Of a DNA stretch of 52,702 nucleotides, positions 1 through 52,702 are shown piece by piece; positions within the stretch are counted from its first letter, which is position 1, and each line of letters starts with the position of its first letter. The position numbers and the translations under genes are program-made. A model generated the notes under the pieces. The model ran no database searches. It saw only the letters and a program-made list of their open reading frames with translations, and was not told the DNA's origin. This DNA comes from Chloroflexota bacterium (GTDB taxonomy: Bacteria > Chloroflexota > Anaerolineae > J036 > Brachytrichaceae), in the NCBI GenBank assembly GCA_025354985.1, contig JANXLU010000084.1, positions 1 to 52,702 of the forward strand. Direction: 5' to 3'.

Positions 1-554
1 AGCTCCACCGTGAACAACCGCTCATGTGCCGGACCCTCGGTGCCAATGAGCTTATATGTCGGCGTCATCGCCAGATATTCCTGCGACCATTCCTGTAGGC
101 GGGTCTTGGGATCACGGTCCAGATTGGCCTGGAGCACCCCGGGGGCCACCTCGGACAAGAGTGGCTCGAGCAAGTCACGGGCCGCGGTCATCCCCTGATC
201 CAAATACACCGCAGCCAGCACCGCCTCAAACGCATCCGCCAGGATATTGGTGCGACGCTTGCCACCGCTGTCGTGTTCCCCCCGCCCCAGCCGCAGGTGA
301 TCGGCCAATTCAAGGCGATCGGCAAAAGTGCGCAGCGTGCCCGCCTTTATGAGCGCCGCGCGCAGCGTGGTCAACCGGCCTTCACCCAAATCGGCATAGC
401 GGTGATACAGCCAATCAGCCACGATAAAGTTCAGCACGCTATCGCCCAGGAACTCCAATCGTTCATTATGGGCGATGCCTGGGTTTTCGTTTGAGTAGCT
501 GGTGTGCGTCAGGGCACGTTCAATAAGCGCGTCATCGGTGAAGGGTGGCAGCAT
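1..554 (-). CDS. rnc: Ribonuclease III, partial (C-terminal end outside the window)
   Basis: Cleaves double-stranded RNA in rRNA, mRNA and small RNA processing. The frame from the ATG at 554 reads open to the window edge (184 codons). It contains the family signature NERLEFLGDSVL and, about 75 residues later, ADAFEAVLAAVYLD; these hold the acidic residues that bind the catalytic metals. The last visible residues (from about QEWSQEYLAMTPTYKLIG) are the beginning of the double-stranded RNA-binding domain, so only the tail is missing. It starts 18 nt after the fabF stop on the same strand with no visible Shine-Dalgarno site, suggesting one fabF-rnc transcript, a common bacterial arrangement. Identification is certain; the 3' end is unknown. 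Confidence 0.95.
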   Translation of the reverse strand, partial: MLPPFTDDALIERALTHTSYSNENPGIAHNERLEFLGDSVLNFIVADWLYHRYADLGEGRLTTLRAALIKAGTLRTFADRLELADHLRLGRGEHDSGGKRRTNILADAFEAVLAAVYLDQGMTAARDLLEPLLSEVAPGVLQANLDRDPKTRLQEWSQEYLAMTPTYKLIGTEGPAHERLFTVE

Positions 555-572
555 GCAGTTTTGGTTGTTCGA

Positions 573-1814
573 CTATGAATCGTATCGCTTAAAAATAACC
601 ACTGAATTATGCCCGCCGAATCCAAAGCTGTTGTTCATGGCCACGCGAACCGGCAGCGTGCGGGCCGTCAGCGGCACATAGTCCAGATCGCATTGCGGGT
701 CGGGCGCGGTATGGTTTAGGGTTGGCGGAACAACGCCGTGCGCAATCGCCATTACGCATACGGCGGCCTCGATAGCGCCCGCCGCGCCCATGCAATGCCC
801 CATCGCGCTTTTGGTGCTGCTGATTGCGACCTTATATGCCTGGTCGCCAAATGCCAGCTTGATGGCGTGCGTCTCCTCCACATCATTGAGTGGAGTGGCC
901 GTGCCATGGGCGTTTATATAGTCCACGTCCGCCGGTGTCATCCCGGCATCGGTCAGCGCAAGGTTGATGGCCCGTGCCGCACCCACCCCACCCTTGCTGG
1001 GCGCAATGATGTGAAAGGCATCGTTGGTTTGGGCATAGCCGGCGATTTCAGCCAGAATGTGCGCACCGCGGTCAAGTGCCAGATCAAGCGATTCAAGAAC
1101 AAATATCGCCGCACCTTCGCCGATGACCACACCATCCCGGGCCTTGTCAAAAGGGCGCGGAGTCTCGCTTCCACGGGTGGAAAGAGCGTTTACCTGTGCG
1201 AACCCGGCCATTCCCAATAGTGCAACCGTGGCATCGCTGCCCCCCGCAATTACCGCACGCGCCTGGCCCCAGCGGATCAAATTGAACGCCTGACCAATTG
1301 CATCGTTGCCGGTGCTGCATGCGCTCACCGGGGCATAGCTCGGGCCTTGCGCGCCATAGGCAATGGCCACCATACCGGCCGCACCATTGTTCATCACCAT
1401 CGGAATCGTAAATGGATTCATGCGGCGCAGACCCTTGGTGTTCAGCACATCGTGCTCGCCCACCAGCGTGCTATGGCCGCCCACGGCTGTGCCAATTACG
1501 ACCCCGGTGCCCATCGCTAATTCCGGCGTAAGTTTTAGCCCGGAGTGCCGCATGGCTTGCTGAGCGGCGGCCATAGCAAACTGTTCGTATAAATCGCTGC
1601 GGCGTACCTCTTTCGCATCCATGACGTTTGCCGCGGTGGGATCAAAGCTCTTGACCTCGCAGGCCATGTTCGTGGGCAGCATTGCCGGGTCAAACCGGGT
1701 AATTTCGGCAAGACCGCTTTTGCCGGCCAACAACGCGTCCCAGGTTGCCTGCATACTGAGACCCAGAGGCGTAATTGCACCCATTCCTGTGATGACGACA
1801 CGACGAGAGTTCAT
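573..1814 (-). CDS. fabF: Beta-ketoacyl-ACP synthase II
   Basis: Condenses malonyl-ACP with acyl-ACP in fatty-acid elongation in the cytoplasm. The 413-residue length is normal for FabF. The thiolase-fold residues fall at the expected places: nucleophile Cys166 in VSACSTGN, His303 in NAHGTATPLND, Lys335 and His340 in STKSAMGHCMGAAG. The N-terminal RRVVITGMGAITPLG is typical. The ATG at 1814 has no Shine-Dalgarno site; a TATACT hexamer ends 10 nt upstream, which suggests a very short or absent leader. rnc follows. No acpP gene is adjacent within the window, although acpP-fabF-rnc is a frequent order elsewhere. Confidence 0.96.
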   Translation of the reverse strand: MNSRRVVITGMGAITPLGLSMQATWDALLAGKSGLAEITRFDPAMLPTNMACEVKSFDPTAANVMDAKEVRRSDLYEQFAMAAAQQAMRHSGLKLTPELAMGTGVVIGTAVGGHSTLVGEHDVLNTKGLRRMNPFTIPMVMNNGAAGMVAIAYGAQGPSYAPVSACSTGNDAIGQAFNLIRWGQARAVIAGGSDATVALLGMAGFAQVNALSTRGSETPRPFDKARDGVVIGEGAAIFVLESLDLALDRGAHILAEIAGYAQTNDAFHIIAPSKGGVGAARAINLALTDAGMTPADVDYINAHGTATPLNDVEETHAIKLAFGDQAYKVAISSTKSAMGHCMGAAGAIEAAVCVMAIAHGVVPPTLNHTAPDPQCDLDYVPLTARTLPVRVAMNNSFGFGGHNSVVIFKRYDS

Positions 1815-2165
1815 AGGACGCGTGAGTATACGACGGTGGCGGGCTATCCGTGATGTGATTGGGTTTCATGAAGGAATAACGTGGCGGATTAAGGGGGCTG
1901 TGGGACGTCGGCGTGGACGAGCAGCAACTCCATGACGGATGGACTGCTGATTCACGATCCCTCGCACATCAGCCTGATGTTGATCGACCGCATGATGTCT
2001 CCAAGCCAGGTAGACGGCTGAATGGTCGTGGACGCGCCTTTCAGTCCACAACGGTTCGTCAGTTCCATTTCACGGGTGGTTGGTAATGCTGTGGAAACGA
2101 AAGCGGTTTACAGTCACTTCAAGCAGACAGTCAATTCAACCTGTCATGAATAGGAGACAAACATT
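1815..2165. other. Non-coding stretch between divergent fabF and the 2166 gene
   Basis: About 350 nt with no convincing gene. A 61-codon frame on the minus strand (1866-2051) has no ribosome site and a Trp/His/Arg-rich composition unlike the neighbouring proteins. Short inverted repeats are visible: AGCAG 1920-1924 with CTGCT 1944-1948 enclosing TCCAT 1929-1933 with ATGGA 1939-1943, and a GTGGAC/GTCCAC pair near 2029-2050. None resembles an RNA family I know. The promoters of both flanking genes must lie here. Confidence 0.5.
1825..1830 (-). promoter_or_regulatory. Candidate -10 box of fabF
   Basis: TATACT on the minus strand, 10 nt before the fabF ATG at 1814. No clear -35 box was recognised. 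The expected start of transcription is about 4 nt before the ATG. Confidence 0.45.
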
Positions 2166-2948
2166 ATGGCAACATACTCACAACGCTGGACAACAGCAAA
2201 GACAAAGTTCGAAGATTCAACGGGCGTAAAGAAGCCAAAGCCAACCGGTGTTTTTAACAAGTTTTTTAATCACACGTCGCTCACCGCCGCCCTGGCCGAG
2301 TGCGACGGGAACGTGGGCATCATGGCCACGGCCGCGCCAAAGGACAAGCCAAAATTGTTGGTCGCTGCGGAGAAGTCCGTGCCTAAAATGTCAACCGCGA
2401 TTTCAACATATGTCAAAGTCCTGGAAGATAGCGCCAACGATGAAAAGTCTGACGCAAAGGCCAAGACCGAACTTTATCGACATTTGAAGCTGCTGATCGC
2501 CGAACTCAAGGCAATCGACGCACATGCGCACACGACGCTATCCTCGGTAAAGATTGCAATGGACACCACGCTTAACGCTCAGCAAATCGGCGCAAAGAAC
2601 ATGCAAAACATGCTCAAGGCGGCGCTGGCCAACGCAAATCTTGCGGTAAAGGCTGTTCAGGCCGATCCCACGCCGACAACGTTTAACAAATATTTCGACA
2701 CCAATGACACGCCCGGGCGCAAGGTACAGGTCCAACTTGTGGCCGCTGCTGATCAGCAGGATACCGGAAAAATACCCGCTGTGATTGTGGACCCGCGTAA
2801 CGTCGCCGAAATGTTCACTCCGTGGCAGGCGCAACTGAAGCCAAAAACCAAGTTACTCTTGACCGCAACCAAAGAGCAGGTAACCGCGCGCATCAATGAA
2901 TTTAAGGAAGTGCTCAAGTTTGCCCAGCGCTATAGCGACGCGTTGTAG
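2166..2948 (+). CDS. Hypothetical helical protein with an internal repeat
   Basis: Not recognised. The 260-residue product is Lys/Ala-rich, predicted mostly helical, and has no signal peptide or membrane segment. It seems to contain two related copies of one unit: residues 30-34 FNKFF and 61-66 KPKLLV followed by a helix ending in YVKVLED, and residues 173-177 FNKYF and 227-232 KTKLLL followed by a helix ending in FKEVLKF. The second copy has roughly 20 extra residues between the two motifs. A strong AGGAG site lies 9 nt before the ATG, unlike many neighbours. A perfect hairpin lies about 30 nt after the stop, so the gene appears monocistronic. Function unknown. Confidence 0.8.
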   Translation: MATYSQRWTTAKTKFEDSTGVKKPKPTGVFNKFFNHTSLTAALAECDGNVGIMATAAPKDKPKLLVAAEKSVPKMSTAISTYVKVLEDSANDEKSDAKAKTELYRHLKLLIAELKAIDAHAHTTLSSVKIAMDTTLNAQQIGAKNMQNMLKAALANANLAVKAVQADPTPTTFNKYFDTNDTPGRKVQVQLVAAADQQDTGKIPAVIVDPRNVAEMFTPWQAQLKPKTKLLLTATKEQVTARINEFKEVLKFAQRYSDAL

Positions 2949-2979
2949 CGCATCGCGCAACTTATTGGTCGAAACTGAT

Positions 2980-3013
2980 TCCAGAGCTGCAACCGCCCCA
3001 ATGCAGCTCTGGA
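2980..3013 (+). terminator. Perfect hairpin after the 2166 gene, no U tract
   Basis: TCCAGAGCTGCA (2980-2991) pairs perfectly with TGCAGCTCTGGA (3002-3013) around a 10-nt loop. It is followed only by TTTC, so it is a weak intrinsic terminator by the usual rule, but its position 31 nt after the stop suggests a 3'-end element. Confidence 0.55.
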
Positions 3014-3071
3014 TTTCAGAGCATCCAACGACATGATCGGCGATATGAAGCAGGTGCAGCCGCGATTGGCG

Positions 3072-3668
3072 CTATTCCGCTTGTTTTCCCAAATCCGCCG
3101 GTGTCACGACCCGTGTGACCAGCCAATGATGCTTGCCCAATTGGCGCGTTCGTTGAAAGCCCGCGCGCTCGAATAGCGAAACGCTTGCGTTATGGAGAAA
3201 TGAAGCTGACGTGGTGCGACCACTGACTTCTTCCGGGAAGCTCTCAACGGTTCCGCCGCCCAATAGCGATATTTCGTGCAATGCACCCGCGAGCGCTGCG
3301 GCGGCCACGCCCTGGCCGCGGTAACGCTTGTCTACAAAGAAGCAGGTTATCCTCCACGCCGGAAGCTGAGACGCGCTGGCGCGATAGGCTTTTCCAAACT
3401 TGATACGAGGGAGCTCCTCCGGTGAACCAAACTGACACCAGCCAATGCAGGCATCCGCGGCGTAGACCAGCGCAGCATGCGCACATCCGTCTCGCACCCG
3501 ACCTTCCTTGGCTGCGCGCCTTTGCTCCGGATTTCGGTCCTTTTCATAACCTTCAGGATGGAACGCCATGCACCAACAACCGCCCCACACACCATTGTGT
3601 TGTTCAATCATTGCGGCAAAATCGGGCCAAGTCGCGGGTGTCAGGGCTTTGGATGTGAAGTTGACCAC
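3072..3668 (-). CDS. GNAT-family N-acetyltransferase
   Basis: Acetyl-CoA-dependent transferase of unknown substrate. The acetyl-CoA pyrophosphate-binding motif is visible as RYRGQGVAAAALAGAL, preceded by the beta strand WRITCFFVD. The upstream WGGCWCMAFHPEGY is typical of a GNAT subgroup that begins with a Trp/Cys-rich segment. The GTG at 3668 is chosen because the conserved fold starts just after it and GAAAAT (3675-3680) lies 6 nt upstream, matching the leaderless pattern of the window. The frame is open to 3749, but a start there would overlap the divergent GH116 start. About 198 residues. Confidence 0.8.
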   Translation of the reverse strand: MVNFTSKALTPATWPDFAAMIEQHNGVWGGCWCMAFHPEGYEKDRNPEQRRAAKEGRVRDGCAHAALVYAADACIGWCQFGSPEELPRIKFGKAYRASASQLPAWRITCFFVDKRYRGQGVAAAALAGALHEISLLGGGTVESFPEEVSGRTTSASFLHNASVSLFERAGFQRTRQLGKHHWLVTRVVTPADLGKQAE

Positions 3669-3674
3669 ATTGCG

Positions 3675-3680
3675 ATTTTC
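3675..3680 (-). promoter_or_regulatory. Candidate -10 box of the GNAT gene
   Basis: GAAAAT on the minus strand, 6 nt before the proposed GTG start. It matches four of six -10 consensus positions; no -35 recognised. Confidence 0.3.
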
Positions 3681-3725
3681 GCATATTCTGCGGCTGAGCG
3701 TGTGATTTTGGATCGCGAGGAGATG

Positions 3726-3731
3726 TATCAT
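3726..3731 (+). promoter_or_regulatory. Candidate -10 box of the GH116 gene
   Basis: TATCAT ends 8 nt before the ATG at 3740, so transcription would start at or next to the start codon. No Shine-Dalgarno site lies at a usable distance; the GGAG at 3718-3721 is too far. Confidence 0.45.
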
Positions 3732-3739
3732 TTCGGCGC

Positions 3740-6316
3740 ATGAAACCACGACTTGTTTCTAAGTCGACCATCTGGCCCGTACTCACGACCTACAACGCCA
3801 AACACCTCGGCAAAATTGCGATGCCGATAGGAGGAATTGGCACTGGCACCGTGTCACTGGGTGGACGCGGTGATTTGCGCGACTGGGAAATCTGCAATCG
3901 CCCGGCCAAGGGATTTGCGCCGCGGCAAACCTTCTTCGCGATATCCATCCGCCGGAAGGGTCGGACGCCCGTAACACGTGCTCTTGAGGGCCCGCTTGAG
4001 CTTCAAGACTACGAAGGCGCTTTTGGCAGCCGGATAAACAACCACGGACTCCCGCGATTTCGCAATTGCACATTCCACGCCTCGTATCCGCTTGGCCAAG
4101 TGCTTCTGACCGATCCCGACGTTCCGATCTCGGTTCGGCTGAAGGCTTGGAATCCACTAATACCGGGTGATGCGGATCGAAGCGGATTCCCGGTAGCAAT
4201 TCTTTCATTTGAGTTAACCAACGCCTCAGACACCGTCGCGGATGTTTCAGTCTGTGGAAATCTCGAGAACTTTATCGGCTTCGATGGGCGCGAGGGTGTC
4301 CGTGGTCTGATAAATGCCTCAAGTTCGGCCAAGTCACGGAATTTCAACACCTTTCGAGAATCCAAACCTGTACGCGGTCTATTCCTGCAGACCGCTGGTG
4401 TCGACCCACAAGATGAACGCTGGGGTACGCTTGCGCTCACCACGACCGCCCGCAGCGGGCTTACGCACCGCACACACTGGGCCGACCTAAATTGGGGCGA
4501 TTCACTGCTCGATTACTGGGACGACTTTTCCGCTGATGGCGGGCTTGACGAGCGGAAGGGCACGGCAGACAATCCAATGGCATCGCTGGCCGTGGCGCAC
4601 CGGTTGCCGGCCGGCGCGACCCGAACCGTCACATTTCTGCTCACCTGGCACTTTCCAAACCGCTATGGGTGGAGTGTGCCATCCGAGCCATCACTCACCT
4701 ATGGCAATGGTCTGCGCGAGCAGCGTGATCTTGCGGGAAACTACTATTGCCGCAAATATGCCGATGCTTGGCACGTCGCAGAAACTGTGGCATCCAGTCT
4801 CCCGACGCTGGAGCGCGACACACTAACATTTGTATCTTCATTTGTACAGAGTGACTTGCCCCAAACGGTCAAGGAAGCAGCGCTGAATAATCTCAGTACA
4901 TTGCGGACGCAGACAACGTTTCGGATCGCCAGCGGGCATCTCATGGGGTGGGAAGGCTGCGGTGACTTGCAAGGCTGTTGCTTTGGATCCTGCACACATG
5001 TGTGGAATTATGAGCACACTACCCCACTGCTCTTCGGCGCACTGGCGAAAACAATGCGTGAGGTCGAATTTATCCATTCCACCCGCAGCGATGGACTGAT
5101 CGCATTTCGCGCCGACTTAAATTTGGAGCGCGCCAGGGAATGGATAAATGCCGCCGCGGATGGCCAAATGGGTTGCTTGATAAAGCTGTATCGCGAATGG
5201 CAACTGAGCGGAGATGATCATTTTCTTCGCACCATGTGGCCCGCCGCGCGGTCCGCGCTTGAATTCTGCTGGCGACCCGGTGGGTGGGATGCGGATCAAG
5301 ACGGGGTTATGGAAGGCTGCCAACACAACACCATGGATGTGGAGTACTACGGTCCAAACCCGCAGATGGGCACGTGGTATTTGGGTGCGCTTCGGGCCAT
5401 GCAGGAAATGAGCCGACATCTTGGTGACACGACGCTTTCAGACAAATGTGCGCGTTTGTTTCAAAGTGGCAGCGTCTGGCTCGACGCCCATCTATTTAAT
5501 GGAGAATATTATGAGCACGAGATCCGTGCCCCGGCTAAGGATGCCCTGATTCTGCCGGGTCTGCGGGTTGGGATGGGTGCCAATGACCTGGAAGAACCAG
5601 ACCTGCAATTGGGCGCCGGGTGCCTGATTGATCAACTGGTGGGTCAGGCCGTGGCCCACGCATGCGGGCTGGGCTATCTGTTGGACCAGTCCCATGTCAA
5701 GGCGACGTTGCAGGCCATCATGAAGCACAACTACCGGCGTGGCTTTCAGGATCATTTCAATCACCTGCGTAGTTTTGTGCTAGGCGATGAGTCCGCATTG
5801 TTGATGGCGACGTATCCACGCGGTCGCCGGCCTCGGCGCCCGTTCCCTTACTTCAACGAGGTCATGACGGGTTTTGAATACACCGCCGCCGTCGGGATGT
5901 TATACGAGGGGCTGCGCGCACCTGGTTTGGCGGTGATCAAATCAGTTCGCGAACGATACGATGGCCACAAGCGTAATCCCTTTGACGAAGCAGAATGCGG
6001 GCATCACTATGCACGCGCCATGGCCGCTTGGGGCGCCGTGCTCGCGCTCACAGGTTTTCACTACTCCGCCGTGACCAAAATTCTGTCATTTGGGAAATTC
6101 TCCGGCACGCAGTTTTGGTCCAACGGCTACGCTTGGGGCACCTGCTGTCAGCTTGTTACCGGGAACACCGTTTGCTTGTCACTAAAGGTGTTGTTTGGCG
6201 AGTTATATGTGCGCCAGGTGACCGTACGCGGTCACACGCCACATATATTCAAAACAACGAGGACGCTCACTGCCGGCCGGCACATTGCTGATTTGGTTCT
6301 TGCCCAGCCGGTTTAG
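3740..6316 (+). CDS. GH116-family glycosidase (GBA2-like, beta-glucosidase/glucosylceramidase type)
   Basis: Probably hydrolyses beta-glucosides or related beta-glycosides. The 858-residue protein has an N-terminal beta-sandwich domain (about 20-330, opening with MPIGGIGTGTVSLGGRGDLRDWEI) and a C-terminal (alpha/alpha)6 domain (about 350-840). By eye, the Glu in GWEGCGD (near residue 405) sits where the family nucleophile lies, and the Asp in NTMDVEYYGPN (near 532) where the general acid lies; these alignments are inference. No signal peptide, so it is probably cytoplasmic, as is usual for bacterial members. A NUDIX gene follows after 20 nt. Substrate is unknown; no transporter or glycan gene is adjacent. 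Confidence 0.85.
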   Translation: MKPRLVSKSTIWPVLTTYNAKHLGKIAMPIGGIGTGTVSLGGRGDLRDWEICNRPAKGFAPRQTFFAISIRRKGRTPVTRALEGPLELQDYEGAFGSRINNHGLPRFRNCTFHASYPLGQVLLTDPDVPISVRLKAWNPLIPGDADRSGFPVAILSFELTNASDTVADVSVCGNLENFIGFDGREGVRGLINASSSAKSRNFNTFRESKPVRGLFLQTAGVDPQDERWGTLALTTTARSGLTHRTHWADLNWGDSLLDYWDDFSADGGLDERKGTADNPMASLAVAHRLPAGATRTVTFLLTWHFPNRYGWSVPSEPSLTYGNGLREQRDLAGNYYCRKYADAWHVAETVASSLPTLERDTLTFVSSFVQSDLPQTVKEAALNNLSTLRTQTTFRIASGHLMGWEGCGDLQGCCFGSCTHVWNYEHTTPLLFGALAKTMREVEFIHSTRSDGLIAFRADLNLERAREWINAAADGQMGCLIKLYREWQLSGDDHFLRTMWPAARSALEFCWRPGGWDADQDGVMEGCQHNTMDVEYYGPNPQMGTWYLGALRAMQEMSRHLGDTTLSDKCARLFQSGSVWLDAHLFNGEYYEHEIRAPAKDALILPGLRVGMGANDLEEPDLQLGAGCLIDQLVGQAVAHACGLGYLLDQSHVKATLQAIMKHNYRRGFQDHFNHLRSFVLGDESALLMATYPRGRRPRRPFPYFNEVMTGFEYTAAVGMLYEGLRAPGLAVIKSVRERYDGHKRNPFDEAECGHHYARAMAAWGAVLALTGFHYSAVTKILSFGKFSGTQFWSNGYAWGTCCQLVTGNTVCLSLKVLFGELYVRQVTVRGHTPHIFKTTRTLTAGRHIADLVLAQPV

Positions 6317-6336
6317 GTTGGCTGCCAATATCATCC

Positions 6337-6864
6337 ATGCCTTATCAACCCATCATCGGCACCCTGGGTTACGTGCAATCTGTTAATCTCGCTGAAGTGC
6401 TGATGATCCACCGCAACACGCGGGCGAATGACCAGCACCTTGGAAAATACAACGGGCTTGGAGGAAAGCTCGAACCCGGTGAAGACGTGGCCCATGGCAT
6501 GATTCGTGAAATACAGGAGGAAGCCGGCATAGCAGTCAGCCAAATGCAGTTGCGCGGCACAGTAAACTGGCCCGGTTTTGGTGCGAATGGCGAAGATTGG
6601 CTGGGGTTCATTTTTCTGATTTCGAGCTGGCGCGGTGACGTTCACGCGCACACCGCCGAAGGCAGCCTTCATTGGATCGCGAAAGACCGGCTGTTGCAGG
6701 CCTGTTCTCCCGATGATGCCATCCGCGCGTGCGCCGCCCTTCCAATGTGGCCGGGCGACCTATACTTTTTGCCACTTATATTTGACGCCGACCCGCGTCC
6801 ATTCCACGGCGTAATGCCCTATGCCAACGGACATCCAACCGGCTGGAATGCAACCCGGCTGTGA
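6337..6864 (+). CDS. NUDIX hydrolase
   Basis: Cleaves nucleoside-diphosphate-linked substrates, possibly oxidised nucleotides such as 8-oxo-dGTP. The Nudix box is complete (from GGKLEPGEDV to REIQEEAGI, about residues 42-65) and is preceded by a MutT-like strand with HRNTRANDQHLGKYNGLGG. The 175-residue length suits a single-domain hydrolase. It lies 20 nt after the GH116 gene on the same strand and is probably co-transcribed. The downstream nadC has its own promoter. Substrate cannot be read from the sequence. Confidence 0.88.
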   Translation: MPYQPIIGTLGYVQSVNLAEVLMIHRNTRANDQHLGKYNGLGGKLEPGEDVAHGMIREIQEEAGIAVSQMQLRGTVNWPGFGANGEDWLGFIFLISSWRGDVHAHTAEGSLHWIAKDRLLQACSPDDAIRACAALPMWPGDLYFLPLIFDADPRPFHGVMPYANGHPTGWNATRL

Positions 6865-6872
6865 TTCGGGTA

Positions 6873-6901
6873 TTGACAAGTGATGGATTAAAGTGTATAA
6901 A
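6873..6901 (+). promoter_or_regulatory. Sigma70-type promoter of the nad operon
   Basis: TTGACA (6873-6878), a 17-nt spacer and TATAAA (6896-6901). This is the best consensus promoter in the window. Transcription should start near 6908. Confidence 0.8.
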
Positions 6902-6908
6902 CTACACT
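6892..6908 (+). promoter_or_regulatory. Palindromic operator candidate over the nad promoter
   Basis: AGTGTA (6892-6897), 5 nt, TACACT (6903-6908): a perfect inverted repeat covering the -10 box and the start of transcription. Its position suits a repressor of NAD synthesis. I cannot match it to a named regulator, and no candidate repressor gene lies next to it. Confidence 0.5.
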
Positions 6909-6937
6909 AATTGTCAGTGAGGTTAAACTTGACCACA

Positions 6938-7801
6938 ATGTCACAAGCAGTCACTCCCGAAATCATGGAAATTGTCGCGCGTGCACTGCGCGAAGATATT
7001 GGCGATGGTGACATCACCACTGAAAGCACAGTCGCACCCGATTTGTGGCTGACAGGGCGGTTCGTTAGCAAGGCTGAGGGAGTTATTGCCGGTCTGGACA
7101 TTGCCGAGTTCGTGTTCAACATGTTGGATGAACGCTGCATGATGACAAAGATCGTCAATGATGGCAACCAGGTATATGGCCGACGCGAGACAATCGCCAG
7201 CATTGAAGGTCCCGCCCGCGCATTGTTGACTGGAGAGCGAACCGCGCTAAACATCCTGCAACGGATGAGCGGCATCGCCACCGCGGCACACCAGTTCGTA
7301 ACCGCTTTGAATGGGACACATGCCAAAATTCTTGATACCCGTAAAACGGCACCTGGTTTGCGCACGCTGGACAAGCTGGCCTTCAAAATCGGTGGGGGCA
7401 CCAATCACCGCATCGGCTTATATGACATGGTTATGATCAAAAACAACCATGTGGCCGCTTGCGGCGGGAGCATCGCCAAAGCCGTCGAATTGGTCCGGAT
7501 CCACGATATCAAACACCGACCGATCGAAGTTGAGGTGCGCAACTTTGGCGAACTAAACGACGCGCTGGCGCAACAGGTGGATCGGATCATGCTGGACAAC
7601 ATGACGCTTGAGGATATGACCTCCGCGGTCGCCTTGGTAGCCGGACGGGTGCCCCTGGAAGCAAGCGGCAACGTCACGCTTGAAAAAGTTCGCGCGATCG
7701 CGACCACTGGTGTGGACTTCATTTCCACGGGCTCGGTCACCCATAGTGTGCAGGCGCTGGACATAAGCTTATGGCTGGACGAGCCGGGCGCGAACTGCTA
7801 A
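6938..7801 (+). CDS. nadC: Nicotinate-nucleotide pyrophosphorylase (quinolinate phosphoribosyltransferase)
   Basis: Converts quinolinate and PRPP to nicotinate mononucleotide, the third step of de novo NAD synthesis. Family motifs are present: REDIGDGDITTEST at the N-terminus, GERTALNILQRMSGIAT, DTRKTAPGLRTLDKLAFKIGGGTNHR, IEVEV and ISTGSVTHS. The ATG at 6938 gives 287 residues with the normal start; an in-frame TTG at 6911 lies almost at the predicted transcription start and cannot be excluded. First gene of nadC-nadA-nadB; nadA follows after 88 nt. Confidence 0.95.
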   Translation: MSQAVTPEIMEIVARALREDIGDGDITTESTVAPDLWLTGRFVSKAEGVIAGLDIAEFVFNMLDERCMMTKIVNDGNQVYGRRETIASIEGPARALLTGERTALNILQRMSGIATAAHQFVTALNGTHAKILDTRKTAPGLRTLDKLAFKIGGGTNHRIGLYDMVMIKNNHVAACGGSIAKAVELVRIHDIKHRPIEVEVRNFGELNDALAQQVDRIMLDNMTLEDMTSAVALVAGRVPLEASGNVTLEKVRAIATTGVDFISTGSVTHSVQALDISLWLDEPGANC

Positions 7802-7889
7802 GGACGCAAGAACCAGGAGTCAGCAAACGGACTGCATCGACGTTCGTGGAAACGATCCCAGGTAAAGCAGATTCAGAATTGGAACAAAA

Positions 7890-8975
7890 ATGGAAACTTC
7901 ACAAATTACCGAACACAAGCCCATGTTTGAGGCCATGTTGGCCCGCAAGCTGGATAGGTTTTATCCCGAGGCGGAACTTTATGTCAAGGCCAAGGTGGCC
8001 GCCGAGATCAACTGGCTAAAGATCGAGCGTAATGCGGTGATCCTGGGTCACAATTACATGGAGGCCGCGCTGTTCCAAACCATCCCGGATATTGTCGGGG
8101 ACAGCCTGGAACTAAGCCGTCGTGCCGCTAAAACCGAAAAGGACATCATCGTGTTTTGCGGCGTGCGCTTTATGGCGGAGACTGCGAAGATCCTAAACCC
8201 ATCCAAGACCGTGCTGATCCCCGCCCGCAAGGCGGGGTGTTCACTCGCCGAAAGCATCACCGCGGCTGACGTGCGCGCACTCAAAGCCATGTATCCCGGT
8301 GTGCCGGTGGTGACGTATATCAACACCTACGCAGATGTCAAGGCGGAGACTGACATATGCTGTACAAGTGGCAACGCGGTTGAGGTCGTAAAGAGCCTCA
8401 ATAGTGAGCGGATTATTTTCCTTCCGGATCAGTATCTGGCGGCAAACATCGCACGCGAAACCGGTAGGAAGATCATTTTCCCAAGCAAGACGCCTGTGAG
8501 CGCCGAAAAGCAGGCCGAAAATCCCAACATGGACTGGCAGTTCCTGGGTTGGCGCGGCGCATGCGAGGTACACGAGCGATTCACGGTGCAGGATATCAAG
8601 AACGTCCGGGCGGACTGGCCGGATGTTGTGGTGCTCGCCCATCCGGAGTGCCCACCGGATGTGGTGGAGGCCAGCGACTATAGCGGCAGTACCACCCAAA
8701 TGATCAAATATGTCGAGCAAACCAAGGCCCCGCGCTACCTGCTGCTGACCGAATGCAGCATGGGCGATAACGTGGCCGCGGCAAACCCAGAAAAAGAAAT
8801 GCTCCGTTTGTGCTCCATTCGCTGCCCGCATATGGCCGAGATCACGCTGGAAGACACGTTGGCCGCGCTCCAGAAGACCCAGTTTGTAATCACGGTGCCG
8901 GAGGAAATTCGCGCCCGGGCCTTTAACGCAGTGGATCGGATGATCAAGATCGGCGGGCTGGGCAAACGAGACTAA
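7890..8975 (+). CDS. nadA: Quinolinate synthase A
   Basis: Condenses iminoaspartate with dihydroxyacetone phosphate to form quinolinate, using a [4Fe-4S] cluster. The 361-residue protein carries GHNYMEAALFQTIPDIVGDSLELSR, and the three cluster cysteines appear to be those in KAGCSLAES, LTECSMGDN or RGACEVH, and SIRCPHM, which match conserved family positions. NAVILGHNY and CGVRFMAETAKILNPSKTVLIP are typical. The Shine-Dalgarno site is weak (GGAA before the ATG). nadB begins one base after its stop, so the two partner enzymes are tightly coupled. Confidence 0.96.
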   Translation: METSQITEHKPMFEAMLARKLDRFYPEAELYVKAKVAAEINWLKIERNAVILGHNYMEAALFQTIPDIVGDSLELSRRAAKTEKDIIVFCGVRFMAETAKILNPSKTVLIPARKAGCSLAESITAADVRALKAMYPGVPVVTYINTYADVKAETDICCTSGNAVEVVKSLNSERIIFLPDQYLAANIARETGRKIIFPSKTPVSAEKQAENPNMDWQFLGWRGACEVHERFTVQDIKNVRADWPDVVVLAHPECPPDVVEASDYSGSTTQMIKYVEQTKAPRYLLLTECSMGDNVAAANPEKEMLRLCSIRCPHMAEITLEDTLAALQKTQFVITVPEEIRARAFNAVDRMIKIGGLGKRD

Positions 8976-8976
8976 T

Positions 8977-10545
8977 ATGCCAGATTATATTGATACAGAC
9001 ATCCTAATTATCGGCTCGGGAATAGGCGGAGGCACCGCCGCCCTGCGGTTGGCGCAGGCTGGTTTGCGCGTAACTGTGCTAACGCGTGCAAAAGATCCGC
9101 ACAACACTAATACGGCCTGGGCCCAAGGTGGCATCATCTACAAGGGTCACGATGACAGACCCGAGCTGCTGCAAACTGACATTCAAAACGCTGGTGCGCA
9201 CATCTGCAATCCGGAAGCGGTCAAGATACTAAGCGAAGAGGGCCCGATCGATGTCAAGCGCATTTTGATAGATGAACTCAAGGTTCCTTTTGACGTGCAC
9301 GATGGCGAGGTTTCTCTCGCGCTTGAGGGTGGCCACGGGATGGCCCGGATAATTCATGCGGCGGATGCCACTGGTGCCGCGATCGAAACTTCACTGATTG
9401 AGGCACTCAGACGCGAGCCCAACGTCACCCTGCTTCCGGGATACACGGCGGTTGACCTCATTACCCCGGGGCATCACAGCACGAATTGGCAATCCAAGTA
9501 TGCTCCCCAAACCTGTTTGGGAGCGTATGCCCTTGAGATCGCGACAGGAGAGGTCAAACGTTTTTTTGCGCGGCGCACGATTCTCGCCACGGGCGGTCTT
9601 GGTCAAATCTTTCTTTACACGACCAATCCGGTCGGGTCGCGCGGCGATGGCCTGGCCATGGCTTACCGCGCCGGCGCTCGCGTAATGAACTGTGAATATG
9701 TGCAGTTTCATCCAACCTCCTTTGTCAAACAGGGCGCTCCAAGATTTCTGATTACCGAGGCGGTTCGGGGCGATGGTGGGCGGCTGTGTCACGCGGATGG
9801 CGTGCCGTTTATGCATAAGTATGACGCGCACTGGAAGGACCTGGCCCCGCGAGACTTTGTCAGCCGGAGCATCTATTCCGAAATGCTTGATCATTCCGTA
9901 CCCAACGTTTATCTGGACTTCCGCAGCTACATCAGCCCGCAGCGCATTCAAGAACACTTTCCAAATATATTCAAGGCATGCATGCAATTTGGCGTCGATG
10001 CCACCAAGGATTTGGTCCCGGTGGCGCCCGCGGCGCATTATTTCTGTGGCGGAGTTTGGGTGGATGACCATGGCTGCACCACGATCGACCGGTTGTATGC
10101 AGTGGGCGAGGTCAGCTGCACCGGGCTTCATGGCGGCAACCGACTTGCCAGCACCAGCCTGCTTGAGGGCCTCGTTTGGGGCGTGCGCGCGGCCAAGCAT
10201 GTGGTCATGCACTTGCATGCCGACCCACCCATCGCGGTGGATGAGTATCCGGCCTGGCAGCAAACGGGCGACGAACAACCCGATCCTGCGCTGATTGCCC
10301 AGGACCTGAGCGTTATCCAAAACATGATGTGGAACTACGTTGGGCTTGTGCGCAACCGCCACCGCTTGTCCCGCGCACTCAGTGAGCTTCGTCACTTGGA
10401 GAGCGAAATCGAGCGGTTTTACCGAGTCGCCCGGATTTCCGACGAACTGATTGGCCTGCGCAACGCCGTCCGCAGCGCGGTCATCGTGGCCCAAGCCGCA
10501 TGGGAAAACAAGCAAAGCATCGGCTGCCACTATCGCGAGAATTGA
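8977..10545 (+). CDS. nadB: L-aspartate oxidase
   Basis: FAD enzyme that oxidises L-aspartate to iminoaspartate, the substrate of NadA. It has an N-terminal dinucleotide fold (ILIIGSGIGGGTAALRLAQAG), the TNTAWAQGGI segment, a FAD contact TGGLGQIF, the succinate dehydrogenase-like HPTSF and EAVRGDGGRL motifs, and a C-terminal HGGNRLASTSLLEGLVWG. At 522 residues it is close to the usual size. It starts 1 nt after nadA. A long open frame on the opposite strand (9391-10530) is a shadow of its codon bias. Confidence 0.96.
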   Translation: MPDYIDTDILIIGSGIGGGTAALRLAQAGLRVTVLTRAKDPHNTNTAWAQGGIIYKGHDDRPELLQTDIQNAGAHICNPEAVKILSEEGPIDVKRILIDELKVPFDVHDGEVSLALEGGHGMARIIHAADATGAAIETSLIEALRREPNVTLLPGYTAVDLITPGHHSTNWQSKYAPQTCLGAYALEIATGEVKRFFARRTILATGGLGQIFLYTTNPVGSRGDGLAMAYRAGARVMNCEYVQFHPTSFVKQGAPRFLITEAVRGDGGRLCHADGVPFMHKYDAHWKDLAPRDFVSRSIYSEMLDHSVPNVYLDFRSYISPQRIQEHFPNIFKACMQFGVDATKDLVPVAPAAHYFCGGVWVDDHGCTTIDRLYAVGEVSCTGLHGGNRLASTSLLEGLVWGVRAAKHVVMHLHADPPIAVDEYPAWQQTGDEQPDPALIAQDLSVIQNMMWNYVGLVRNRHRLSRALSELRHLESEIERFYRVARISDELIGLRNAVRSAVIVAQAAWENKQSIGCHYREN

Positions 10546-10682
10546 CCATTACCGTGATACCACGGCCTCTGTCATTCCGGGGAACGCAGGGCCTGCTACA
10601 TCGTTCCAGGGTCCCTCCAGCTCCGCGAAGCGACCGCCGACATCACCTGCTCCAGCAGGAGAACGGTGCCATTCTGCAATCC

Positions 10683-10704
10683 AAAAACGCCGCGCTTAAC
10701 GGCG
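10683..10704 (-). terminator. Intrinsic terminator of the hydroxyacid dehydrogenase gene
   Basis: Read on the minus strand: CGCCG, 7-nt loop, CGGCG, then TTTTT. It lies 19 nt after the stop of the minus-strand gene, between that gene and nadB, which converge. The 5-bp stem is short. Confidence 0.55.
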
Positions 10705-10722
10705 GCGACGCACCGTGTCCCG

Positions 10723-11709
10723 TCATCCCGCCTTCGGCGTGTTCACTGGCGTCTTCGGCTTACCCTGCCGCGCCCATGCCACAATGTTCTCAGCCGACTT
10801 CACCCGCATGTCCCGAATCCCCTGCTCCGAGTAATAGGCGGTGTGCGGGGTTGCATGCACGCGCGGATGTCGCATTAACGCGCCCAACACCGGATGATCC
10901 ATCGGCGGCGGCTCGATGCTAAGCACATCCAGACAGGCGCCGCGCAAGCGCTCATGATTCAACGCATCCAGCAACGCAGCTTCATCCACCAGTCCACCAC
11001 GGGCCGTATTGATCAGACAAGCGGTTGGTTTCATCAGTGCCAATGTGTCATTATTAATAATGTGATTGGTCTCGGCGGTGTGCGGCGCATGCAGAGTGAT
11101 GTAATCACTCTCCTTAAGCAGCGTGTCCAGCGAAACAGACGTGGCGTCCACAAATCCAAATTCCCATGATGGAATATGCGGGTCATAAGCGATCACCCGT
11201 AGCCCAAAGCCGTTTAGCTTGCGAGCAGCAGTCTTGCCAATTCTGCCCAGACCGATAATTCCCACCGTCTGCCCCAGCAATCGCACGGTTGGGCGGATGA
11301 CACCCGCGTTCCAAATTCCATTGCGCATATCCATGCTGGTTGTAGCAAACCCGCGAGCCTGGACAAGAAGCATCATGACCGCGTGGTTCGAGACCTCATC
11401 CATCCCATAGTCGGGCGTATTGCTCACCCATATCCCGCACGCACTGGCCGCCTGAATGTCAATTTTGTCAAAGCCAACTCCGATCACGCTAATCATCTTC
11501 AGCATGGGCAGACCGGCCAATTGCATCGCGCTCATGGGTTGATGCGCTCCCATTAAGATCACGTCAGCCCGCTTCAGTGTGCGAACAGCCTCTGGTGAAT
11601 CAAGACCGTTCGTGGTGAGCATTTCCACGTCCAAGTGATTGTCGGCAAACGTCTGTGTTTGAAATCCGAGGTCGGCAAGGGAATCATGGGCATATACAAC
11701 TGTTAACAT
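10723..11709 (-). CDS. D-isomer-specific 2-hydroxyacid dehydrogenase family protein
   Basis: NAD-dependent reductase or dehydrogenase of a 2-oxo/2-hydroxy acid, or a CtBP-like relative. It shows the NAD-binding GQTVGIIGLGRIGKTAARKLNGFG, the catalytic Arg in INTARGGLVDEAALLDAL, the Glu in SIEPPP, and His in ATPHTAYYSEQG. The ATG at 11709 is chosen because AGGCGG sits just upstream and the product starts with a normal beta strand (MLTVVYAHDS), giving 328 residues. It is divergent from the Mrp gene. Exact substrate is unknown. Confidence 0.88.
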   Translation of the reverse strand: MLTVVYAHDSLADLGFQTQTFADNHLDVEMLTTNGLDSPEAVRTLKRADVILMGAHQPMSAMQLAGLPMLKMISVIGVGFDKIDIQAASACGIWVSNTPDYGMDEVSNHAVMMLLVQARGFATTSMDMRNGIWNAGVIRPTVRLLGQTVGIIGLGRIGKTAARKLNGFGLRVIAYDPHIPSWEFGFVDATSVSLDTLLKESDYITLHAPHTAETNHIINNDTLALMKPTACLINTARGGLVDEAALLDALNHERLRGACLDVLSIEPPPMDHPVLGALMRHPRVHATPHTAYYSEQGIRDMRVKSAENIVAWARQGKPKTPVNTPKAG

Positions 11710-11762
11710 GCCGCCTATTGAATCATGACTTGGCCCCAACCCCAACGCATAGTCATTCCCCG

Positions 11763-11768
11763 TACAAT
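11763..11768 (+). promoter_or_regulatory. Candidate -10 box of the Mrp gene
   Basis: TACAAT ends 14 nt before the ATG at 11783, predicting a leader of 7-8 nt. No -35 recognised. Confidence 0.4.
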
Positions 11769-11782
11769 TGCCCCACGTTACT

Positions 11783-12898
11783 ATGATTACGGAACAACAA
11801 GTGATGACCGCGTTGGGGCGTGTGCAAGAGCCCGAGCTTCACAAAGACCTTGTGACGCTCAACATGATCAAGGATCTCAAAATTAGCGGCGCGGGTGATC
11901 TCGCGTTTGCAATAGAGCTAACGACACCGGCGTGTCCGTTGAAGGATGTGATGGAGGCGGATGTGCGCGCCGAGCTCGGCGCGCTCCAGGGTGTGGGCAA
12001 AATAACGCTTTCATGGACGTCCAACACAGCGGCAAATGCGCGGATGCGCGCAGTGATAAGCACGCCCTATAAAAATATCATCGCCGTTGCCAGCGGCAAG
12101 GGCGGCGTGGGCAAGAGTACCGTCAGCGCAAACCTGGCGATTGCCCTGGCCAACACCGGCGCTAAGGTCGGCTTGCTTGACAATGACGTCTATGGTCCAA
12201 ACATCCCGATGATGATGGGCCTGCCCACCGCCCAGAGCACACCCGATGGTCGCCAATCCATCCCAAGTTGCGAACAGCGCAACGGCAAGCTGATCCCGAT
12301 GGAAAAATATGGCATCAAAGTCTTTAGCATCGGGATGATCTACCCACCCGAAAACGCGCTGGTTTGGCGTGGCCCGATGTTGCACAGCGCGATTCGCCAG
12401 TTTCTGGTGGATGTCGAATGGGGCGATCTGGACTATCTAATCGTCGACATGCCACCCGGCACCGGTGACAGTCAACTTTCCCTGGCCCAGACCGCGCAAG
12501 GCGCCATGGGCGTCATCGTCACCACGCCACAGCTGGTCAGCATGAGCGACGCACTCAAGGGTCTGGCGGCGTTTGAACAGATGAAAATCCCGGTGCTTGG
12601 CGTGATAGAAAATATGGGTCCCTATATAGACGCGCGCACTGGTCAGAAGGTTGCCTTGTTTGGCGAAGGTGGCGGCGAGAAGCTGGCCGCCATGAAAAAG
12701 GTGCCGTACCTGGGGTCTATACCGCTTGATCCTGCGATCCGCATTGGTGGAGATAGCGGCCGGCCATTGGTCGTCGTCGATCCAAGCGGAGAGATCGCCC
12801 AGCGGTTCGCCACACTCGCCCGTGCCGTTGCCGCCCGTGTCAGCGTCATCAATTTTTCAAGCGCCAACAACCCGATTCCAATTACGATTTCGGAATAG
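11783..12898 (+). CDS. mrp: Mrp/ApbC-type P-loop ATPase, iron-sulfur carrier family
   Basis: Family members carry and deliver iron-sulfur clusters in the cytoplasm. Residues about 1-85 form a MIP18/DUF59 domain (RVQEPELHKDLVTLNMIKD, TTPACPLKD), followed by the ATPase with the deviant Walker A motif SGKGGVGKST, the DNDVYGPN switch, and IVDMPPGTGD. Oddly, the loop that usually holds the CXXC cluster-binding pair reads ENMGPYIDARTGQKVALFG and has no cysteine, so cluster binding must differ or be absent; I recall cysteine-less variants in other phyla. The start is taken as ATG 11783 (371 residues). A DHFR-fold gene follows after 18 nt. Confidence 0.92.
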   Translation: MITEQQVMTALGRVQEPELHKDLVTLNMIKDLKISGAGDLAFAIELTTPACPLKDVMEADVRAELGALQGVGKITLSWTSNTAANARMRAVISTPYKNIIAVASGKGGVGKSTVSANLAIALANTGAKVGLLDNDVYGPNIPMMMGLPTAQSTPDGRQSIPSCEQRNGKLIPMEKYGIKVFSIGMIYPPENALVWRGPMLHSAIRQFLVDVEWGDLDYLIVDMPPGTGDSQLSLAQTAQGAMGVIVTTPQLVSMSDALKGLAAFEQMKIPVLGVIENMGPYIDARTGQKVALFGEGGGEKLAAMKKVPYLGSIPLDPAIRIGGDSGRPLVVVDPSGEIAQRFATLARAVAARVSVINFSSANNPIPITISE

Positions 12899-12916
12899 GT
12901 TATTCAGGGAGGCCAA

Positions 12917-13483
12917 ATGGGGAAACTAAGCCTATATATGATCACTAGTCTCGACGGGTTTGTCGCGGACTCGGACGGTCAACTAAACGATTACGAACCG
13001 ACCGATGAAGAACACTCGTTTGCCAATGAATTATTTGACTCAATGTACGGCGTGCTCTTCGGTCGAAAAACGTATCAAGCGTTTTCCGATTTTTGGGATT
13101 CACCAATGGCGATCGAACCAGGAAGCGCGACTGTGCAGATCGAATTCGCGCGGATTTTTGCACGGCTAAAACGGGTGGTTGTTTCGCGCACCTTGAGCCA
13201 TGTCGATGCGAACGCCCGGCTGATTAAGTCTGATTTGGCCAAGGAAGTGCGTCAACTGAAGTCATCGAGCGGCAAAGACTATGTGCTTGTGTGTGGTGCC
13301 GAGTTACTCGCCACGCTTATAAACGAACGACTGGTTGATGAAACGTTGATAATGGTTCGACCGATTGTCATGGGTCGAGGCACTTCACTTTTTGGCGCGC
13401 TTTCCAGCTCCCTACAATTGCAGTTGCTGCATACGCGGACGTTCCAATCTGGTGTCGTGTTGCACCACTACGCTGTCATTTAA
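12917..13483 (+). CDS. Dihydrofolate reductase / RibD C-terminal-fold reductase
   Basis: NADPH-dependent reductase fold of unknown substrate. The N-terminus KLSLYMITSLDGFVADSDGQLN is the signature of the RibD-C/YyaP-like family, and GVLFGRKTYQAFSDFW follows as expected. The C-terminal half has VCGAELLATLINERLVDE and PIVMGRGTSLF, matching the cofactor-binding edge. 188 residues is a normal size. A clear GGGAGG site precedes the ATG by 5 nt. It lies 18 nt downstream of the Mrp gene and is probably in the same transcript. It is not expected to be the essential folate enzyme. Confidence 0.85.
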   Translation: MGKLSLYMITSLDGFVADSDGQLNDYEPTDEEHSFANELFDSMYGVLFGRKTYQAFSDFWDSPMAIEPGSATVQIEFARIFARLKRVVVSRTLSHVDANARLIKSDLAKEVRQLKSSSGKDYVLVCGAELLATLINERLVDETLIMVRPIVMGRGTSLFGALSSSLQLQLLHTRTFQSGVVLHHYAVI

Positions 13484-13519
13484 CGCGCGATATGCAAACG
13501 CAGTGCCAGGCACCGCCTC

Positions 13520-13645
13520 ATGTTTGATCATCCGCGCGACAGTACAATGCACCCTGCAACCTCAAACGGCTTTCGGGTTGTGCGCCATGAAAATGAGCCA
13601 TTTGGGTACACGTTTCAGCTCTGGCCGCTGCCCTATTCAGCATAA
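13520..13645 (+). CDS. Possible small ORF, 41 codons
   Basis: Unrecognised. A frame from ATG 13520 (second in-frame ATG at 13547) encodes a product ending GYTFQLWPLPYSA. Its stop overlaps the -10-like CATAAT of the next gene. It has no clear ribosome site. It could be a decayed fragment or chance; the aromatic-rich, ordered-looking sequence is the only argument in favour. Confidence 0.2.
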   Translation: MFDHPRDSTMHPATSNGFRVVRHENEPFGYTFQLWPLPYSA

Positions 13646-13646
13646 T
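13641..13646 (+). promoter_or_regulatory. Candidate -10 box of the GGCT-like gene
   Basis: CATAAT ends 7 nt before the ATG at 13654, placing the predicted transcription start on the start codon. No Shine-Dalgarno site is present. Confidence 0.5.
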
Positions 13647-13653
13647 TGCACTC

Positions 13654-14097
13654 ATGAAAACCGTGTTCGTTTATGGCACCCTCCGAGCCGGCGGTGTTCG
13701 GGCAATCCCTAAACTCTTTCCCAGGGCCTTATTCATCGGCCTTGGCACGGTGCCGGGTCGGCTATATGACTTTGGTGCGTATCCTGGCTTTATCGCCGGC
13801 CCCGGTTCGCCAGTCATCGGCGAGGTGTACAACGTCGATCCCGCCGCGCTTTCGACCATGGATGACATCGAGCGAATTGCCGACCAAATGTATGTGCGAA
13901 CGCGCCACATAATCACAATGGCCACCGGTTCACAGCTCGAATGCTGGGCATATGAAGTAAACCCGGATAACTATCAGTTGCACGACCGCGACTTGATCAT
14001 ATCCGGCGATTGGATCGTCTATGCCGGCGCCAAAGGCGAGCTGCCACCCGAACACTGGCCGGATGAAGCGCCAATCAAATTTGGTGCATCTGGTTGA
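13654..14097 (+). CDS. Gamma-glutamylcyclotransferase-like (AIG2/GGCT fold) protein
   Basis: Fold that cyclises gamma-glutamyl groups to 5-oxoproline in characterised members; the substrate here is unknown. The diagnostic YGTLRAGG is at residues 8-15, followed by GLGTVPGRLYDFGAYPGF and PVIGEVYNVD, which line the active site in the family. LDDIE-like MDDIERIADQMYVRT then fits the consensus. 147 residues is normal. It has its own -10-like box and lies upstream of the RicT-like gene by 27 nt, so the two may be co-transcribed. Confidence 0.85.
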   Translation: MKTVFVYGTLRAGGVRAIPKLFPRALFIGLGTVPGRLYDFGAYPGFIAGPGSPVIGEVYNVDPAALSTMDDIERIADQMYVRTRHIITMATGSQLECWAYEVNPDNYQLHDRDLIISGDWIVYAGAKGELPPEHWPDEAPIKFGASG

Positions 14098-14124
14098 AAT
14101 GCAGAAATTACCGGCTTCGACGCA

Positions 14125-15657
14125 ATGTTAAAATCTTTCTCAGTGGACGAAAATATCGAAGAAGCAACCATCCCTGCCCCGGTAAAAGAGACCTCCATAT
14201 TTGACTCGCCGGACTGGACGGGCGTGCAACCGGCGACCGAGACGAATGACGAACACAAGTTTGCCGGGATTCGGTTCCAACGCGTTGGCAAGGTCTATCA
14301 CTACCGCGCCGAGGGATTTGATGATCTCAAGATCGGCGACTACGTTATTGTTGAGACTGTGCGCGGTCGGCAAATGGGTCAGGTTGCCACGACCAAACCA
14401 CCCAAGGACCGCAGCATGGGCTTTCGCCGGATTGAGCGCAAGGCCACTGGCCGCGATATGGCGATGCGCCACTACTACGAAAACAAGGAACTTGAGGCGA
14501 TGATCGCCGGGCGCGCCGAGGCGTCCGCGCTTAACCTGCCGATCAAGGTTGCCCGCGCAGAATATAGCTACGACGGCCAAACGCTTACCTTTCTGTATAG
14601 CACGATTGAAGACAACGACCAAGTTTATACCGAAGGTCTTCGTGAGGCACTTAGCCACCTTTATCAGGCCCGCATTGAGATACGTCAGATCGGCCCGCGC
14701 GAGGTCGCAAAGATAATCGGCGGTATGGGCGCATGTGGCATCGAGGAACGCTGTTGCTCCAAGTTCCTGACCGAATTCAGCCCAGTATCGATTAAACATG
14801 CCAAGGAACAGAACATTAGCCTCAACCCAAACGACATAACAGGGATGTGCGGTCGTCTGCGTTGTTGTCTGGTCTATGAGTATGAACAATACGTTGAGGC
14901 GCGCCGACATCTCCCAAAGCTCAAGAATGTAATTGGCACGCCGCAGGGCGAAGGCAAAGTGGTGGAGCTACTGGCCCTGCGAGACAGCGTGCGCGTAATG
15001 CTTGGCGGCGAGACTGAGGAACGCACTTTTGCTGTCTTTCACCGCGAACAGCTTGTGCCCCTGGAAGAATACCGACGTTTGCAGGAAAAGGCGGCCAGCG
15101 GCACGTGTGACCGACACGAGAGCGGCGGCTGTGACTGTGGCAAAGGCAAACCCGCACCGGCAGCCACGGTGCCTTCACCCAAGACCGAGTTGCCGCCACC
15201 TCCGCCGCGCGGCCGGGAACAAAAACCGCAGCAATCCCGACCTGCCCAACCCCGACCTGCGTCGCAGCGCCCGCTCCCGAAACCTGTCGAACCCGAAATT
15301 ACCTCAGATGGCATCGAAGTCGTAAACAGTGGTCTAACCACGCCCGTGGATGATCGTCGCCGGCGTGACGAACCGCGCCGAGAAGAGCGCCCTAGTCGCC
15401 GTGACGAGCGCCCGGCACGCCGGGATGACCGTCGTGGGACGGCCCCGCGGCGAGATGAACCGCGGCGCGGTCCAACCGGTGCGAGACCGCCACGCGCCGA
15501 ACGTCCGCTTGCAGAAGGTTCAGGAGCTGCACAATCCAACCCCGATAAAGATCGCAATGAGGATGTCTCCACCGGGGTTCAAACGCCCGAACCTACGCCA
15601 AATTCAACCGATACCGCGCCACGCGCAGTGCGGCGTCCCTTGCCAAGACGAAGGTAA
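14125..15657 (+). CDS. PSP1/RicT-like protein with a long charged tail
   Basis: In Bacillus the RicT (YaaT) relative works with RicA and RicF, binds iron-sulfur clusters and influences RNase Y and mRNA maturation. Here residues about 45-315 form the PSP1 core, with conserved cysteines at 204, 210, 211, 242, 247 and 248 (CGIEERCC, MCGRLRCC) and three more at 328, 336 and 338. Residues about 340-510 are an added disordered tail, first Pro-rich, then Arg/Asp/Glu-rich with repeated RRDE/RRDD units. The start is uncertain: ATG 14125, or GTG 14143, which has TAAAAT 8 nt upstream. rseP follows. Confidence 0.85.
   Translation: MLKSFSVDENIEEATIPAPVKETSIFDSPDWTGVQPATETNDEHKFAGIRFQRVGKVYHYRAEGFDDLKIGDYVIVETVRGRQMGQVATTKPPKDRSMGFRRIERKATGRDMAMRHYYENKELEAMIAGRAEASALNLPIKVARAEYSYDGQTLTFLYSTIEDNDQVYTEGLREALSHLYQARIEIRQIGPREVAKIIGGMGACGIEERCCSKFLTEFSPVSIKHAKEQNISLNPNDITGMCGRLRCCLVYEYEQYVEARRHLPKLKNVIGTPQGEGKVVELLALRDSVRVMLGGETEERTFAVFHREQLVPLEEYRRLQEKAASGTCDRHESGGCDCGKGKPAPAATVPSPKTELPPPPPRGREQKPQQSRPAQPRPASQRPLPKPVEPEITSDGIEVVNSGLTTPVDDRRRRDEPRREERPSRRDERPARRDDRRGTAPRRDEPRRGPTGARPPRAERPLAEGSGAAQSNPDKDRNEDVSTGVQTPEPTPNSTDTAPRAVRRPLPRRR
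14129..14134 (+). promoter_or_regulatory. Candidate -10 box of the RicT-like gene
   Basis: TAAAAT ends 8 nt before the in-frame GTG at 14143. If real, translation starts at 14143 and not at the ATG 14125 which the box overlaps. Confidence 0.35.
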
Positions 15658-15671
15658 CCCTATGTGAACGA

Positions 15672-15698
15672 CTTGGAATCCACTAATTTAATTCCAAG
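15672..15698 (+). promoter_or_regulatory. Inverted repeat upstream of rseP
   Basis: CTTGGAAT (15672-15679) and ATTCCAAG (15691-15698), perfectly complementary with an 11-nt A/T-rich spacer. It lies just upstream of the rseP -10 box, covering the -35 region, so it could be an operator. A terminator for the RicT-like gene is less likely, as there is no U tract. Confidence 0.4.
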
Positions 15699-15708
15699 AC
15701 CGGGCACG

Positions 15709-15714
15709 TAAAGT
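15709..15714 (+). promoter_or_regulatory. Candidate -10 box of rseP
   Basis: TAAAGT ends 7 nt before the ATG at 15722, consistent with a leaderless transcript. Confidence 0.45.
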
Positions 15715-15721
15715 GCAGCTT

Positions 15722-16858
15722 ATGGACATATTCTCCGGGCTGGTGTTTGGCCTGCCCACATTTTTGATTCTGCTTGGACCCTTGATGATCGTGCATGAGC
15801 TTGGTCACTTCTGGGCGGCCAAGCGCGCCGGCATTCGGGTCGAGGAATTCGGATTGGGTATTCCACCGCGGGCGCTAAAATTGTTTGAACGCAATGGCAC
15901 GGTCTTCTCGCTTAACTGGCTTCCCTTTGGCGCGTTTGTACGGATGACCGGCGAGGGCATGACCGACAACATGGATGATCCGGCCAGTTTCTCGCGTGCA
16001 TCCATCGGCTGGCGCTTTGTCACGATTTTCGCGGGCCCCTTCATGAACTTCATCGCTGCCATCCTGATCTTGTTTGCCGCAAATATGTTTGTAGCATCCA
16101 AACCCGTGCAGTTCGCGTATCGCATTGGCACGGTCAAACCCGGTAGTGTTGCCCAGCAAATGGGCGTGCAACCCGGGGATGTGCTCCTTGAGGCAAATGG
16201 CCAGGACATTACACTTGACGATGCCACACGGGTCAAATTTAACGAGGCCGGTGGCACACCGATCACACCAATTGCGCGCGCCGCAATTGGGCATGATTTT
16301 CAGTTGCTGGTGCAGCGTGGCGGGGTATTCTCGCGACATGGTGTGGCGTTGTCAGGCGCCATTCCAGCGACCGCAGACTCAAATGCACCTCTTGGCGTAT
16401 CGCTTGGGCTGAAGTCGATCCGCACCGAGCGGCTCAACTTCAGCGTGCCAGAGGCGTTTGGCAACAGCATCACCGAACTTGGTCGGGTGATGTCATTGAT
16501 GGTGCGCGTTCCAGCCGAGCTGATCAGCGGCCGCCTGCCAATCGCGCAGGCCCGCCCGGTCGGTCCAATAGGCATTACCCAGCTGGGCATGGAGATGGCG
16601 CGCGAAATTCCCGACCAGGGCCCCTATGACTTTGTACGTTTTGCAGCCATTCTCAGTATGTTGATCGGCGTAAGTAACTTGTTTCCGTTTCCAGCGCTTG
16701 ATGGCGGACGCCTTGCCTTTATCGCCTTGGAATGGCTGCGCGGCAAGCGCGTGGATCCACGACGCGAGCAATGGGTTCATGCCGCCGGAATGGCGTTTCT
16801 ATTGGGTACGTTTGTGTTGATCGCCGCGCTTGACATTCTGGCGCCGGCAATCCCCTAG
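15722..16858 (+). CDS. rseP: Site-2 intramembrane zinc metalloprotease, RseP/MucP-like
   Basis: Cleaves transmembrane substrates such as anti-sigma factors or remnant signal peptides inside the membrane. HELGH at residues 25-29 lies in the first membrane helix; a second helix (FAGPFMNFIAAILILFAANMF) follows, then a PDZ domain (about 125-200, with GSVAQQMGVQPGDVLLEANGQ), and the third conserved motif NLFPFPALDGGR in a late helix supplies the zinc-binding Asp. A final hydrophobic segment ends the 378-residue protein. ATG 15722 is preferred to the in-frame GTG 15713, which overlaps the -10-like box. A stable hairpin lies downstream. Confidence 0.93.
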   Translation: MDIFSGLVFGLPTFLILLGPLMIVHELGHFWAAKRAGIRVEEFGLGIPPRALKLFERNGTVFSLNWLPFGAFVRMTGEGMTDNMDDPASFSRASIGWRFVTIFAGPFMNFIAAILILFAANMFVASKPVQFAYRIGTVKPGSVAQQMGVQPGDVLLEANGQDITLDDATRVKFNEAGGTPITPIARAAIGHDFQLLVQRGGVFSRHGVALSGAIPATADSNAPLGVSLGLKSIRTERLNFSVPEAFGNSITELGRVMSLMVRVPAELISGRLPIAQARPVGPIGITQLGMEMAREIPDQGPYDFVRFAAILSMLIGVSNLFPFPALDGGRLAFIALEWLRGKRVDPRREQWVHAAGMAFLLGTFVLIAALDILAPAIP

Positions 16859-16912
16859 TTATCGGCTTTATTTGTCTCCAACAACAGTTTGCATGTGAGG
16901 AACAAGCGGCTC

Positions 16913-16947
16913 ATACGCGAGCCAGCGGTGTGTGCTGGCTCGCGTAT
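16913..16947 (+). terminator. Perfect 14-bp hairpin between rseP and the HEAT gene
   Basis: ATACGCGAGCCAGC (16913-16926) pairs perfectly with GCTGGCTCGCGTAT (16934-16947) around a 7-nt loop. No U tract follows. It lies 55 nt after the rseP stop and 32 nt before the next ATG, so it may end rseP, protect an mRNA end or act in the HEAT gene leader. Confidence 0.5.
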
Positions 16948-16979
16948 TGCGCATTAACCCCGGATGCAGGAGAAAAACA

Positions 16980-17960
16980 ATGGCAAAGAAAGTGAGCACT
17001 GTGAAGAAAGCGACATTTGCAGAGGCCCTGGCGGGCATTCAGGCAGAAGACTTCCCGGTCGCGCGCGTCCTGGAAGCCTTAAATGATATGACTCCGTCTG
17101 ACTTCAAGACATTTCAAGTTGTTTGGCCCACCATCCCGGACGAGAGGCGAAGTGATGTCATGCATGCGTTGCTCGCTGTCAACGCGCTCGAAGAAGGTTA
17201 TAAGTTTGACTTCACGGCAATATTTCGCCTGGCGCTGGCCGACCCGGATGAGCGGGTGCGCATTTATGGCGTTGAAGGTCTGGAGCCGGACGACTCGCCG
17301 TTGCTAATCAATATTTTTGCGCGCATGATGCGCGAGGACGCCTCCGAAATCGTCAAGGCCGCATGCGCCACCGCGCTTGGCAGGTACCTGTATTTGGGTG
17401 AACTTGAGGAGCTTGCGAAGATCGATCGCGACAAGGCATACTCGGCGCTGATGGGTGCGTTGCTAGTCGCCCCGCGAAACTCGTTATTTCATCATCGGGT
17501 CATCGAGTCCATCGGATTCGCCGACAATGAAGAGACCCGGACGATCCTTGCCGAAGCACACGATTCTGGAAGCGAAGACCTGCGTCTTAGCGCGATCACG
17601 GCAATGGGTCGCAGCGGCAATCAATTGTGGGCGCCGCGGCTGCTTGCCGATCTGGTCAGTGATTCAGCGGAGACGCGTGGACGGGCGGCGTGGGCGTGTG
17701 GCGAGACCTTTCTGGACGATGCCACTGGTGAGCTTGGTCGATTGATCCGCGAGGATCACGATCAGGAAGTTCAGCTGGCGGCAATCGAAGCGCTGGGAGA
17801 AATCGCCAGCGATGACGCGCGTGCCCTGCTCAAGCGCGCGACCGACAGCAAGGTCGAAGAGCTGGCACTGGCTGCCGAAGAGGCCCTGGAAAATGCCGAA
17901 ATGCTGGGTGACGTCCGCCAGATACTCGACACCATGGACGAGGAAGACCTGGCGGGCTGA
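16980..17960 (+). CDS. HEAT-repeat protein
   Basis: Likely a cytoplasmic protein-binding scaffold; no catalytic motif is visible. The 326-residue protein is built of helical pairs. Recognisable HEAT units include ALADPDERVRIYGVEGL, SGSEDLRLSAITAMGRSG, SDSAETRGRAAWACGE and REDHDQEVQLAAIEALGEIASDDA, so most of residues 85-310 is an alpha solenoid. The N-terminus is Lys-rich and the C-terminus acidic. AGGAG lies 7 nt before the ATG. The stop shares one base with the ATG of the following hydrolase, so the two genes are translationally coupled. Confidence 0.85.
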   Translation: MAKKVSTVKKATFAEALAGIQAEDFPVARVLEALNDMTPSDFKTFQVVWPTIPDERRSDVMHALLAVNALEEGYKFDFTAIFRLALADPDERVRIYGVEGLEPDDSPLLINIFARMMREDASEIVKAACATALGRYLYLGELEELAKIDRDKAYSALMGALLVAPRNSLFHHRVIESIGFADNEETRTILAEAHDSGSEDLRLSAITAMGRSGNQLWAPRLLADLVSDSAETRGRAAWACGETFLDDATGELGRLIREDHDQEVQLAAIEALGEIASDDARALLKRATDSKVEELALAAEEALENAEMLGDVRQILDTMDEEDLAG

Positions 17961-18790
17961 TGGCGTTTGAACCCAGCCTTCAAGAATTTGCGCGGGAGTC
18001 CGTGCAGCGCTGGAGCAGCCCGACGACACGGGACACGTCGGCGAAATCGCGCTCGCAATTGGCCGGCAGCACCCGGCATGTGATGTCCTATCGCGAAACG
18101 CTGAACTATCCTCACGATGAGGATCGCGCGGCGATTCCACTGTGTCTATTTGCCTGGGGTGGTCCGGCATCGCATTCCGTAATCCTGGCACATGGTTGGG
18201 AGTTGCAGGCCGGTCGTATGACACCGCTGGTGCGGCCCTTGCTGGCCGCGGGCTTTCGTGTCATCGCCGTTGATGCGCCTGCTCATGGTGAAAGCGGCGG
18301 AGCCGAGCTTAACCTCCCAAACTACGCCCGTGCAATACGTGCCGCCTGCGACTGGGCGGGCGGAGACGTCTCAATATTGGCCCATTCATTCGGGGGCACC
18401 GCCGCGCTCTGGCTTGCGGCGTTTGAGCCACCGCCAACGTTGCAAAGCGTCGTGACCATGGGTGCGGGTTCTGGCGCCGCCTATCTCAGCACGCACATCC
18501 TTCGCCACTTGGATGAGGCGCACCGGCGCGCATGGGTGGCGGAATTTGTGCGCCGGTTCGGCATGCCACCCTCCAGCTATAACATCGAAGCATTTGGAAG
18601 CCGCATCAGTGTACCGGTGCTGATCGCACATGACTCCAATGACAATGTGGTAAGCCCATCTCAAGCTGACCTGATCGCGGCACATGTGTGCAGTGTCAGG
18701 CGAATAGCCACTGATGGATTTGGGCACGTGGCGATGTTGCGCAGTCCGCAGCTTGCCACGCGCATTGTCGAATTTTTGGCAGACTGTTAA
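17960..18790 (+). CDS. Alpha/beta-hydrolase fold protein
   Basis: Probable esterase or related serine hydrolase of unknown substrate. The nucleophile elbow is AHSFGG (Ser near 135), with an oxyanion segment HGWELQAGRM near residue 80, the acid in AHDSNDNVV and the catalytic His in GFGHVAML near the C-terminus. The early residues 1-55 are an extension before the first strand. 276 residues. It overlaps the HEAT gene by one base, implying shared expression and perhaps a shared task. Its last codons carry the candidate promoter of ettA. Confidence 0.85.
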   Translation: MAFEPSLQEFARESVQRWSSPTTRDTSAKSRSQLAGSTRHVMSYRETLNYPHDEDRAAIPLCLFAWGGPASHSVILAHGWELQAGRMTPLVRPLLAAGFRVIAVDAPAHGESGGAELNLPNYARAIRAACDWAGGDVSILAHSFGGTAALWLAAFEPPPTLQSVVTMGAGSGAAYLSTHILRHLDEAHRRAWVAEFVRRFGMPPSSYNIEAFGSRISVPVLIAHDSNDNVVSPSQADLIAAHVCSVRRIATDGFGHVAMLRSPQLATRIVEFLADC

Positions 18791-18793
18791 AAT
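18765..18793 (+). promoter_or_regulatory. Candidate promoter of ettA
   Basis: TTGTCG (18765-18770), 17-nt spacer, TAAAAT (18788-18793), overlapping the end of the hydrolase gene. It predicts a leader of about 84 nt that contains the following hairpin. Confidence 0.5.
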
Positions 18794-18823
18794 ATATCTG
18801 CTTTCAACCCAAACACAAACTGG

Positions 18824-18876
18824 CACCCCGTCGGCACTTTCAGGCATTGGCCTTAGCTGGCCGATGGGGTGTTTTT
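18824..18876 (+). terminator. Terminator-like hairpin immediately before ettA; possible attenuator
   Basis: CACCCCGTCGGC (18824-18835) pairs with GCCGATGGGGTG (18860-18871) over 12 bp including one G-U, followed by TTTTT (18872-18876). The ettA ATG is only 7 nt further. A second hairpin, TTGGCC (18847-18852) with GGCCGA (18859-18864), would compete for the 3' arm. No promoter fits between the T run and the ATG, so transcripts of ettA must read through this element. Confidence 0.65.
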
Positions 18877-18883
18877 GCCGAAT

Positions 18884-20560
18884 ATGTCAACCGAAACCAA
18901 CAAGATTATTTATTCCATGGTGCGCGTCGGGCGCATTCATCCACCGCAAAAGCAGGTGCTCCGCGACATTTCTCTGGGCTTCTACCTTGGCGCCAAGATC
19001 GGCGTGCTGGGTCTAAACGGCGCGGGCAAAAGCACCCTGCTGCGGATCATGGCTGGTGTCGATGACGGTTACATTGGCGAGACAGTGCTCGCCCCGGGCT
19101 ACACCCGCGGCCTGCTGGAACAGGAGCCCAAACTAGACGAGAGCAAGACGGTTAAGGAAGTGGTTCAGGAGGCCGTGCAACCTTTGGTGGACATGCTCAA
19201 GGCATTCGAAGCGGTCAATGAAAAGTTTGGCGAGCCCGATGCCGACTTTGATAAGCTCCTGGCTGAACAGGCCCACCTGCAGGAAGAGCTTGACAAGCAC
19301 GATGCCTGGACGCTGGACCAGAAGCTTGAACAGGCCATGGAGGCCTTGCGCTGCCCACCCAGCGACAGCCCAATTACCAACCTAAGCGGCGGCGAAAAGC
19401 GCCGCGTCGCGCTCACCCGCTTGTTGCTTCAAGAGCCCGACATCCTGTTGCTCGACGAGCCAACCAACCACCTGGACGCCGAGTCGATCGGTTGGTTGGA
19501 GCGCCATCTGCGCGATTACAAGGGCACGGTTATCGCCGTCACCCACGACCGCTACTTTCTGGACAACGTGGCCGAATGGATTCTTGAGTTGGATCGCGGT
19601 TACGGAATTCCATTCAAGGGCAATTACTCAAACTGGCTCGATCAAAAAAGCAAGCGACTGGCTCTTGAAGAAAAAGCGGATGACAAGCGTCTAAAGACGC
19701 TTGATCGCGAGCTTGAATGGATTAAAGCCAGCCCACGTGCGCGCCAGGCCAAAAGTAAGGCCCGCGTGACCGCGTATGAATCATTGCTAAACCAGGAGAG
19801 CGAGAAGCGCCGCGAGGAGCTTGAAATCTACATCCCACCGGGACCGCGCCTTGGTGACATCGTGATCGAAGCCAAAAATATCGCCAAGAGCTATGGCGAC
19901 AACCTGCTCTATTCAAACCTGACGTTTACGATCCCGCCCGGTGGGATCGTGGGCATCATCGGTGCAAACGGCGTGGGAAAGACCACCCTGCTGCGTATGG
20001 TGATCGGTTCGGAGCAGCCGGACGCCGGCACGTTTAAGGTTGGCGAAACCGTCAAGCTTGGCTATGTCGACCAAAACCGCACGCTGGACCCCAGCAAAAA
20101 CGTATGGGAGGAAATTAGTGGTGGAGAAGATTACTTGCAACTCGGGACCCGCCGAATGATGAGCCGGGCATATGTTGCGGCATTTAACTTTATCGGTGCC
20201 GATCAGCAGAAGAAAGTCGGGGTGCTCTCCGGTGGTGAGCGTAACCGCGTCCACCTGGCCAAAATGCTCACCCAAGGCGCAAACGTCATGCTCCTGGACG
20301 AGCCAACCAACGACCTGGACGTTAACACCCTCCGTGCGCTTGAAGACGCGCTGACCGAATTTGCCGGCACCGCGGTCATTGTCAGCCACGACCGTTGGTT
20401 TTTGGATCGCGTGACCACCCACACCATGGCCTTTGAAGAGGATGGAAACGTGCAATGGTTCGTGGGAACAGTAAGTGAATATGAGGCCGATCGACGCAAG
20501 CGCCTTGGTATTGCCGCCGACCAGCCCCACCGCGTCACCCACCGCAAGCTAAAGGGCTAA
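18884..20560 (+). CDS. ettA: Energy-dependent translational throttle protein EttA (ABC-F)
   Basis: ABC-F ATPase that binds the ribosomal E site and gates the first elongation steps according to ATP/ADP. The 558 residues carry two ABC domains: first Walker A GLNGAGKST (about 43-51), LSGGEKRRVALTRLLL and LLLDEPTNHLD; second GANGVGKTT, LSGGERNRVHLAKML and LLDEPTNDLD. The inter-domain linker includes the KGNYSNWLDQKSKRL stretch typical of the P-site-interacting motif. The opening YSMVRVGRIHPPQKQVLRDISLGF matches EttA rather than other ABC-F groups. ATG 18884 is chosen because the in-frame GTG at 18869 lies inside the hairpin stem. There is no good Shine-Dalgarno site. Confidence 0.93.
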   Translation: MSTETNKIIYSMVRVGRIHPPQKQVLRDISLGFYLGAKIGVLGLNGAGKSTLLRIMAGVDDGYIGETVLAPGYTRGLLEQEPKLDESKTVKEVVQEAVQPLVDMLKAFEAVNEKFGEPDADFDKLLAEQAHLQEELDKHDAWTLDQKLEQAMEALRCPPSDSPITNLSGGEKRRVALTRLLLQEPDILLLDEPTNHLDAESIGWLERHLRDYKGTVIAVTHDRYFLDNVAEWILELDRGYGIPFKGNYSNWLDQKSKRLALEEKADDKRLKTLDRELEWIKASPRARQAKSKARVTAYESLLNQESEKRREELEIYIPPGPRLGDIVIEAKNIAKSYGDNLLYSNLTFTIPPGGIVGIIGANGVGKTTLLRMVIGSEQPDAGTFKVGETVKLGYVDQNRTLDPSKNVWEEISGGEDYLQLGTRRMMSRAYVAAFNFIGADQQKKVGVLSGGERNRVHLAKMLTQGANVMLLDEPTNDLDVNTLRALEDALTEFAGTAVIVSHDRWFLDRVTTHTMAFEEDGNVQWFVGTVSEYEADRRKRLGIAADQPHRVTHRKLKG

Positions 20561-20572
20561 CGCATATGAAGC

Positions 20573-20603
20573 GCGGGCATCTTGAACATTACAAGATGCC
20601 CGC
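20573..20603. terminator. Hairpin between converging ettA and VOC genes
   Basis: GCGGGCATCTTG (20573-20584) pairs perfectly with CAAGATGCCCGC (20592-20603) around a 7-nt loop. It lies 12 nt from both stops, so it can serve both strands. No U tract in either direction. Confidence 0.65.
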
Positions 20604-20615
20604 CCGCCGCCGCTA

Positions 20616-21029
20616 CTATGCCTTTGGCCGCTCGCTCTTGCTAAACCAATTTCCACATCCATCACGAAACAAGGCTTCTGTCCCGTAAAACTGCTTTATC
20701 GGCGGCTGTAGGAATTCAACTCCCTTGGCTTTCATGTCTTCGTAGGTCGCCTGGCAATCATCGCAATCTAACACGCCTGCGCCCATCAGGTTGTTTTCCA
20801 AGAGGTATTTGCGCGCTGCGAGCCCTTCCTCACTCATGCTACCCGGCATCGGAATATATAGCGTAATTTCGAGCTTTGGATCTTGTGGCGCATGCAAAGT
20901 CAACCAACGGAATCCATTGTCCATCGTGAAGTCCGTGGCTACCTTGAACCCCAATTTCGTGACGTAAAAGTCGTAGGCCTTGTCAATATCCAAAACGTTG
21001 ATCGTCGCGTGAGACATGTGTGTAATCAT
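20616..21029 (-). CDS. VOC (glyoxalase/bleomycin-resistance fold) protein
   Basis: Metal-dependent VOC-fold enzyme or binding protein; substrate unknown. The 137-residue protein shows two beta-alpha-beta-beta-beta halves: SHATINVLDIDKAYDFYVTKLGFKV begins the first, and CQATYEDMKAKGVEF with GTEALFRDGCGNWF the second, the latter being the usual metal-ligand strand region. The ATG at 21029 is chosen because AGGA lies 7 nt upstream; an in-frame start at 21068 lacks a site. It is the last gene of the minus-strand TetR-TgpA-AraC-VOC group. Confidence 0.85.
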   Translation of the reverse strand: MITHMSHATINVLDIDKAYDFYVTKLGFKVATDFTMDNGFRWLTLHAPQDPKLEITLYIPMPGSMSEEGLAARKYLLENNLMGAGVLDCDDCQATYEDMKAKGVEFLQPPIKQFYGTEALFRDGCGNWFSKSERPKA

Positions 21030-21090
21030 GGTTATTTCCTGTGACCCACACGTTACCCGATGATGCACTCAGGCGCATATCGAAAATTGC

Positions 21091-21489
21091 TCAGACACCT
21101 TCCATTTGAATTCCTGCAGCGCATAAGAAACAATAAGGCACATACCGTTGGGCCAGATACTGGCGCATCGCGCGTGCGCGATAACGGGCCGGGGTCTGCC
21201 CCACCCGCCTACGAAACAGCGCGCTAAATGAACTTGGGCTCGAAAAGCCGACGTCCACGCAAGCTCGGATGACAGCGGTGCCTTGTGCAAGCAGCAACCG
21301 TGCCGCACGGATGCGGCATTCCATTGCAAATTGATGGGGGGTGATTCCATATGCACTGGCAAACGCCCGAATAAAGTAGAACCACGACAGATGCGTCTGC
21401 CGGGATAATTCTGCAATATCCAAGGTCTCTACAAAATGTCGCTCAATGTGTGCCCGTGCAAGTACCAGGCAGTGTGTTTCGGCGCTCAT
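21091..21489 (-). CDS. AraC-type DNA-binding protein, stand-alone HTH domain
   Basis: Transcription regulator made almost only of the AraC DNA-binding domain (132 residues). Both helix-turn-helix units are visible: LDIAELSRQTHLSWFYFIRAFASAYG and VIRACVDVGFSSPSSFSALFRRRVGQTPARYR. There is no sensor domain, so a signal is either bound by this domain or supplied otherwise. The ATG at 21489 overlaps the stop of the transglutaminase gene (ATGA), a translational coupling signal. A VOC gene follows; small AraC proteins beside VOC genes are a known pairing. Its target is unknown. Confidence 0.88.
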   Translation of the reverse strand: MSAETHCLVLARAHIERHFVETLDIAELSRQTHLSWFYFIRAFASAYGITPHQFAMECRIRAARLLLAQGTAVIRACVDVGFSSPSSFSALFRRRVGQTPARYRARAMRQYLAQRYVPYCFLCAAGIQMEGV

Positions 21490-23777
21490 TCTTCCTGTTT
21501 TTTTTGCAGACCCAGTTTGGCCTTTAGCCAGGTCCACCTAAACTCGCCCAGCACCCGTTTAAGCAAAAGCATCGCCCGCCCCTCGTCATCGGCAACATCA
21601 TCAGGCATGGGCGCACGAGGGCCAAACTTACCGGCCACATACAACTCAGTAATCGCCCGTGACGGCAGTTCAGTCCGCGGTGCGCGGCGCGCCAACTGCT
21701 GTGCCTGCTCATAAGGCGTCACGCTTGCGCCAATGCCCAGCCAACTTGCCCACCGGCTGAGCACTGCATAGGCCTTGGCAGCCGGCGCATACATTGACAG
21801 GCCGCGCGTCTCAGCATATCGAACGCCAAGAATAGCCAGCACCATCAACAGCGCGGCGCCCAGCACAAACGGCAACACCACGGCCAAAACCGCAAATATC
21901 GCGGCCAATACACTCAGTGCTTCCGCGACGAGTCCTGTGGGATCGGGCGTCTGCCGTTCCGCTGGTTTTGGAACAGCCGTGGGCTGCGGGGTCTCTCCCG
22001 GTGCGAGCGTGGGTGTTGGCGCAATAGTCGGGGTTGAAACCGCAGTCGGTTGCGCCTGGGGCTCGCTTGATCGGGAAATTGGGGCCTGCCCGGCGGTCGG
22101 TTCAAAATTTACCCAGCCATAGCTTGGGAAGAAAGCCTCGACCCAGGCGTGCCGATCACGCTGCAGCACGCTATACGAAGTCAGGTCGCCACCCAATTCG
22201 TTGCGCTGGGGCTGGCCTTGGGCAAAGCCTTCGACCAGACGCGATGGAATGCCTTGCGAGCGCAGCATCATGGTCATGGCCGTGGCGTAGTACGTGCAAT
22301 AGGCGCGCTTGATATCAAACAAAATATAGTCGCTGCCTTCCACACCGACTGGCGGGGCCGGAATGTTTTCATCGTAGGCGATATTTTTGCGCAAATATTG
22401 TTCGATGCTGACCGCCTTGTCAAAGGCCGTCCGATCCGCACTGGTTATTTGCGCCGCCAGATCGCGCACGCGGCGCGGGACGTTTGCAGGCACTGTCAAA
22501 TACTTCTGTGTCACCCATGCCGGATAAACAGTTGGCGCGCGCCGCAATTTGTCAACCTCTGCAGTGCTGACGGACCCAATGGTGGAGAACGACGCCCCGG
22601 TTTGCAACGCCGAAGCGACGCGTATCTGCACAATTTCATTGGGCGCAGTGCGCGACCCGTTCACCACCATTTGGCTTGCCAAGCTGGCATTGAGCGGCTG
22701 GCCGGTGGTGTAGAGGCTGTCGGTGCCGCGTGCCAGCACAAACTGCGCCGATACCGCCGTGCGGCTTAGGTATCCGGTCACCGAAACAACGCTTTTGCTG
22801 GCCGCCGTATCAACAAAGTCCGACAGTGTGTTGCGCCACTTGGCGCCGTCATATGCGTCAAACGAGCGCGCCCGCCAATAGTTGCGAACGTCGTTCCGCG
22901 CGAGCACGGACATCACTGGGTCGGTTGGCAGGTCGCGCGGACCGCCCAGCACCAGATCGGTCGAAAACTCCTCAGACGGCTTGATGTTGTAATTGCGAAT
23001 ACCGCTAAACAACCGCCCAATTTCCTGTTGGGTTTCGCTGTAGGGCTGGCTCAGTCTGTTAAAAAACTCCTGCGCACTTTGCCCCTGCGCCAAATCCGGC
23101 ACCTGCCAGGCAAGCAGGATTGCTATAAGGCCGATCGCCATTCCGGCAAAGCCAAGAATACCGCGAAGATTGGTGGCATAACGCATCCGCATGCTTTGCC
23201 ACACCTCCTCTCGCTGACTTACGAATGAATTGACCAACAGTGCAATCACCGCAAGCAAAAACACCGCCAGATACACATCCAAGTTGTTCTTGCCACTGTA
23301 GTAATAGACGTTGCAGAACAATACAAAGCCTGTGGGCAGGATTACATGCCAAACCCGGTTGTGCCGAAACGTGTACCATGCCGCGGAATATGCAAACAGC
23401 CAGGTCACACCGACCACAATGATGAAGAAGTGCAGAGTCTCACGCGTGGCCCCGCGGTGCAGCGCTTGGTAGATCACATCGTTCAGTCGCTGTCCCATTC
23501 CGAGAATGCGCTCGCGCCAAGTGAGCCCGCGGGCAAATTGTTCGCTTAGACCGGCTGCAAGCCCAACCACAAACGTTCCATACATCGCGGCGGTCAGGTG
23601 TGCCGTCCAACTCGGGAAATTGCTGTAGCTCAGCGCCGCACCTGCAACCAATCCTGCCACCGCCACCCAACCGGCAATCGCCAACCCTGGCATCCACTCC
23701 GCAGCGGCTATCGCATTGGTGGTCGCCAGCATCATGGCCAGCAGCGCATAAAAGATGACGAGCTTTGAGTTTCGCAT
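21486..23777 (-). CDS. TgpA-like membrane transglutaminase-fold protein
   Basis: Membrane protein with a periplasmic or extracellular transglutaminase-like (cysteine protease fold) domain. About six hydrophobic segments occupy residues 1-225. The catalytic core has Cys494 in RAYCTYYATAMTMMLRSQGIPSR, His543 in DRHAWVEAFF and the acidic residue in WVNFEPTAG (Glu559, in place of the more common Asp). A Pro/Thr-rich linker (about 565-620) leads to one more membrane helix (about 625-655) and a cytoplasmic DUF4129-like tail. 763 residues. Its ATG directly abuts the TetR stop, and its end overlaps the AraC gene. Usual partners of this family (MoxR ATPase, DUF58 protein) are absent here. Confidence 0.9.
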   Translation of the reverse strand: MRNSKLVIFYALLAMMLATTNAIAAAEWMPGLAIAGWVAVAGLVAGAALSYSNFPSWTAHLTAAMYGTFVVGLAAGLSEQFARGLTWRERILGMGQRLNDVIYQALHRGATRETLHFFIIVVGVTWLFAYSAAWYTFRHNRVWHVILPTGFVLFCNVYYYSGKNNLDVYLAVFLLAVIALLVNSFVSQREEVWQSMRMRYATNLRGILGFAGMAIGLIAILLAWQVPDLAQGQSAQEFFNRLSQPYSETQQEIGRLFSGIRNYNIKPSEEFSTDLVLGGPRDLPTDPVMSVLARNDVRNYWRARSFDAYDGAKWRNTLSDFVDTAASKSVVSVTGYLSRTAVSAQFVLARGTDSLYTTGQPLNASLASQMVVNGSRTAPNEIVQIRVASALQTGASFSTIGSVSTAEVDKLRRAPTVYPAWVTQKYLTVPANVPRRVRDLAAQITSADRTAFDKAVSIEQYLRKNIAYDENIPAPPVGVEGSDYILFDIKRAYCTYYATAMTMMLRSQGIPSRLVEGFAQGQPQRNELGGDLTSYSVLQRDRHAWVEAFFPSYGWVNFEPTAGQAPISRSSEPQAQPTAVSTPTIAPTPTLAPGETPQPTAVPKPAERQTPDPTGLVAEALSVLAAIFAVLAVVLPFVLGAALLMVLAILGVRYAETRGLSMYAPAAKAYAVLSRWASWLGIGASVTPYEQAQQLARRAPRTELPSRAITELYVAGKFGPRAPMPDDVADDEGRAMLLLKRVLGEFRWTWLKAKLGLQKKQEE

Positions 23778-24437
23778 TTAGTCCATCAAATGTATCGATG
23801 GATGATGAGCGCCGCCTAACAGGCCGTTCAGCACGTGATCAGCGAGGTGGTCGATAAAGTCATCATTCAGCGGCAAATGACGCACCAGCATCCGGTAATA
23901 AATTGGGCCGTATAGTGCGTCCATGACCACATTTAGATCCAGATTCGCCCGCAACTCACCTTGATCCATCCCACGTTGCAATACGCGTCGCGTATCCTCA
24001 CGGCGGATCAATATCCAATGATTCAGCAATGCATCGGCCACGGTGGGGTCGTCTTGCGCTTCCGCAACAAGCGCGGCGATGACCCGCCCACTCTTCCCGC
24101 TGAAGGCGCGCGCCAGTGCCCGCATCTGTAATCGCAGGTCTTCGCTCACCGGTCCGCTATGCAAAAAACCAATCGTTGACGCGGTTTGCTGCAAGAAACG
24201 TTCGGTGATAATGGCGGCCTTGTTATGCCAGTGCCGGTAGATGGTTGCCTTGCTTACTCCCGCACGCGCCGCAATCGCCTCCATGGTCACCGCCCGAAAA
24301 CCGTGTTTGTCAAGCAACTCACCCGCTGCATTCAAGATGGCTTGATGTGCAACAGTACTGCGCGGCCGTCCCGCGCCCAATGTTTGAACTACTTTGCGCG
24401 TGGTTTTTGCTTGGATCACGATACAAATTCTATCCAT
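23778..24437 (-). CDS. TetR/AcrR-family transcriptional repressor
   Basis: Ligand-responsive repressor. The N-terminal HTH is classic: AILNAAGELLDKHGFRAVTMEAIAARAGVSKATIYRHWHNKAAII. The C-terminal helical ligand domain (about 75-219) is of the TetR_C type with a dimerising region near LDLNVVMDALYGPIYYRML. ATG 24437 is chosen (219 residues): the consensus promoter for the divergent operon would otherwise lie inside this gene; a start at 24470 remains possible. A perfect palindrome at 24486-24510 is the likely operator. It is the first gene of a minus-strand operon with the transglutaminase gene. Confidence 0.9.
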   Translation of the reverse strand: MDRICIVIQAKTTRKVVQTLGAGRPRSTVAHQAILNAAGELLDKHGFRAVTMEAIAARAGVSKATIYRHWHNKAAIITERFLQQTASTIGFLHSGPVSEDLRLQMRALARAFSGKSGRVIAALVAEAQDDPTVADALLNHWILIRREDTRRVLQRGMDQGELRANLDLNVVMDALYGPIYYRMLVRHLPLNDDFIDHLADHVLNGLLGGAHHPSIHLMD

Positions 24438-24452
24438 TGCCCCATTTACACC

Positions 24453-24481
24453 TTGACAAACGTCTTCCATGGCCCTAAACT
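24453..24481 (+). promoter_or_regulatory. Consensus promoter of the VOC-PPOX-monooxygenase operon
   Basis: TTGACA (24453-24458), 17-nt spacer, TAAACT (24476-24481). The predicted transcription start near 24488 falls inside the TetR-type palindrome. A second, weaker box TACAAC (24511-24516) lies 6 nt before the ATG. Confidence 0.7.
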
Positions 24482-24485
24482 TCGG

Positions 24486-24510
24486 AATACGAAACGGTTG
24501 GTTTCGTATT
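24486..24510. promoter_or_regulatory. TetR-type operator palindrome
   Basis: AATACGAAAC (24486-24495), GGTTG, GTTTCGTATT (24501-24510): a perfect 10+5+10 inverted repeat, typical in length and symmetry for a TetR-family site. It lies between the divergent TetR and VOC genes and covers the start of rightward transcription, so TetR bound here should block that operon and may also affect its own gene. Confidence 0.75.
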
Positions 24511-24522
24511 TACAACTCTTTT

Positions 24523-24975
24523 ATGCATATTAAGAAACTAGATCACAGCGCGTTGATCGTCTCGGACTTGGCCCGTACGCGCCACTTTTATGGCGAGGTA
24601 CTTGGCATGCTCGAGGTTGCGCGCCCGGATAATTTCACGTTTGCGGGCTGCTGGTTCCGTGGCGAGGGGTTCGAGCTTCATTTTATTTGCGAGTCGGATA
24701 CCACTGCAGTGGCCGGCTTTGGCGATCTCGGTACGGGCGCTAAAAAGGGACTCGCCCATCATCTCGGTCTCGAGGTCGAAAATATTCGGGCGGTGGAGTC
24801 CCACCTGCGAACAAACGGGGTGCCAATTGTGGCTGGACCGCTTCCCCGCGGTGATGGCGTCACACAGCTGTATGTGCTCGACCCGGACGGAACCTTTCTG
24901 GAGTTTTTCCAGTGGGACCCGGAGTCAAATCTCGTTGTTGAAGAACGCGGCGCCGTCTCGCGAAATATTCGATAG
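24523..24975 (+). CDS. VOC-family protein (glyoxalase/fosfomycin-bleomycin resistance fold)
   Basis: Metal-dependent VOC-fold enzyme, possibly acting on a small organic or antibiotic-like compound. The 150-residue protein starts KKLDHSALIVSDLARTRHFYGEVLGM, with the first metal-ligand His at residue 7. The second half contains AHHLGLEVENIRAVESHLRTNGVPI and the final strand YVLDPDGTFLEFFQWD, where the Glu of LEFF is the usual last ligand. It is the first gene behind the TetR-type operator and heads a three-gene operon with a PPOX oxidoreductase and a FAD monooxygenase. Confidence 0.88.
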   Translation: MHIKKLDHSALIVSDLARTRHFYGEVLGMLEVARPDNFTFAGCWFRGEGFELHFICESDTTAVAGFGDLGTGAKKGLAHHLGLEVENIRAVESHLRTNGVPIVAGPLPRGDGVTQLYVLDPDGTFLEFFQWDPESNLVVEERGAVSRNIR

Positions 24976-25010
24976 CCTCGCAATATCCAATCATTTACCA
25001 GAAAAAACCC

Positions 25011-25523
25011 ATGTCATACGAAATCGCAGATGTCATTACCCCGGGTCATGAGCAAGCGTTCAAAGTCGGATCGCGCACACCCGCCACCAGTCTGGCGTCG
25101 TTGGCCGCTGTCCATTTGGCTCTGCTCAACGATCCAATCACCGCGTCAGTGGCGACCGTAAATGCCGACGGCATTGCACAATTGACACCAAACTGGTTGG
25201 AACATGATGGCACACACGTATTTCTAAATTCGGTGCGGGGTCGACTCAAGGACCGCAACCTGCGCGTACGTCCGCATGTCACCATAATGCTGGTAAACAC
25301 CAAGAATCCGTATCACTGGATAACCATTTATGGCGAGATCACCCGCGTTGTTGAAGAAGATCACGCCACCGATGGACATCTTGCAACGGACAGTATTAAC
25401 CGGCTTTCCAAAAAGTATCTAGGCACCACGCCCTATCCCTTGCGTGACCCAAAAGGAGAAATTCGCGTCCTATATACGGTCGCGATTCATCGTATTGTGA
25501 CATTTGGCCCGGTTGGTGGGTAA
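25011..25523 (+). CDS. PPOX-fold (pyridoxamine oxidase-like) F420- or FMN-dependent oxidoreductase
   Basis: Split-barrel flavin/deazaflavin oxidoreductase. The 170-residue protein has the family pattern: ITASVATVNADGIAQLTPNWLEHDGTHVFLNSVRGRLKDRNLRVRPHVTIMLVN in the cofactor-binding barrel, then WITIYGEITRVVEE and KKYLGTTPYP near the end. The pattern resembles the F420-dependent Rv1155-type subgroup more than PdxH; the cofactor is inferred. It lies 35 nt after the VOC gene and 9 nt before the monooxygenase gene. In this operon it could reduce or detoxify the same compound. Confidence 0.85.
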   Translation: MSYEIADVITPGHEQAFKVGSRTPATSLASLAAVHLALLNDPITASVATVNADGIAQLTPNWLEHDGTHVFLNSVRGRLKDRNLRVRPHVTIMLVNTKNPYHWITIYGEITRVVEEDHATDGHLATDSINRLSKKYLGTTPYPLRDPKGEIRVLYTVAIHRIVTFGPVGG

Positions 25524-25532
25524 CCGCCAAAC

Positions 25533-26729
25533 ATGAACGTGCGCATGCCCCGCGTTGCCATCATAGGTGGCTCGTTGGCCGGTTTAACTGCAGCCTTGGC
25601 GTTGCAGGAGATAGGCTGCGACGTCAATATTTACGAACGCGCCCGGGCGCGCCTGTCCGGAATGGGTGCGGGCATTGTTCTCAACCCGGTCACTGTCGCG
25701 TATTTGCATGGCCAGCCGAATTTTGATTTGGATAGCGCAAGTATCACCACGCAACACGTTCATTATTTATCGGCGAATGATGAAATAGTTCACGACCAAG
25801 TTTCCCCCCACCGACTGGGTTCGTATAACACGTTGTATCGCGAACTAATTGGCCGGTTCGACGCAGCCCGATATCATCTATCCGCGACGCTACGCGCTAT
25901 CTCCCAGAAGGATGACATTGTGTCAGCACAACTCCTGAACGGCAAGGTGATTGCGTGTGACTTGCTCGTCTGTGCGGATGGTATTCGTTCAGCGGGACGG
26001 CACTTGCTATTCCCGGAGATCGACGCAACGTACGCGGGTTACGTGGCGTTCCGCGGAACGGTCAAACAGTCTCAAATGGAAACAAAACGCTATGACCGCT
26101 TCGCCGATGCCATAACCTATCATCTACTGCCGTCATCGCACCTATTGGTTTATCCCATACCGCATGACGGCGCAAACGAACCATCCGGTCGGTCAGAGTT
26201 GAACTGGCTTTGGTACCGTAACGTTACATCCGGTCAGGCACTTAGCGACCTCTTGATGGATCGCGATGGGGTAACCCGCGACTTGTCGGTGCCCCTCGGC
26301 ATGATGTCTGACAACGCACGCCATCAATTACACGAAGATGCCGCCGTACTGCCTGCATCGCTGCGTGACATCGTCCGCGCCACCGAACGTCCGTTTGTCC
26401 AAGTCATTGTCGATCTTGAAATGAAGCGGATGGTCAGCGGTCGTGCGTGCCTAATAGGGGACGCGGCCTTCGTCGCGCGCCCACACGCCGCAGCCGGAAC
26501 AGCCAAGGCTGCCGCCGACGCGCTATCCCTCGCCAGAGCGCTGTCCGAAGCAAATGGAGATGTTCCGACCGCTCTGGCCCGTTGGGAACCTGCACAACTG
26601 GCCCTCGGTATGTCCGTCGTAGCGCGCACGCGGTTGGCCGGTCGGCGAGCTCAGGTTACCAATGAGTGGCAGGTGGGTGAAGCGCTGCCGTTCGGTCTTT
26701 ATCAGTCCGGGGACAGCATAATGGCATGA
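25533..26729 (+). CDS. FAD-dependent aromatic-type monooxygenase
   Basis: Probable flavoprotein hydroxylase of the PHBH/UbiH superfamily, acting on an aromatic or polycyclic substrate. Dinucleotide motif VAIIGGSLAGLTAALALQEIG at the N-terminus, the DG motif in CDLLVCADGIRS (about 150), and the GD motif in ACLIGDAAFVARPHAAAGTAKAAADALSLARAL (about 310-340) are all present. 398 residues is normal. It is the last gene of the TetR-controlled operon. The family includes antibiotic-modifying enzymes such as Tet(X), but the substrate cannot be read from the sequence. Confidence 0.9.
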   Translation: MNVRMPRVAIIGGSLAGLTAALALQEIGCDVNIYERARARLSGMGAGIVLNPVTVAYLHGQPNFDLDSASITTQHVHYLSANDEIVHDQVSPHRLGSYNTLYRELIGRFDAARYHLSATLRAISQKDDIVSAQLLNGKVIACDLLVCADGIRSAGRHLLFPEIDATYAGYVAFRGTVKQSQMETKRYDRFADAITYHLLPSSHLLVYPIPHDGANEPSGRSELNWLWYRNVTSGQALSDLLMDRDGVTRDLSVPLGMMSDNARHQLHEDAAVLPASLRDIVRATERPFVQVIVDLEMKRMVSGRACLIGDAAFVARPHAAAGTAKAAADALSLARALSEANGDVPTALARWEPAQLALGMSVVARTRLAGRRAQVTNEWQVGEALPFGLYQSGDSIMA

Positions 26730-26826
26730 GGTTTTCGCCTGTTCTTACTGAAATGCCTTCAAGGCACCGGCCGCCAAAACATGGCACCCACCGCTACTTG
26801 CAAAATCTAAAGGACGATGTTCAATA

Positions 26827-28827
26827 TTAGTCTCTACCAAACAGCGATATACGTGTCAGCGAAGTCGCCCAGTTGCCCAGCGACCGACGGGTAGCGTTGC
26901 AGCTGCCAAATGGAATGGCCAGGTATTCAGTGAGCGTACAACTGTGCGCAATATATTCGCCTCCAATCCAAATATTCCGGCCATCGCTAACCGCCGCGCC
27001 ATAGTCTCCCCAGCGTTTGCTGCCAAGCCCGCTTCCGGCATAGACCACATAATCGCTGAATGTGTCGGAAACGCCCGCCCCCGCAGCGGCTATGCGAACC
27101 GGCCCGACGCGGCCATCATGGTCAAGGGTTACATAGCCGGTGCTTGGATAATAATCGGTGCCGATGACCGAGAAACCAATGACACCGCGTTCATTCGTGC
27201 CCATGGTGATCGCCGGATAAACCAAATTGTTGCCCGCCAGACCCACATAACCCTGTTTTTCGATTTCGCCTGACAGATGTTCGCGCTCGGCCTCCGGGCT
27301 GACTTGGAACCAAATGATCCCGGCTTGCACTCGGCCACCAACTCGAAGTGCAGTTCCTGCCGCGCCATACAGCCGTCCGTTTACGAACCAGGTCTGCTGC
27401 ATCCGGGCATCCTGTGAATCAAGCGCAGCGATTTGTTCATTGTGCGCAGGTTCAGTACCAAAGAACTTGCGCCAGCAACCCACGCCATTGTTGGTTACCG
27501 TTGTCGCATCATTTATACACTCGCGTAGCGGCGCCGGCCCTGGTTTTTGCGCCGCCTTTGGCGGATAAATGTAGGTCCTGCTTCCTATAAGTGTGCTTCG
27601 CATGCGCAACGCAGGCGACGCCGTGTTAAGCGAGCTTGTGTTGGTCAATGCCCAGAGCGCTATCTTGTTATTTGTGCCAGTTGGGTTTCCGGTTTCCAAA
27701 CCGTCACCGGCAATTGTGCTTAGGAAATATTCAGTTCCGTTATTGCGCTGTTCGTATTGACCCATTTCAGAGTTGGCCGGCCAAACCGTGTATCCAGGAG
27801 TGCCGGCTACGGTCAGGTTTTCTACGAGTGTCAGATGTAGATTGGCCGGGTGGTCGGCCAATTCTTTTTTTGAAAAGGCAAACACCTGTGCATTGCGGTA
27901 GGCCGGACCAAACAAGTCAAATTCATTTGTCGAGATGTACATCCCGTATGCGTCCTGACCAATATGTGGATAGTCTTGAAAGCACGGTCCAGGCGTACTG
28001 CCGTCGGTAGTGCAATGATGATTCGGCGTACCGTCCGTGCCATCGTTCTGCGCGGGGACTTTATAAACGGTCCAAGGACCGGTTGGATCTCCAGTGTTGG
28101 ACACAGCGATATCAATCGTATTCTTGCCGGTCAGGCCCTGCGAGACCGGCTCAACGCCAAGCGTTGTCAGCGCAATAACAAAGCGTTTATGATCCGGATC
28201 ATATACACATACAGGGTCGATCAAATTTGAGCCGGCCAAACCCGTCGCATAGTTCATTGCTGCCGGATAGGCAAAAAACGTATTGAGGTCTTGAATCGGT
28301 GAAACTGCCGAACCAGCATCAGAGTCAAGCACTCGAATTACGCTATTCACCACTTCAACAACAAATCCATTGCCCACGCACAACGCCTGGCCCGGTGGAT
28401 CCGCAGAAACCTGATTGCCATTATTGGCACCGCGCGTGTCTCTAAAGTTCAATCCCTCTACAGTGAGCGTCGCCTCCCGACTGGTTGTGCTCACTTTTGA
28501 GCTGCGCACGGCCGGGATTGGCAATGGCGTATTCGGAAATGGTTGCGATAAGTTCGAATCCGGCGTATGGAGGCCACGTCTTCCAACTTGAGCACTTACG
28601 TTTGGCCCGCGTTGAGGTTTTGCAGGCTTATACGAGCGTATGATTGGATTAGCCGCCAACTCATGTGCTTGTATTTCATCCGCGCCAACCTCGGTCTCAC
28701 TTATCCGTGTGGTACCAATTGCCGGAACCAGCCTTGTGCCGCCCGCTGCCAACGCCGGTTGCTCACGAGCCATTGTCAGTGCGAGTGCAATTACTGTGAT
28801 GGTTGCGCTAATCCTATGCGACTTCAT
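26827..28827 (-). CDS. Secreted protein of unknown function
   Basis: Unrecognised exported protein, 666 residues. A signal peptide is visible (basic MKSHR, hydrophobic core, cleavage likely after PALAA near residue 28). The rest is rich in Gly, Asn, Thr and aromatic residues with many short strand-like segments: SADPPGQALCVGNGFVVEVVNSVIRV, DPVCVYDPDHKRFVIAL and DYPHIGQDAYGMYISTNEF suggest a beta-propeller-like fold. Several paired cysteines point to disulfides outside the cell. ATG 28827 is preferred to an in-frame TTG at 28833. The LOG gene lies upstream on the same strand, 195 nt away. No enzyme motif recognised. Confidence 0.75.
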   Translation of the reverse strand: MKSHRISATITVIALALTMAREQPALAAGGTRLVPAIGTTRISETEVGADEIQAHELAANPIIRSYKPAKPQRGPNVSAQVGRRGLHTPDSNLSQPFPNTPLPIPAVRSSKVSTTSREATLTVEGLNFRDTRGANNGNQVSADPPGQALCVGNGFVVEVVNSVIRVLDSDAGSAVSPIQDLNTFFAYPAAMNYATGLAGSNLIDPVCVYDPDHKRFVIALTTLGVEPVSQGLTGKNTIDIAVSNTGDPTGPWTVYKVPAQNDGTDGTPNHHCTTDGSTPGPCFQDYPHIGQDAYGMYISTNEFDLFGPAYRNAQVFAFSKKELADHPANLHLTLVENLTVAGTPGYTVWPANSEMGQYEQRNNGTEYFLSTIAGDGLETGNPTGTNNKIALWALTNTSSLNTASPALRMRSTLIGSRTYIYPPKAAQKPGPAPLRECINDATTVTNNGVGCWRKFFGTEPAHNEQIAALDSQDARMQQTWFVNGRLYGAAGTALRVGGRVQAGIIWFQVSPEAEREHLSGEIEKQGYVGLAGNNLVYPAITMGTNERGVIGFSVIGTDYYPSTGYVTLDHDGRVGPVRIAAAGAGVSDTFSDYVVYAGSGLGSKRWGDYGAAVSDGRNIWIGGEYIAHSCTLTEYLAIPFGSCNATRRSLGNWATSLTRISLFGRD

Positions 28828-29022
28828 AAACAATATGGTCTCAACCCAATTTCAATGAGCAATTTCTAAGTCGCACTATTGTATATGAGATATTCCTCAT
28901 TTATTCCGCGAAACCTAAGTTTATTGGCCTACACTGGCACATTCATAATAACGTACGCAAAGCTAGCATGGATACTAAGAACTAGGCTTGGTTGTGCGAT
29001 AGACTTAGCCAGTACCAAAATC

Positions 29023-29604
29023 TCATTTTGGTGGCAGTCGTCCCCACTTATCCGTGTGGCGCGGCTTATACGCATGCATCTGTGTGAGCAAGTCAAGCGG
29101 ATCACTACTTACAAGGGGCAAATCGGCATGCTGCTGTTTCATAAACCCTTCGGCCACGGCATGATTTAGAAACCCGCGTACATGATCATAATAACCGCGT
29201 GTATTCAGGAATGCACACGGTTTGTGATGAATGCCAAGCTGTGCCCACGTAAGCACTTCCGCCATTTCTTCCAACGTACCCAATCCACCCGGCATTGCAA
29301 TGAAACCATCCGCCAGATCGTTCATCATTGCCTTGCGCTCGTGCATCGTTTCGACGACCACCAGTTGGCTTAACCCGTTGTGTGCCAGTTCTTTCTCGAC
29401 AAGCGTCTGGGGAATCACCCCAACAACCTCACCACCATTGGCCAATGCTGCGTTGGCCAATGTGCCCATCAATCCAACATGTGCCCCGCCGTATACGAGC
29501 GTGATCCGTTGCCTGGCCAGTGCGCTGCCCAAGGTTATGGCGGCAATCTCATAGTCAGGCGCGCCACCGGCGCTGGAGCCACAGAATACACAAACTGATT
29601 TCAT
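29023..29604 (-). CDS. LOG-family nucleotide 5'-monophosphate phosphoribohydrolase
   Basis: Family members release the free base from cytokinin riboside monophosphates or AMP-like nucleotides. The 193-residue protein has the N-terminal Rossmann strand SVCVFCGSSAGG, YGGAHVGLMGTLANAAL, the conserved MHERKAMM, and the diagnostic PGGLGTLEEMAEVLTW. In plants and some bacteria the product is active cytokinin; in most bacteria the role is unknown. A TACAAT box ends 6 nt before its ATG, fitting a leaderless transcript. Confidence 0.93.
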   Translation of the reverse strand: MKSVCVFCGSSAGGAPDYEIAAITLGSALARQRITLVYGGAHVGLMGTLANAALANGGEVVGVIPQTLVEKELAHNGLSQLVVVETMHERKAMMNDLADGFIAMPGGLGTLEEMAEVLTWAQLGIHHKPCAFLNTRGYYDHVRGFLNHAVAEGFMKQQHADLPLVSSDPLDLLTQMHAYKPRHTDKWGRLPPK

Positions 29605-29610
29605 CCGCGC

Positions 29611-29616
29611 ATTGTA
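29611..29616 (-). promoter_or_regulatory. Candidate -10 box of the LOG gene
   Basis: TACAAT on the minus strand, 6 nt before the ATG at 29604. No Shine-Dalgarno site. Confidence 0.55.
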
Positions 29617-29678
29617 GTCGCAGGGTCCCGGACGGATGGAATCCTGTATTTTTCAGCCACACAGCCACTAGTTTGCGC

Positions 29679-29684
29679 TACCAT
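29679..29684 (+). promoter_or_regulatory. Candidate -10 box of the 29694 gene
   Basis: TACCAT ends 9 nt before the ATG at 29694; no Shine-Dalgarno site. Confidence 0.4.
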
Positions 29685-29693
29685 TCCCCAACC

Positions 29694-30257
29694 ATGACCA
29701 AGACAACTAAGATCATTTTGGGAGCAGTGGCAGCTGTGATCTTGCTGTGCGTCGGCGTATCGATCGCCGCGGGCTTGCTGGCAGGCAATGCGCTAAAGGA
29801 CGTGACGACGCAGGACCCTGACAAAGTTCGCGAACGCGCCGCCCAAATCGTGGATTTCACGGTGCCCACTGGCTTCGAACCAGCCATGGCTGTATCAGTG
29901 CTCGGCGTAAACATGCCGATGTTTATTAATGACAAGCAGGGCGCCAGCCTGTTCTTTATACAAGTGCCCACGGCCGCCGGAGCAAACGCCGATGCCACGA
30001 TTCAGAACAGCATTGACAACAACTTTAGCCAGGGCGCAAAGATTCATTGGTCATCGGTTGGCGATGCCAATTTTAAGATTCGTGGAGCAGCTGTGGTTGG
30101 TAAGACACGCCTGGGTGAGCTCGAAAACGGCACAAAAGTCAAGATGATACAGGTGCCATTTGCAGGTAAAGGCGGTCCAGCTGCCGTGTTAATCATGGCA
30201 CCAGAGTCGTTATGGGATGAGAAGCAGGTGGACGCAATTTTGGCTTCAATCACGTAG
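29694..30257 (+). CDS. Hypothetical single-pass membrane-anchored protein
   Basis: Unrecognised. The 187-residue protein begins MTKTTK followed by one hydrophobic helix (about 7-30, IILGAVAAVILLCVGVSIAAG), so an extracytoplasmic domain of about 150 residues is anchored at the N-terminus. That domain has the pattern IVDFTVPTGFEPAMAVSVLG and later KVKMIQVPFAGKGGPAAVLIMAPESLWDEKQVDAILASI, which resembles small mixed alpha/beta domains of unknown role in other bacteria. The frame is open further upstream, but ATG 29694 gives a sensible anchor. Convergent with the next gene. Confidence 0.75.
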   Translation: MTKTTKIILGAVAAVILLCVGVSIAAGLLAGNALKDVTTQDPDKVRERAAQIVDFTVPTGFEPAMAVSVLGVNMPMFINDKQGASLFFIQVPTAAGANADATIQNSIDNNFSQGAKIHWSSVGDANFKIRGAAVVGKTRLGELENGTKVKMIQVPFAGKGGPAAVLIMAPESLWDEKQVDAILASIT

Positions 30258-30294
30258 TCGGCAATGCCACATCAACAGGCATCGACATTGTTTT

Positions 30295-31122
30295 TCAACG
30301 CATCAACTCTGCCAGCACCTCTTCAAGGGTAATAGACGCGTCTCTAAATCCTGCCAATTGTTCAAATGTTTTGGCAGCCCCGTCAAAAAATTCGCGGGGC
30401 TGCCTGGCGGCCTCAAAAGTATCCGCGATCTCGTGCATTTCTCCAACCCAACGCCAGGCTTTCGGAGCGGCGGCACTAATTCGATGTGCAGCGCTGATCA
30501 TCATTCCGGGGTCAGCAACATTCCAGTGCGCTTCCAGCGCTTCACGCACGCCGTGGCTGCCCGAGGCGGCCAATACGGCCGCCAGAAGCGCTGTGCTGCC
30601 CTTGGACCAGGCCGCATAGCACATCTTGAGTGCGGAAGCCCGTCCAATCTCAGACCCCAAATTATGGGTTTGCAAGTTGCTGCCGGTAAACAACGCCTCG
30701 ACGTCCCCAACGTCCGAGCCTGATAGTGCAAGTGTTGTGCCACCGGGTGACCAAGCCGGCGCGCCGATAATGCCACCATCAACCGGCACACAGCCTGCCT
30801 CGATTAATGCCTCGGCAATGCGACGCATCCTCAGAGGCGAGATGGCATTCGCGTCTAAATATCTGCCCTTGTAGCCATGTCCTATTACTTCGCGCGCCAC
30901 GTCCTCAGCGGCGTGCGGCGGGCACACACTAATCAAGAATTCGGCCTCATTACACATCGCCGCCACAGTGCCCACATCCGTCAAGCGATGCTGTGCGGCA
31001 CGCTCACGCGACTGCGTGCTGCGACCATGTGAAGCCCAAATGACTCTGGCATTCTGCATGGCGGCCACGGCTACCGAAACGCCCATTGTGCCGGGGTGAA
31101 GCATCCCAACGACGGTTTTCAT
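30295..31122 (-). CDS. NAD(P)-dependent oxidoreductase, 6-phosphogluconate/beta-hydroxyacid dehydrogenase-like with DUF1932
   Basis: Rossmann-fold dehydrogenase of unknown substrate. The N-terminal KTVVGMLHPGTMGVSVA is the nucleotide-binding loop of the family, ISVCPPHAAEDVA and YLDANAISPLRMRRIAEAL follow as in beta-hydroxyacid dehydrogenases, and VDGGIIGAPAW is the substrate-contact motif. The C-terminal part (about 180-250, ALKMCYAAWSKGSTALLAAVLAAS) matches the DUF1932 helical domain with the conserved Lys. 275 residues from ATG 31122. GATAAT lies 7 nt upstream. Divergent from the calpain-like gene across only 44 nt. Confidence 0.85.
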   Translation of the reverse strand: MKTVVGMLHPGTMGVSVAVAAMQNARVIWASHGRSTQSRERAAQHRLTDVGTVAAMCNEAEFLISVCPPHAAEDVAREVIGHGYKGRYLDANAISPLRMRRIAEALIEAGCVPVDGGIIGAPAWSPGGTTLALSGSDVGDVEALFTGSNLQTHNLGSEIGRASALKMCYAAWSKGSTALLAAVLAASGSHGVREALEAHWNVADPGMMISAAHRISAAAPKAWRWVGEMHEIADTFEAARQPREFFDGAAKTFEQLAGFRDASITLEEVLAELMR

Positions 31123-31129
31123 GCGGTAG

Positions 31130-31135
31130 ATTATC
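31130..31135 (-). promoter_or_regulatory. Candidate -10 box of the DUF1932 oxidoreductase gene
   Basis: GATAAT on the minus strand, 7 nt before the ATG at 31122. Shares a 44-nt intergenic space with the divergent box at 31155. Confidence 0.55.
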
Positions 31136-31154
31136 GGCGCTGCCAATAAACTGG

Positions 31155-31160
31155 TAAAGT
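31155..31160 (+). promoter_or_regulatory. Candidate -10 box of the calpain-like gene
   Basis: TAAAGT ends 6 nt before the ATG at 31167, predicting a leaderless transcript. Confidence 0.5.
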
Positions 31161-31166
31161 TCCGTC

Positions 31167-32225
31167 ATGCCTAGTAGCGATGCCCTACGCGCCGCACTTG
31201 CGCGCAAACTAAAGCGCCAACAAGCCCAGGTTCTGGATGCCATCTCACGATTTCGCACGGACATAAAGCGCCGCCCAACCCCGGCGAGAAGAGCCCATGC
31301 AGTGGCAGATGCTCAAGCGCTGAAAGAAGCCTGGTTGGCAGCTAAACAGTTGGGACAGCACGCGCGAACAATAACCCATCCTCCAAGAAGAAAGCCCACT
31401 ATCACGCCGGCAGACAAGGGTCTGCTCTCGGGTCTGGTGCAACAATCCGCCGCGGTCAACCCGGATATCAAGCCACCCGCCGTGCGCTACATGCAAATGG
31501 ATGGGTCCTTGTGGAATCCGGCCACGGGCATTCCCAGCGCCGAGGATGTTACCCAGGGATTCTCCGGCGACTGCTATTTCCTCAGTTCGCTGGCGGCGGT
31601 GGCACTTTGCGAACCGGCGACGATTGCAACCATGATCGTGGCAACGCCGGAAGGTTATCGCGTACGGTTCCATAGAGTGCTGCTTGGTTTGGTGCTGCCC
31701 GGCCCACCCATAGACATCGCGATCACGGCCGAGGTCCCGGTCGATGCCGAGGGCAACCTGGTATATGCACGCGCGGGCGAGGGTGGTGCACAATGGGTTC
31801 CGCTTATGGAAAAGGCATTTATCAAGTTTGAAGGCGATCTTCGCACTGGCCTTTCAAACGGCAGTTATTCCGGTGTGCTGGTTGGGATCGAGGCTGGCAG
31901 CCCAAGCGCCGCACTCAGCAGCATCACCGGTCGCAACATGCCCAGCATGCTGGCGAGCGAAGTGAGCAATGCAGCTCTGGCCCGAGCATCAGCGGCCGAC
32001 AGACCAATTACTCTGATGTCGCGCATATCCATTAATGGCGATGGTGGCTACACCGATCCATCAAAATTAATCTTCTCATCACATGCATACTACCTGGAAC
32101 GTTACGACGGTGCGACTGGCAAGATTCATATTCGCAATCCACACGGATGGCATTTTGGCCCGATTGCATTGGACGAACCGGAGCTGCACAAGCACTTCCT
32201 ACTTGTGCAGGGCAACCTCAATTAG
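31167..32225 (+). CDS. Calpain-like (family C2) cysteine protease
   Basis: Papain-fold protease of the calpain type, rare in bacteria and usually uncharacterised there. The catalytic triad can be read: Cys136 in QGFSGDCYFLSSLAAVA, His306 in SSHAYYLERYD and Asn324 in IRNPHGW, all in calpain context. Residues 1-95 are a basic helical extension (KLKRQQAQVLDAISRFRTDIKRR) that could be a pro-region or binding arm. No C2-like or calcium-binding EF-hand domain and no signal peptide are present, so it is a bare intracellular core of 352 residues. After the TAG stop the same frame stays open for about 50 codons (to a TGA near 32390). Confidence 0.85.
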   Translation: MPSSDALRAALARKLKRQQAQVLDAISRFRTDIKRRPTPARRAHAVADAQALKEAWLAAKQLGQHARTITHPPRRKPTITPADKGLLSGLVQQSAAVNPDIKPPAVRYMQMDGSLWNPATGIPSAEDVTQGFSGDCYFLSSLAAVALCEPATIATMIVATPEGYRVRFHRVLLGLVLPGPPIDIAITAEVPVDAEGNLVYARAGEGGAQWVPLMEKAFIKFEGDLRTGLSNGSYSGVLVGIEAGSPSAALSSITGRNMPSMLASEVSNAALARASAADRPITLMSRISINGDGGYTDPSKLIFSSHAYYLERYDGATGKIHIRNPHGWHFGPIALDEPELHKHFLLVQGNLN

Positions 32226-32357
32226 TACGCCGGGATCAATTTTTCAATCAGTGGCCGTGTAGCGCCGCGGATTGAAACCCCTGCGGGCCTGACGCCGATC
32301 AAACATTTGCTGGACTGGAAACAAATATACAACGTCAGCGCGATTGAAGCTAACGCG

Positions 32358-32363
32358 GATAAT
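32358..32363 (+). promoter_or_regulatory. Candidate -10 box of the phosphotransferase gene
   Basis: GATAAT ends 7 nt before GTG 32371 and 10 nt before the in-frame ATG 32374, so either codon may be the start. Confidence 0.45.
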
Positions 32364-32373
32364 CCAGCCCGTG

Positions 32374-33378
32374 ATGGAAAAACCAAGTATTGACGAAGGA
32401 ACCATAGTGTCTTGTGTAAAACAAGAGTATGGTCTGACCGCTCAAGACCTGACTTTCCTCCCAATTGGCGCCGATCCAAACGCCGCGGTGTACCGGGCAG
32501 AAACGCACCATGGTCGGGTCGTCTTTATAAAACTTCGGCGCGGTGAGGTGCCACGCGTCAGCTTGGAGCTTGCGGCGTATTTGCACGCCCATGGAAACGT
32601 GCAGATCATCCCACCCATCCTCACCATCCACGGCGAACTATGCGCCAAAGTTGGCGAATACACGTTGATCTGCATGCCGTTTATTGAGGCCAAAAACGGC
32701 TATGACGAAGTTATGACGGCGCATCAATGGCGTGAGTTTGGCGCCACCTTGCGCCACATACATGACGCAGCGTACCCCACCCGGCTGTTGGCAGAAATTC
32801 CGCATTAAACCTACGCGCCAGATTGGCGCGACCGTCTGCACAACCACCTTGTGCAGCACACCAACATGACACACTATGACGCGCACGCAGCAGAGCTGTC
32901 CCAGTTGTTGCACGATCAGCACGACTACATCGCGGATCTGATTCAACAGGCAAGTGCGCGTGCCGGTATGCTGATCACGGGTTTATCAGTTGACTACGTA
33001 GTTTGCCATACCGACGCACACGCGGGCAATGTTCTTCTCGCAGATGATGCGTTTTACCTGGTCGATTGGGATGCACCTCTCCTCGCGCTCCGCGAACGTG
33101 ATTTGATGTTTATTGGGGGTGGTCAGGGCTTTATCGGGGTCACACCAGACGAAGAATGGGCACGTTTTTTCTCCGGTTATGGTGACATCGCGATTAACAT
33201 GACGGCGCTGCAATACTATCGGTTTGAGCGGATCATCACAGACATGGTTCTGTATTGTGATGACCTCTTGCTGACCGCCTGCGGTGGGGCCAATCGGGGC
33301 CAGGCATTACACAACATTAAAGCCAACTTCGCAACGGGCGGGACGATTGAACGGGCATACGCTGCCCTACCCATATAG
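32374..33378 (+). pseudogene. Aminoglycoside phosphotransferase-family kinase interrupted by one TAA
   Basis: Protein-kinase-like small-molecule kinase (APH/choline kinase family). The N-lobe runs to codon 144 (LPIGADPNAAVYRAE, VFIKLRRGE), then TAA at 32806-32808, then the same frame continues with the C-lobe: CHTDAHAGNVLL holds the catalytic HxDxxxxN motif and YLVDWDAPLLALRERDLMFIGGG the metal-binding DWD. Reading Glu at the TAA gives PHETYAPDWRD, which fits the family, so a single G-to-T change (GAA to TAA) explains it. The 334-codon frame is otherwise intact, so decay is recent, or this is a read error. Substrate unknown. Its end overlaps the converging membrane-protein gene by 12 nt. Confidence 0.8.
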
Positions 33379-34440
33379 CACAGCCATGCGGTTGATGGAC
33401 GCTTCACCAGCATGCGTCAGCCGAACAACGCGCGAGGTGGGCATGCGTCGCAGCCACTTATTGGCAAAGAAAATGGCCGTGATCTCAGCGCCCAACCAGC
33501 CGCCCATGTGAGGTACGCGCTCGGTCCAATCCAGGCAAGCTGGAGCAAATTTCCGGCGGGCGGCGGGCACCGCCCGCTGCTGGTTCCGCAGGTGCAGACC
33601 ACCGCCAGAGTCTGTGTGCAGCACCTCAACCAAAACTGGCAAACCCAGCAAAAACGCCAAGGATGCGCCACCAAGCAGGATGACCACGATCGAGTTATGA
33701 AAACACGTCAGACCCTTGTCCTTCCGGGCGACACCGTCTAGCTTACGCTCTAGGATCAGCTCCGATCCAATCCGAAAAGTCAGGCCAGCGCGCCAGCCAA
33801 TAACGTCCACCGGTGCAATGATCGCCAATAACACGGTGATCAAACAGTCTTGACCGGAGATGGCCTTCAGGATCGTGGTCACGATCACCGCCCAGTTTAG
33901 CTGCATAATCGGCTCAGAACGCAGTTGCTGCGAACCAGGGAGAAGGGTGGCGCTCATTGCTATGCGCTGCATGGCATATGGATTACGCTCGATCAGGGAT
34001 TCGATATCGTCCAGCGCCTCGCCCAGAGCCTCGCGCTCGGTGAGTACACGCTGCGATAAAGCCACGCGCTCGTAAATTAGGGCGACCAGCAGGAAACACA
34101 GGTAGATGATCGGCGCAGCCGGCTGATAAAAATAGTTGTTGTCGGCGGTGATGAATTTGCCGACCTCATCGATAAACAGGCCAATGCCCACGCCTGTGAG
34201 GACTGCGGAGACCTTTCGCATCCCCGGTGAGGCGTAAATCAGCATCAACAGCGCGGCAGCTATTAGTGCCAGGCCGCCCCACAGAAGGTGGGAAAACTGG
34301 AGACCGCCAAAGCTGATTTTGGGGAATCCGGTAAGCCCGAGGTACAGGCGCGTCAGCAAGACAGACACGCCAAAACTCACCAACACATATCGGAGCAGTG
34401 CAGGGGCTGTGTGGCGCATGATGAGGCGTGGGAAGGTCAT
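33367..34440 (-). CDS. Polytopic membrane protein of unknown function
   Basis: Unrecognised by function. The 357-residue protein has about five or six hydrophobic segments: residues 15-35, 50-70, 78-95, 105-125, 180-215 and 250-275. The segment GGLQFSHLLWGGLALIAAALLML, then GVGIGLFIDEVGKFITADNNYFYQPAAPIIY, is a conserved-looking core with acidic residues in a helix. A soluble stretch with ERVALSQRVLTEREALGEALDDIESLI follows. The last 85 residues are basic and look unlike a membrane domain, so a frameshift near the 3' end cannot be excluded. The stop region overlaps the kinase remnant. Confidence 0.65.
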   Translation of the reverse strand: MTFPRLIMRHTAPALLRYVLVSFGVSVLLTRLYLGLTGFPKISFGGLQFSHLLWGGLALIAAALLMLIYASPGMRKVSAVLTGVGIGLFIDEVGKFITADNNYFYQPAAPIIYLCFLLVALIYERVALSQRVLTEREALGEALDDIESLIERNPYAMQRIAMSATLLPGSQQLRSEPIMQLNWAVIVTTILKAISGQDCLITVLLAIIAPVDVIGWRAGLTFRIGSELILERKLDGVARKDKGLTCFHNSIVVILLGGASLAFLLGLPVLVEVLHTDSGGGLHLRNQQRAVPAARRKFAPACLDWTERVPHMGGWLGAEITAIFFANKWLRRMPTSRVVRLTHAGEASINRMAVLYG

Positions 34441-34454
34441 ATGGTGGCGGCTAA

Positions 34455-34988
34455 TCTAATTATCATTGTTGCGGTCGGGCTGTTGCCACTGTCGTGCCAC
34501 CTGGGGTCGACACGGCCACACAATTGGCATGGGCTCCAACAATTTTGCGCCTGGCCCGCGAATTTAATACAGTGGGTGCGGGGTGGATACTGCTTCTACC
34601 AGCACGCATAACGCCTCGCAAAAACATTGCAATGGCCTTGGACGTGCTCCATGAATTGCGTGCGATAAGCGCGAGCGATGACCGACTGATTGTCACCGGC
34701 CCACCCGGTCCGCATAATCCTGCCAACGAAGACTATTTGGACGCCTTGCGAAACAGACGATCACGCTTGAGCGTGGACGATGCGGCACATTTCTTTTTTG
34801 AACCGGTTGATGGCGGGGCTCCGCTTTTGTTGAGTGAGACCGACATTGCTGCGCGTTGTCCCACGTGCGTCGCACTCCTGTTCCCCGGCACGCAGGAGGG
34901 CTTTGGAATGCCCATGCTGTAAGCCGGCCGTGGCGCACTGCAGATGTTCGTGGCCGATAGCTTGCAAGTTGGGCCGGCCCATTCATGA
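34455..34988 (+). pseudogene. Glycosyltransferase family 4-like remnant
   Basis: C-terminal (donor-binding) half of a GT-B glycosyltransferase, without its N-terminal domain. The readable stretch begins TVVPPGVDT and includes LLPARITPRKNIAMALDVLHELR, LIVTGPPGPHNP and ALLFPGTQEGFGMPML. A TAA at 34920-34922 replaces the Glu expected after EGFGMPML; the frame continues AGRGALQMFVADS to a TGA at 34986-34988 and then loses similarity. The 5' end begins right after the start of the divergent membrane-protein gene, so upstream sequence was lost. It lies next to mannose genes and may once have made a mannose- or glucose-containing glycoside. Confidence 0.75.
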
Positions 34989-35032
34989 AACATCCGAATA
35001 CCGGACACGGGCAATTCTTGGAAAAATACTGG

Positions 35033-35983
35033 CTACCCCGGGCTGGGTATCGATCGCATAATAACCGCGTTAATGTCAGCGTGGATCACATATTTGCCAA
35101 TGCTTGCTGGCACAACAACCGAGTCAAAGCGCTTAAGAGAAACTGATACACCCGCCGCCGCAACTGCTGCGTTTCCAGAAGTTACGGTCAAACAGTGGCA
35201 CTCGGACAGTGCCGTATCGCCGGTGATTATTTGACCAAAAGATCCTCCAACACGTAGCACATCAAATAGAAAAAAGGGATTCGTAAGAACGCGTCCTGCG
35301 CCATCCAATTCGCCTAATGAAAGAATCGTACCGGTCAATTCCGGATTTGATACAACGAGAGACTCTGCAATATGTAACGCCCTTCTCGCACTGGCCGGGC
35401 GGTTCCAGTCCCAAACACGATACGTAATATCGCTTGATTGTTGAACTTCATAAATTAGCAGCCCCGGGCCAAGCGCATGAATCGTTCCGGCGGGCATATA
35501 TACAGTATTGCCGGTGACAACCTCGTGTTGTTCAACTACATCCAGCACCGTGCCATTTTGAATCGCCGCTGCCAGCGTTTGGTGCGTCGTGCCAGGCTTT
35601 ACGCCGGAAATTAGCAGGGCACGCGGTTTGGCGGCCAACACATGCCATGCCTCGGTCTTGCCGAACATGCCCGGACCGGCCATCGCAACCGCTTGCGCGT
35701 CATTTGGATGCACTTGAACGCTGAGCCAATCCGCACAATCCAAAATTTTGATCAATAATGGAAAACGTGCGCCAAATCTTTCCGACGAGGGCCCAAATAA
35801 AGCGACTGAGTACTGCGAAGTAACCTGTGCCAGAGTTTGTCCTTGAAGCGGCCCTCCTTGCACAAGGTTATCATCGTGAACCAACCACGCCTCGCCAACC
35901 GGGTCGGCTGGATTAACCAGCAACTGCTGTCCTCCCCACACGCGATGATGAAACTTCGGCGTTAACTGAAATATGGGAAGCAT
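35033..35983 (-). CDS. manA: Mannose-6-phosphate isomerase, class I
   Basis: Interconverts mannose-6-phosphate and fructose-6-phosphate. The cupin zinc site is visible: SVQVHPND (Gln and His), KTEAWHVL (Glu) and [31 protein letters not shown] (His and the catalytic Arg region). The start [17 protein letters not shown] is typical. The ATG at 35983 gives 316 residues, the size of the short bacterial class; the frame extends upstream to a GTG at 36061 with unrelated sequence. It is divergent from the beta-mannosidase gene, and together with the ROK kinase completes a route from mannosides to fructose-6-phosphate. Confidence 0.93.
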
Positions 35984-36077
35984 TGTCAAATTTGGGTCCA
36001 GCCCCGTATGAATCGAGACCGGTACACGGTGGGAATTGTAGATGACGGGCACTCGGATCACTGCCTGGAAATCACGT

Positions 36078-36083
36078 TACACT
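36078..36083 (+). promoter_or_regulatory. Candidate -10 box of the beta-mannosidase operon
   Basis: TACACT ends 15 nt before the ATG at 36099, predicting a leader of about 8 nt. No -35 recognised and no operator found in the 115-nt divergent region. Confidence 0.3.
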
Positions 36084-36098
36084 TAATCCAAGTTAACC

Positions 36099-38615
36099 AT
36101 GTTCTCGTCAACACCGATTTCATCCAACTGGACCTTTAAGGAACGCAATTTAGCGCGCACGATAACCGCCGATTTTGCCATCGCCGATGGTTGGCGAGAT
36201 GCAATTGTTCCGGGCTGCATCCACACCGACTTGCTCACGCACGGTGCAATCCCGGATCCGTTTATTGGGACTGGCGAAAAAGACGTGCAGTGGGTTGGAG
36301 AACGGGATTGGTTGTATCAAACCTATTTCGAGGTTGACAATCCGGACGCGCTGCAAAATGCAGATATTGTTTTTGAAGGGTTGGATACGTTCGCCACCGT
36401 TTGGCTTAACGGCACTCAAATCCTTTCGAACGACAACATGTTCGTGCCACGGCGAATTGCCGTCCGCGCGTTACTGCGCATGGGCCAAAACTCGCTTGAG
36501 ATACTGTTTGAAAGCGCGTGGCGCAAGGGCAAGGAGGCCGAGCTGGCATGCGGTGGACCGCTGCCACTATGGAATGGTGACAGCAGTAGATTGTATGTTC
36601 GCAAGGCCAGCTACCATTATGGCTGGGATTGGGGCCCAACCTTGCTCACCGCAGGAATATGGCGTCTCATTTCGCTTGAGCAATATGACACGCGTGTAGA
36701 CACTGTCCATGGCCCGGTCCAGGTGGCGAACGACTTGTCACGCGCCATTGTGAGCGTTGACGTGCGGCTGGCCGGTTCAGTTGAGGCTGCATTCGTGCGC
36801 ATCACGCTGGTCGCGCCAGACGGTTCAATTGTGACACAAGACGTCGTAAAGGCGGACGTGACAACCGGCGTGCACCATGTGGTTTCGGTCGACAACCCAA
36901 AGCTTTGGTGGCCAAATGGCTATGGCAAGCAACCGCTCTACACCCTGTCAGTCGAGCTGGTGGAACCGCTCACTGGGGCGCCCGTTGAGGGTTCACGCAT
37001 GGACCAATCGCTGGGTCTGCGCACCATCAAGCTCGCGCAGAAGCCCGTAACCGGCGAGACGGGCGCGTCGTTTACGATCGAGGTGAACAACACCGAGATT
37101 TTTTGTGGCGGTGCAAACTGGATTCCGGCGGACAGCTTCTTAAACAGATTGTCAACGGAGCGTTATCGCGCTTGGTTGGAAATGGCCGCCAATGGCAACA
37201 TGCAAATGGTGCGCGTGTGGGGTGGCGGGATCTATGAGCACGACGCGTTTTATGACGCGTGCGATCAGCTGGGATTGTTGGTCTGGCAGGATTTCCTATT
37301 TGCGTGTGGCATTTACCCGGCACACGCGTCGTTTCTGGAGAGTGTCCGCTCTGAAGCCGAAGCGGCCGTGACACGGTTGCGTCACCATGCCTGTCTGGCA
37401 ATATGGGCGGGCAATAACGAGGACTATCAAATCGCCGAAAGCAACCAGATGTACGACCCGGGCTTTCAAGGTGACTTTCTCAGCACAAAATTTCCCGCTC
37501 GCGAAATCTACGAGCGCCTCCTACCGGACGTGTGTGCGCGACTCGATCCTGGCACACCGTACTGGCCCGGCAGCCCATGGAGCCCGGATAGCGGCACTTC
37601 GGACCAAACGCGTGGCGACCAGCACGTCTGGAGCGTCTGGCATCAGCGAATGTTTCCATATCAGGAATATGGCAAGTTGGAAGGCAGATTCGTCACGGAG
37701 TTTGGCATGCAATCGTTCCCGAACTACAAAACGGTTGCCGAGTACTTTCCCGCAGGTGATGCCCCCATGGCCGGCAGTGCCGTAAGCGTTGCAGATCGTG
37801 AATACATTAACTGGCACAACAAGGCGGAAGGGGGCGCCCGACGGTTGCAGCATTACATCCACGAGAATTTTGGCACCCCGGGAGACGCACCGTTGGAGGA
37901 ATATATTTATATCAGCCAGTTGATGCAGGCCGAGGCGATGCACAATGCCTACAGCCAGTGGCGTATGCGCTGGGGCCAACCCGGTGCGCGCGCCGTCAGC
38001 GGGGCACTTGTATGGCAGCTTAACGACTGCTGGCCGGTCACCAGTTGGGCTCTTGTCGATTACTATTTGAGACCAAAAGCGGCTTGGTATGTGACACGTC
38101 GTGATCTCGCCGACGTTGTCGTTGGAGCACTGCGCGATCAATCTGGCGTCAGCCGCTGGATCGTGAACGGAGCGCTACGCGGTGTGTCTGCGCAGATTGA
38201 ATCAACGGTGATTGATCTGGATGGTTCGATCAGAGCACTGCGGACAGAGGATGTATTCCTTCCTGCAAATGCCACAACTGAATTGAATAAGTGGACGGAG
38301 CATATTAACGAAAATACCGTCCTGTCGCAGCGACTCCTATTCAAGGGCAATGTAATCGCACGCTCTACAAATTGGCCCGAGCCGTTTAAGAATCTTCGCT
38401 TTGACCCACCCATGATGCGCGTCAATCGACTCGGCAAAGACCTGCTTGAGTTCTCGGTCGAAAAGCCCGCCAAGGGCGTTTGGTTGGCTGGTGCCGGTGG
38501 GTTGGAACCCGTGTTTAGCGACAATTGCCTGGATTTGATCCCGGGTGACTCGCAAATCGTCCATGCGCGTGGTCTTGGTAACGCGCCGGTGCGGGCACGC
38601 TGGCTGGGCATGTAA
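36099..38615 (+). CDS. GH2-family beta-mannosidase
   Basis: Releases mannose from the non-reducing end of beta-mannosides. The 838 residues show a sugar-binding N-terminal domain (WRDAIVPGCIHTDLLTHGAIPDPFIG), the signature YHYGWDWGPTLLTAGIWR of beta-mannosidases, an Ig-like domain, and a TIM barrel with the acid/base Glu in AIWAGNNEDYQ (about 445) and the nucleophile Glu in GRFVTEFGMQSFPN (about 535). There is no signal peptide, so it acts on imported oligosaccharides. The stop is 1 nt before the ROK kinase ATG. The MFS transporter further on may bring in the substrate. Confidence 0.93.
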   Translation: MFSSTPISSNWTFKERNLARTITADFAIADGWRDAIVPGCIHTDLLTHGAIPDPFIGTGEKDVQWVGERDWLYQTYFEVDNPDALQNADIVFEGLDTFATVWLNGTQILSNDNMFVPRRIAVRALLRMGQNSLEILFESAWRKGKEAELACGGPLPLWNGDSSRLYVRKASYHYGWDWGPTLLTAGIWRLISLEQYDTRVDTVHGPVQVANDLSRAIVSVDVRLAGSVEAAFVRITLVAPDGSIVTQDVVKADVTTGVHHVVSVDNPKLWWPNGYGKQPLYTLSVELVEPLTGAPVEGSRMDQSLGLRTIKLAQKPVTGETGASFTIEVNNTEIFCGGANWIPADSFLNRLSTERYRAWLEMAANGNMQMVRVWGGGIYEHDAFYDACDQLGLLVWQDFLFACGIYPAHASFLESVRSEAEAAVTRLRHHACLAIWAGNNEDYQIAESNQMYDPGFQGDFLSTKFPAREIYERLLPDVCARLDPGTPYWPGSPWSPDSGTSDQTRGDQHVWSVWHQRMFPYQEYGKLEGRFVTEFGMQSFPNYKTVAEYFPAGDAPMAGSAVSVADREYINWHNKAEGGARRLQHYIHENFGTPGDAPLEEYIYISQLMQAEAMHNAYSQWRMRWGQPGARAVSGALVWQLNDCWPVTSWALVDYYLRPKAAWYVTRRDLADVVVGALRDQSGVSRWIVNGALRGVSAQIESTVIDLDGSIRALRTEDVFLPANATTELNKWTEHINENTVLSQRLLFKGNVIARSTNWPEPFKNLRFDPPMMRVNRLGKDLLEFSVEKPAKGVWLAGAGGLEPVFSDNCLDLIPGDSQIVHARGLGNAPVRARWLGM

Positions 38616-38616
38616 T

Positions 38617-39612
38617 ATGGCAGATGTCGTAATTGCCATCGATTTCGGCGGCACCAACATTCGCGCTGCCGCAGTTGACCGAACCGGTCGCATTCTGCAG
38701 CGCGAACGCGTACCGACATATGCCCATGAAGGACCGGACGCCGTAATTTCACGCATCGCCGAATGTGCCAAACGAGTGATGTGTGGGTCCGAGCGGTTCA
38801 TCGGTGTTGCATCACCCGGACCGTTGGATCCCTATAACGGAGTTGTTCTAGGTCTTCCCAACCTACCCGGCTGGACCAATGTCCATTTACGCGATCGCGT
38901 TGCATCAGCAACCGGTTTGAGCTGTGCCATCAATAATGACGCAAACCTGGCTGCGCTCGGCGAGCATCGTTATGGGGCCGGTCGTGGCCACAACCACCTG
39001 GTGTATTTCACATGGAGCACTGGAATTGGCGGAGGAGTGATTATTAACAACCAGTTGTTGCTCGGCGCCCATGGGTTCGCCGCCGAGCTCGGATTGATTT
39101 CAGTCAATGTAGATGGAGCGATTGATCACACCAGCCTGCCCGGCTCTCTCGAGGGATATGCGGCCGGCCCGGGCATAGCACGATTGGCCCAGGCGATGGT
39201 CACAGATGGTCGAGCGGCCCGCATCCTTACCTTGGCTCAAGGAGATGCCGGTCGCATCACTGCACGCGAAGTGGGCATCGCCGCAAACGAAGGGGATCTG
39301 GACGCGCTGACCATTCTTGATCGTGCGGCATGGATCATGGGCCACGGATGCATTAACGCGCTGCACACATTTGATCCGTCGATAATCATTATTGGCGGAA
39401 GTGTGTCCATCATGGGTGACGTGCTGCTTGATCGCGTCCGCCGTGTAGTTAGAGAGAGGGCACTTCCACCCTATCGCGCTACACCCATTGAAGTCGCAGC
39501 ATTGGGCGACGACTGCGGGATTCTGGGAGCCGCCGCCCTGGCTTGGGAAATGAACGACTCGGATGGTGATCCTGGGTCCGGAGCCCTCGTGCACGCATTG
39601 ATTAGACACTAA
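38617..39612 (+). CDS. ROK-family sugar kinase lacking the zinc motif
   Basis: ATP-dependent hexose kinase, probably phosphorylating mannose or glucose released by the upstream mannosidase. It has the phosphate motif AIDFGGTNIRAA at the N-terminus, the catalytic Asp in INNDANLAALGEH, and the C-terminal FDPSIIIIGGSVS. The usual ROK zinc signature (CXCGXXGC/H) is replaced by DHTSLPGSLEGYAAG, with only the flanking EGYAAG kept, so structural zinc is apparently absent. 332 residues. It starts 1 nt after the mannosidase stop; the MFS gene follows after 29 nt. Confidence 0.9.
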   Translation: MADVVIAIDFGGTNIRAAAVDRTGRILQRERVPTYAHEGPDAVISRIAECAKRVMCGSERFIGVASPGPLDPYNGVVLGLPNLPGWTNVHLRDRVASATGLSCAINNDANLAALGEHRYGAGRGHNHLVYFTWSTGIGGGVIINNQLLLGAHGFAAELGLISVNVDGAIDHTSLPGSLEGYAAGPGIARLAQAMVTDGRAARILTLAQGDAGRITAREVGIAANEGDLDALTILDRAAWIMGHGCINALHTFDPSIIIIGGSVSIMGDVLLDRVRRVVRERALPPYRATPIEVAALGDDCGILGAAALAWEMNDSDGDPGSGALVHALIRH

Positions 39613-39641
39613 TCCATGAACTGTGGAATGGTTCGGACCTG

Positions 39642-40796
39642 GTGGTGAATCTTAGCGTCCCACGCCTGTATTTCTTTTTCTGGTTTGGAATGATTGGTGC
39701 CATCACACCCTTTGTCCCGCTGTTTTATCGCGAATTGGGCATGCGTGCCGGCGAAATCGGCATCCTGTCCTCCATTTCCGGTGTGACCGCGCTTCTATGC
39801 GCCCCCGTGTGGGCAGCCGTTGCCGATTCGTTGCGGATCGAGCGGAAATTAGTCTCGCTCGGCATGGTTGCCTTTGCCGGGCTATATCTTTTCATGAGTC
39901 AGGCGGGATCGTTTTCAGTTGTCTTGGTGATCAATGTTCTTCTCGCCGCGTTACCGCCGATCGGTTCGATCAATGATGGTGCGGTGCTTACAGCACTTGG
40001 TTCCCGGCGCGGGCTGTACGGAACCTTACGAATGTGGGGCTCACTTGGCTATTCAATCGCCGCGTTGGCGGTCGGCCTGCTGGTTGCCGCCACATCCCTG
40101 CAGGCAGCTTTCGTTGCGTTTATGGGCATGTGGGTTGGTGCATTTATTTGCGCGCTTCGATTACCCGCCGTTGCGGTGGAACGCGCGCGCCTGCGATCAG
40201 GTTCGGCTGCATTGGTGCGAAACCCACGCTTGTTATTTTTCCTGATCGCGGCCTTCCTGATGTCAGTCGGAGGAACGTGTATCTATGGTTACCGCGCCTT
40301 GTATATGCAGGATCTTGGCTTGGGAACCGACGTGCTTGGCCTGAGCGACGCCATTTCAGCATCCATTGAAATTCCAGTGATGTTCGCGTCCGCCGCAATC
40401 ATTGCACGCCTCGAAGCGAAGGGTGCCATCTTATTGGCCATGCTGATGTTCGCCAGCTGCGGAGCCTTGCAGCTGGCTTTTCCAAACATTGGCGGAGTGC
40501 TGGTTGCAAACGCAATCCGAGGAATTGGCTTTGGGCTATGGCTTCCATCCGGAGTTCTGTTGGTGCAATCATTAGCGCCAAAGAGTTTGGTCGCCACGGC
40601 TCAGAGCCTGCTTAGCCTAGCCGGCTTTACGCTAAGCAGCCTGGTGGGCAGTGCCGCGGCCGGATTTATGTATCAGGCGCTTGGCCCTGCCCGCCTATAC
40701 GAAACTGGCATTGCCTTAGTCGCTGCTGGAGCACTAGTCATGCACTTAGGTGTTCGTGCCTTGTATGTGTCAGATGCTCGTGCCAATCCGGGTTAG
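39642..40796 (+). CDS. MFS transporter (LacY/nucleoside-symporter-like)
   Basis: Twelve-helix secondary transporter, 384 residues. The first helix FFFWFGMIGAITPFVPLFYRELG, the inter-helix loops with RIERK and R-x-x-G-type GSRRGLYGTLRMWGSLGYSIAA, and the pseudo-symmetric second half starting at NPRLLFFLIAAFLMSVGGTC match the MFS_1-like group that carries sugars or nucleosides with protons. GTG 39642 is the likely start; a later ATG at 39690 would remove the first helix. It is in line with the mannosidase and kinase genes, so it is the likely importer of the mannoside. Weak or no ribosome site. Confidence 0.85.
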   Translation: MVNLSVPRLYFFFWFGMIGAITPFVPLFYRELGMRAGEIGILSSISGVTALLCAPVWAAVADSLRIERKLVSLGMVAFAGLYLFMSQAGSFSVVLVINVLLAALPPIGSINDGAVLTALGSRRGLYGTLRMWGSLGYSIAALAVGLLVAATSLQAAFVAFMGMWVGAFICALRLPAVAVERARLRSGSAALVRNPRLLFFLIAAFLMSVGGTCIYGYRALYMQDLGLGTDVLGLSDAISASIEIPVMFASAAIIARLEAKGAILLAMLMFASCGALQLAFPNIGGVLVANAIRGIGFGLWLPSGVLLVQSLAPKSLVATAQSLLSLAGFTLSSLVGSAAAGFMYQALGPARLYETGIALVAAGALVMHLGVRALYVSDARANPG

Positions 40797-40823
40797 GCCG
40801 CTCCGTACACCAATTGCCCGGCT

Positions 40824-41942
40824 CTATCGAGCACAAATATCTGCAATTAACCGACCGTAGATGGCTACGGCTTGGTGCAATTGATCGACTGAAATCCATT
40901 CGCCAACCGTGTGTGCCTGTTTGATGCTTCCCGGACCAAGCACCACTTGGTTGCGAATTCGAGTCTGATAAATCACCGCCTCAGTGCCATAGGGCACGGT
41001 TTGCGGCTCAAGCGCGGCTGCGGCCCGGCAAGCCGCCTGCACCATATCATTGCCTGGCGCCACGTGAAAATAATCTACGATGTGCACAGCGGAATGCAGC
41101 CCATGCCTGGCCGCCATGTCCGTAATTAGTGCAATCGCTCCCTCGTTGTCCACGTCGGGCATATTGCGAATACTGAGCTCCGCCACGGACTTGCCTGCAC
41201 TTACATTTAGCTTTGTACCGAAGTCATTTAGGACCATATTAAAACCAAAGCTCGGAGGCGTAAACTGCCGGTTTAGAAATCGCGGGTCACTCTTGAATAC
41301 GGGTGCCAGTCCCGATACTTCGGCCAAAAACGGTGCGATTAGAAAATTTGCCGACGTGCCGAGTTCGGTGCTGGTGTGTGCCGCAACCCCCGTTGCAGTT
41401 ACGGTAATCGTTGTTCCACCTTTGTGGGCATATACGGGTACGAGCTCAGTTGGCTCGGCGACAACTGCGTGTGTGGGCCAGTTTCCTCCCAGCAACCGGC
41501 TTTCTCGGACGATCTGGCTGGCGCCGAAATAGCCATTCTCCTCATCTGCGGCCACACCGATCACCACGGGATGTTTCAACGCAGTAAAGCTGGCCCGGGC
41601 TGCGCCAACAATGGTTGCAGCTAGCGGTCCCTTCATGTCACAGCTTCCCCGCCCAATAATGCGGCCACCCTCCTCAACTGGCGTGAACGGGTTCCAACCT
41701 TGATCACCTGGCACGGTATCGGAATGGGAAAAGAAGCCGAGCCCACCCAAACCCGCACCCTTACGCGCCACCAAGCTTACTTTTTCCTGGCCTTGATCAT
41801 CGTAGCTCAATCGTTCGACGTCAAATCCAAGACCGGTGAGCAGGTGCTGCAGGTAGTCGCTGATGGCGGCATTGCTAACGCGGCTTGGCGTTGGGAATGC
41901 GACCAAATCCTTTGTAAGCGTAACTACGTCGGGTATGTCCAT
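40824..41942 (-). CDS. M20-family metallopeptidase/deacylase (ArgE/DapE-like)
   Basis: Dizinc amidohydrolase that removes an acyl group from an amino acid or cuts a small peptide. Metal ligands can be read: His and Asp in FFSHSDTVPGD, Asp in GRGSCDMKGPLAA, and the Glu pair in VAADEENGYFGA (catalytic base and ligand). The final HTVGEWISVDQLHQAV supplies the last His. A lid domain lies between about 175 and 290. 372 residues, normal for ArgE-like enzymes. No arginine or lysine gene is adjacent, so the substrate is not assigned. TAAACT lies 6 nt before the ATG. Confidence 0.9.
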   Translation of the reverse strand: MDIPDVVTLTKDLVAFPTPSRVSNAAISDYLQHLLTGLGFDVERLSYDDQGQEKVSLVARKGAGLGGLGFFSHSDTVPGDQGWNPFTPVEEGGRIIGRGSCDMKGPLAATIVGAARASFTALKHPVVIGVAADEENGYFGASQIVRESRLLGGNWPTHAVVAEPTELVPVYAHKGGTTITVTATGVAAHTSTELGTSANFLIAPFLAEVSGLAPVFKSDPRFLNRQFTPPSFGFNMVLNDFGTKLNVSAGKSVAELSIRNMPDVDNEGAIALITDMAARHGLHSAVHIVDYFHVAPGNDMVQAACRAAAALEPQTVPYGTEAVIYQTRIRNQVVLGPGSIKQAHTVGEWISVDQLHQAVAIYGRLIADICAR

Positions 41943-41948
41943 GAACTG

Positions 41949-41954
41949 AGTTTA
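41949..41954 (-). promoter_or_regulatory. Candidate -10 box of the M20 gene
   Basis: TAAACT on the minus strand ends 6 nt before the ATG at 41942; no Shine-Dalgarno site. Confidence 0.5.
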
Positions 41955-41988
41955 GCAGTGAATCGCCGCTAAAGCATCATTTGGCGGA

Positions 41989-42077
41989 GGTGAACCGTCG
42001 ACTTGTAGACGGTCAGTCACCCAGGATGCTTTGATCACTACGTGGCACAATTACCTACGTCACTGCGCTGGGTGACT
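41989..42077 (+). promoter_or_regulatory. Leader with two mutually exclusive hairpins before the alpha-2-macroglobulin gene
   Basis: Hairpin 1: GGTGAACCGTC (41989-41999) with GACGGT (42008-42013) and TCACC (42017-42021), an 11-bp stem with a 3-nt bulge. Hairpin 2: AGTCACCCAG (42015-42024) with CTGGGTGACT (42068-42077), 10 bp perfect with a 43-nt loop. They share 42017-42021 and cannot coexist. Hairpin 2 ends 4 nt before the AAGGAA ribosome site of the gene. Confidence 0.45.
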
Positions 42078-42093
42078 CCACAAGGAACGGCAA

Positions 42094-45000
42094 ATGTCGC
42101 ACACAACTTTGAACCATCTTTCCAGACTGTCACTTGTATTGGTTTTCGTGCTGTCGGCATGCACACAAAAAACTCAACAACCGCCGACCGCGGAGAGTTC
42201 ACCCACGGTCCCCGCCTATGTCACGCCAAGTTTGCCGGTGCCATCAAAGGCGCCCGAACCGTCGCGCGCGCCTGGACGACCCTTGGTGCTGGATGTATCT
42301 CCTGCACCGGGTGAGGAACTGTTATCAGACCAGCCCATTGTCATGACGTTTGACCAGTCCATGAATCAAGACACTGTGAAAGATTCAATTGCCTTGTGCT
42401 CCACAGATGGGTCATGCGGCACCGCACCCAAACTCGCATGGCGCAGTGCAAGCGTGCTGGAACTTTCACAGCCCACAGGTTGGCCAACCGACACCCAATT
42501 CGTCATAAACCTTGGCGACACGGCCGAATCCAGCGGTGGCAAGACCCTCGCCCGTGCCCAACAATTCACAATCAATACGCTTGGCAAGTTGGCGGTGGCC
42601 CAAATTATTCCAGCAGACGGTGCCAATGACATAACCGCAGATGCCATGGTTACTGTCGTTTTTAACCGTCCCGTAGTTCCACTAACAGCAATTTCCAACC
42701 AGGGAAGTCTGCCGATTCCAGTTACGTTCAGCCCAGCCGTTGTGGGAATAGGTGAATGGTTAAACACGAGCATCTATGTGTTTCGTCCGTCCCAGCCACT
42801 TGCTGCAGGAGTGAAATATCAAGGTTCGGTAAACGCAGGTCTAAAGGATATCACCGGCGCAACATTGGAGCGCAGCCAAACATTTTCATTTAGCGTAAGC
42901 CCTCCGATGGTGAAACGCGCAGGATTTGCAAACAACACGGCCGTTGGGCTGGATCAGCCGATTAGTGTGACCTTTAGCCAAAACATGGATCACGCCTCCG
43001 TGGAAGCGGCGTTCAAAATTTCGCCGGCAATACCGGGTAATTTCGTTTGGGCAACCGAACAAGCCGATCCGGACACCACGAGTAACACAAGCACCAAAGG
43101 TGATCCGGCACAAGCCAACGCAGTGAGTATTGTGTGGGGCGAAACCCTGGGCTTTCAACCCACGTCCTTGCTGCCCCGCAACACAAACTTCGTGGTTTCC
43201 ATCTCATCCGCTGCCAAGGCGCGCACCGGAACTGCCGGCCTAAATCAACCACTGTCCTTCAACTTCCGCACCCTTGCGCTTCCAAGCGTCCTGGACACCC
43301 GACCAAAAAATGGTGATGCCAATGCTCCTGCGGATAACGGTTTTGAAATCCAGTTCAATGTTCCAATCAGCGAAGCCTCCGTCTATCAAAACATCATATT
43401 TTCTCCAGCTATATCAGCCAGCCAGATATTCAGCTACTACTCTCCGTACGACAATCGCTTTTCCTTCAACACGCCGTTGCAACCAAGCACCCGCTACAGC
43501 ATCACGATTGGCCCAGGAGTCAGGGATCAGTTTGGCGCCCGATTGAGTGCGCCAAAAGTCATTTCATTTACAACCGCAAAGCTGGCTCCATTCGCTCAAC
43601 TGCAGACAAACGGCGACGTGGGCACATATGATGCCTCGCGCCCTCTCAAGGTTTTTGCGGCGTACCGCAACGTGTCGCGAATTAACGCCACCTTGCTCCG
43701 GTTGCCGGCCGATGCAATTGAATTTCTCAGAACACGCGATCTGCAAAAAATTTACAACGAAGTCTCACGGAGCACACCTGGATTCACACAAACGATCCTC
43801 GTCAGCAACACCTTGAATCAAACCAATTTCTCCGCAATCAAATTGGCGGAGAAAGACGACACGCCATCCCTACCTGGTGTCTATTTATTGGGCATCAGTA
43901 CACCTGAAACTATTGCAGCCAACTCTCAAATAGTTCGGCACGCGATGGTCGTTTCGCATCTGCACATCACGCTTAAGTATGGATCAACCGAATTGCTGGC
44001 ATGGGTAACCGACCTCAACACCGCCTCACCGCGCGCGGGCCAAATCGTTGACTTTTACGACAGCGCGTTTTCGAAGATTGGAAGCGCCAAAACCGACGAC
44101 CGCGGTTTGGCGATTCTCCGTGGAGTCGCCCTTCAAGACAGAGGCCAGGCCGGCTTTTTTGCAATGACGGGTGCACCCGGGAAGGCGGATTTTGGTCTTG
44201 TCTCGAGTGATTGGAACAGCGGACTCAACCCTTACGAATTCAACCTGCCGCAGCAATATTCTGTCGACCCTTTCATCGTTTATCTGCAAACAGACCGGCC
44301 AATTTATCGGCCCGGACAAATGGTGTATTTCAAGGGCATTGTGCGTACTGATGATGATGCCCGCTACACGATCTCGCCGACTGTGCGTCACGTAAATCTA
44401 TTTCTAAACAATGATCAGGGGCAACGCGTGTTGAGCAGCACCATTCCTCTTGGCGCAAATGGCACGTTTACCACACAATTTGCTTTGGATACGCTGGCCC
44501 CAACCGGAAGCTACAACGCGGAAATTTGTGCACCAAATCCCTCCTATGACCCGGCCCGAGTTGCCCGACCCTATGATCCGCGTAGTCAGCCATGCACCAT
44601 TTACCGCCCCGCTGGATTCGAAGTTGCCGCCTACCGAAGACCGGAGTTTGAGGCATCCATCACACCCGCTCAGACAGACATCCTTACTGGCGCCGACATA
44701 AGCGCAACCATCGCCGCCAATTACTTTTTTGGCGGAAACGTGGCAAATGCCAAAGTTGCATGGTCGGTTTCCTCAAAGGATTACGTCTTTGATAGGTACG
44801 GTGGGCAGGGTCGTTATACGTTTGGTGATTTTGATTTCTACTTTTTGCGCGATGCCGGCAACAATACCCGGGAGTCCAATGGTGTGGGCACCACGGATGC
44901 CAATGGTAAGTTTTCCTTCCGACTTCCCACCAATATTGACAGCCGCAAAAACAGCGCGGAATACACGCTCGAAGCCAGCATCACGGACGCAAATGATCAA

Positions 45001-48000
45001 AGTGTCAGCACGCGAGCTACCGTAATTGTGCACAAAGGGAAAGCCATCGTTGGCGTTGCGACAGATTCGTTTGTGATCGAGCAAGGCAAGTCGATTCAGG
45101 TTTCAGGCGTCATGGTCGATTGGCAGGGTGCGCCGATTTCAGATGGCACGGCAGTATTCACGCTTTTACACCGGGAGTGGTTTAGCGTTCAGCAGGAGGA
45201 TCGGTTCGGAAACCGGTTGTTTACATCGGTGCCCAGCGACACGGTGATCACCCGCAAACGGGCCGCCTGTAATGCGGATGGTCAGTGCGCCACTGACTTT
45301 AGGTTGCAGGACGGCGGCACATTTCGCATCACAGCTGAAGACGCGTCGGACATTGGTTCCGCGGGTGACGAATCCGCAACCTATGTATGGGCCTCATCTC
45401 GAACCGAATACGTCGGCTGGCGGATAGACAACAATGACCGCATCGAATTGAAGCTCGACCGAACCACATACATGGTTGGCGATGTTGCCAACCTCCTAAT
45501 TCCATCACCCTTTAGTGGCACCGTCACCGCCCTCGTTAGCATTGAGCGCGGGCGATTGCTCCAACAACGCGTGCTCACGTTAACAAGCAACAGCGCCCTC
45601 ATCGAGGTGCCAATTGAAGCAAGCTTCGCGCCAAACGCCTACATCAGTGTTGTCCTATTAAAAGGCGTGGATGCGCAAAATCCGGTGGCCGGATACAAGC
45701 TGGGCATGACGGGCTTTAAGGTGAACCCAAGCCAGTTTGCGCTGCATGTCACGGTCAGCCCGGAGCGATTGAACTATAGTCCGCGCGATATCGCCGTATA
45801 TGACATTGCCGTCACGGATGCGACCAGCAAACCAGTTCAGGCCGAGCTGTCGCTTGCATTGGTGGACAAGGCAATTTTGACGCTTGTGGCTTCCAATAAT
45901 GCCCCGCTTCTGGATTTGTTTTATGGCACGCGCGCCGCGGGTATTCAAACGGCGGATACCCTAAACATCAGTGTAGATCGGGTCACCCAACAAGTTATTG
46001 CCGAGTATGGCAAGGGCGGTGGCGGCGGACGCGGTCTCGCCGACCTTGCCAGCGACGCCACACGTGGTAATTTCCAAGACACTGCGTACTGGAATGGAAT
46101 CATTCAAACCGATGCGCAAGGTCACGCCCAGGTCAAGATTCCGCTGCCAGACAACCTGACCACCTGGCGCATGGAGGCCCAGGCGCTGGCCAACGACAGC
46201 AATGGATGGCTGATGGTAGGTCAGGCGATATCCGATGTCGTTGCCAGCAAACCGTTACTGGTGCGACCGGTCCTGCCAAGATTCTTCACCGTGGGAGATC
46301 AGGTCACCTTGGGCGCGGTAATCAACAATAACACCGCCACCGACCTCGACGTGCACGCAACACTGGATGCAAAAGGGGTCTCTCTCGTGAGCACGCCTCC
46401 CGCAACCACAATGGTGCGCGCACACGGCTCGGGCCGACTAAATTGGGATCTGTTGGTGCAGGATGCGCCAAACGCAATCCTGACCTTTAGCGTCGTTTCT
46501 GGCGATTTGAAGGACAGCGTCCAACTTGCTCCGGCCTCCACCGGTGGTCCGGACCAGTCAATCCCCATTTTGCACTATGTCGCCAATGAAACCATTGCAA
46601 CTACAGGAGACCTGCGCGAACCGGGTCGCAAAGTCGAGGTTGTCGCGCTCCCCAGACGGTTTGAGAAAGGCCAGGGAACACTCGATGTTCAAGTTGACAC
46701 CTCCCTGACCAAGATTATCAATAATGGTCTGGAGCAGCTTGAGTCATCCCCCTATGACGACAATGAATTGGTCGCGTCACGCCTGTTGGCTGGTAGTGCG
46801 CTCAACCGGGATGCGACCGAAATCAGCCGCCATGTTCAACGCCTGCAGGGCGCGCAACTTGCGGATGGGGGATGGGGTTGGTATGCGGGGTCCACGCAAA
46901 GCAACGAAATGGTAAGCGCACATGTGCTGCTCGCACTGTCCCGTGCACGAGCAAAAGCCTACGCCGTTGATGCCAACGTTTTTAACCGGGCCGGCGAATA
47001 CCTTGGGAAACGTGTGAACACGCTCGACGTAAGCACGCCCGCCAACGTGGCCAACCGACAAGCCATGTTCGCCTTCGTGCTGGCAGACGCGGGTCATGGA
47101 AACAGTGGCCGCCTTGCAGGCTTATACGAATTCCGCGAGAAGCTGTCATATTACGCACGCGCCCTGGTCGCCTTGGGCCTGCAAATGGTCAACCCGGGTG
47201 ACACGCGTATCACCACGCTTTTGGCTGACCTATACGGTGCGGCCAACCTAGCCGCATCGGGCGCAAGCTGGCACGAAAAGTCATCCGATCCCTATTCCTT
47301 CGACAGTGATATCCGAACGACCGCGATGGTCGTGGACGCGATCACGAAACTGGACGCAAAGAATGCGCTCGGGACCAACGCCGTGCGATGGCTCCTCATG
47401 GCGCGCAGTGGTCGGGCGTGGATCTCGCCGCAGGAAACGACGTGGGCAATACTCGCGCTGACCGATTGGCGTGCAGCCACGGGTGATGCCAACCAAATGT
47501 ATACCTGGCGCGTTTCGCTCAACAATGTCTCGGTTGCAAATGGCACGGCCTCGGCGCGCGATGGCACAGTCACCGTGCAAACTCCAATAAGCCAGCTGCT
47601 GCCCGCCGTTGGAAACGAGCTGACGTTTGAACGCGGCGAAGGCACGGGCGTCCTTTACTACAGCGCCCGCTTAAACAGTGTGTTGCCTGCCGACGAAGCC
47701 AAGGCTATAAATCGTGGCATCGTTGTTGCGCGCAAATACGAACTTGCAGAGTGCACCCCCAAGCCGGGTTCCCCGTGCGCAGCCATCAACGAGGCACGCG
47801 TCGGCCAGAACGTGCGGGTGCGGCTTACCGTGGTTGCACCGCATTCACTCTACTTTGTGCGCTTGACCGACCCGTTGCCCGCGGGTGCAGAGTCTCTGGA
47901 TCCGCGTTTGGTGCCGGTGCACATGCCTGAAATCGAAACGCGCTATGCATGGTGCGGCTGCTCGTTTGAGCACACGCAGTTGCGCGACAGCGTCACAATC

Positions 48001-48162
48001 GCAGAAGCAAGCTACCTGCCCTCCGGGACGCATGAGCTTACTTATTTGCTGCGGCCCGCGTTTGCCGGCACATACAAGGTCATGCCGGCACAGGTAACCC
48101 AAACCTACCTGCCCGAGTCCTTTGGCAGGAGCGACGGAGCGCAATTCAAAATCCTCCCGTAA
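42094..48162 (+). CDS. Alpha-2-macroglobulin-like lipoprotein without thioester
   Basis: Very large envelope protein (2022 residues) of the bacterial alpha-2-macroglobulin family, thought to trap proteases. A lipoprotein signal ends in the lipobox LSAC (Cys23), followed by a Pro/Thr-rich spacer. Several Ig-like and MG domains follow; QTDRPIYRPGQMVYFKGIVR near 730-750 is the family hallmark MG segment. A Gly-rich bait-like loop (GKGGGGGRG, about 1308) precedes NFQDTAYWNGIIQTDAQG. In the helical thioester domain the place of the CXEQ motif reads SPYDDNELVASR (1552-1563), so no thioester can form; GGWGWYAG follows as usual. AAGGAA lies 6 nt before the ATG. The frequent partner PbpC is not adjacent. 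Confidence 0.92.
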   Translation: MSHTTLNHLSRLSLVLVFVLSACTQKTQQPPTAESSPTVPAYVTPSLPVPSKAPEPSRAPGRPLVLDVSPAPGEELLSDQPIVMTFDQSMNQDTVKDSIALCSTDGSCGTAPKLAWRSASVLELSQPTGWPTDTQFVINLGDTAESSGGKTLARAQQFTINTLGKLAVAQIIPADGANDITADAMVTVVFNRPVVPLTAISNQGSLPIPVTFSPAVVGIGEWLNTSIYVFRPSQPLAAGVKYQGSVNAGLKDITGATLERSQTFSFSVSPPMVKRAGFANNTAVGLDQPISVTFSQNMDHASVEAAFKISPAIPGNFVWATEQADPDTTSNTSTKGDPAQANAVSIVWGETLGFQPTSLLPRNTNFVVSISSAAKARTGTAGLNQPLSFNFRTLALPSVLDTRPKNGDANAPADNGFEIQFNVPISEASVYQNIIFSPAISASQIFSYYSPYDNRFSFNTPLQPSTRYSITIGPGVRDQFGARLSAPKVISFTTAKLAPFAQLQTNGDVGTYDASRPLKVFAAYRNVSRINATLLRLPADAIEFLRTRDLQKIYNEVSRSTPGFTQTILVSNTLNQTNFSAIKLAEKDDTPSLPGVYLLGISTPETIAANSQIVRHAMVVSHLHITLKYGSTELLAWVTDLNTASPRAGQIVDFYDSAFSKIGSAKTDDRGLAILRGVALQDRGQAGFFAMTGAPGKADFGLVSSDWNSGLNPYEFNLPQQYSVDPFIVYLQTDRPIYRPGQMVYFKGIVRTDDDARYTISPTVRHVNLFLNNDQGQRVLSSTIPLGANGTFTTQFALDTLAPTGSYNAEICAPNPSYDPARVARPYDPRSQPCTIYRPAGFEVAAYRRPEFEASITPAQTDILTGADISATIAANYFFGGNVANAKVAWSVSSKDYVFDRYGGQGRYTFGDFDFYFLRDAGNNTRESNGVGTTDANGKFSFRLPTNIDSRKNSAEYTLEASITDANDQSVSTRATVIVHKGKAIVGVATDSFVIEQGKSIQVSGVMVDWQGAPISDGTAVFTLLHREWFSVQQEDRFGNRLFTSVPSDTVITRKRAACNADGQCATDFRLQDGGTFRITAEDASDIGSAGDESATYVWASSRTEYVGWRIDNNDRIELKLDRTTYMVGDVANLLIPSPFSGTVTALVSIERGRLLQQRVLTLTSNSALIEVPIEASFAPNAYISVVLLKGVDAQNPVAGYKLGMTGFKVNPSQFALHVTVSPERLNYSPRDIAVYDIAVTDATSKPVQAELSLALVDKAILTLVASNNAPLLDLFYGTRAAGIQTADTLNISVDRVTQQVIAEYGKGGGGGRGLADLASDATRGNFQDTAYWNGIIQTDAQGHAQVKIPLPDNLTTWRMEAQALANDSNGWLMVGQAISDVVASKPLLVRPVLPRFFTVGDQVTLGAVINNNTATDLDVHATLDAKGVSLVSTPPATTMVRAHGSGRLNWDLLVQDAPNAILTFSVVSGDLKDSVQLAPASTGGPDQSIPILHYVANETIATTGDLREPGRKVEVVALPRRFEKGQGTLDVQVDTSLTKIINNGLEQLESSPYDDNELVASRLLAGSALNRDATEISRHVQRLQGAQLADGGWGWYAGSTQSNEMVSAHVLLALSRARAKAYAVDANVFNRAGEYLGKRVNTLDVSTPANVANRQAMFAFVLADAGHGNSGRLAGLYEFREKLSYYARALVALGLQMVNPGDTRITTLLADLYGAANLAASGASWHEKSSDPYSFDSDIRTTAMVVDAITKLDAKNALGTNAVRWLLMARSGRAWISPQETTWAILALTDWRAATGDANQMYTWRVSLNNVSVANGTASARDGTVTVQTPISQLLPAVGNELTFERGEGTGVLYYSARLNSVLPADEAKAINRGIVVARKYELAECTPKPGSPCAAINEARVGQNVRVRLTVVAPHSLYFVRLTDPLPAGAESLDPRLVPVHMPEIETRYAWCGCSFEHTQLRDSVTIAEASYLPSGTHELTYLLRPAFAGTYKVMPAQVTQTYLPESFGRSDGAQFKILP

Positions 48163-48180
48163 CCCACACCTCTCCACAAA

Positions 48181-50361
48181 CTATCTCAGAAATGCTTCGT
48201 GAAGGCCGCCGTCAACGGCAATGATTTGGCCGGTCGTCTGTGACAACCGGTTGCCAAGCAGTAGAAAAACGGCCTCGGCTTGGTCCGCCGGCGTGATTGG
48301 CTTCTTCAGCAGCGTGCGGCTCGCATAAAACTGGGCCAGCTTTGCGGTAAGCACATCGGTCGCCTCGTCATCCGTATAGTCAATCCCGTACTTGGCCAGT
48401 GATCCGATCACCCGGTCGCGAGGAAACATCGCACTGCCCTGCACCACAGTCGCAGGTGCTACGCCGTTCACACGGGTAAGCGGGGCCAGCTCGATGGCCA
48501 GTTCGCGCACCAAGTGGTTTGCAGCGGCCTTGCTTGTGTCATAGGCCAGACTGCCTTTCTTGGCAACGACCGCATTCGCCGAAGTGGTGATCACCAGATT
48601 GGTCGGCATATTCTGCCGCTGCCATAGTTTGGCCACTTCGTCGGCCACCAGATAGGCTCCCGTTACATTAATGGCAAAGGTCTGGGCCCACCGTTCATCC
48701 GGGATGTGGCCCGTCACATCAGGCGAAACAAATATCCCGGCGGTAATGGCGACTGCATCCAACCCACCGTATGCCAGCATAAGTTCATCCAGCATGGCCT
48801 TTATGCTCTCGCGCCGGGTAATGTCTGCATTAAGCGCAATCGCCGGTCCGCATCCGCTAATCCCGCTACCGGCCACGCCGATCCCATTGCCATTTCGATC
48901 CAGAATCATTTGCGAGGTAGTCAGCGCACCGGCCTCATCCCGATCCACACATACGATGTGCGCACCTTCCCGTGCAAGGCGCAGTGCCACTTCCCGGCCG
49001 ATACCGCTTCCTCCACCGACGACCGCGATGACCTGGCGTGCAAGCTCCTGTTCGGGCGGCATCCTGCGCAGTTTGGCCTCTTCGAGCAACCAATATTCGA
49101 TGTCAAAAGCCTCCCGCGGAGGCAGCGCAGTGTATTCTCCGACAGCCTCCGCGCCGCGCATAACTTCTATCGCACAGTTGTAGAACTCGGCCGTCACCCG
49201 GCTTTCGCTCTTGTCCTTGCCCCAGGCGATCATGCCAAGCCCCGGAATGAGGATCACGGTCGGGTTTGGATCACGCATTGCGGGGGAGTCGGCATGTTTA
49301 TGCGTCTCGTAATACCGGCTGTAATCCACGCGATAGCGCACAAGACCGGCATCCAACAGTCGTTTTAGTTCGGTCACATCTGCGCTTGCCGGGTTCCAAG
49401 CCACAAACATCGGCTTAATCTTTGTGCGCAGAAAGTGATCCGGGCACGATGTGCCAAGCTCGGCAAGCCTTGCACAGTCCGCACTGTTTACAAAGCGCAT
49501 CACCGATGCATCCTCTTGCACCGTGGCAACGAAACGCCTTTGCCGGCTGATGCGACCGCGCAACCAGGGCAGCACCTCGACAAGCACGGCATGACGCGCA
49601 GGTTCATCAAGAGCCTCGCATGTTTGACCGCCAAACGTTACGGCACCCTTGTCATGCGCAGCGATAAAATTGGCGGCTCGTTCGATCAAATCAAGGGTCA
49701 GCTCATAACAGGCCTTGTCCTCGTCGGCCCAATTGATCAATCCATGATTACCCATGATTGCGCCCTTGGCATTCGGGTGCGCCTTGCACACGTCCTGAAT
49801 TTTCAGACCCAGATCAAACCCGGGCCGCTGCCAGGCCGTCCAGATTACGTCGTCACCGTATATCTCCCGGGTCAACGCCGCCGAGTTGCTGGCCGCAGCA
49901 ATCGCGATCACCGCATTCGGATGCATATGATCCACGTGCTTGTATGGCACAAACGAATGCAGCGGAGTATCGATCGAACAGGCGCGCGGATTTAGGTTAA
50001 AGGTGCAGTGGTTATAGAACGCAACCATCTCGTCCTCCGCGGCGGACTTTGGTCCGCGGTTGGGTGCCGCGGAGTAACGCGGCTGCAACGCAATCAACTT
50101 TTCCTGAATCAGCGAGGCAAAATTTTCACGCTTGCTGGTGCGCAAGTCGCCTCCAGAACCCTTGACCCACAGCACTTCTGTTTTGGCGCCCGTCAGTGGA
50201 TCCGGCGCGTGTATCTTTGATGACGTATTTCCACCTCCAGTGTTTGTGATTCGTTGATCACTACCAAGCAAATTTGAGCGATACACCAGGCGATCAACCG
50301 GTGACAAGGTCGCGGCGTGCGCATCATCCCAAAGATAATTGACGTGGGTAAAGGTTGCCAT
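48181..50361 (-). CDS. Bifunctional rhamnulose-1-phosphate aldolase / L-lactaldehyde dehydrogenase-type SDR
   Basis: Fusion that cleaves rhamnulose-1-phosphate to dihydroxyacetone phosphate and L-lactaldehyde and oxidises the latter, as known for the RhaD-RhaE type fused family. Residues 1-430 are a class II aldolase: TNTGGGNTSSKI, the metal-binding VDHMHPNAVIAIAA and MGNHGLINWA. Residues about 435-726 are a short-chain dehydrogenase: VIAVVGGGSGIGREVALRLAREGA binds NAD, and LAYDTSKAAANH holds Tyr and Lys of the active site. TAAGAT lies 6 nt before the ATG. A rhamnose mutarotase gene lies 0.9 kb away on the other strand; kinase and isomerase genes are not in the window. Confidence 0.94.
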   Translation of the reverse strand: MATFTHVNYLWDDAHAATLSPVDRLVYRSNLLGSDQRITNTGGGNTSSKIHAPDPLTGAKTEVLWVKGSGGDLRTSKRENFASLIQEKLIALQPRYSAAPNRGPKSAAEDEMVAFYNHCTFNLNPRACSIDTPLHSFVPYKHVDHMHPNAVIAIAAASNSAALTREIYGDDVIWTAWQRPGFDLGLKIQDVCKAHPNAKGAIMGNHGLINWADEDKACYELTLDLIERAANFIAAHDKGAVTFGGQTCEALDEPARHAVLVEVLPWLRGRISRQRRFVATVQEDASVMRFVNSADCARLAELGTSCPDHFLRTKIKPMFVAWNPASADVTELKRLLDAGLVRYRVDYSRYYETHKHADSPAMRDPNPTVILIPGLGMIAWGKDKSESRVTAEFYNCAIEVMRGAEAVGEYTALPPREAFDIEYWLLEEAKLRRMPPEQELARQVIAVVGGGSGIGREVALRLAREGAHIVCVDRDEAGALTTSQMILDRNGNGIGVAGSGISGCGPAIALNADITRRESIKAMLDELMLAYGGLDAVAITAGIFVSPDVTGHIPDERWAQTFAINVTGAYLVADEVAKLWQRQNMPTNLVITTSANAVVAKKGSLAYDTSKAAANHLVRELAIELAPLTRVNGVAPATVVQGSAMFPRDRVIGSLAKYGIDYTDDEATDVLTAKLAQFYASRTLLKKPITPADQAEAVFLLLGNRLSQTTGQIIAVDGGLHEAFLR

Positions 50362-50367
50362 GCGCCA

Positions 50368-50373
50368 ATCTTA
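50368..50373 (-). promoter_or_regulatory. Candidate -10 box of the aldolase/dehydrogenase gene
   Basis: TAAGAT on the minus strand ends 6 nt before the ATG at 50361; no Shine-Dalgarno site. Confidence 0.5.
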
Positions 50374-50436
50374 ACGGCTGCGTGAACTTCGGCGAAAAAT
50401 TAACAATTGCAAAATATCTTCCTCATCCCGCTCGGG

Positions 50437-50442
50437 TAAGGT
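50437..50442 (+). promoter_or_regulatory. Candidate -10 box of the heme membrane protein gene
   Basis: TAAGGT ends 14 nt before the ATG at 50457, predicting a leader of 7-8 nt. The weakest of the -10 boxes listed. Confidence 0.25.
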
Positions 50443-50456
50443 TGCGTCATCCATAA

Positions 50457-51227
50457 ATGAATACAGACAATAAGGGAGCCGCGCGAAATCCTACCGCAAC
50501 GGCGCCAACCCGTATTTCCGTCAACCTGCCTGAGGACACCACGGCAACCCTGAGCGGACGCACCGCGCTGATCACAATCCTGGCGATTGTTGTTGCCGGG
50601 TTCGGCCTGGGCGTGGCGCTACCGACCATGGCGCCGTCTTTTACCCGAAGTTTGTTGGGTGACAAACCCAAGGCATTTTGGTTTATCTCCCGGAGCAGCG
50701 CTTTCGTGGCGTTTGGGCTTACCTGGATCTCAATGGTTCTGGGCCTGCTCATCACCAACCGATTGGCGCGCATCTGGCCCGGCGGACCCACTGCATTTGA
50801 CCTTCATCAGCATACCAGTCTGATGGCCCTCGCCTTTGCCGTCTTTCATGCCCTGATCCTGCTTGGCGACAAGTTTATTGGCTACAACCTTGTTCAACTG
50901 CTAATACCGTTTGCAAGCACCAACTACGAACAGGTGTGGGTGGCGTTTGGGCAAATATCCTTGTATGTGCTTGTAATCATCAGCTTTAGCTTTTACGTGC
51001 GCGCCACCATTACACAAACCGGCTGGCGTCTGATCCACTTTTCAAGTTTCGCTGTGTTTATTACGGTGGTAATTCACAGCCTTCTTAGCGGCACCGACAC
51101 ATCGGCCACGCTACCCGTTGTGTTTTATTGGTGCGCCTGCCTCAGCGTGATGTTCCTAACTGTTTGGCGCGTGATCGTTTCCGTCCAGGGTACAGGTGCC
51201 ACCTTGTCAGGCAAGGCGCGGAGTTGA
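50457..51227 (+). CDS. Ferric reductase-like transmembrane (heme b) protein
   Basis: Probable heme-binding membrane subunit of an electron-transfer chain. The 256-residue protein has a 30-residue polar N-terminus and six hydrophobic segments. Two pairs of candidate heme ligands occur in the pattern of the ferric reductase/MsrQ-like domain: FDLHQHTSLMALAFAVFHALIL and RLIHFSSFAVFITVVIHSLLSG. No NADPH- or FAD-binding domain is attached, so a partner protein is needed. It lies 28 nt before the rhamnose mutarotase gene on the same strand, but the pairing makes no obvious metabolic sense. Confidence 0.82.
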   Translation: MNTDNKGAARNPTATAPTRISVNLPEDTTATLSGRTALITILAIVVAGFGLGVALPTMAPSFTRSLLGDKPKAFWFISRSSAFVAFGLTWISMVLGLLITNRLARIWPGGPTAFDLHQHTSLMALAFAVFHALILLGDKFIGYNLVQLLIPFASTNYEQVWVAFGQISLYVLVIISFSFYVRATITQTGWRLIHFSSFAVFITVVIHSLLSGTDTSATLPVVFYWCACLSVMFLTVWRVIVSVQGTGATLSGKARS

Positions 51228-51243
51228 CACAAACAACCCTGAA

Positions 51244-51249
51244 GATAAT
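51244..51249 (+). promoter_or_regulatory. Candidate -10 box of the mutarotase gene
   Basis: GATAAT ends 6 nt before the ATG at 51256, consistent with a leaderless transcript. A TTGACA at 51224-51229 lies only 14 nt upstream of it. Confidence 0.5.
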
Positions 51250-51255
51250 TAGTCC

Positions 51256-51603
51256 ATGTCACTCTTAGCCTATACCCTTGATCTGACAAACGAGTCTCAT
51301 GCCATTCAGCTATACGAAGCCCATCATGCAAACCCATTCCCCGAGGTCGCCGAGCATTGGCGCGACGTCGGTTGCAACTGGTGCAAAATCTTCCGACACG
51401 GCTTGCGCCTGGTCATTCTGATTGATCTGATTGACGACCGCACGCAGAGTACGCCCTGGAAGCCGGAAATCGCCGAGCGCATGCATCAGTGGGATGAGCT
51501 TATGAAGGGCGTTCAGATCGAACTGCATGACTCCCACCTGGCAAACCCGGAAAAGATGGGCAAATGGACGCGGATGCAGGAAATTTACACCTTCGAAAAA
51601 TAG
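51256..51603 (+). CDS. rhaM: L-rhamnose mutarotase-like protein
   Basis: Small ferredoxin-like fold (115 residues) that interconverts sugar anomers, here probably of L-rhamnose or L-fucose. The family pattern is visible: AYTLDLTNESHAIQLYEAHHANPFPEVAEHWRDVGCNWCKIFRHGLRLVILIDLID, with a conserved His and the PE pair, and the C-terminal MGKWTRMQEIYTFE resembles the W..M...F ending. Identification is by pattern and supported by the nearby rhamnulose-phosphate aldolase fusion. Convergent with a lipoprotein gene; a hairpin separates them. Confidence 0.8.
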   Translation: MSLLAYTLDLTNESHAIQLYEAHHANPFPEVAEHWRDVGCNWCKIFRHGLRLVILIDLIDDRTQSTPWKPEIAERMHQWDELMKGVQIELHDSHLANPEKMGKWTRMQEIYTFEK

Positions 51604-51604
51604 C

Positions 51605-51636
51605 ACACGAGCGCACGTTGGAATGTGCGCTCGTGT
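51605..51636. terminator. Hairpin between converging mutarotase and lipoprotein genes
   Basis: ACACGAGCGCAC (51605-51616) pairs perfectly with GTGCGCTCGTGT (51625-51636) around an 8-nt loop. It begins directly after the mutarotase stop and lies 18 nt from the lipoprotein stop. No long U tract. Confidence 0.65.
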
Positions 51637-51654
51637 TCAACCGTCGGATGACAG

Positions 51655-52110
51655 CTATTTCGCAACAATCTTAAACGGAGCGCTCTTGATCAGCGTCTCA
51701 CCGTTGTAAACATCCAGCCGATACTCGCCAACCGGCCAATCACGGGGAAGCTTGACATTCGTTTCGATGATGTTTGCAACCAACGCATCCAGGTTCTTCT
51801 CAACAATCACCACGTCCTTGCCGTTGTCATTGGCAATCCAGACCACCTTAAACTTAGCGCCGGTCTCTAGCCGGGACAGCTCAACCTTGGCAAACAGCGG
51901 GTTGTCGGTGGTGGCAAATTCGGTCACAGCGGAACCGGCCGCACCTTTGGCCTCATCAGTATAAAACGTGACGGACTTCACGCTCAGCGCCGCGGCGGCG
52001 CTGGAATTGGTCGAAGCCGGTGCATTTGAGGCCGGCGCGCCGCCACAGGATGACAGAAGCAGTGCCGAGGCCGCCAACGAAATAAGGATTGTTTTCTTTA
52101 AGTTTTTCAT
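51655..52110 (-). CDS. Small lipoprotein of unknown function
   Basis: Exported, lipid-anchored protein of 151 residues. The signal KNLKKTILISLAASALLLSSC ends in an LSSC lipobox (Cys22), followed by a Ser/Ala/Asn-rich spacer. The mature domain (about 45-151) looks like one small beta-sandwich: SVKSVTFYTDEAKG, FAKVELSRLETGAKFKVVWI, LPRDWPVGEYRLDVYNGETLIKSAPFKI. The last part resembles the C-terminal strands of Ig-like or PPC-type domains. No function recognised. Confidence 0.78.
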   Translation of the reverse strand: MKNLKKTILISLAASALLLSSCGGAPASNAPASTNSSAAAALSVKSVTFYTDEAKGAAGSAVTEFATTDNPLFAKVELSRLETGAKFKVVWIANDNGKDVVIVEKNLDALVANIIETNVKLPRDWPVGEYRLDVYNGETLIKSAPFKIVAK

Positions 52111-52189
52111 GTCAGGTGGGGTCCGATCGCGACTGCATAACCCTCGCTCAATCGAAATCTAATTTTACTGCACGGGTTGACGGCGTCGG

Positions 52190-52642
52190 CTACACCAGCA
52201 TGGCGAGCAGCTTCTGCGCGGATTGTTCGCTCACGGGCATGACCGAAAGTCGCATACCCTTGCGGACGACTGCAAGCTCGTCGCCGGAAAATGAGATCTT
52301 AAGTTCGTCCAATGTCAGCACCCGGGCAAACTTGCGGGCAAACGCCACCCGCACGGTCTGCCAGCGCGGTGCGGCCTTGGTGCTTTTCGGATCAAAGTAG
52401 GGTGATTTCTTGTCAAACTGGGTCGGATCGTCCAACCCGGCTTCCACGACCGTGCATAGCCCGGCGATTCCCGTTTCCGGGCAATTTGAGTGGTAGAAGA
52501 AGGCCACGTCCTCAACCTGCGCAGTGCGTAGGTAATTGCGCGCCTGATAGTTTCGCACACCATCCCAAACTGATGATGTCACCTTGGCCAGATGATCGAT
52601 CCCAAAGACGCTCGGCTCGGATTTGAGTAGCCAGTAGTTCAT
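52190..52642 (-). CDS. EVE-domain protein (PUA-like, modified-base binding fold)
   Basis: EVE domains belong to the PUA-like superfamily and bind modified bases in DNA or RNA. The 150-residue protein is a bare domain: MNYWLLKSEPSVFGIDHLA, then WDGVRNYQARNYLR and VAFFYHSNCPETGIAGLCTVV match the family, with the aromatic-lined pocket residues in the WDGVRNYQARN stretch. ATG 52642 fits homologous starts; the frame is open to 52687. GATAAT lies 9 nt upstream. No restriction or modification gene is visible in the window. Confidence 0.92.
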   Translation of the reverse strand: MNYWLLKSEPSVFGIDHLAKVTSSVWDGVRNYQARNYLRTAQVEDVAFFYHSNCPETGIAGLCTVVEAGLDDPTQFDKKSPYFDPKSTKAAPRWQTVRVAFARKFARVLTLDELKISFSGDELAVVRKGMRLSVMPVSEQSAQKLLAMLV

Positions 52643-52651
52643 TGAAAGCGC

Positions 52652-52657
52652 ATTATC
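52652..52657 (-). promoter_or_regulatory. Candidate -10 box of the EVE gene
   Basis: GATAAT on the minus strand ends 9 nt before the ATG at 52642; no Shine-Dalgarno site. Confidence 0.5.
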
Positions 52658-52702
52658 GCCGTACTGCAAAGAATCCTGGAAACACACGCGCCGGTGGTGG
52701 CA

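Follow-up and report, generated by a model that had tools for sequence, protein, structure and literature searches.

A TetR-linked VOC-PPOX-monooxygenase operon in a Chloroflexota bacterium and an operator pattern found beside homologous TetR genes

We analysed a stretch of 52,702 nucleotides from a Chloroflexota bacterium (contig JANXLU010000084.1; hereafter the window), with attention to a TetR gene divergent from three enzyme genes (Table 1). All the pieces named in an earlier reading made from the sequence without database searches (the sequence-only reading) were present, with intact reading frames. The tetR gene and the VOC-PPOX-monooxygenase operon were separated by 85 bp, and the promoter and the palindrome both lay inside this gap. 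ORF analysis favoured the ATG at 24437 as the start of tetR, the earlier ATG at 24470 being one that would overrun the promoter. The enzyme genes were co-directional, with intergenic gaps of 35 nt (VOC/PPOX) and 9 nt (PPOX/monooxygenase), and no plus-strand terminator-like site was found between them. Pfam and NCBIfam models gave the domains listed in Table 1. A three-enzyme operon is supported, as are the metal, flavin and FAD folds that had been predicted for the three enzymes.

Table 1. Genes and regulatory features of the locus (positions are those of the window).
Feature	Position	Strand	Description
TetR-family repressor	23778..24437	minus	219 aa; domains TetR_N and TetR_C_11; transcribed away from the enzyme genes
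Sigma70-like promoter TTGACA-17-TAAACT	24453..24481	plus	10/12 positions match
Putative operator, perfect palindrome AATACGAAAC-GGTTG-GTTTCGTATT	24486..24510	no strand	pattern conserved beside TetR homologues
VOC (glyoxalase/dioxygenase superfamily) metalloenzyme	24523..24975	plus	150 aa; Glyoxalase domain
PPOX/FDOR-B-type split-barrel oxidoreductase, F420 or FMN	25011..25523	plus	170 aa; PNPOx_N
FAD-dependent aromatic hydroxylase, PRK07236 / 2,6-dihydroxypyridine hydroxylase type	25533..26729	plus	398 aa; FAD_binding_3/PRK07236

On one side of the locus, an apparently secreted 668-aa protein with no Pfam match was encoded at 26827-28833. On the other side, a second VOC gene (20616-21068) followed a short AraC-type HTH gene (21091-21537) that overlapped the end of a transglutaminase/TgpA-like gene. 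An inverted repeat with 12-bp arms (20573-20603) lay between the convergent ends of an ABC-F gene and the second VOC gene and had the look of a two-way terminator.

The palindrome was a perfect 10-5-10 repeat with the family core ACGAAACG-N3-GGTTTCGT inside it, at 24489-24507, and would overlap the operon's transcription start. The sequence-only reading had placed a consensus promoter and this palindrome between the TetR gene and the enzymes, and both were located there. With up to 3 mismatches allowed, the palindrome had a single occurrence in the window and no other in the whole 4.19 Mb assembly, and arms of 10 bp were reached in 2 of 3000 shuffles of the 85-bp gap. The window had some 10 places where a perfect inverted repeat reached arms of 9 bp or more, several of them terminator-like, and given these comparable repeats the rarity of the palindrome is by itself modest evidence. 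It is raised above chance by its position and its match to the TetR-family operator. The promoter hexamers alone numbered 3, against 2.4 in shuffles, which is no excess over chance and not significant by frequency alone. Two other perfect inverted repeats, at 16913-16947 and 51605-51636 (arms of 14 and 12 bp), are probably terminators.

The regulator passed the cut-offs of both of its domain models (TetR_N, 61.8 bits against 24; TetR_C_11, PF16859, 103.9 bits against 32), and the nearest solved structures were the TetR regulators 2fq4 and 2zb9. For this TetR_C_11 protein we found a putative palindromic operator site beside the regulator gene in common with its homologues, of the family form ATACGAWACG-N3-CGTWTCGTAT. 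The Chloroflexota set comprised 30 TetR-homologue loci (E below 1e-25), including that of the window. We counted the pattern ACG-nn-ACG-nnn-CGT-nn-CGT, allowing at most 2 mismatches in 12 positions. At this tolerance ACGNNACGNNNCGTNNCGT was present upstream of 28 of the 30 genes (27/29 without the window one), while matches were found in 1/30 downstream regions and 1.9% of dinucleotide shuffles. This pattern was first read by eye from the Chloroflexota loci, and a held-out plasmid set alone is the clean test. That set contained 12 TetR homologues from Actinomycetota, Pseudomonadota, Acidobacteriota, Deinococcota and Bacillota, and the unchanged pattern matched 10 of them (0/12 downstream controls; 3.2% of shuffles). 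The positions left free in the pattern also concurred; for example, ACG was followed by A in 80%.

The window site, TACGAAACG-GTT-GGTTTCGTA, differed from the family operator pattern at one position. Because the pattern recurs beside homologous TetR genes and stands out against both kinds of control, the palindrome is very probably the operator of the window TetR itself, and the proposed TetR control through the palindrome gains support from the same counts. The exact palindrome was present in none of 400 Chloroflexota genomes other than that of the window; the private site that this uniqueness suggested was overturned by the family operator beside the TetR homologues. A literature search with the operator string returned nothing relevant. 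The estradiol repressor EdcR of Caenibius tardaugens resembles the window TetR in its PF00440 + PF16859 architecture and in having a palindromic operator at the promoter of a catabolic operon, but its proposed operator, TnnCnnTACnAnTnGTAnnGnnA, differs from the pattern described here (PMC8700777). On pSymA of Sinorhizobium meliloti (L108, 461-1570), a TetR_C_11 gene is divergent from a VOC gene, and the operator pattern recurs between the two genes or next to them. The protein from this VOC gene gave no alignment with the window VOC protein, and we treat the arrangement as a parallel only and not as an orthologue.

The VOC protein matched PF00903 with 49.4 bits. Residues H8, H53, H80 and E127 were invariant in five homologues and occupy the usual places of the superfamily's metal ligands, a role they would be expected to have here. 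A structure search with the VOC model did not separate dioxygenase, isomerase and thiol transferase (Fos-like) roles, and the fold matches included Fos enzymes and the antibiotic-binding protein TnmS.

The closest relative of the PPOX protein, both by sequence (E 5e-8) and by fold (E 2.8e-8), was MSMEG_3380 (3f7e), an F420 reductase of group FDOR-B1 (PMC8498797). In the fold alignment the two proteins are only about 22% identical, and the window protein has about 30 extra N-terminal residues. Its score of 70.8 bits fell below the TIGR03618 cut-off of 79.05, so that it is related to the F420-dependent PPOX class but not filed there, and its structure model was of moderate confidence (pLDDT 69). 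In the host genome CofD and CofE scored above cut-off, and CofG and CofH were not found in the assembly (95.8% complete). CofG and CofH are often encoded by one fused gene, so an assembly gap is a possible cause of their absence.

The monooxygenase passed the PRK07236 model (426.7 bits against a cut-off of 333), and its FAD motifs GGSLAGL, CADG and GDAA were conserved in the alignment. The best solved match was the 2,6-dihydroxypyridine hydroxylase 2vou (E 7e-68), and identity to DhpH of pAO1 was 37%. Hydroxylation of an activated ring by group A flavin hydroxylases of the DhpH type consumes NAD(P)H and O2. In the alignment H203 and H318 were invariant down to DhpH, and they may correspond to the two histidines proposed as proton acceptors in that enzyme (PMC6122326). 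The branch of the window monooxygenase was unusually long (0.82; H5_CFX7 counterpart, 0.20), and its AWRG/TWRG motif had F in place of the W of the seven other aligned proteins, whereas the VOC and PPOX proteins were not unusually diverged.

The monooxygenase belongs to the same family as DhpH, which is encoded on the nicotine plasmid pAO1 of Paenarthrobacter nicotinovorans. On that plasmid dhpH is accompanied by molybdenum hydroxylase subunits and a PF04199 cyclase (nicotine catabolism), and relatives of the window monooxygenase at two other loci (L037 and L030) likewise adjoin molybdenum hydroxylase subunits and PF04199 cyclases; at L102 a 2Fe-2S subunit resembling that of L037 lies near the monooxygenase gene. 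Unlike the pAO1 cluster, the window cassette lacks these companions and pairs its hydroxylase with VOC and PPOX proteins; no molybdenum hydroxylase, cyclase or transporter gene was found adjoining it. In the kpi cluster for 4-hydroxypyridine in Arthrobacter IN13, an inducible flavin monooxygenase hydroxylates a hydroxypyridine and a neighbouring enzyme then opens the ring (PMC7356986), a scheme similar to the one proposed here. Ring opening in that cluster is by the amidohydrolase-like dioxygenase KpiC and not by a VOC protein, and no PPOX partner is mentioned in the sections consulted (PMC7356986). Separately, at three loci (L026, L028 and L030) a gene for a luciferase-like (LLM) oxidoreductase precedes that of a related monooxygenase, with an M24 peptidase-like gene between the two in L026 and L028 and with molybdenum hydroxylase and cyclase genes near the pair in L030. 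This arrangement is possibly a conserved catabolic cluster of Thermomicrobia/Chloroflexota.

We searched for further carriers of the trio with the monooxygenase and PPOX proteins. VOC, PPOX and monooxygenase genes were neighbours in four genomes, including that of the window, in three arrangements. The order proposed for a search in related genomes recurred in Anaerolineales H5_CFX7 (L021; identities of 70, 68 and 54%). The trio was re-arranged in Anaerolineaceae BD1 (L022), where VOC-PPOX faces the monooxygenase gene and the VOC and PPOX reading frames are broken, and in G272 (L062), where the order is monooxygenase-VOC-PPOX. Two more loci (L037 and L102) had the monooxygenase and VOC genes only. 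In a tree of 26 monooxygenases, the six from these loci and the window fell in one clade of nine (support 98/96). That the neighbourhood has been re-ordered and yet retained is evidence that the three genes share a task, and their joint action is well supported.

A TetR of the window type was found at none of the other carrier loci (three trio and two monooxygenase-VOC loci), and no operator-like site lay directly upstream of the enzyme genes there. A hit with 2 mismatches in H5_CFX7, at 4453 and about 450 bp before the VOC gene, is likely due to chance. The sequence-only reading had taken conservation of the palindrome upstream of orthologues as its test; this failed for the enzyme orthologues, whose loci also lack the TetR, and held beside the TetR homologues. 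Because the other carriers show neither the window TetR nor its operator, the switch appears to be local, with regulation added, or kept, only in the window lineage. No close monooxygenase, PPOX or TetR relative was found in the same-genus and same-family genomes searched, while the base composition of the cassette was that of its surroundings, which together suggest an acquired but settled cassette. It probably arrived by horizontal transfer, and the TetR switch probably joined it in the window lineage. No relative of the PPOX protein was found in viral contigs. PADLOC hits were only marginal, and we therefore rejected a defence system. The type of switch is ordinary; the three-enzyme set has no name yet and recurs in a few distant relatives. 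In the literature searched we found no paper joining the three names, and we found no named system with the trio, in line with what the sequence-only reading had said.

We favour the reading that the locus is a ligand-inducible catabolic operon that hydroxylates and further processes a hydroxypyridine-like or phenolic ring compound, with a probability of about 0.6. The regulatory part of this reading is well supported by the operator comparison, and the substrate class is a reasoned guess. Several observations count against the reading: the cassette has no molybdenum hydroxylase, cyclase or transporter beside it, the monooxygenase is distant from DhpH, long-branched and has F for W in its motif, the VOC fold is ambiguous as to reaction, CofG and CofH were not found, and the other trio loci lack the TetR. 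A TetR dimer bound to the palindrome would cover the operon's transcription start, lie immediately upstream of tetR and repress the operon and tetR alike. Release would follow when the TetR_C_11 domain binds an aromatic or N-heteroaromatic compound or the product of its hydroxylation. The FAD monooxygenase would then hydroxylate the ring with NAD(P)H and O2, in the manner of 2,6-dihydroxypyridine 3-hydroxylase. The resulting polyhydroxylated compound, which is reactive, would be opened or rearranged by the VOC metalloenzyme, and the FDOR-B-type protein would use F420H2 (or FMN) to reduce an intermediate that is quinone-like or unsaturated. Overall, the ring compound would be removed and perhaps used.

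The same genes could instead form an inducible self-protection cassette that detoxifies a toxic natural product or antibiotic without feeding a catabolic route, by hydroxylation, metal-dependent thiol addition or sequestration, and F420 reduction. Promiscuous FDOR reductases have been linked to detoxification (PMC8498797), downstream catabolic genes do not adjoin the operon, and Fos enzymes and TnmS are among the VOC fold matches. However, the antibiotic inactivation suggested by the sequence-only reading received no specific support, as scores were far under the cut-offs for tetracycline destructase (50 against 550 bits) and Fos (42 against 250 bits). Catabolic neighbourhoods surround the monooxygenase relatives and no efflux pump is adjacent, and we regard self-protection as rather unlikely.

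Biosynthetic tailoring, in which the hydroxylase, VOC protein and F420 reductase would modify a secondary metabolite under TetR as a pathway-specific regulator, has a precedent in several antibiotic pathways in which FDOR-B proteins carry out tailoring steps (PMC8498797). Among the ORFs from 18.9 to 31 kb, and beside the trio in the other three genomes, we saw no core biosynthetic gene, and we regard tailoring as very improbable here. Least credible of all is that the palindrome is an inverted repeat of chance or structural origin, with the operon constitutive. The roughly ten places in the window with arms of at least 9 bp would allow it, but the site fits a TetR-family operator pattern obtained from two homologue sets with controls and is located next to the promoter, within the 85 bp that separate the divergent genes.

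Within the catabolic reading, the trio could be an undescribed ring-degradation module in which the VOC protein opens a trihydroxylated N-heterocycle made by the DhpH-type enzyme, with the F420 reductase acting on the unstable product to rescue or reduce it; in this specific form we consider the proposal speculative and unlikely. For the pyridine pathway of nicotine degradation, what becomes of trihydroxypyridine has been called unclear (PMC6122326), and if the VOC protein opens the ring, this gap in the trihydroxypyridine branch would be filled. The conserved hydroxylase-VOC-FDOR set may process N-heteroaromatic compounds in Chloroflexota. The operator pattern, met in Chloroflexota, Actinomycetota, Pseudomonadota and others, supplies a broad TetR subfamily with a regulator-operator pair open to testing, which may be of use in regulon prediction and in building sensors.
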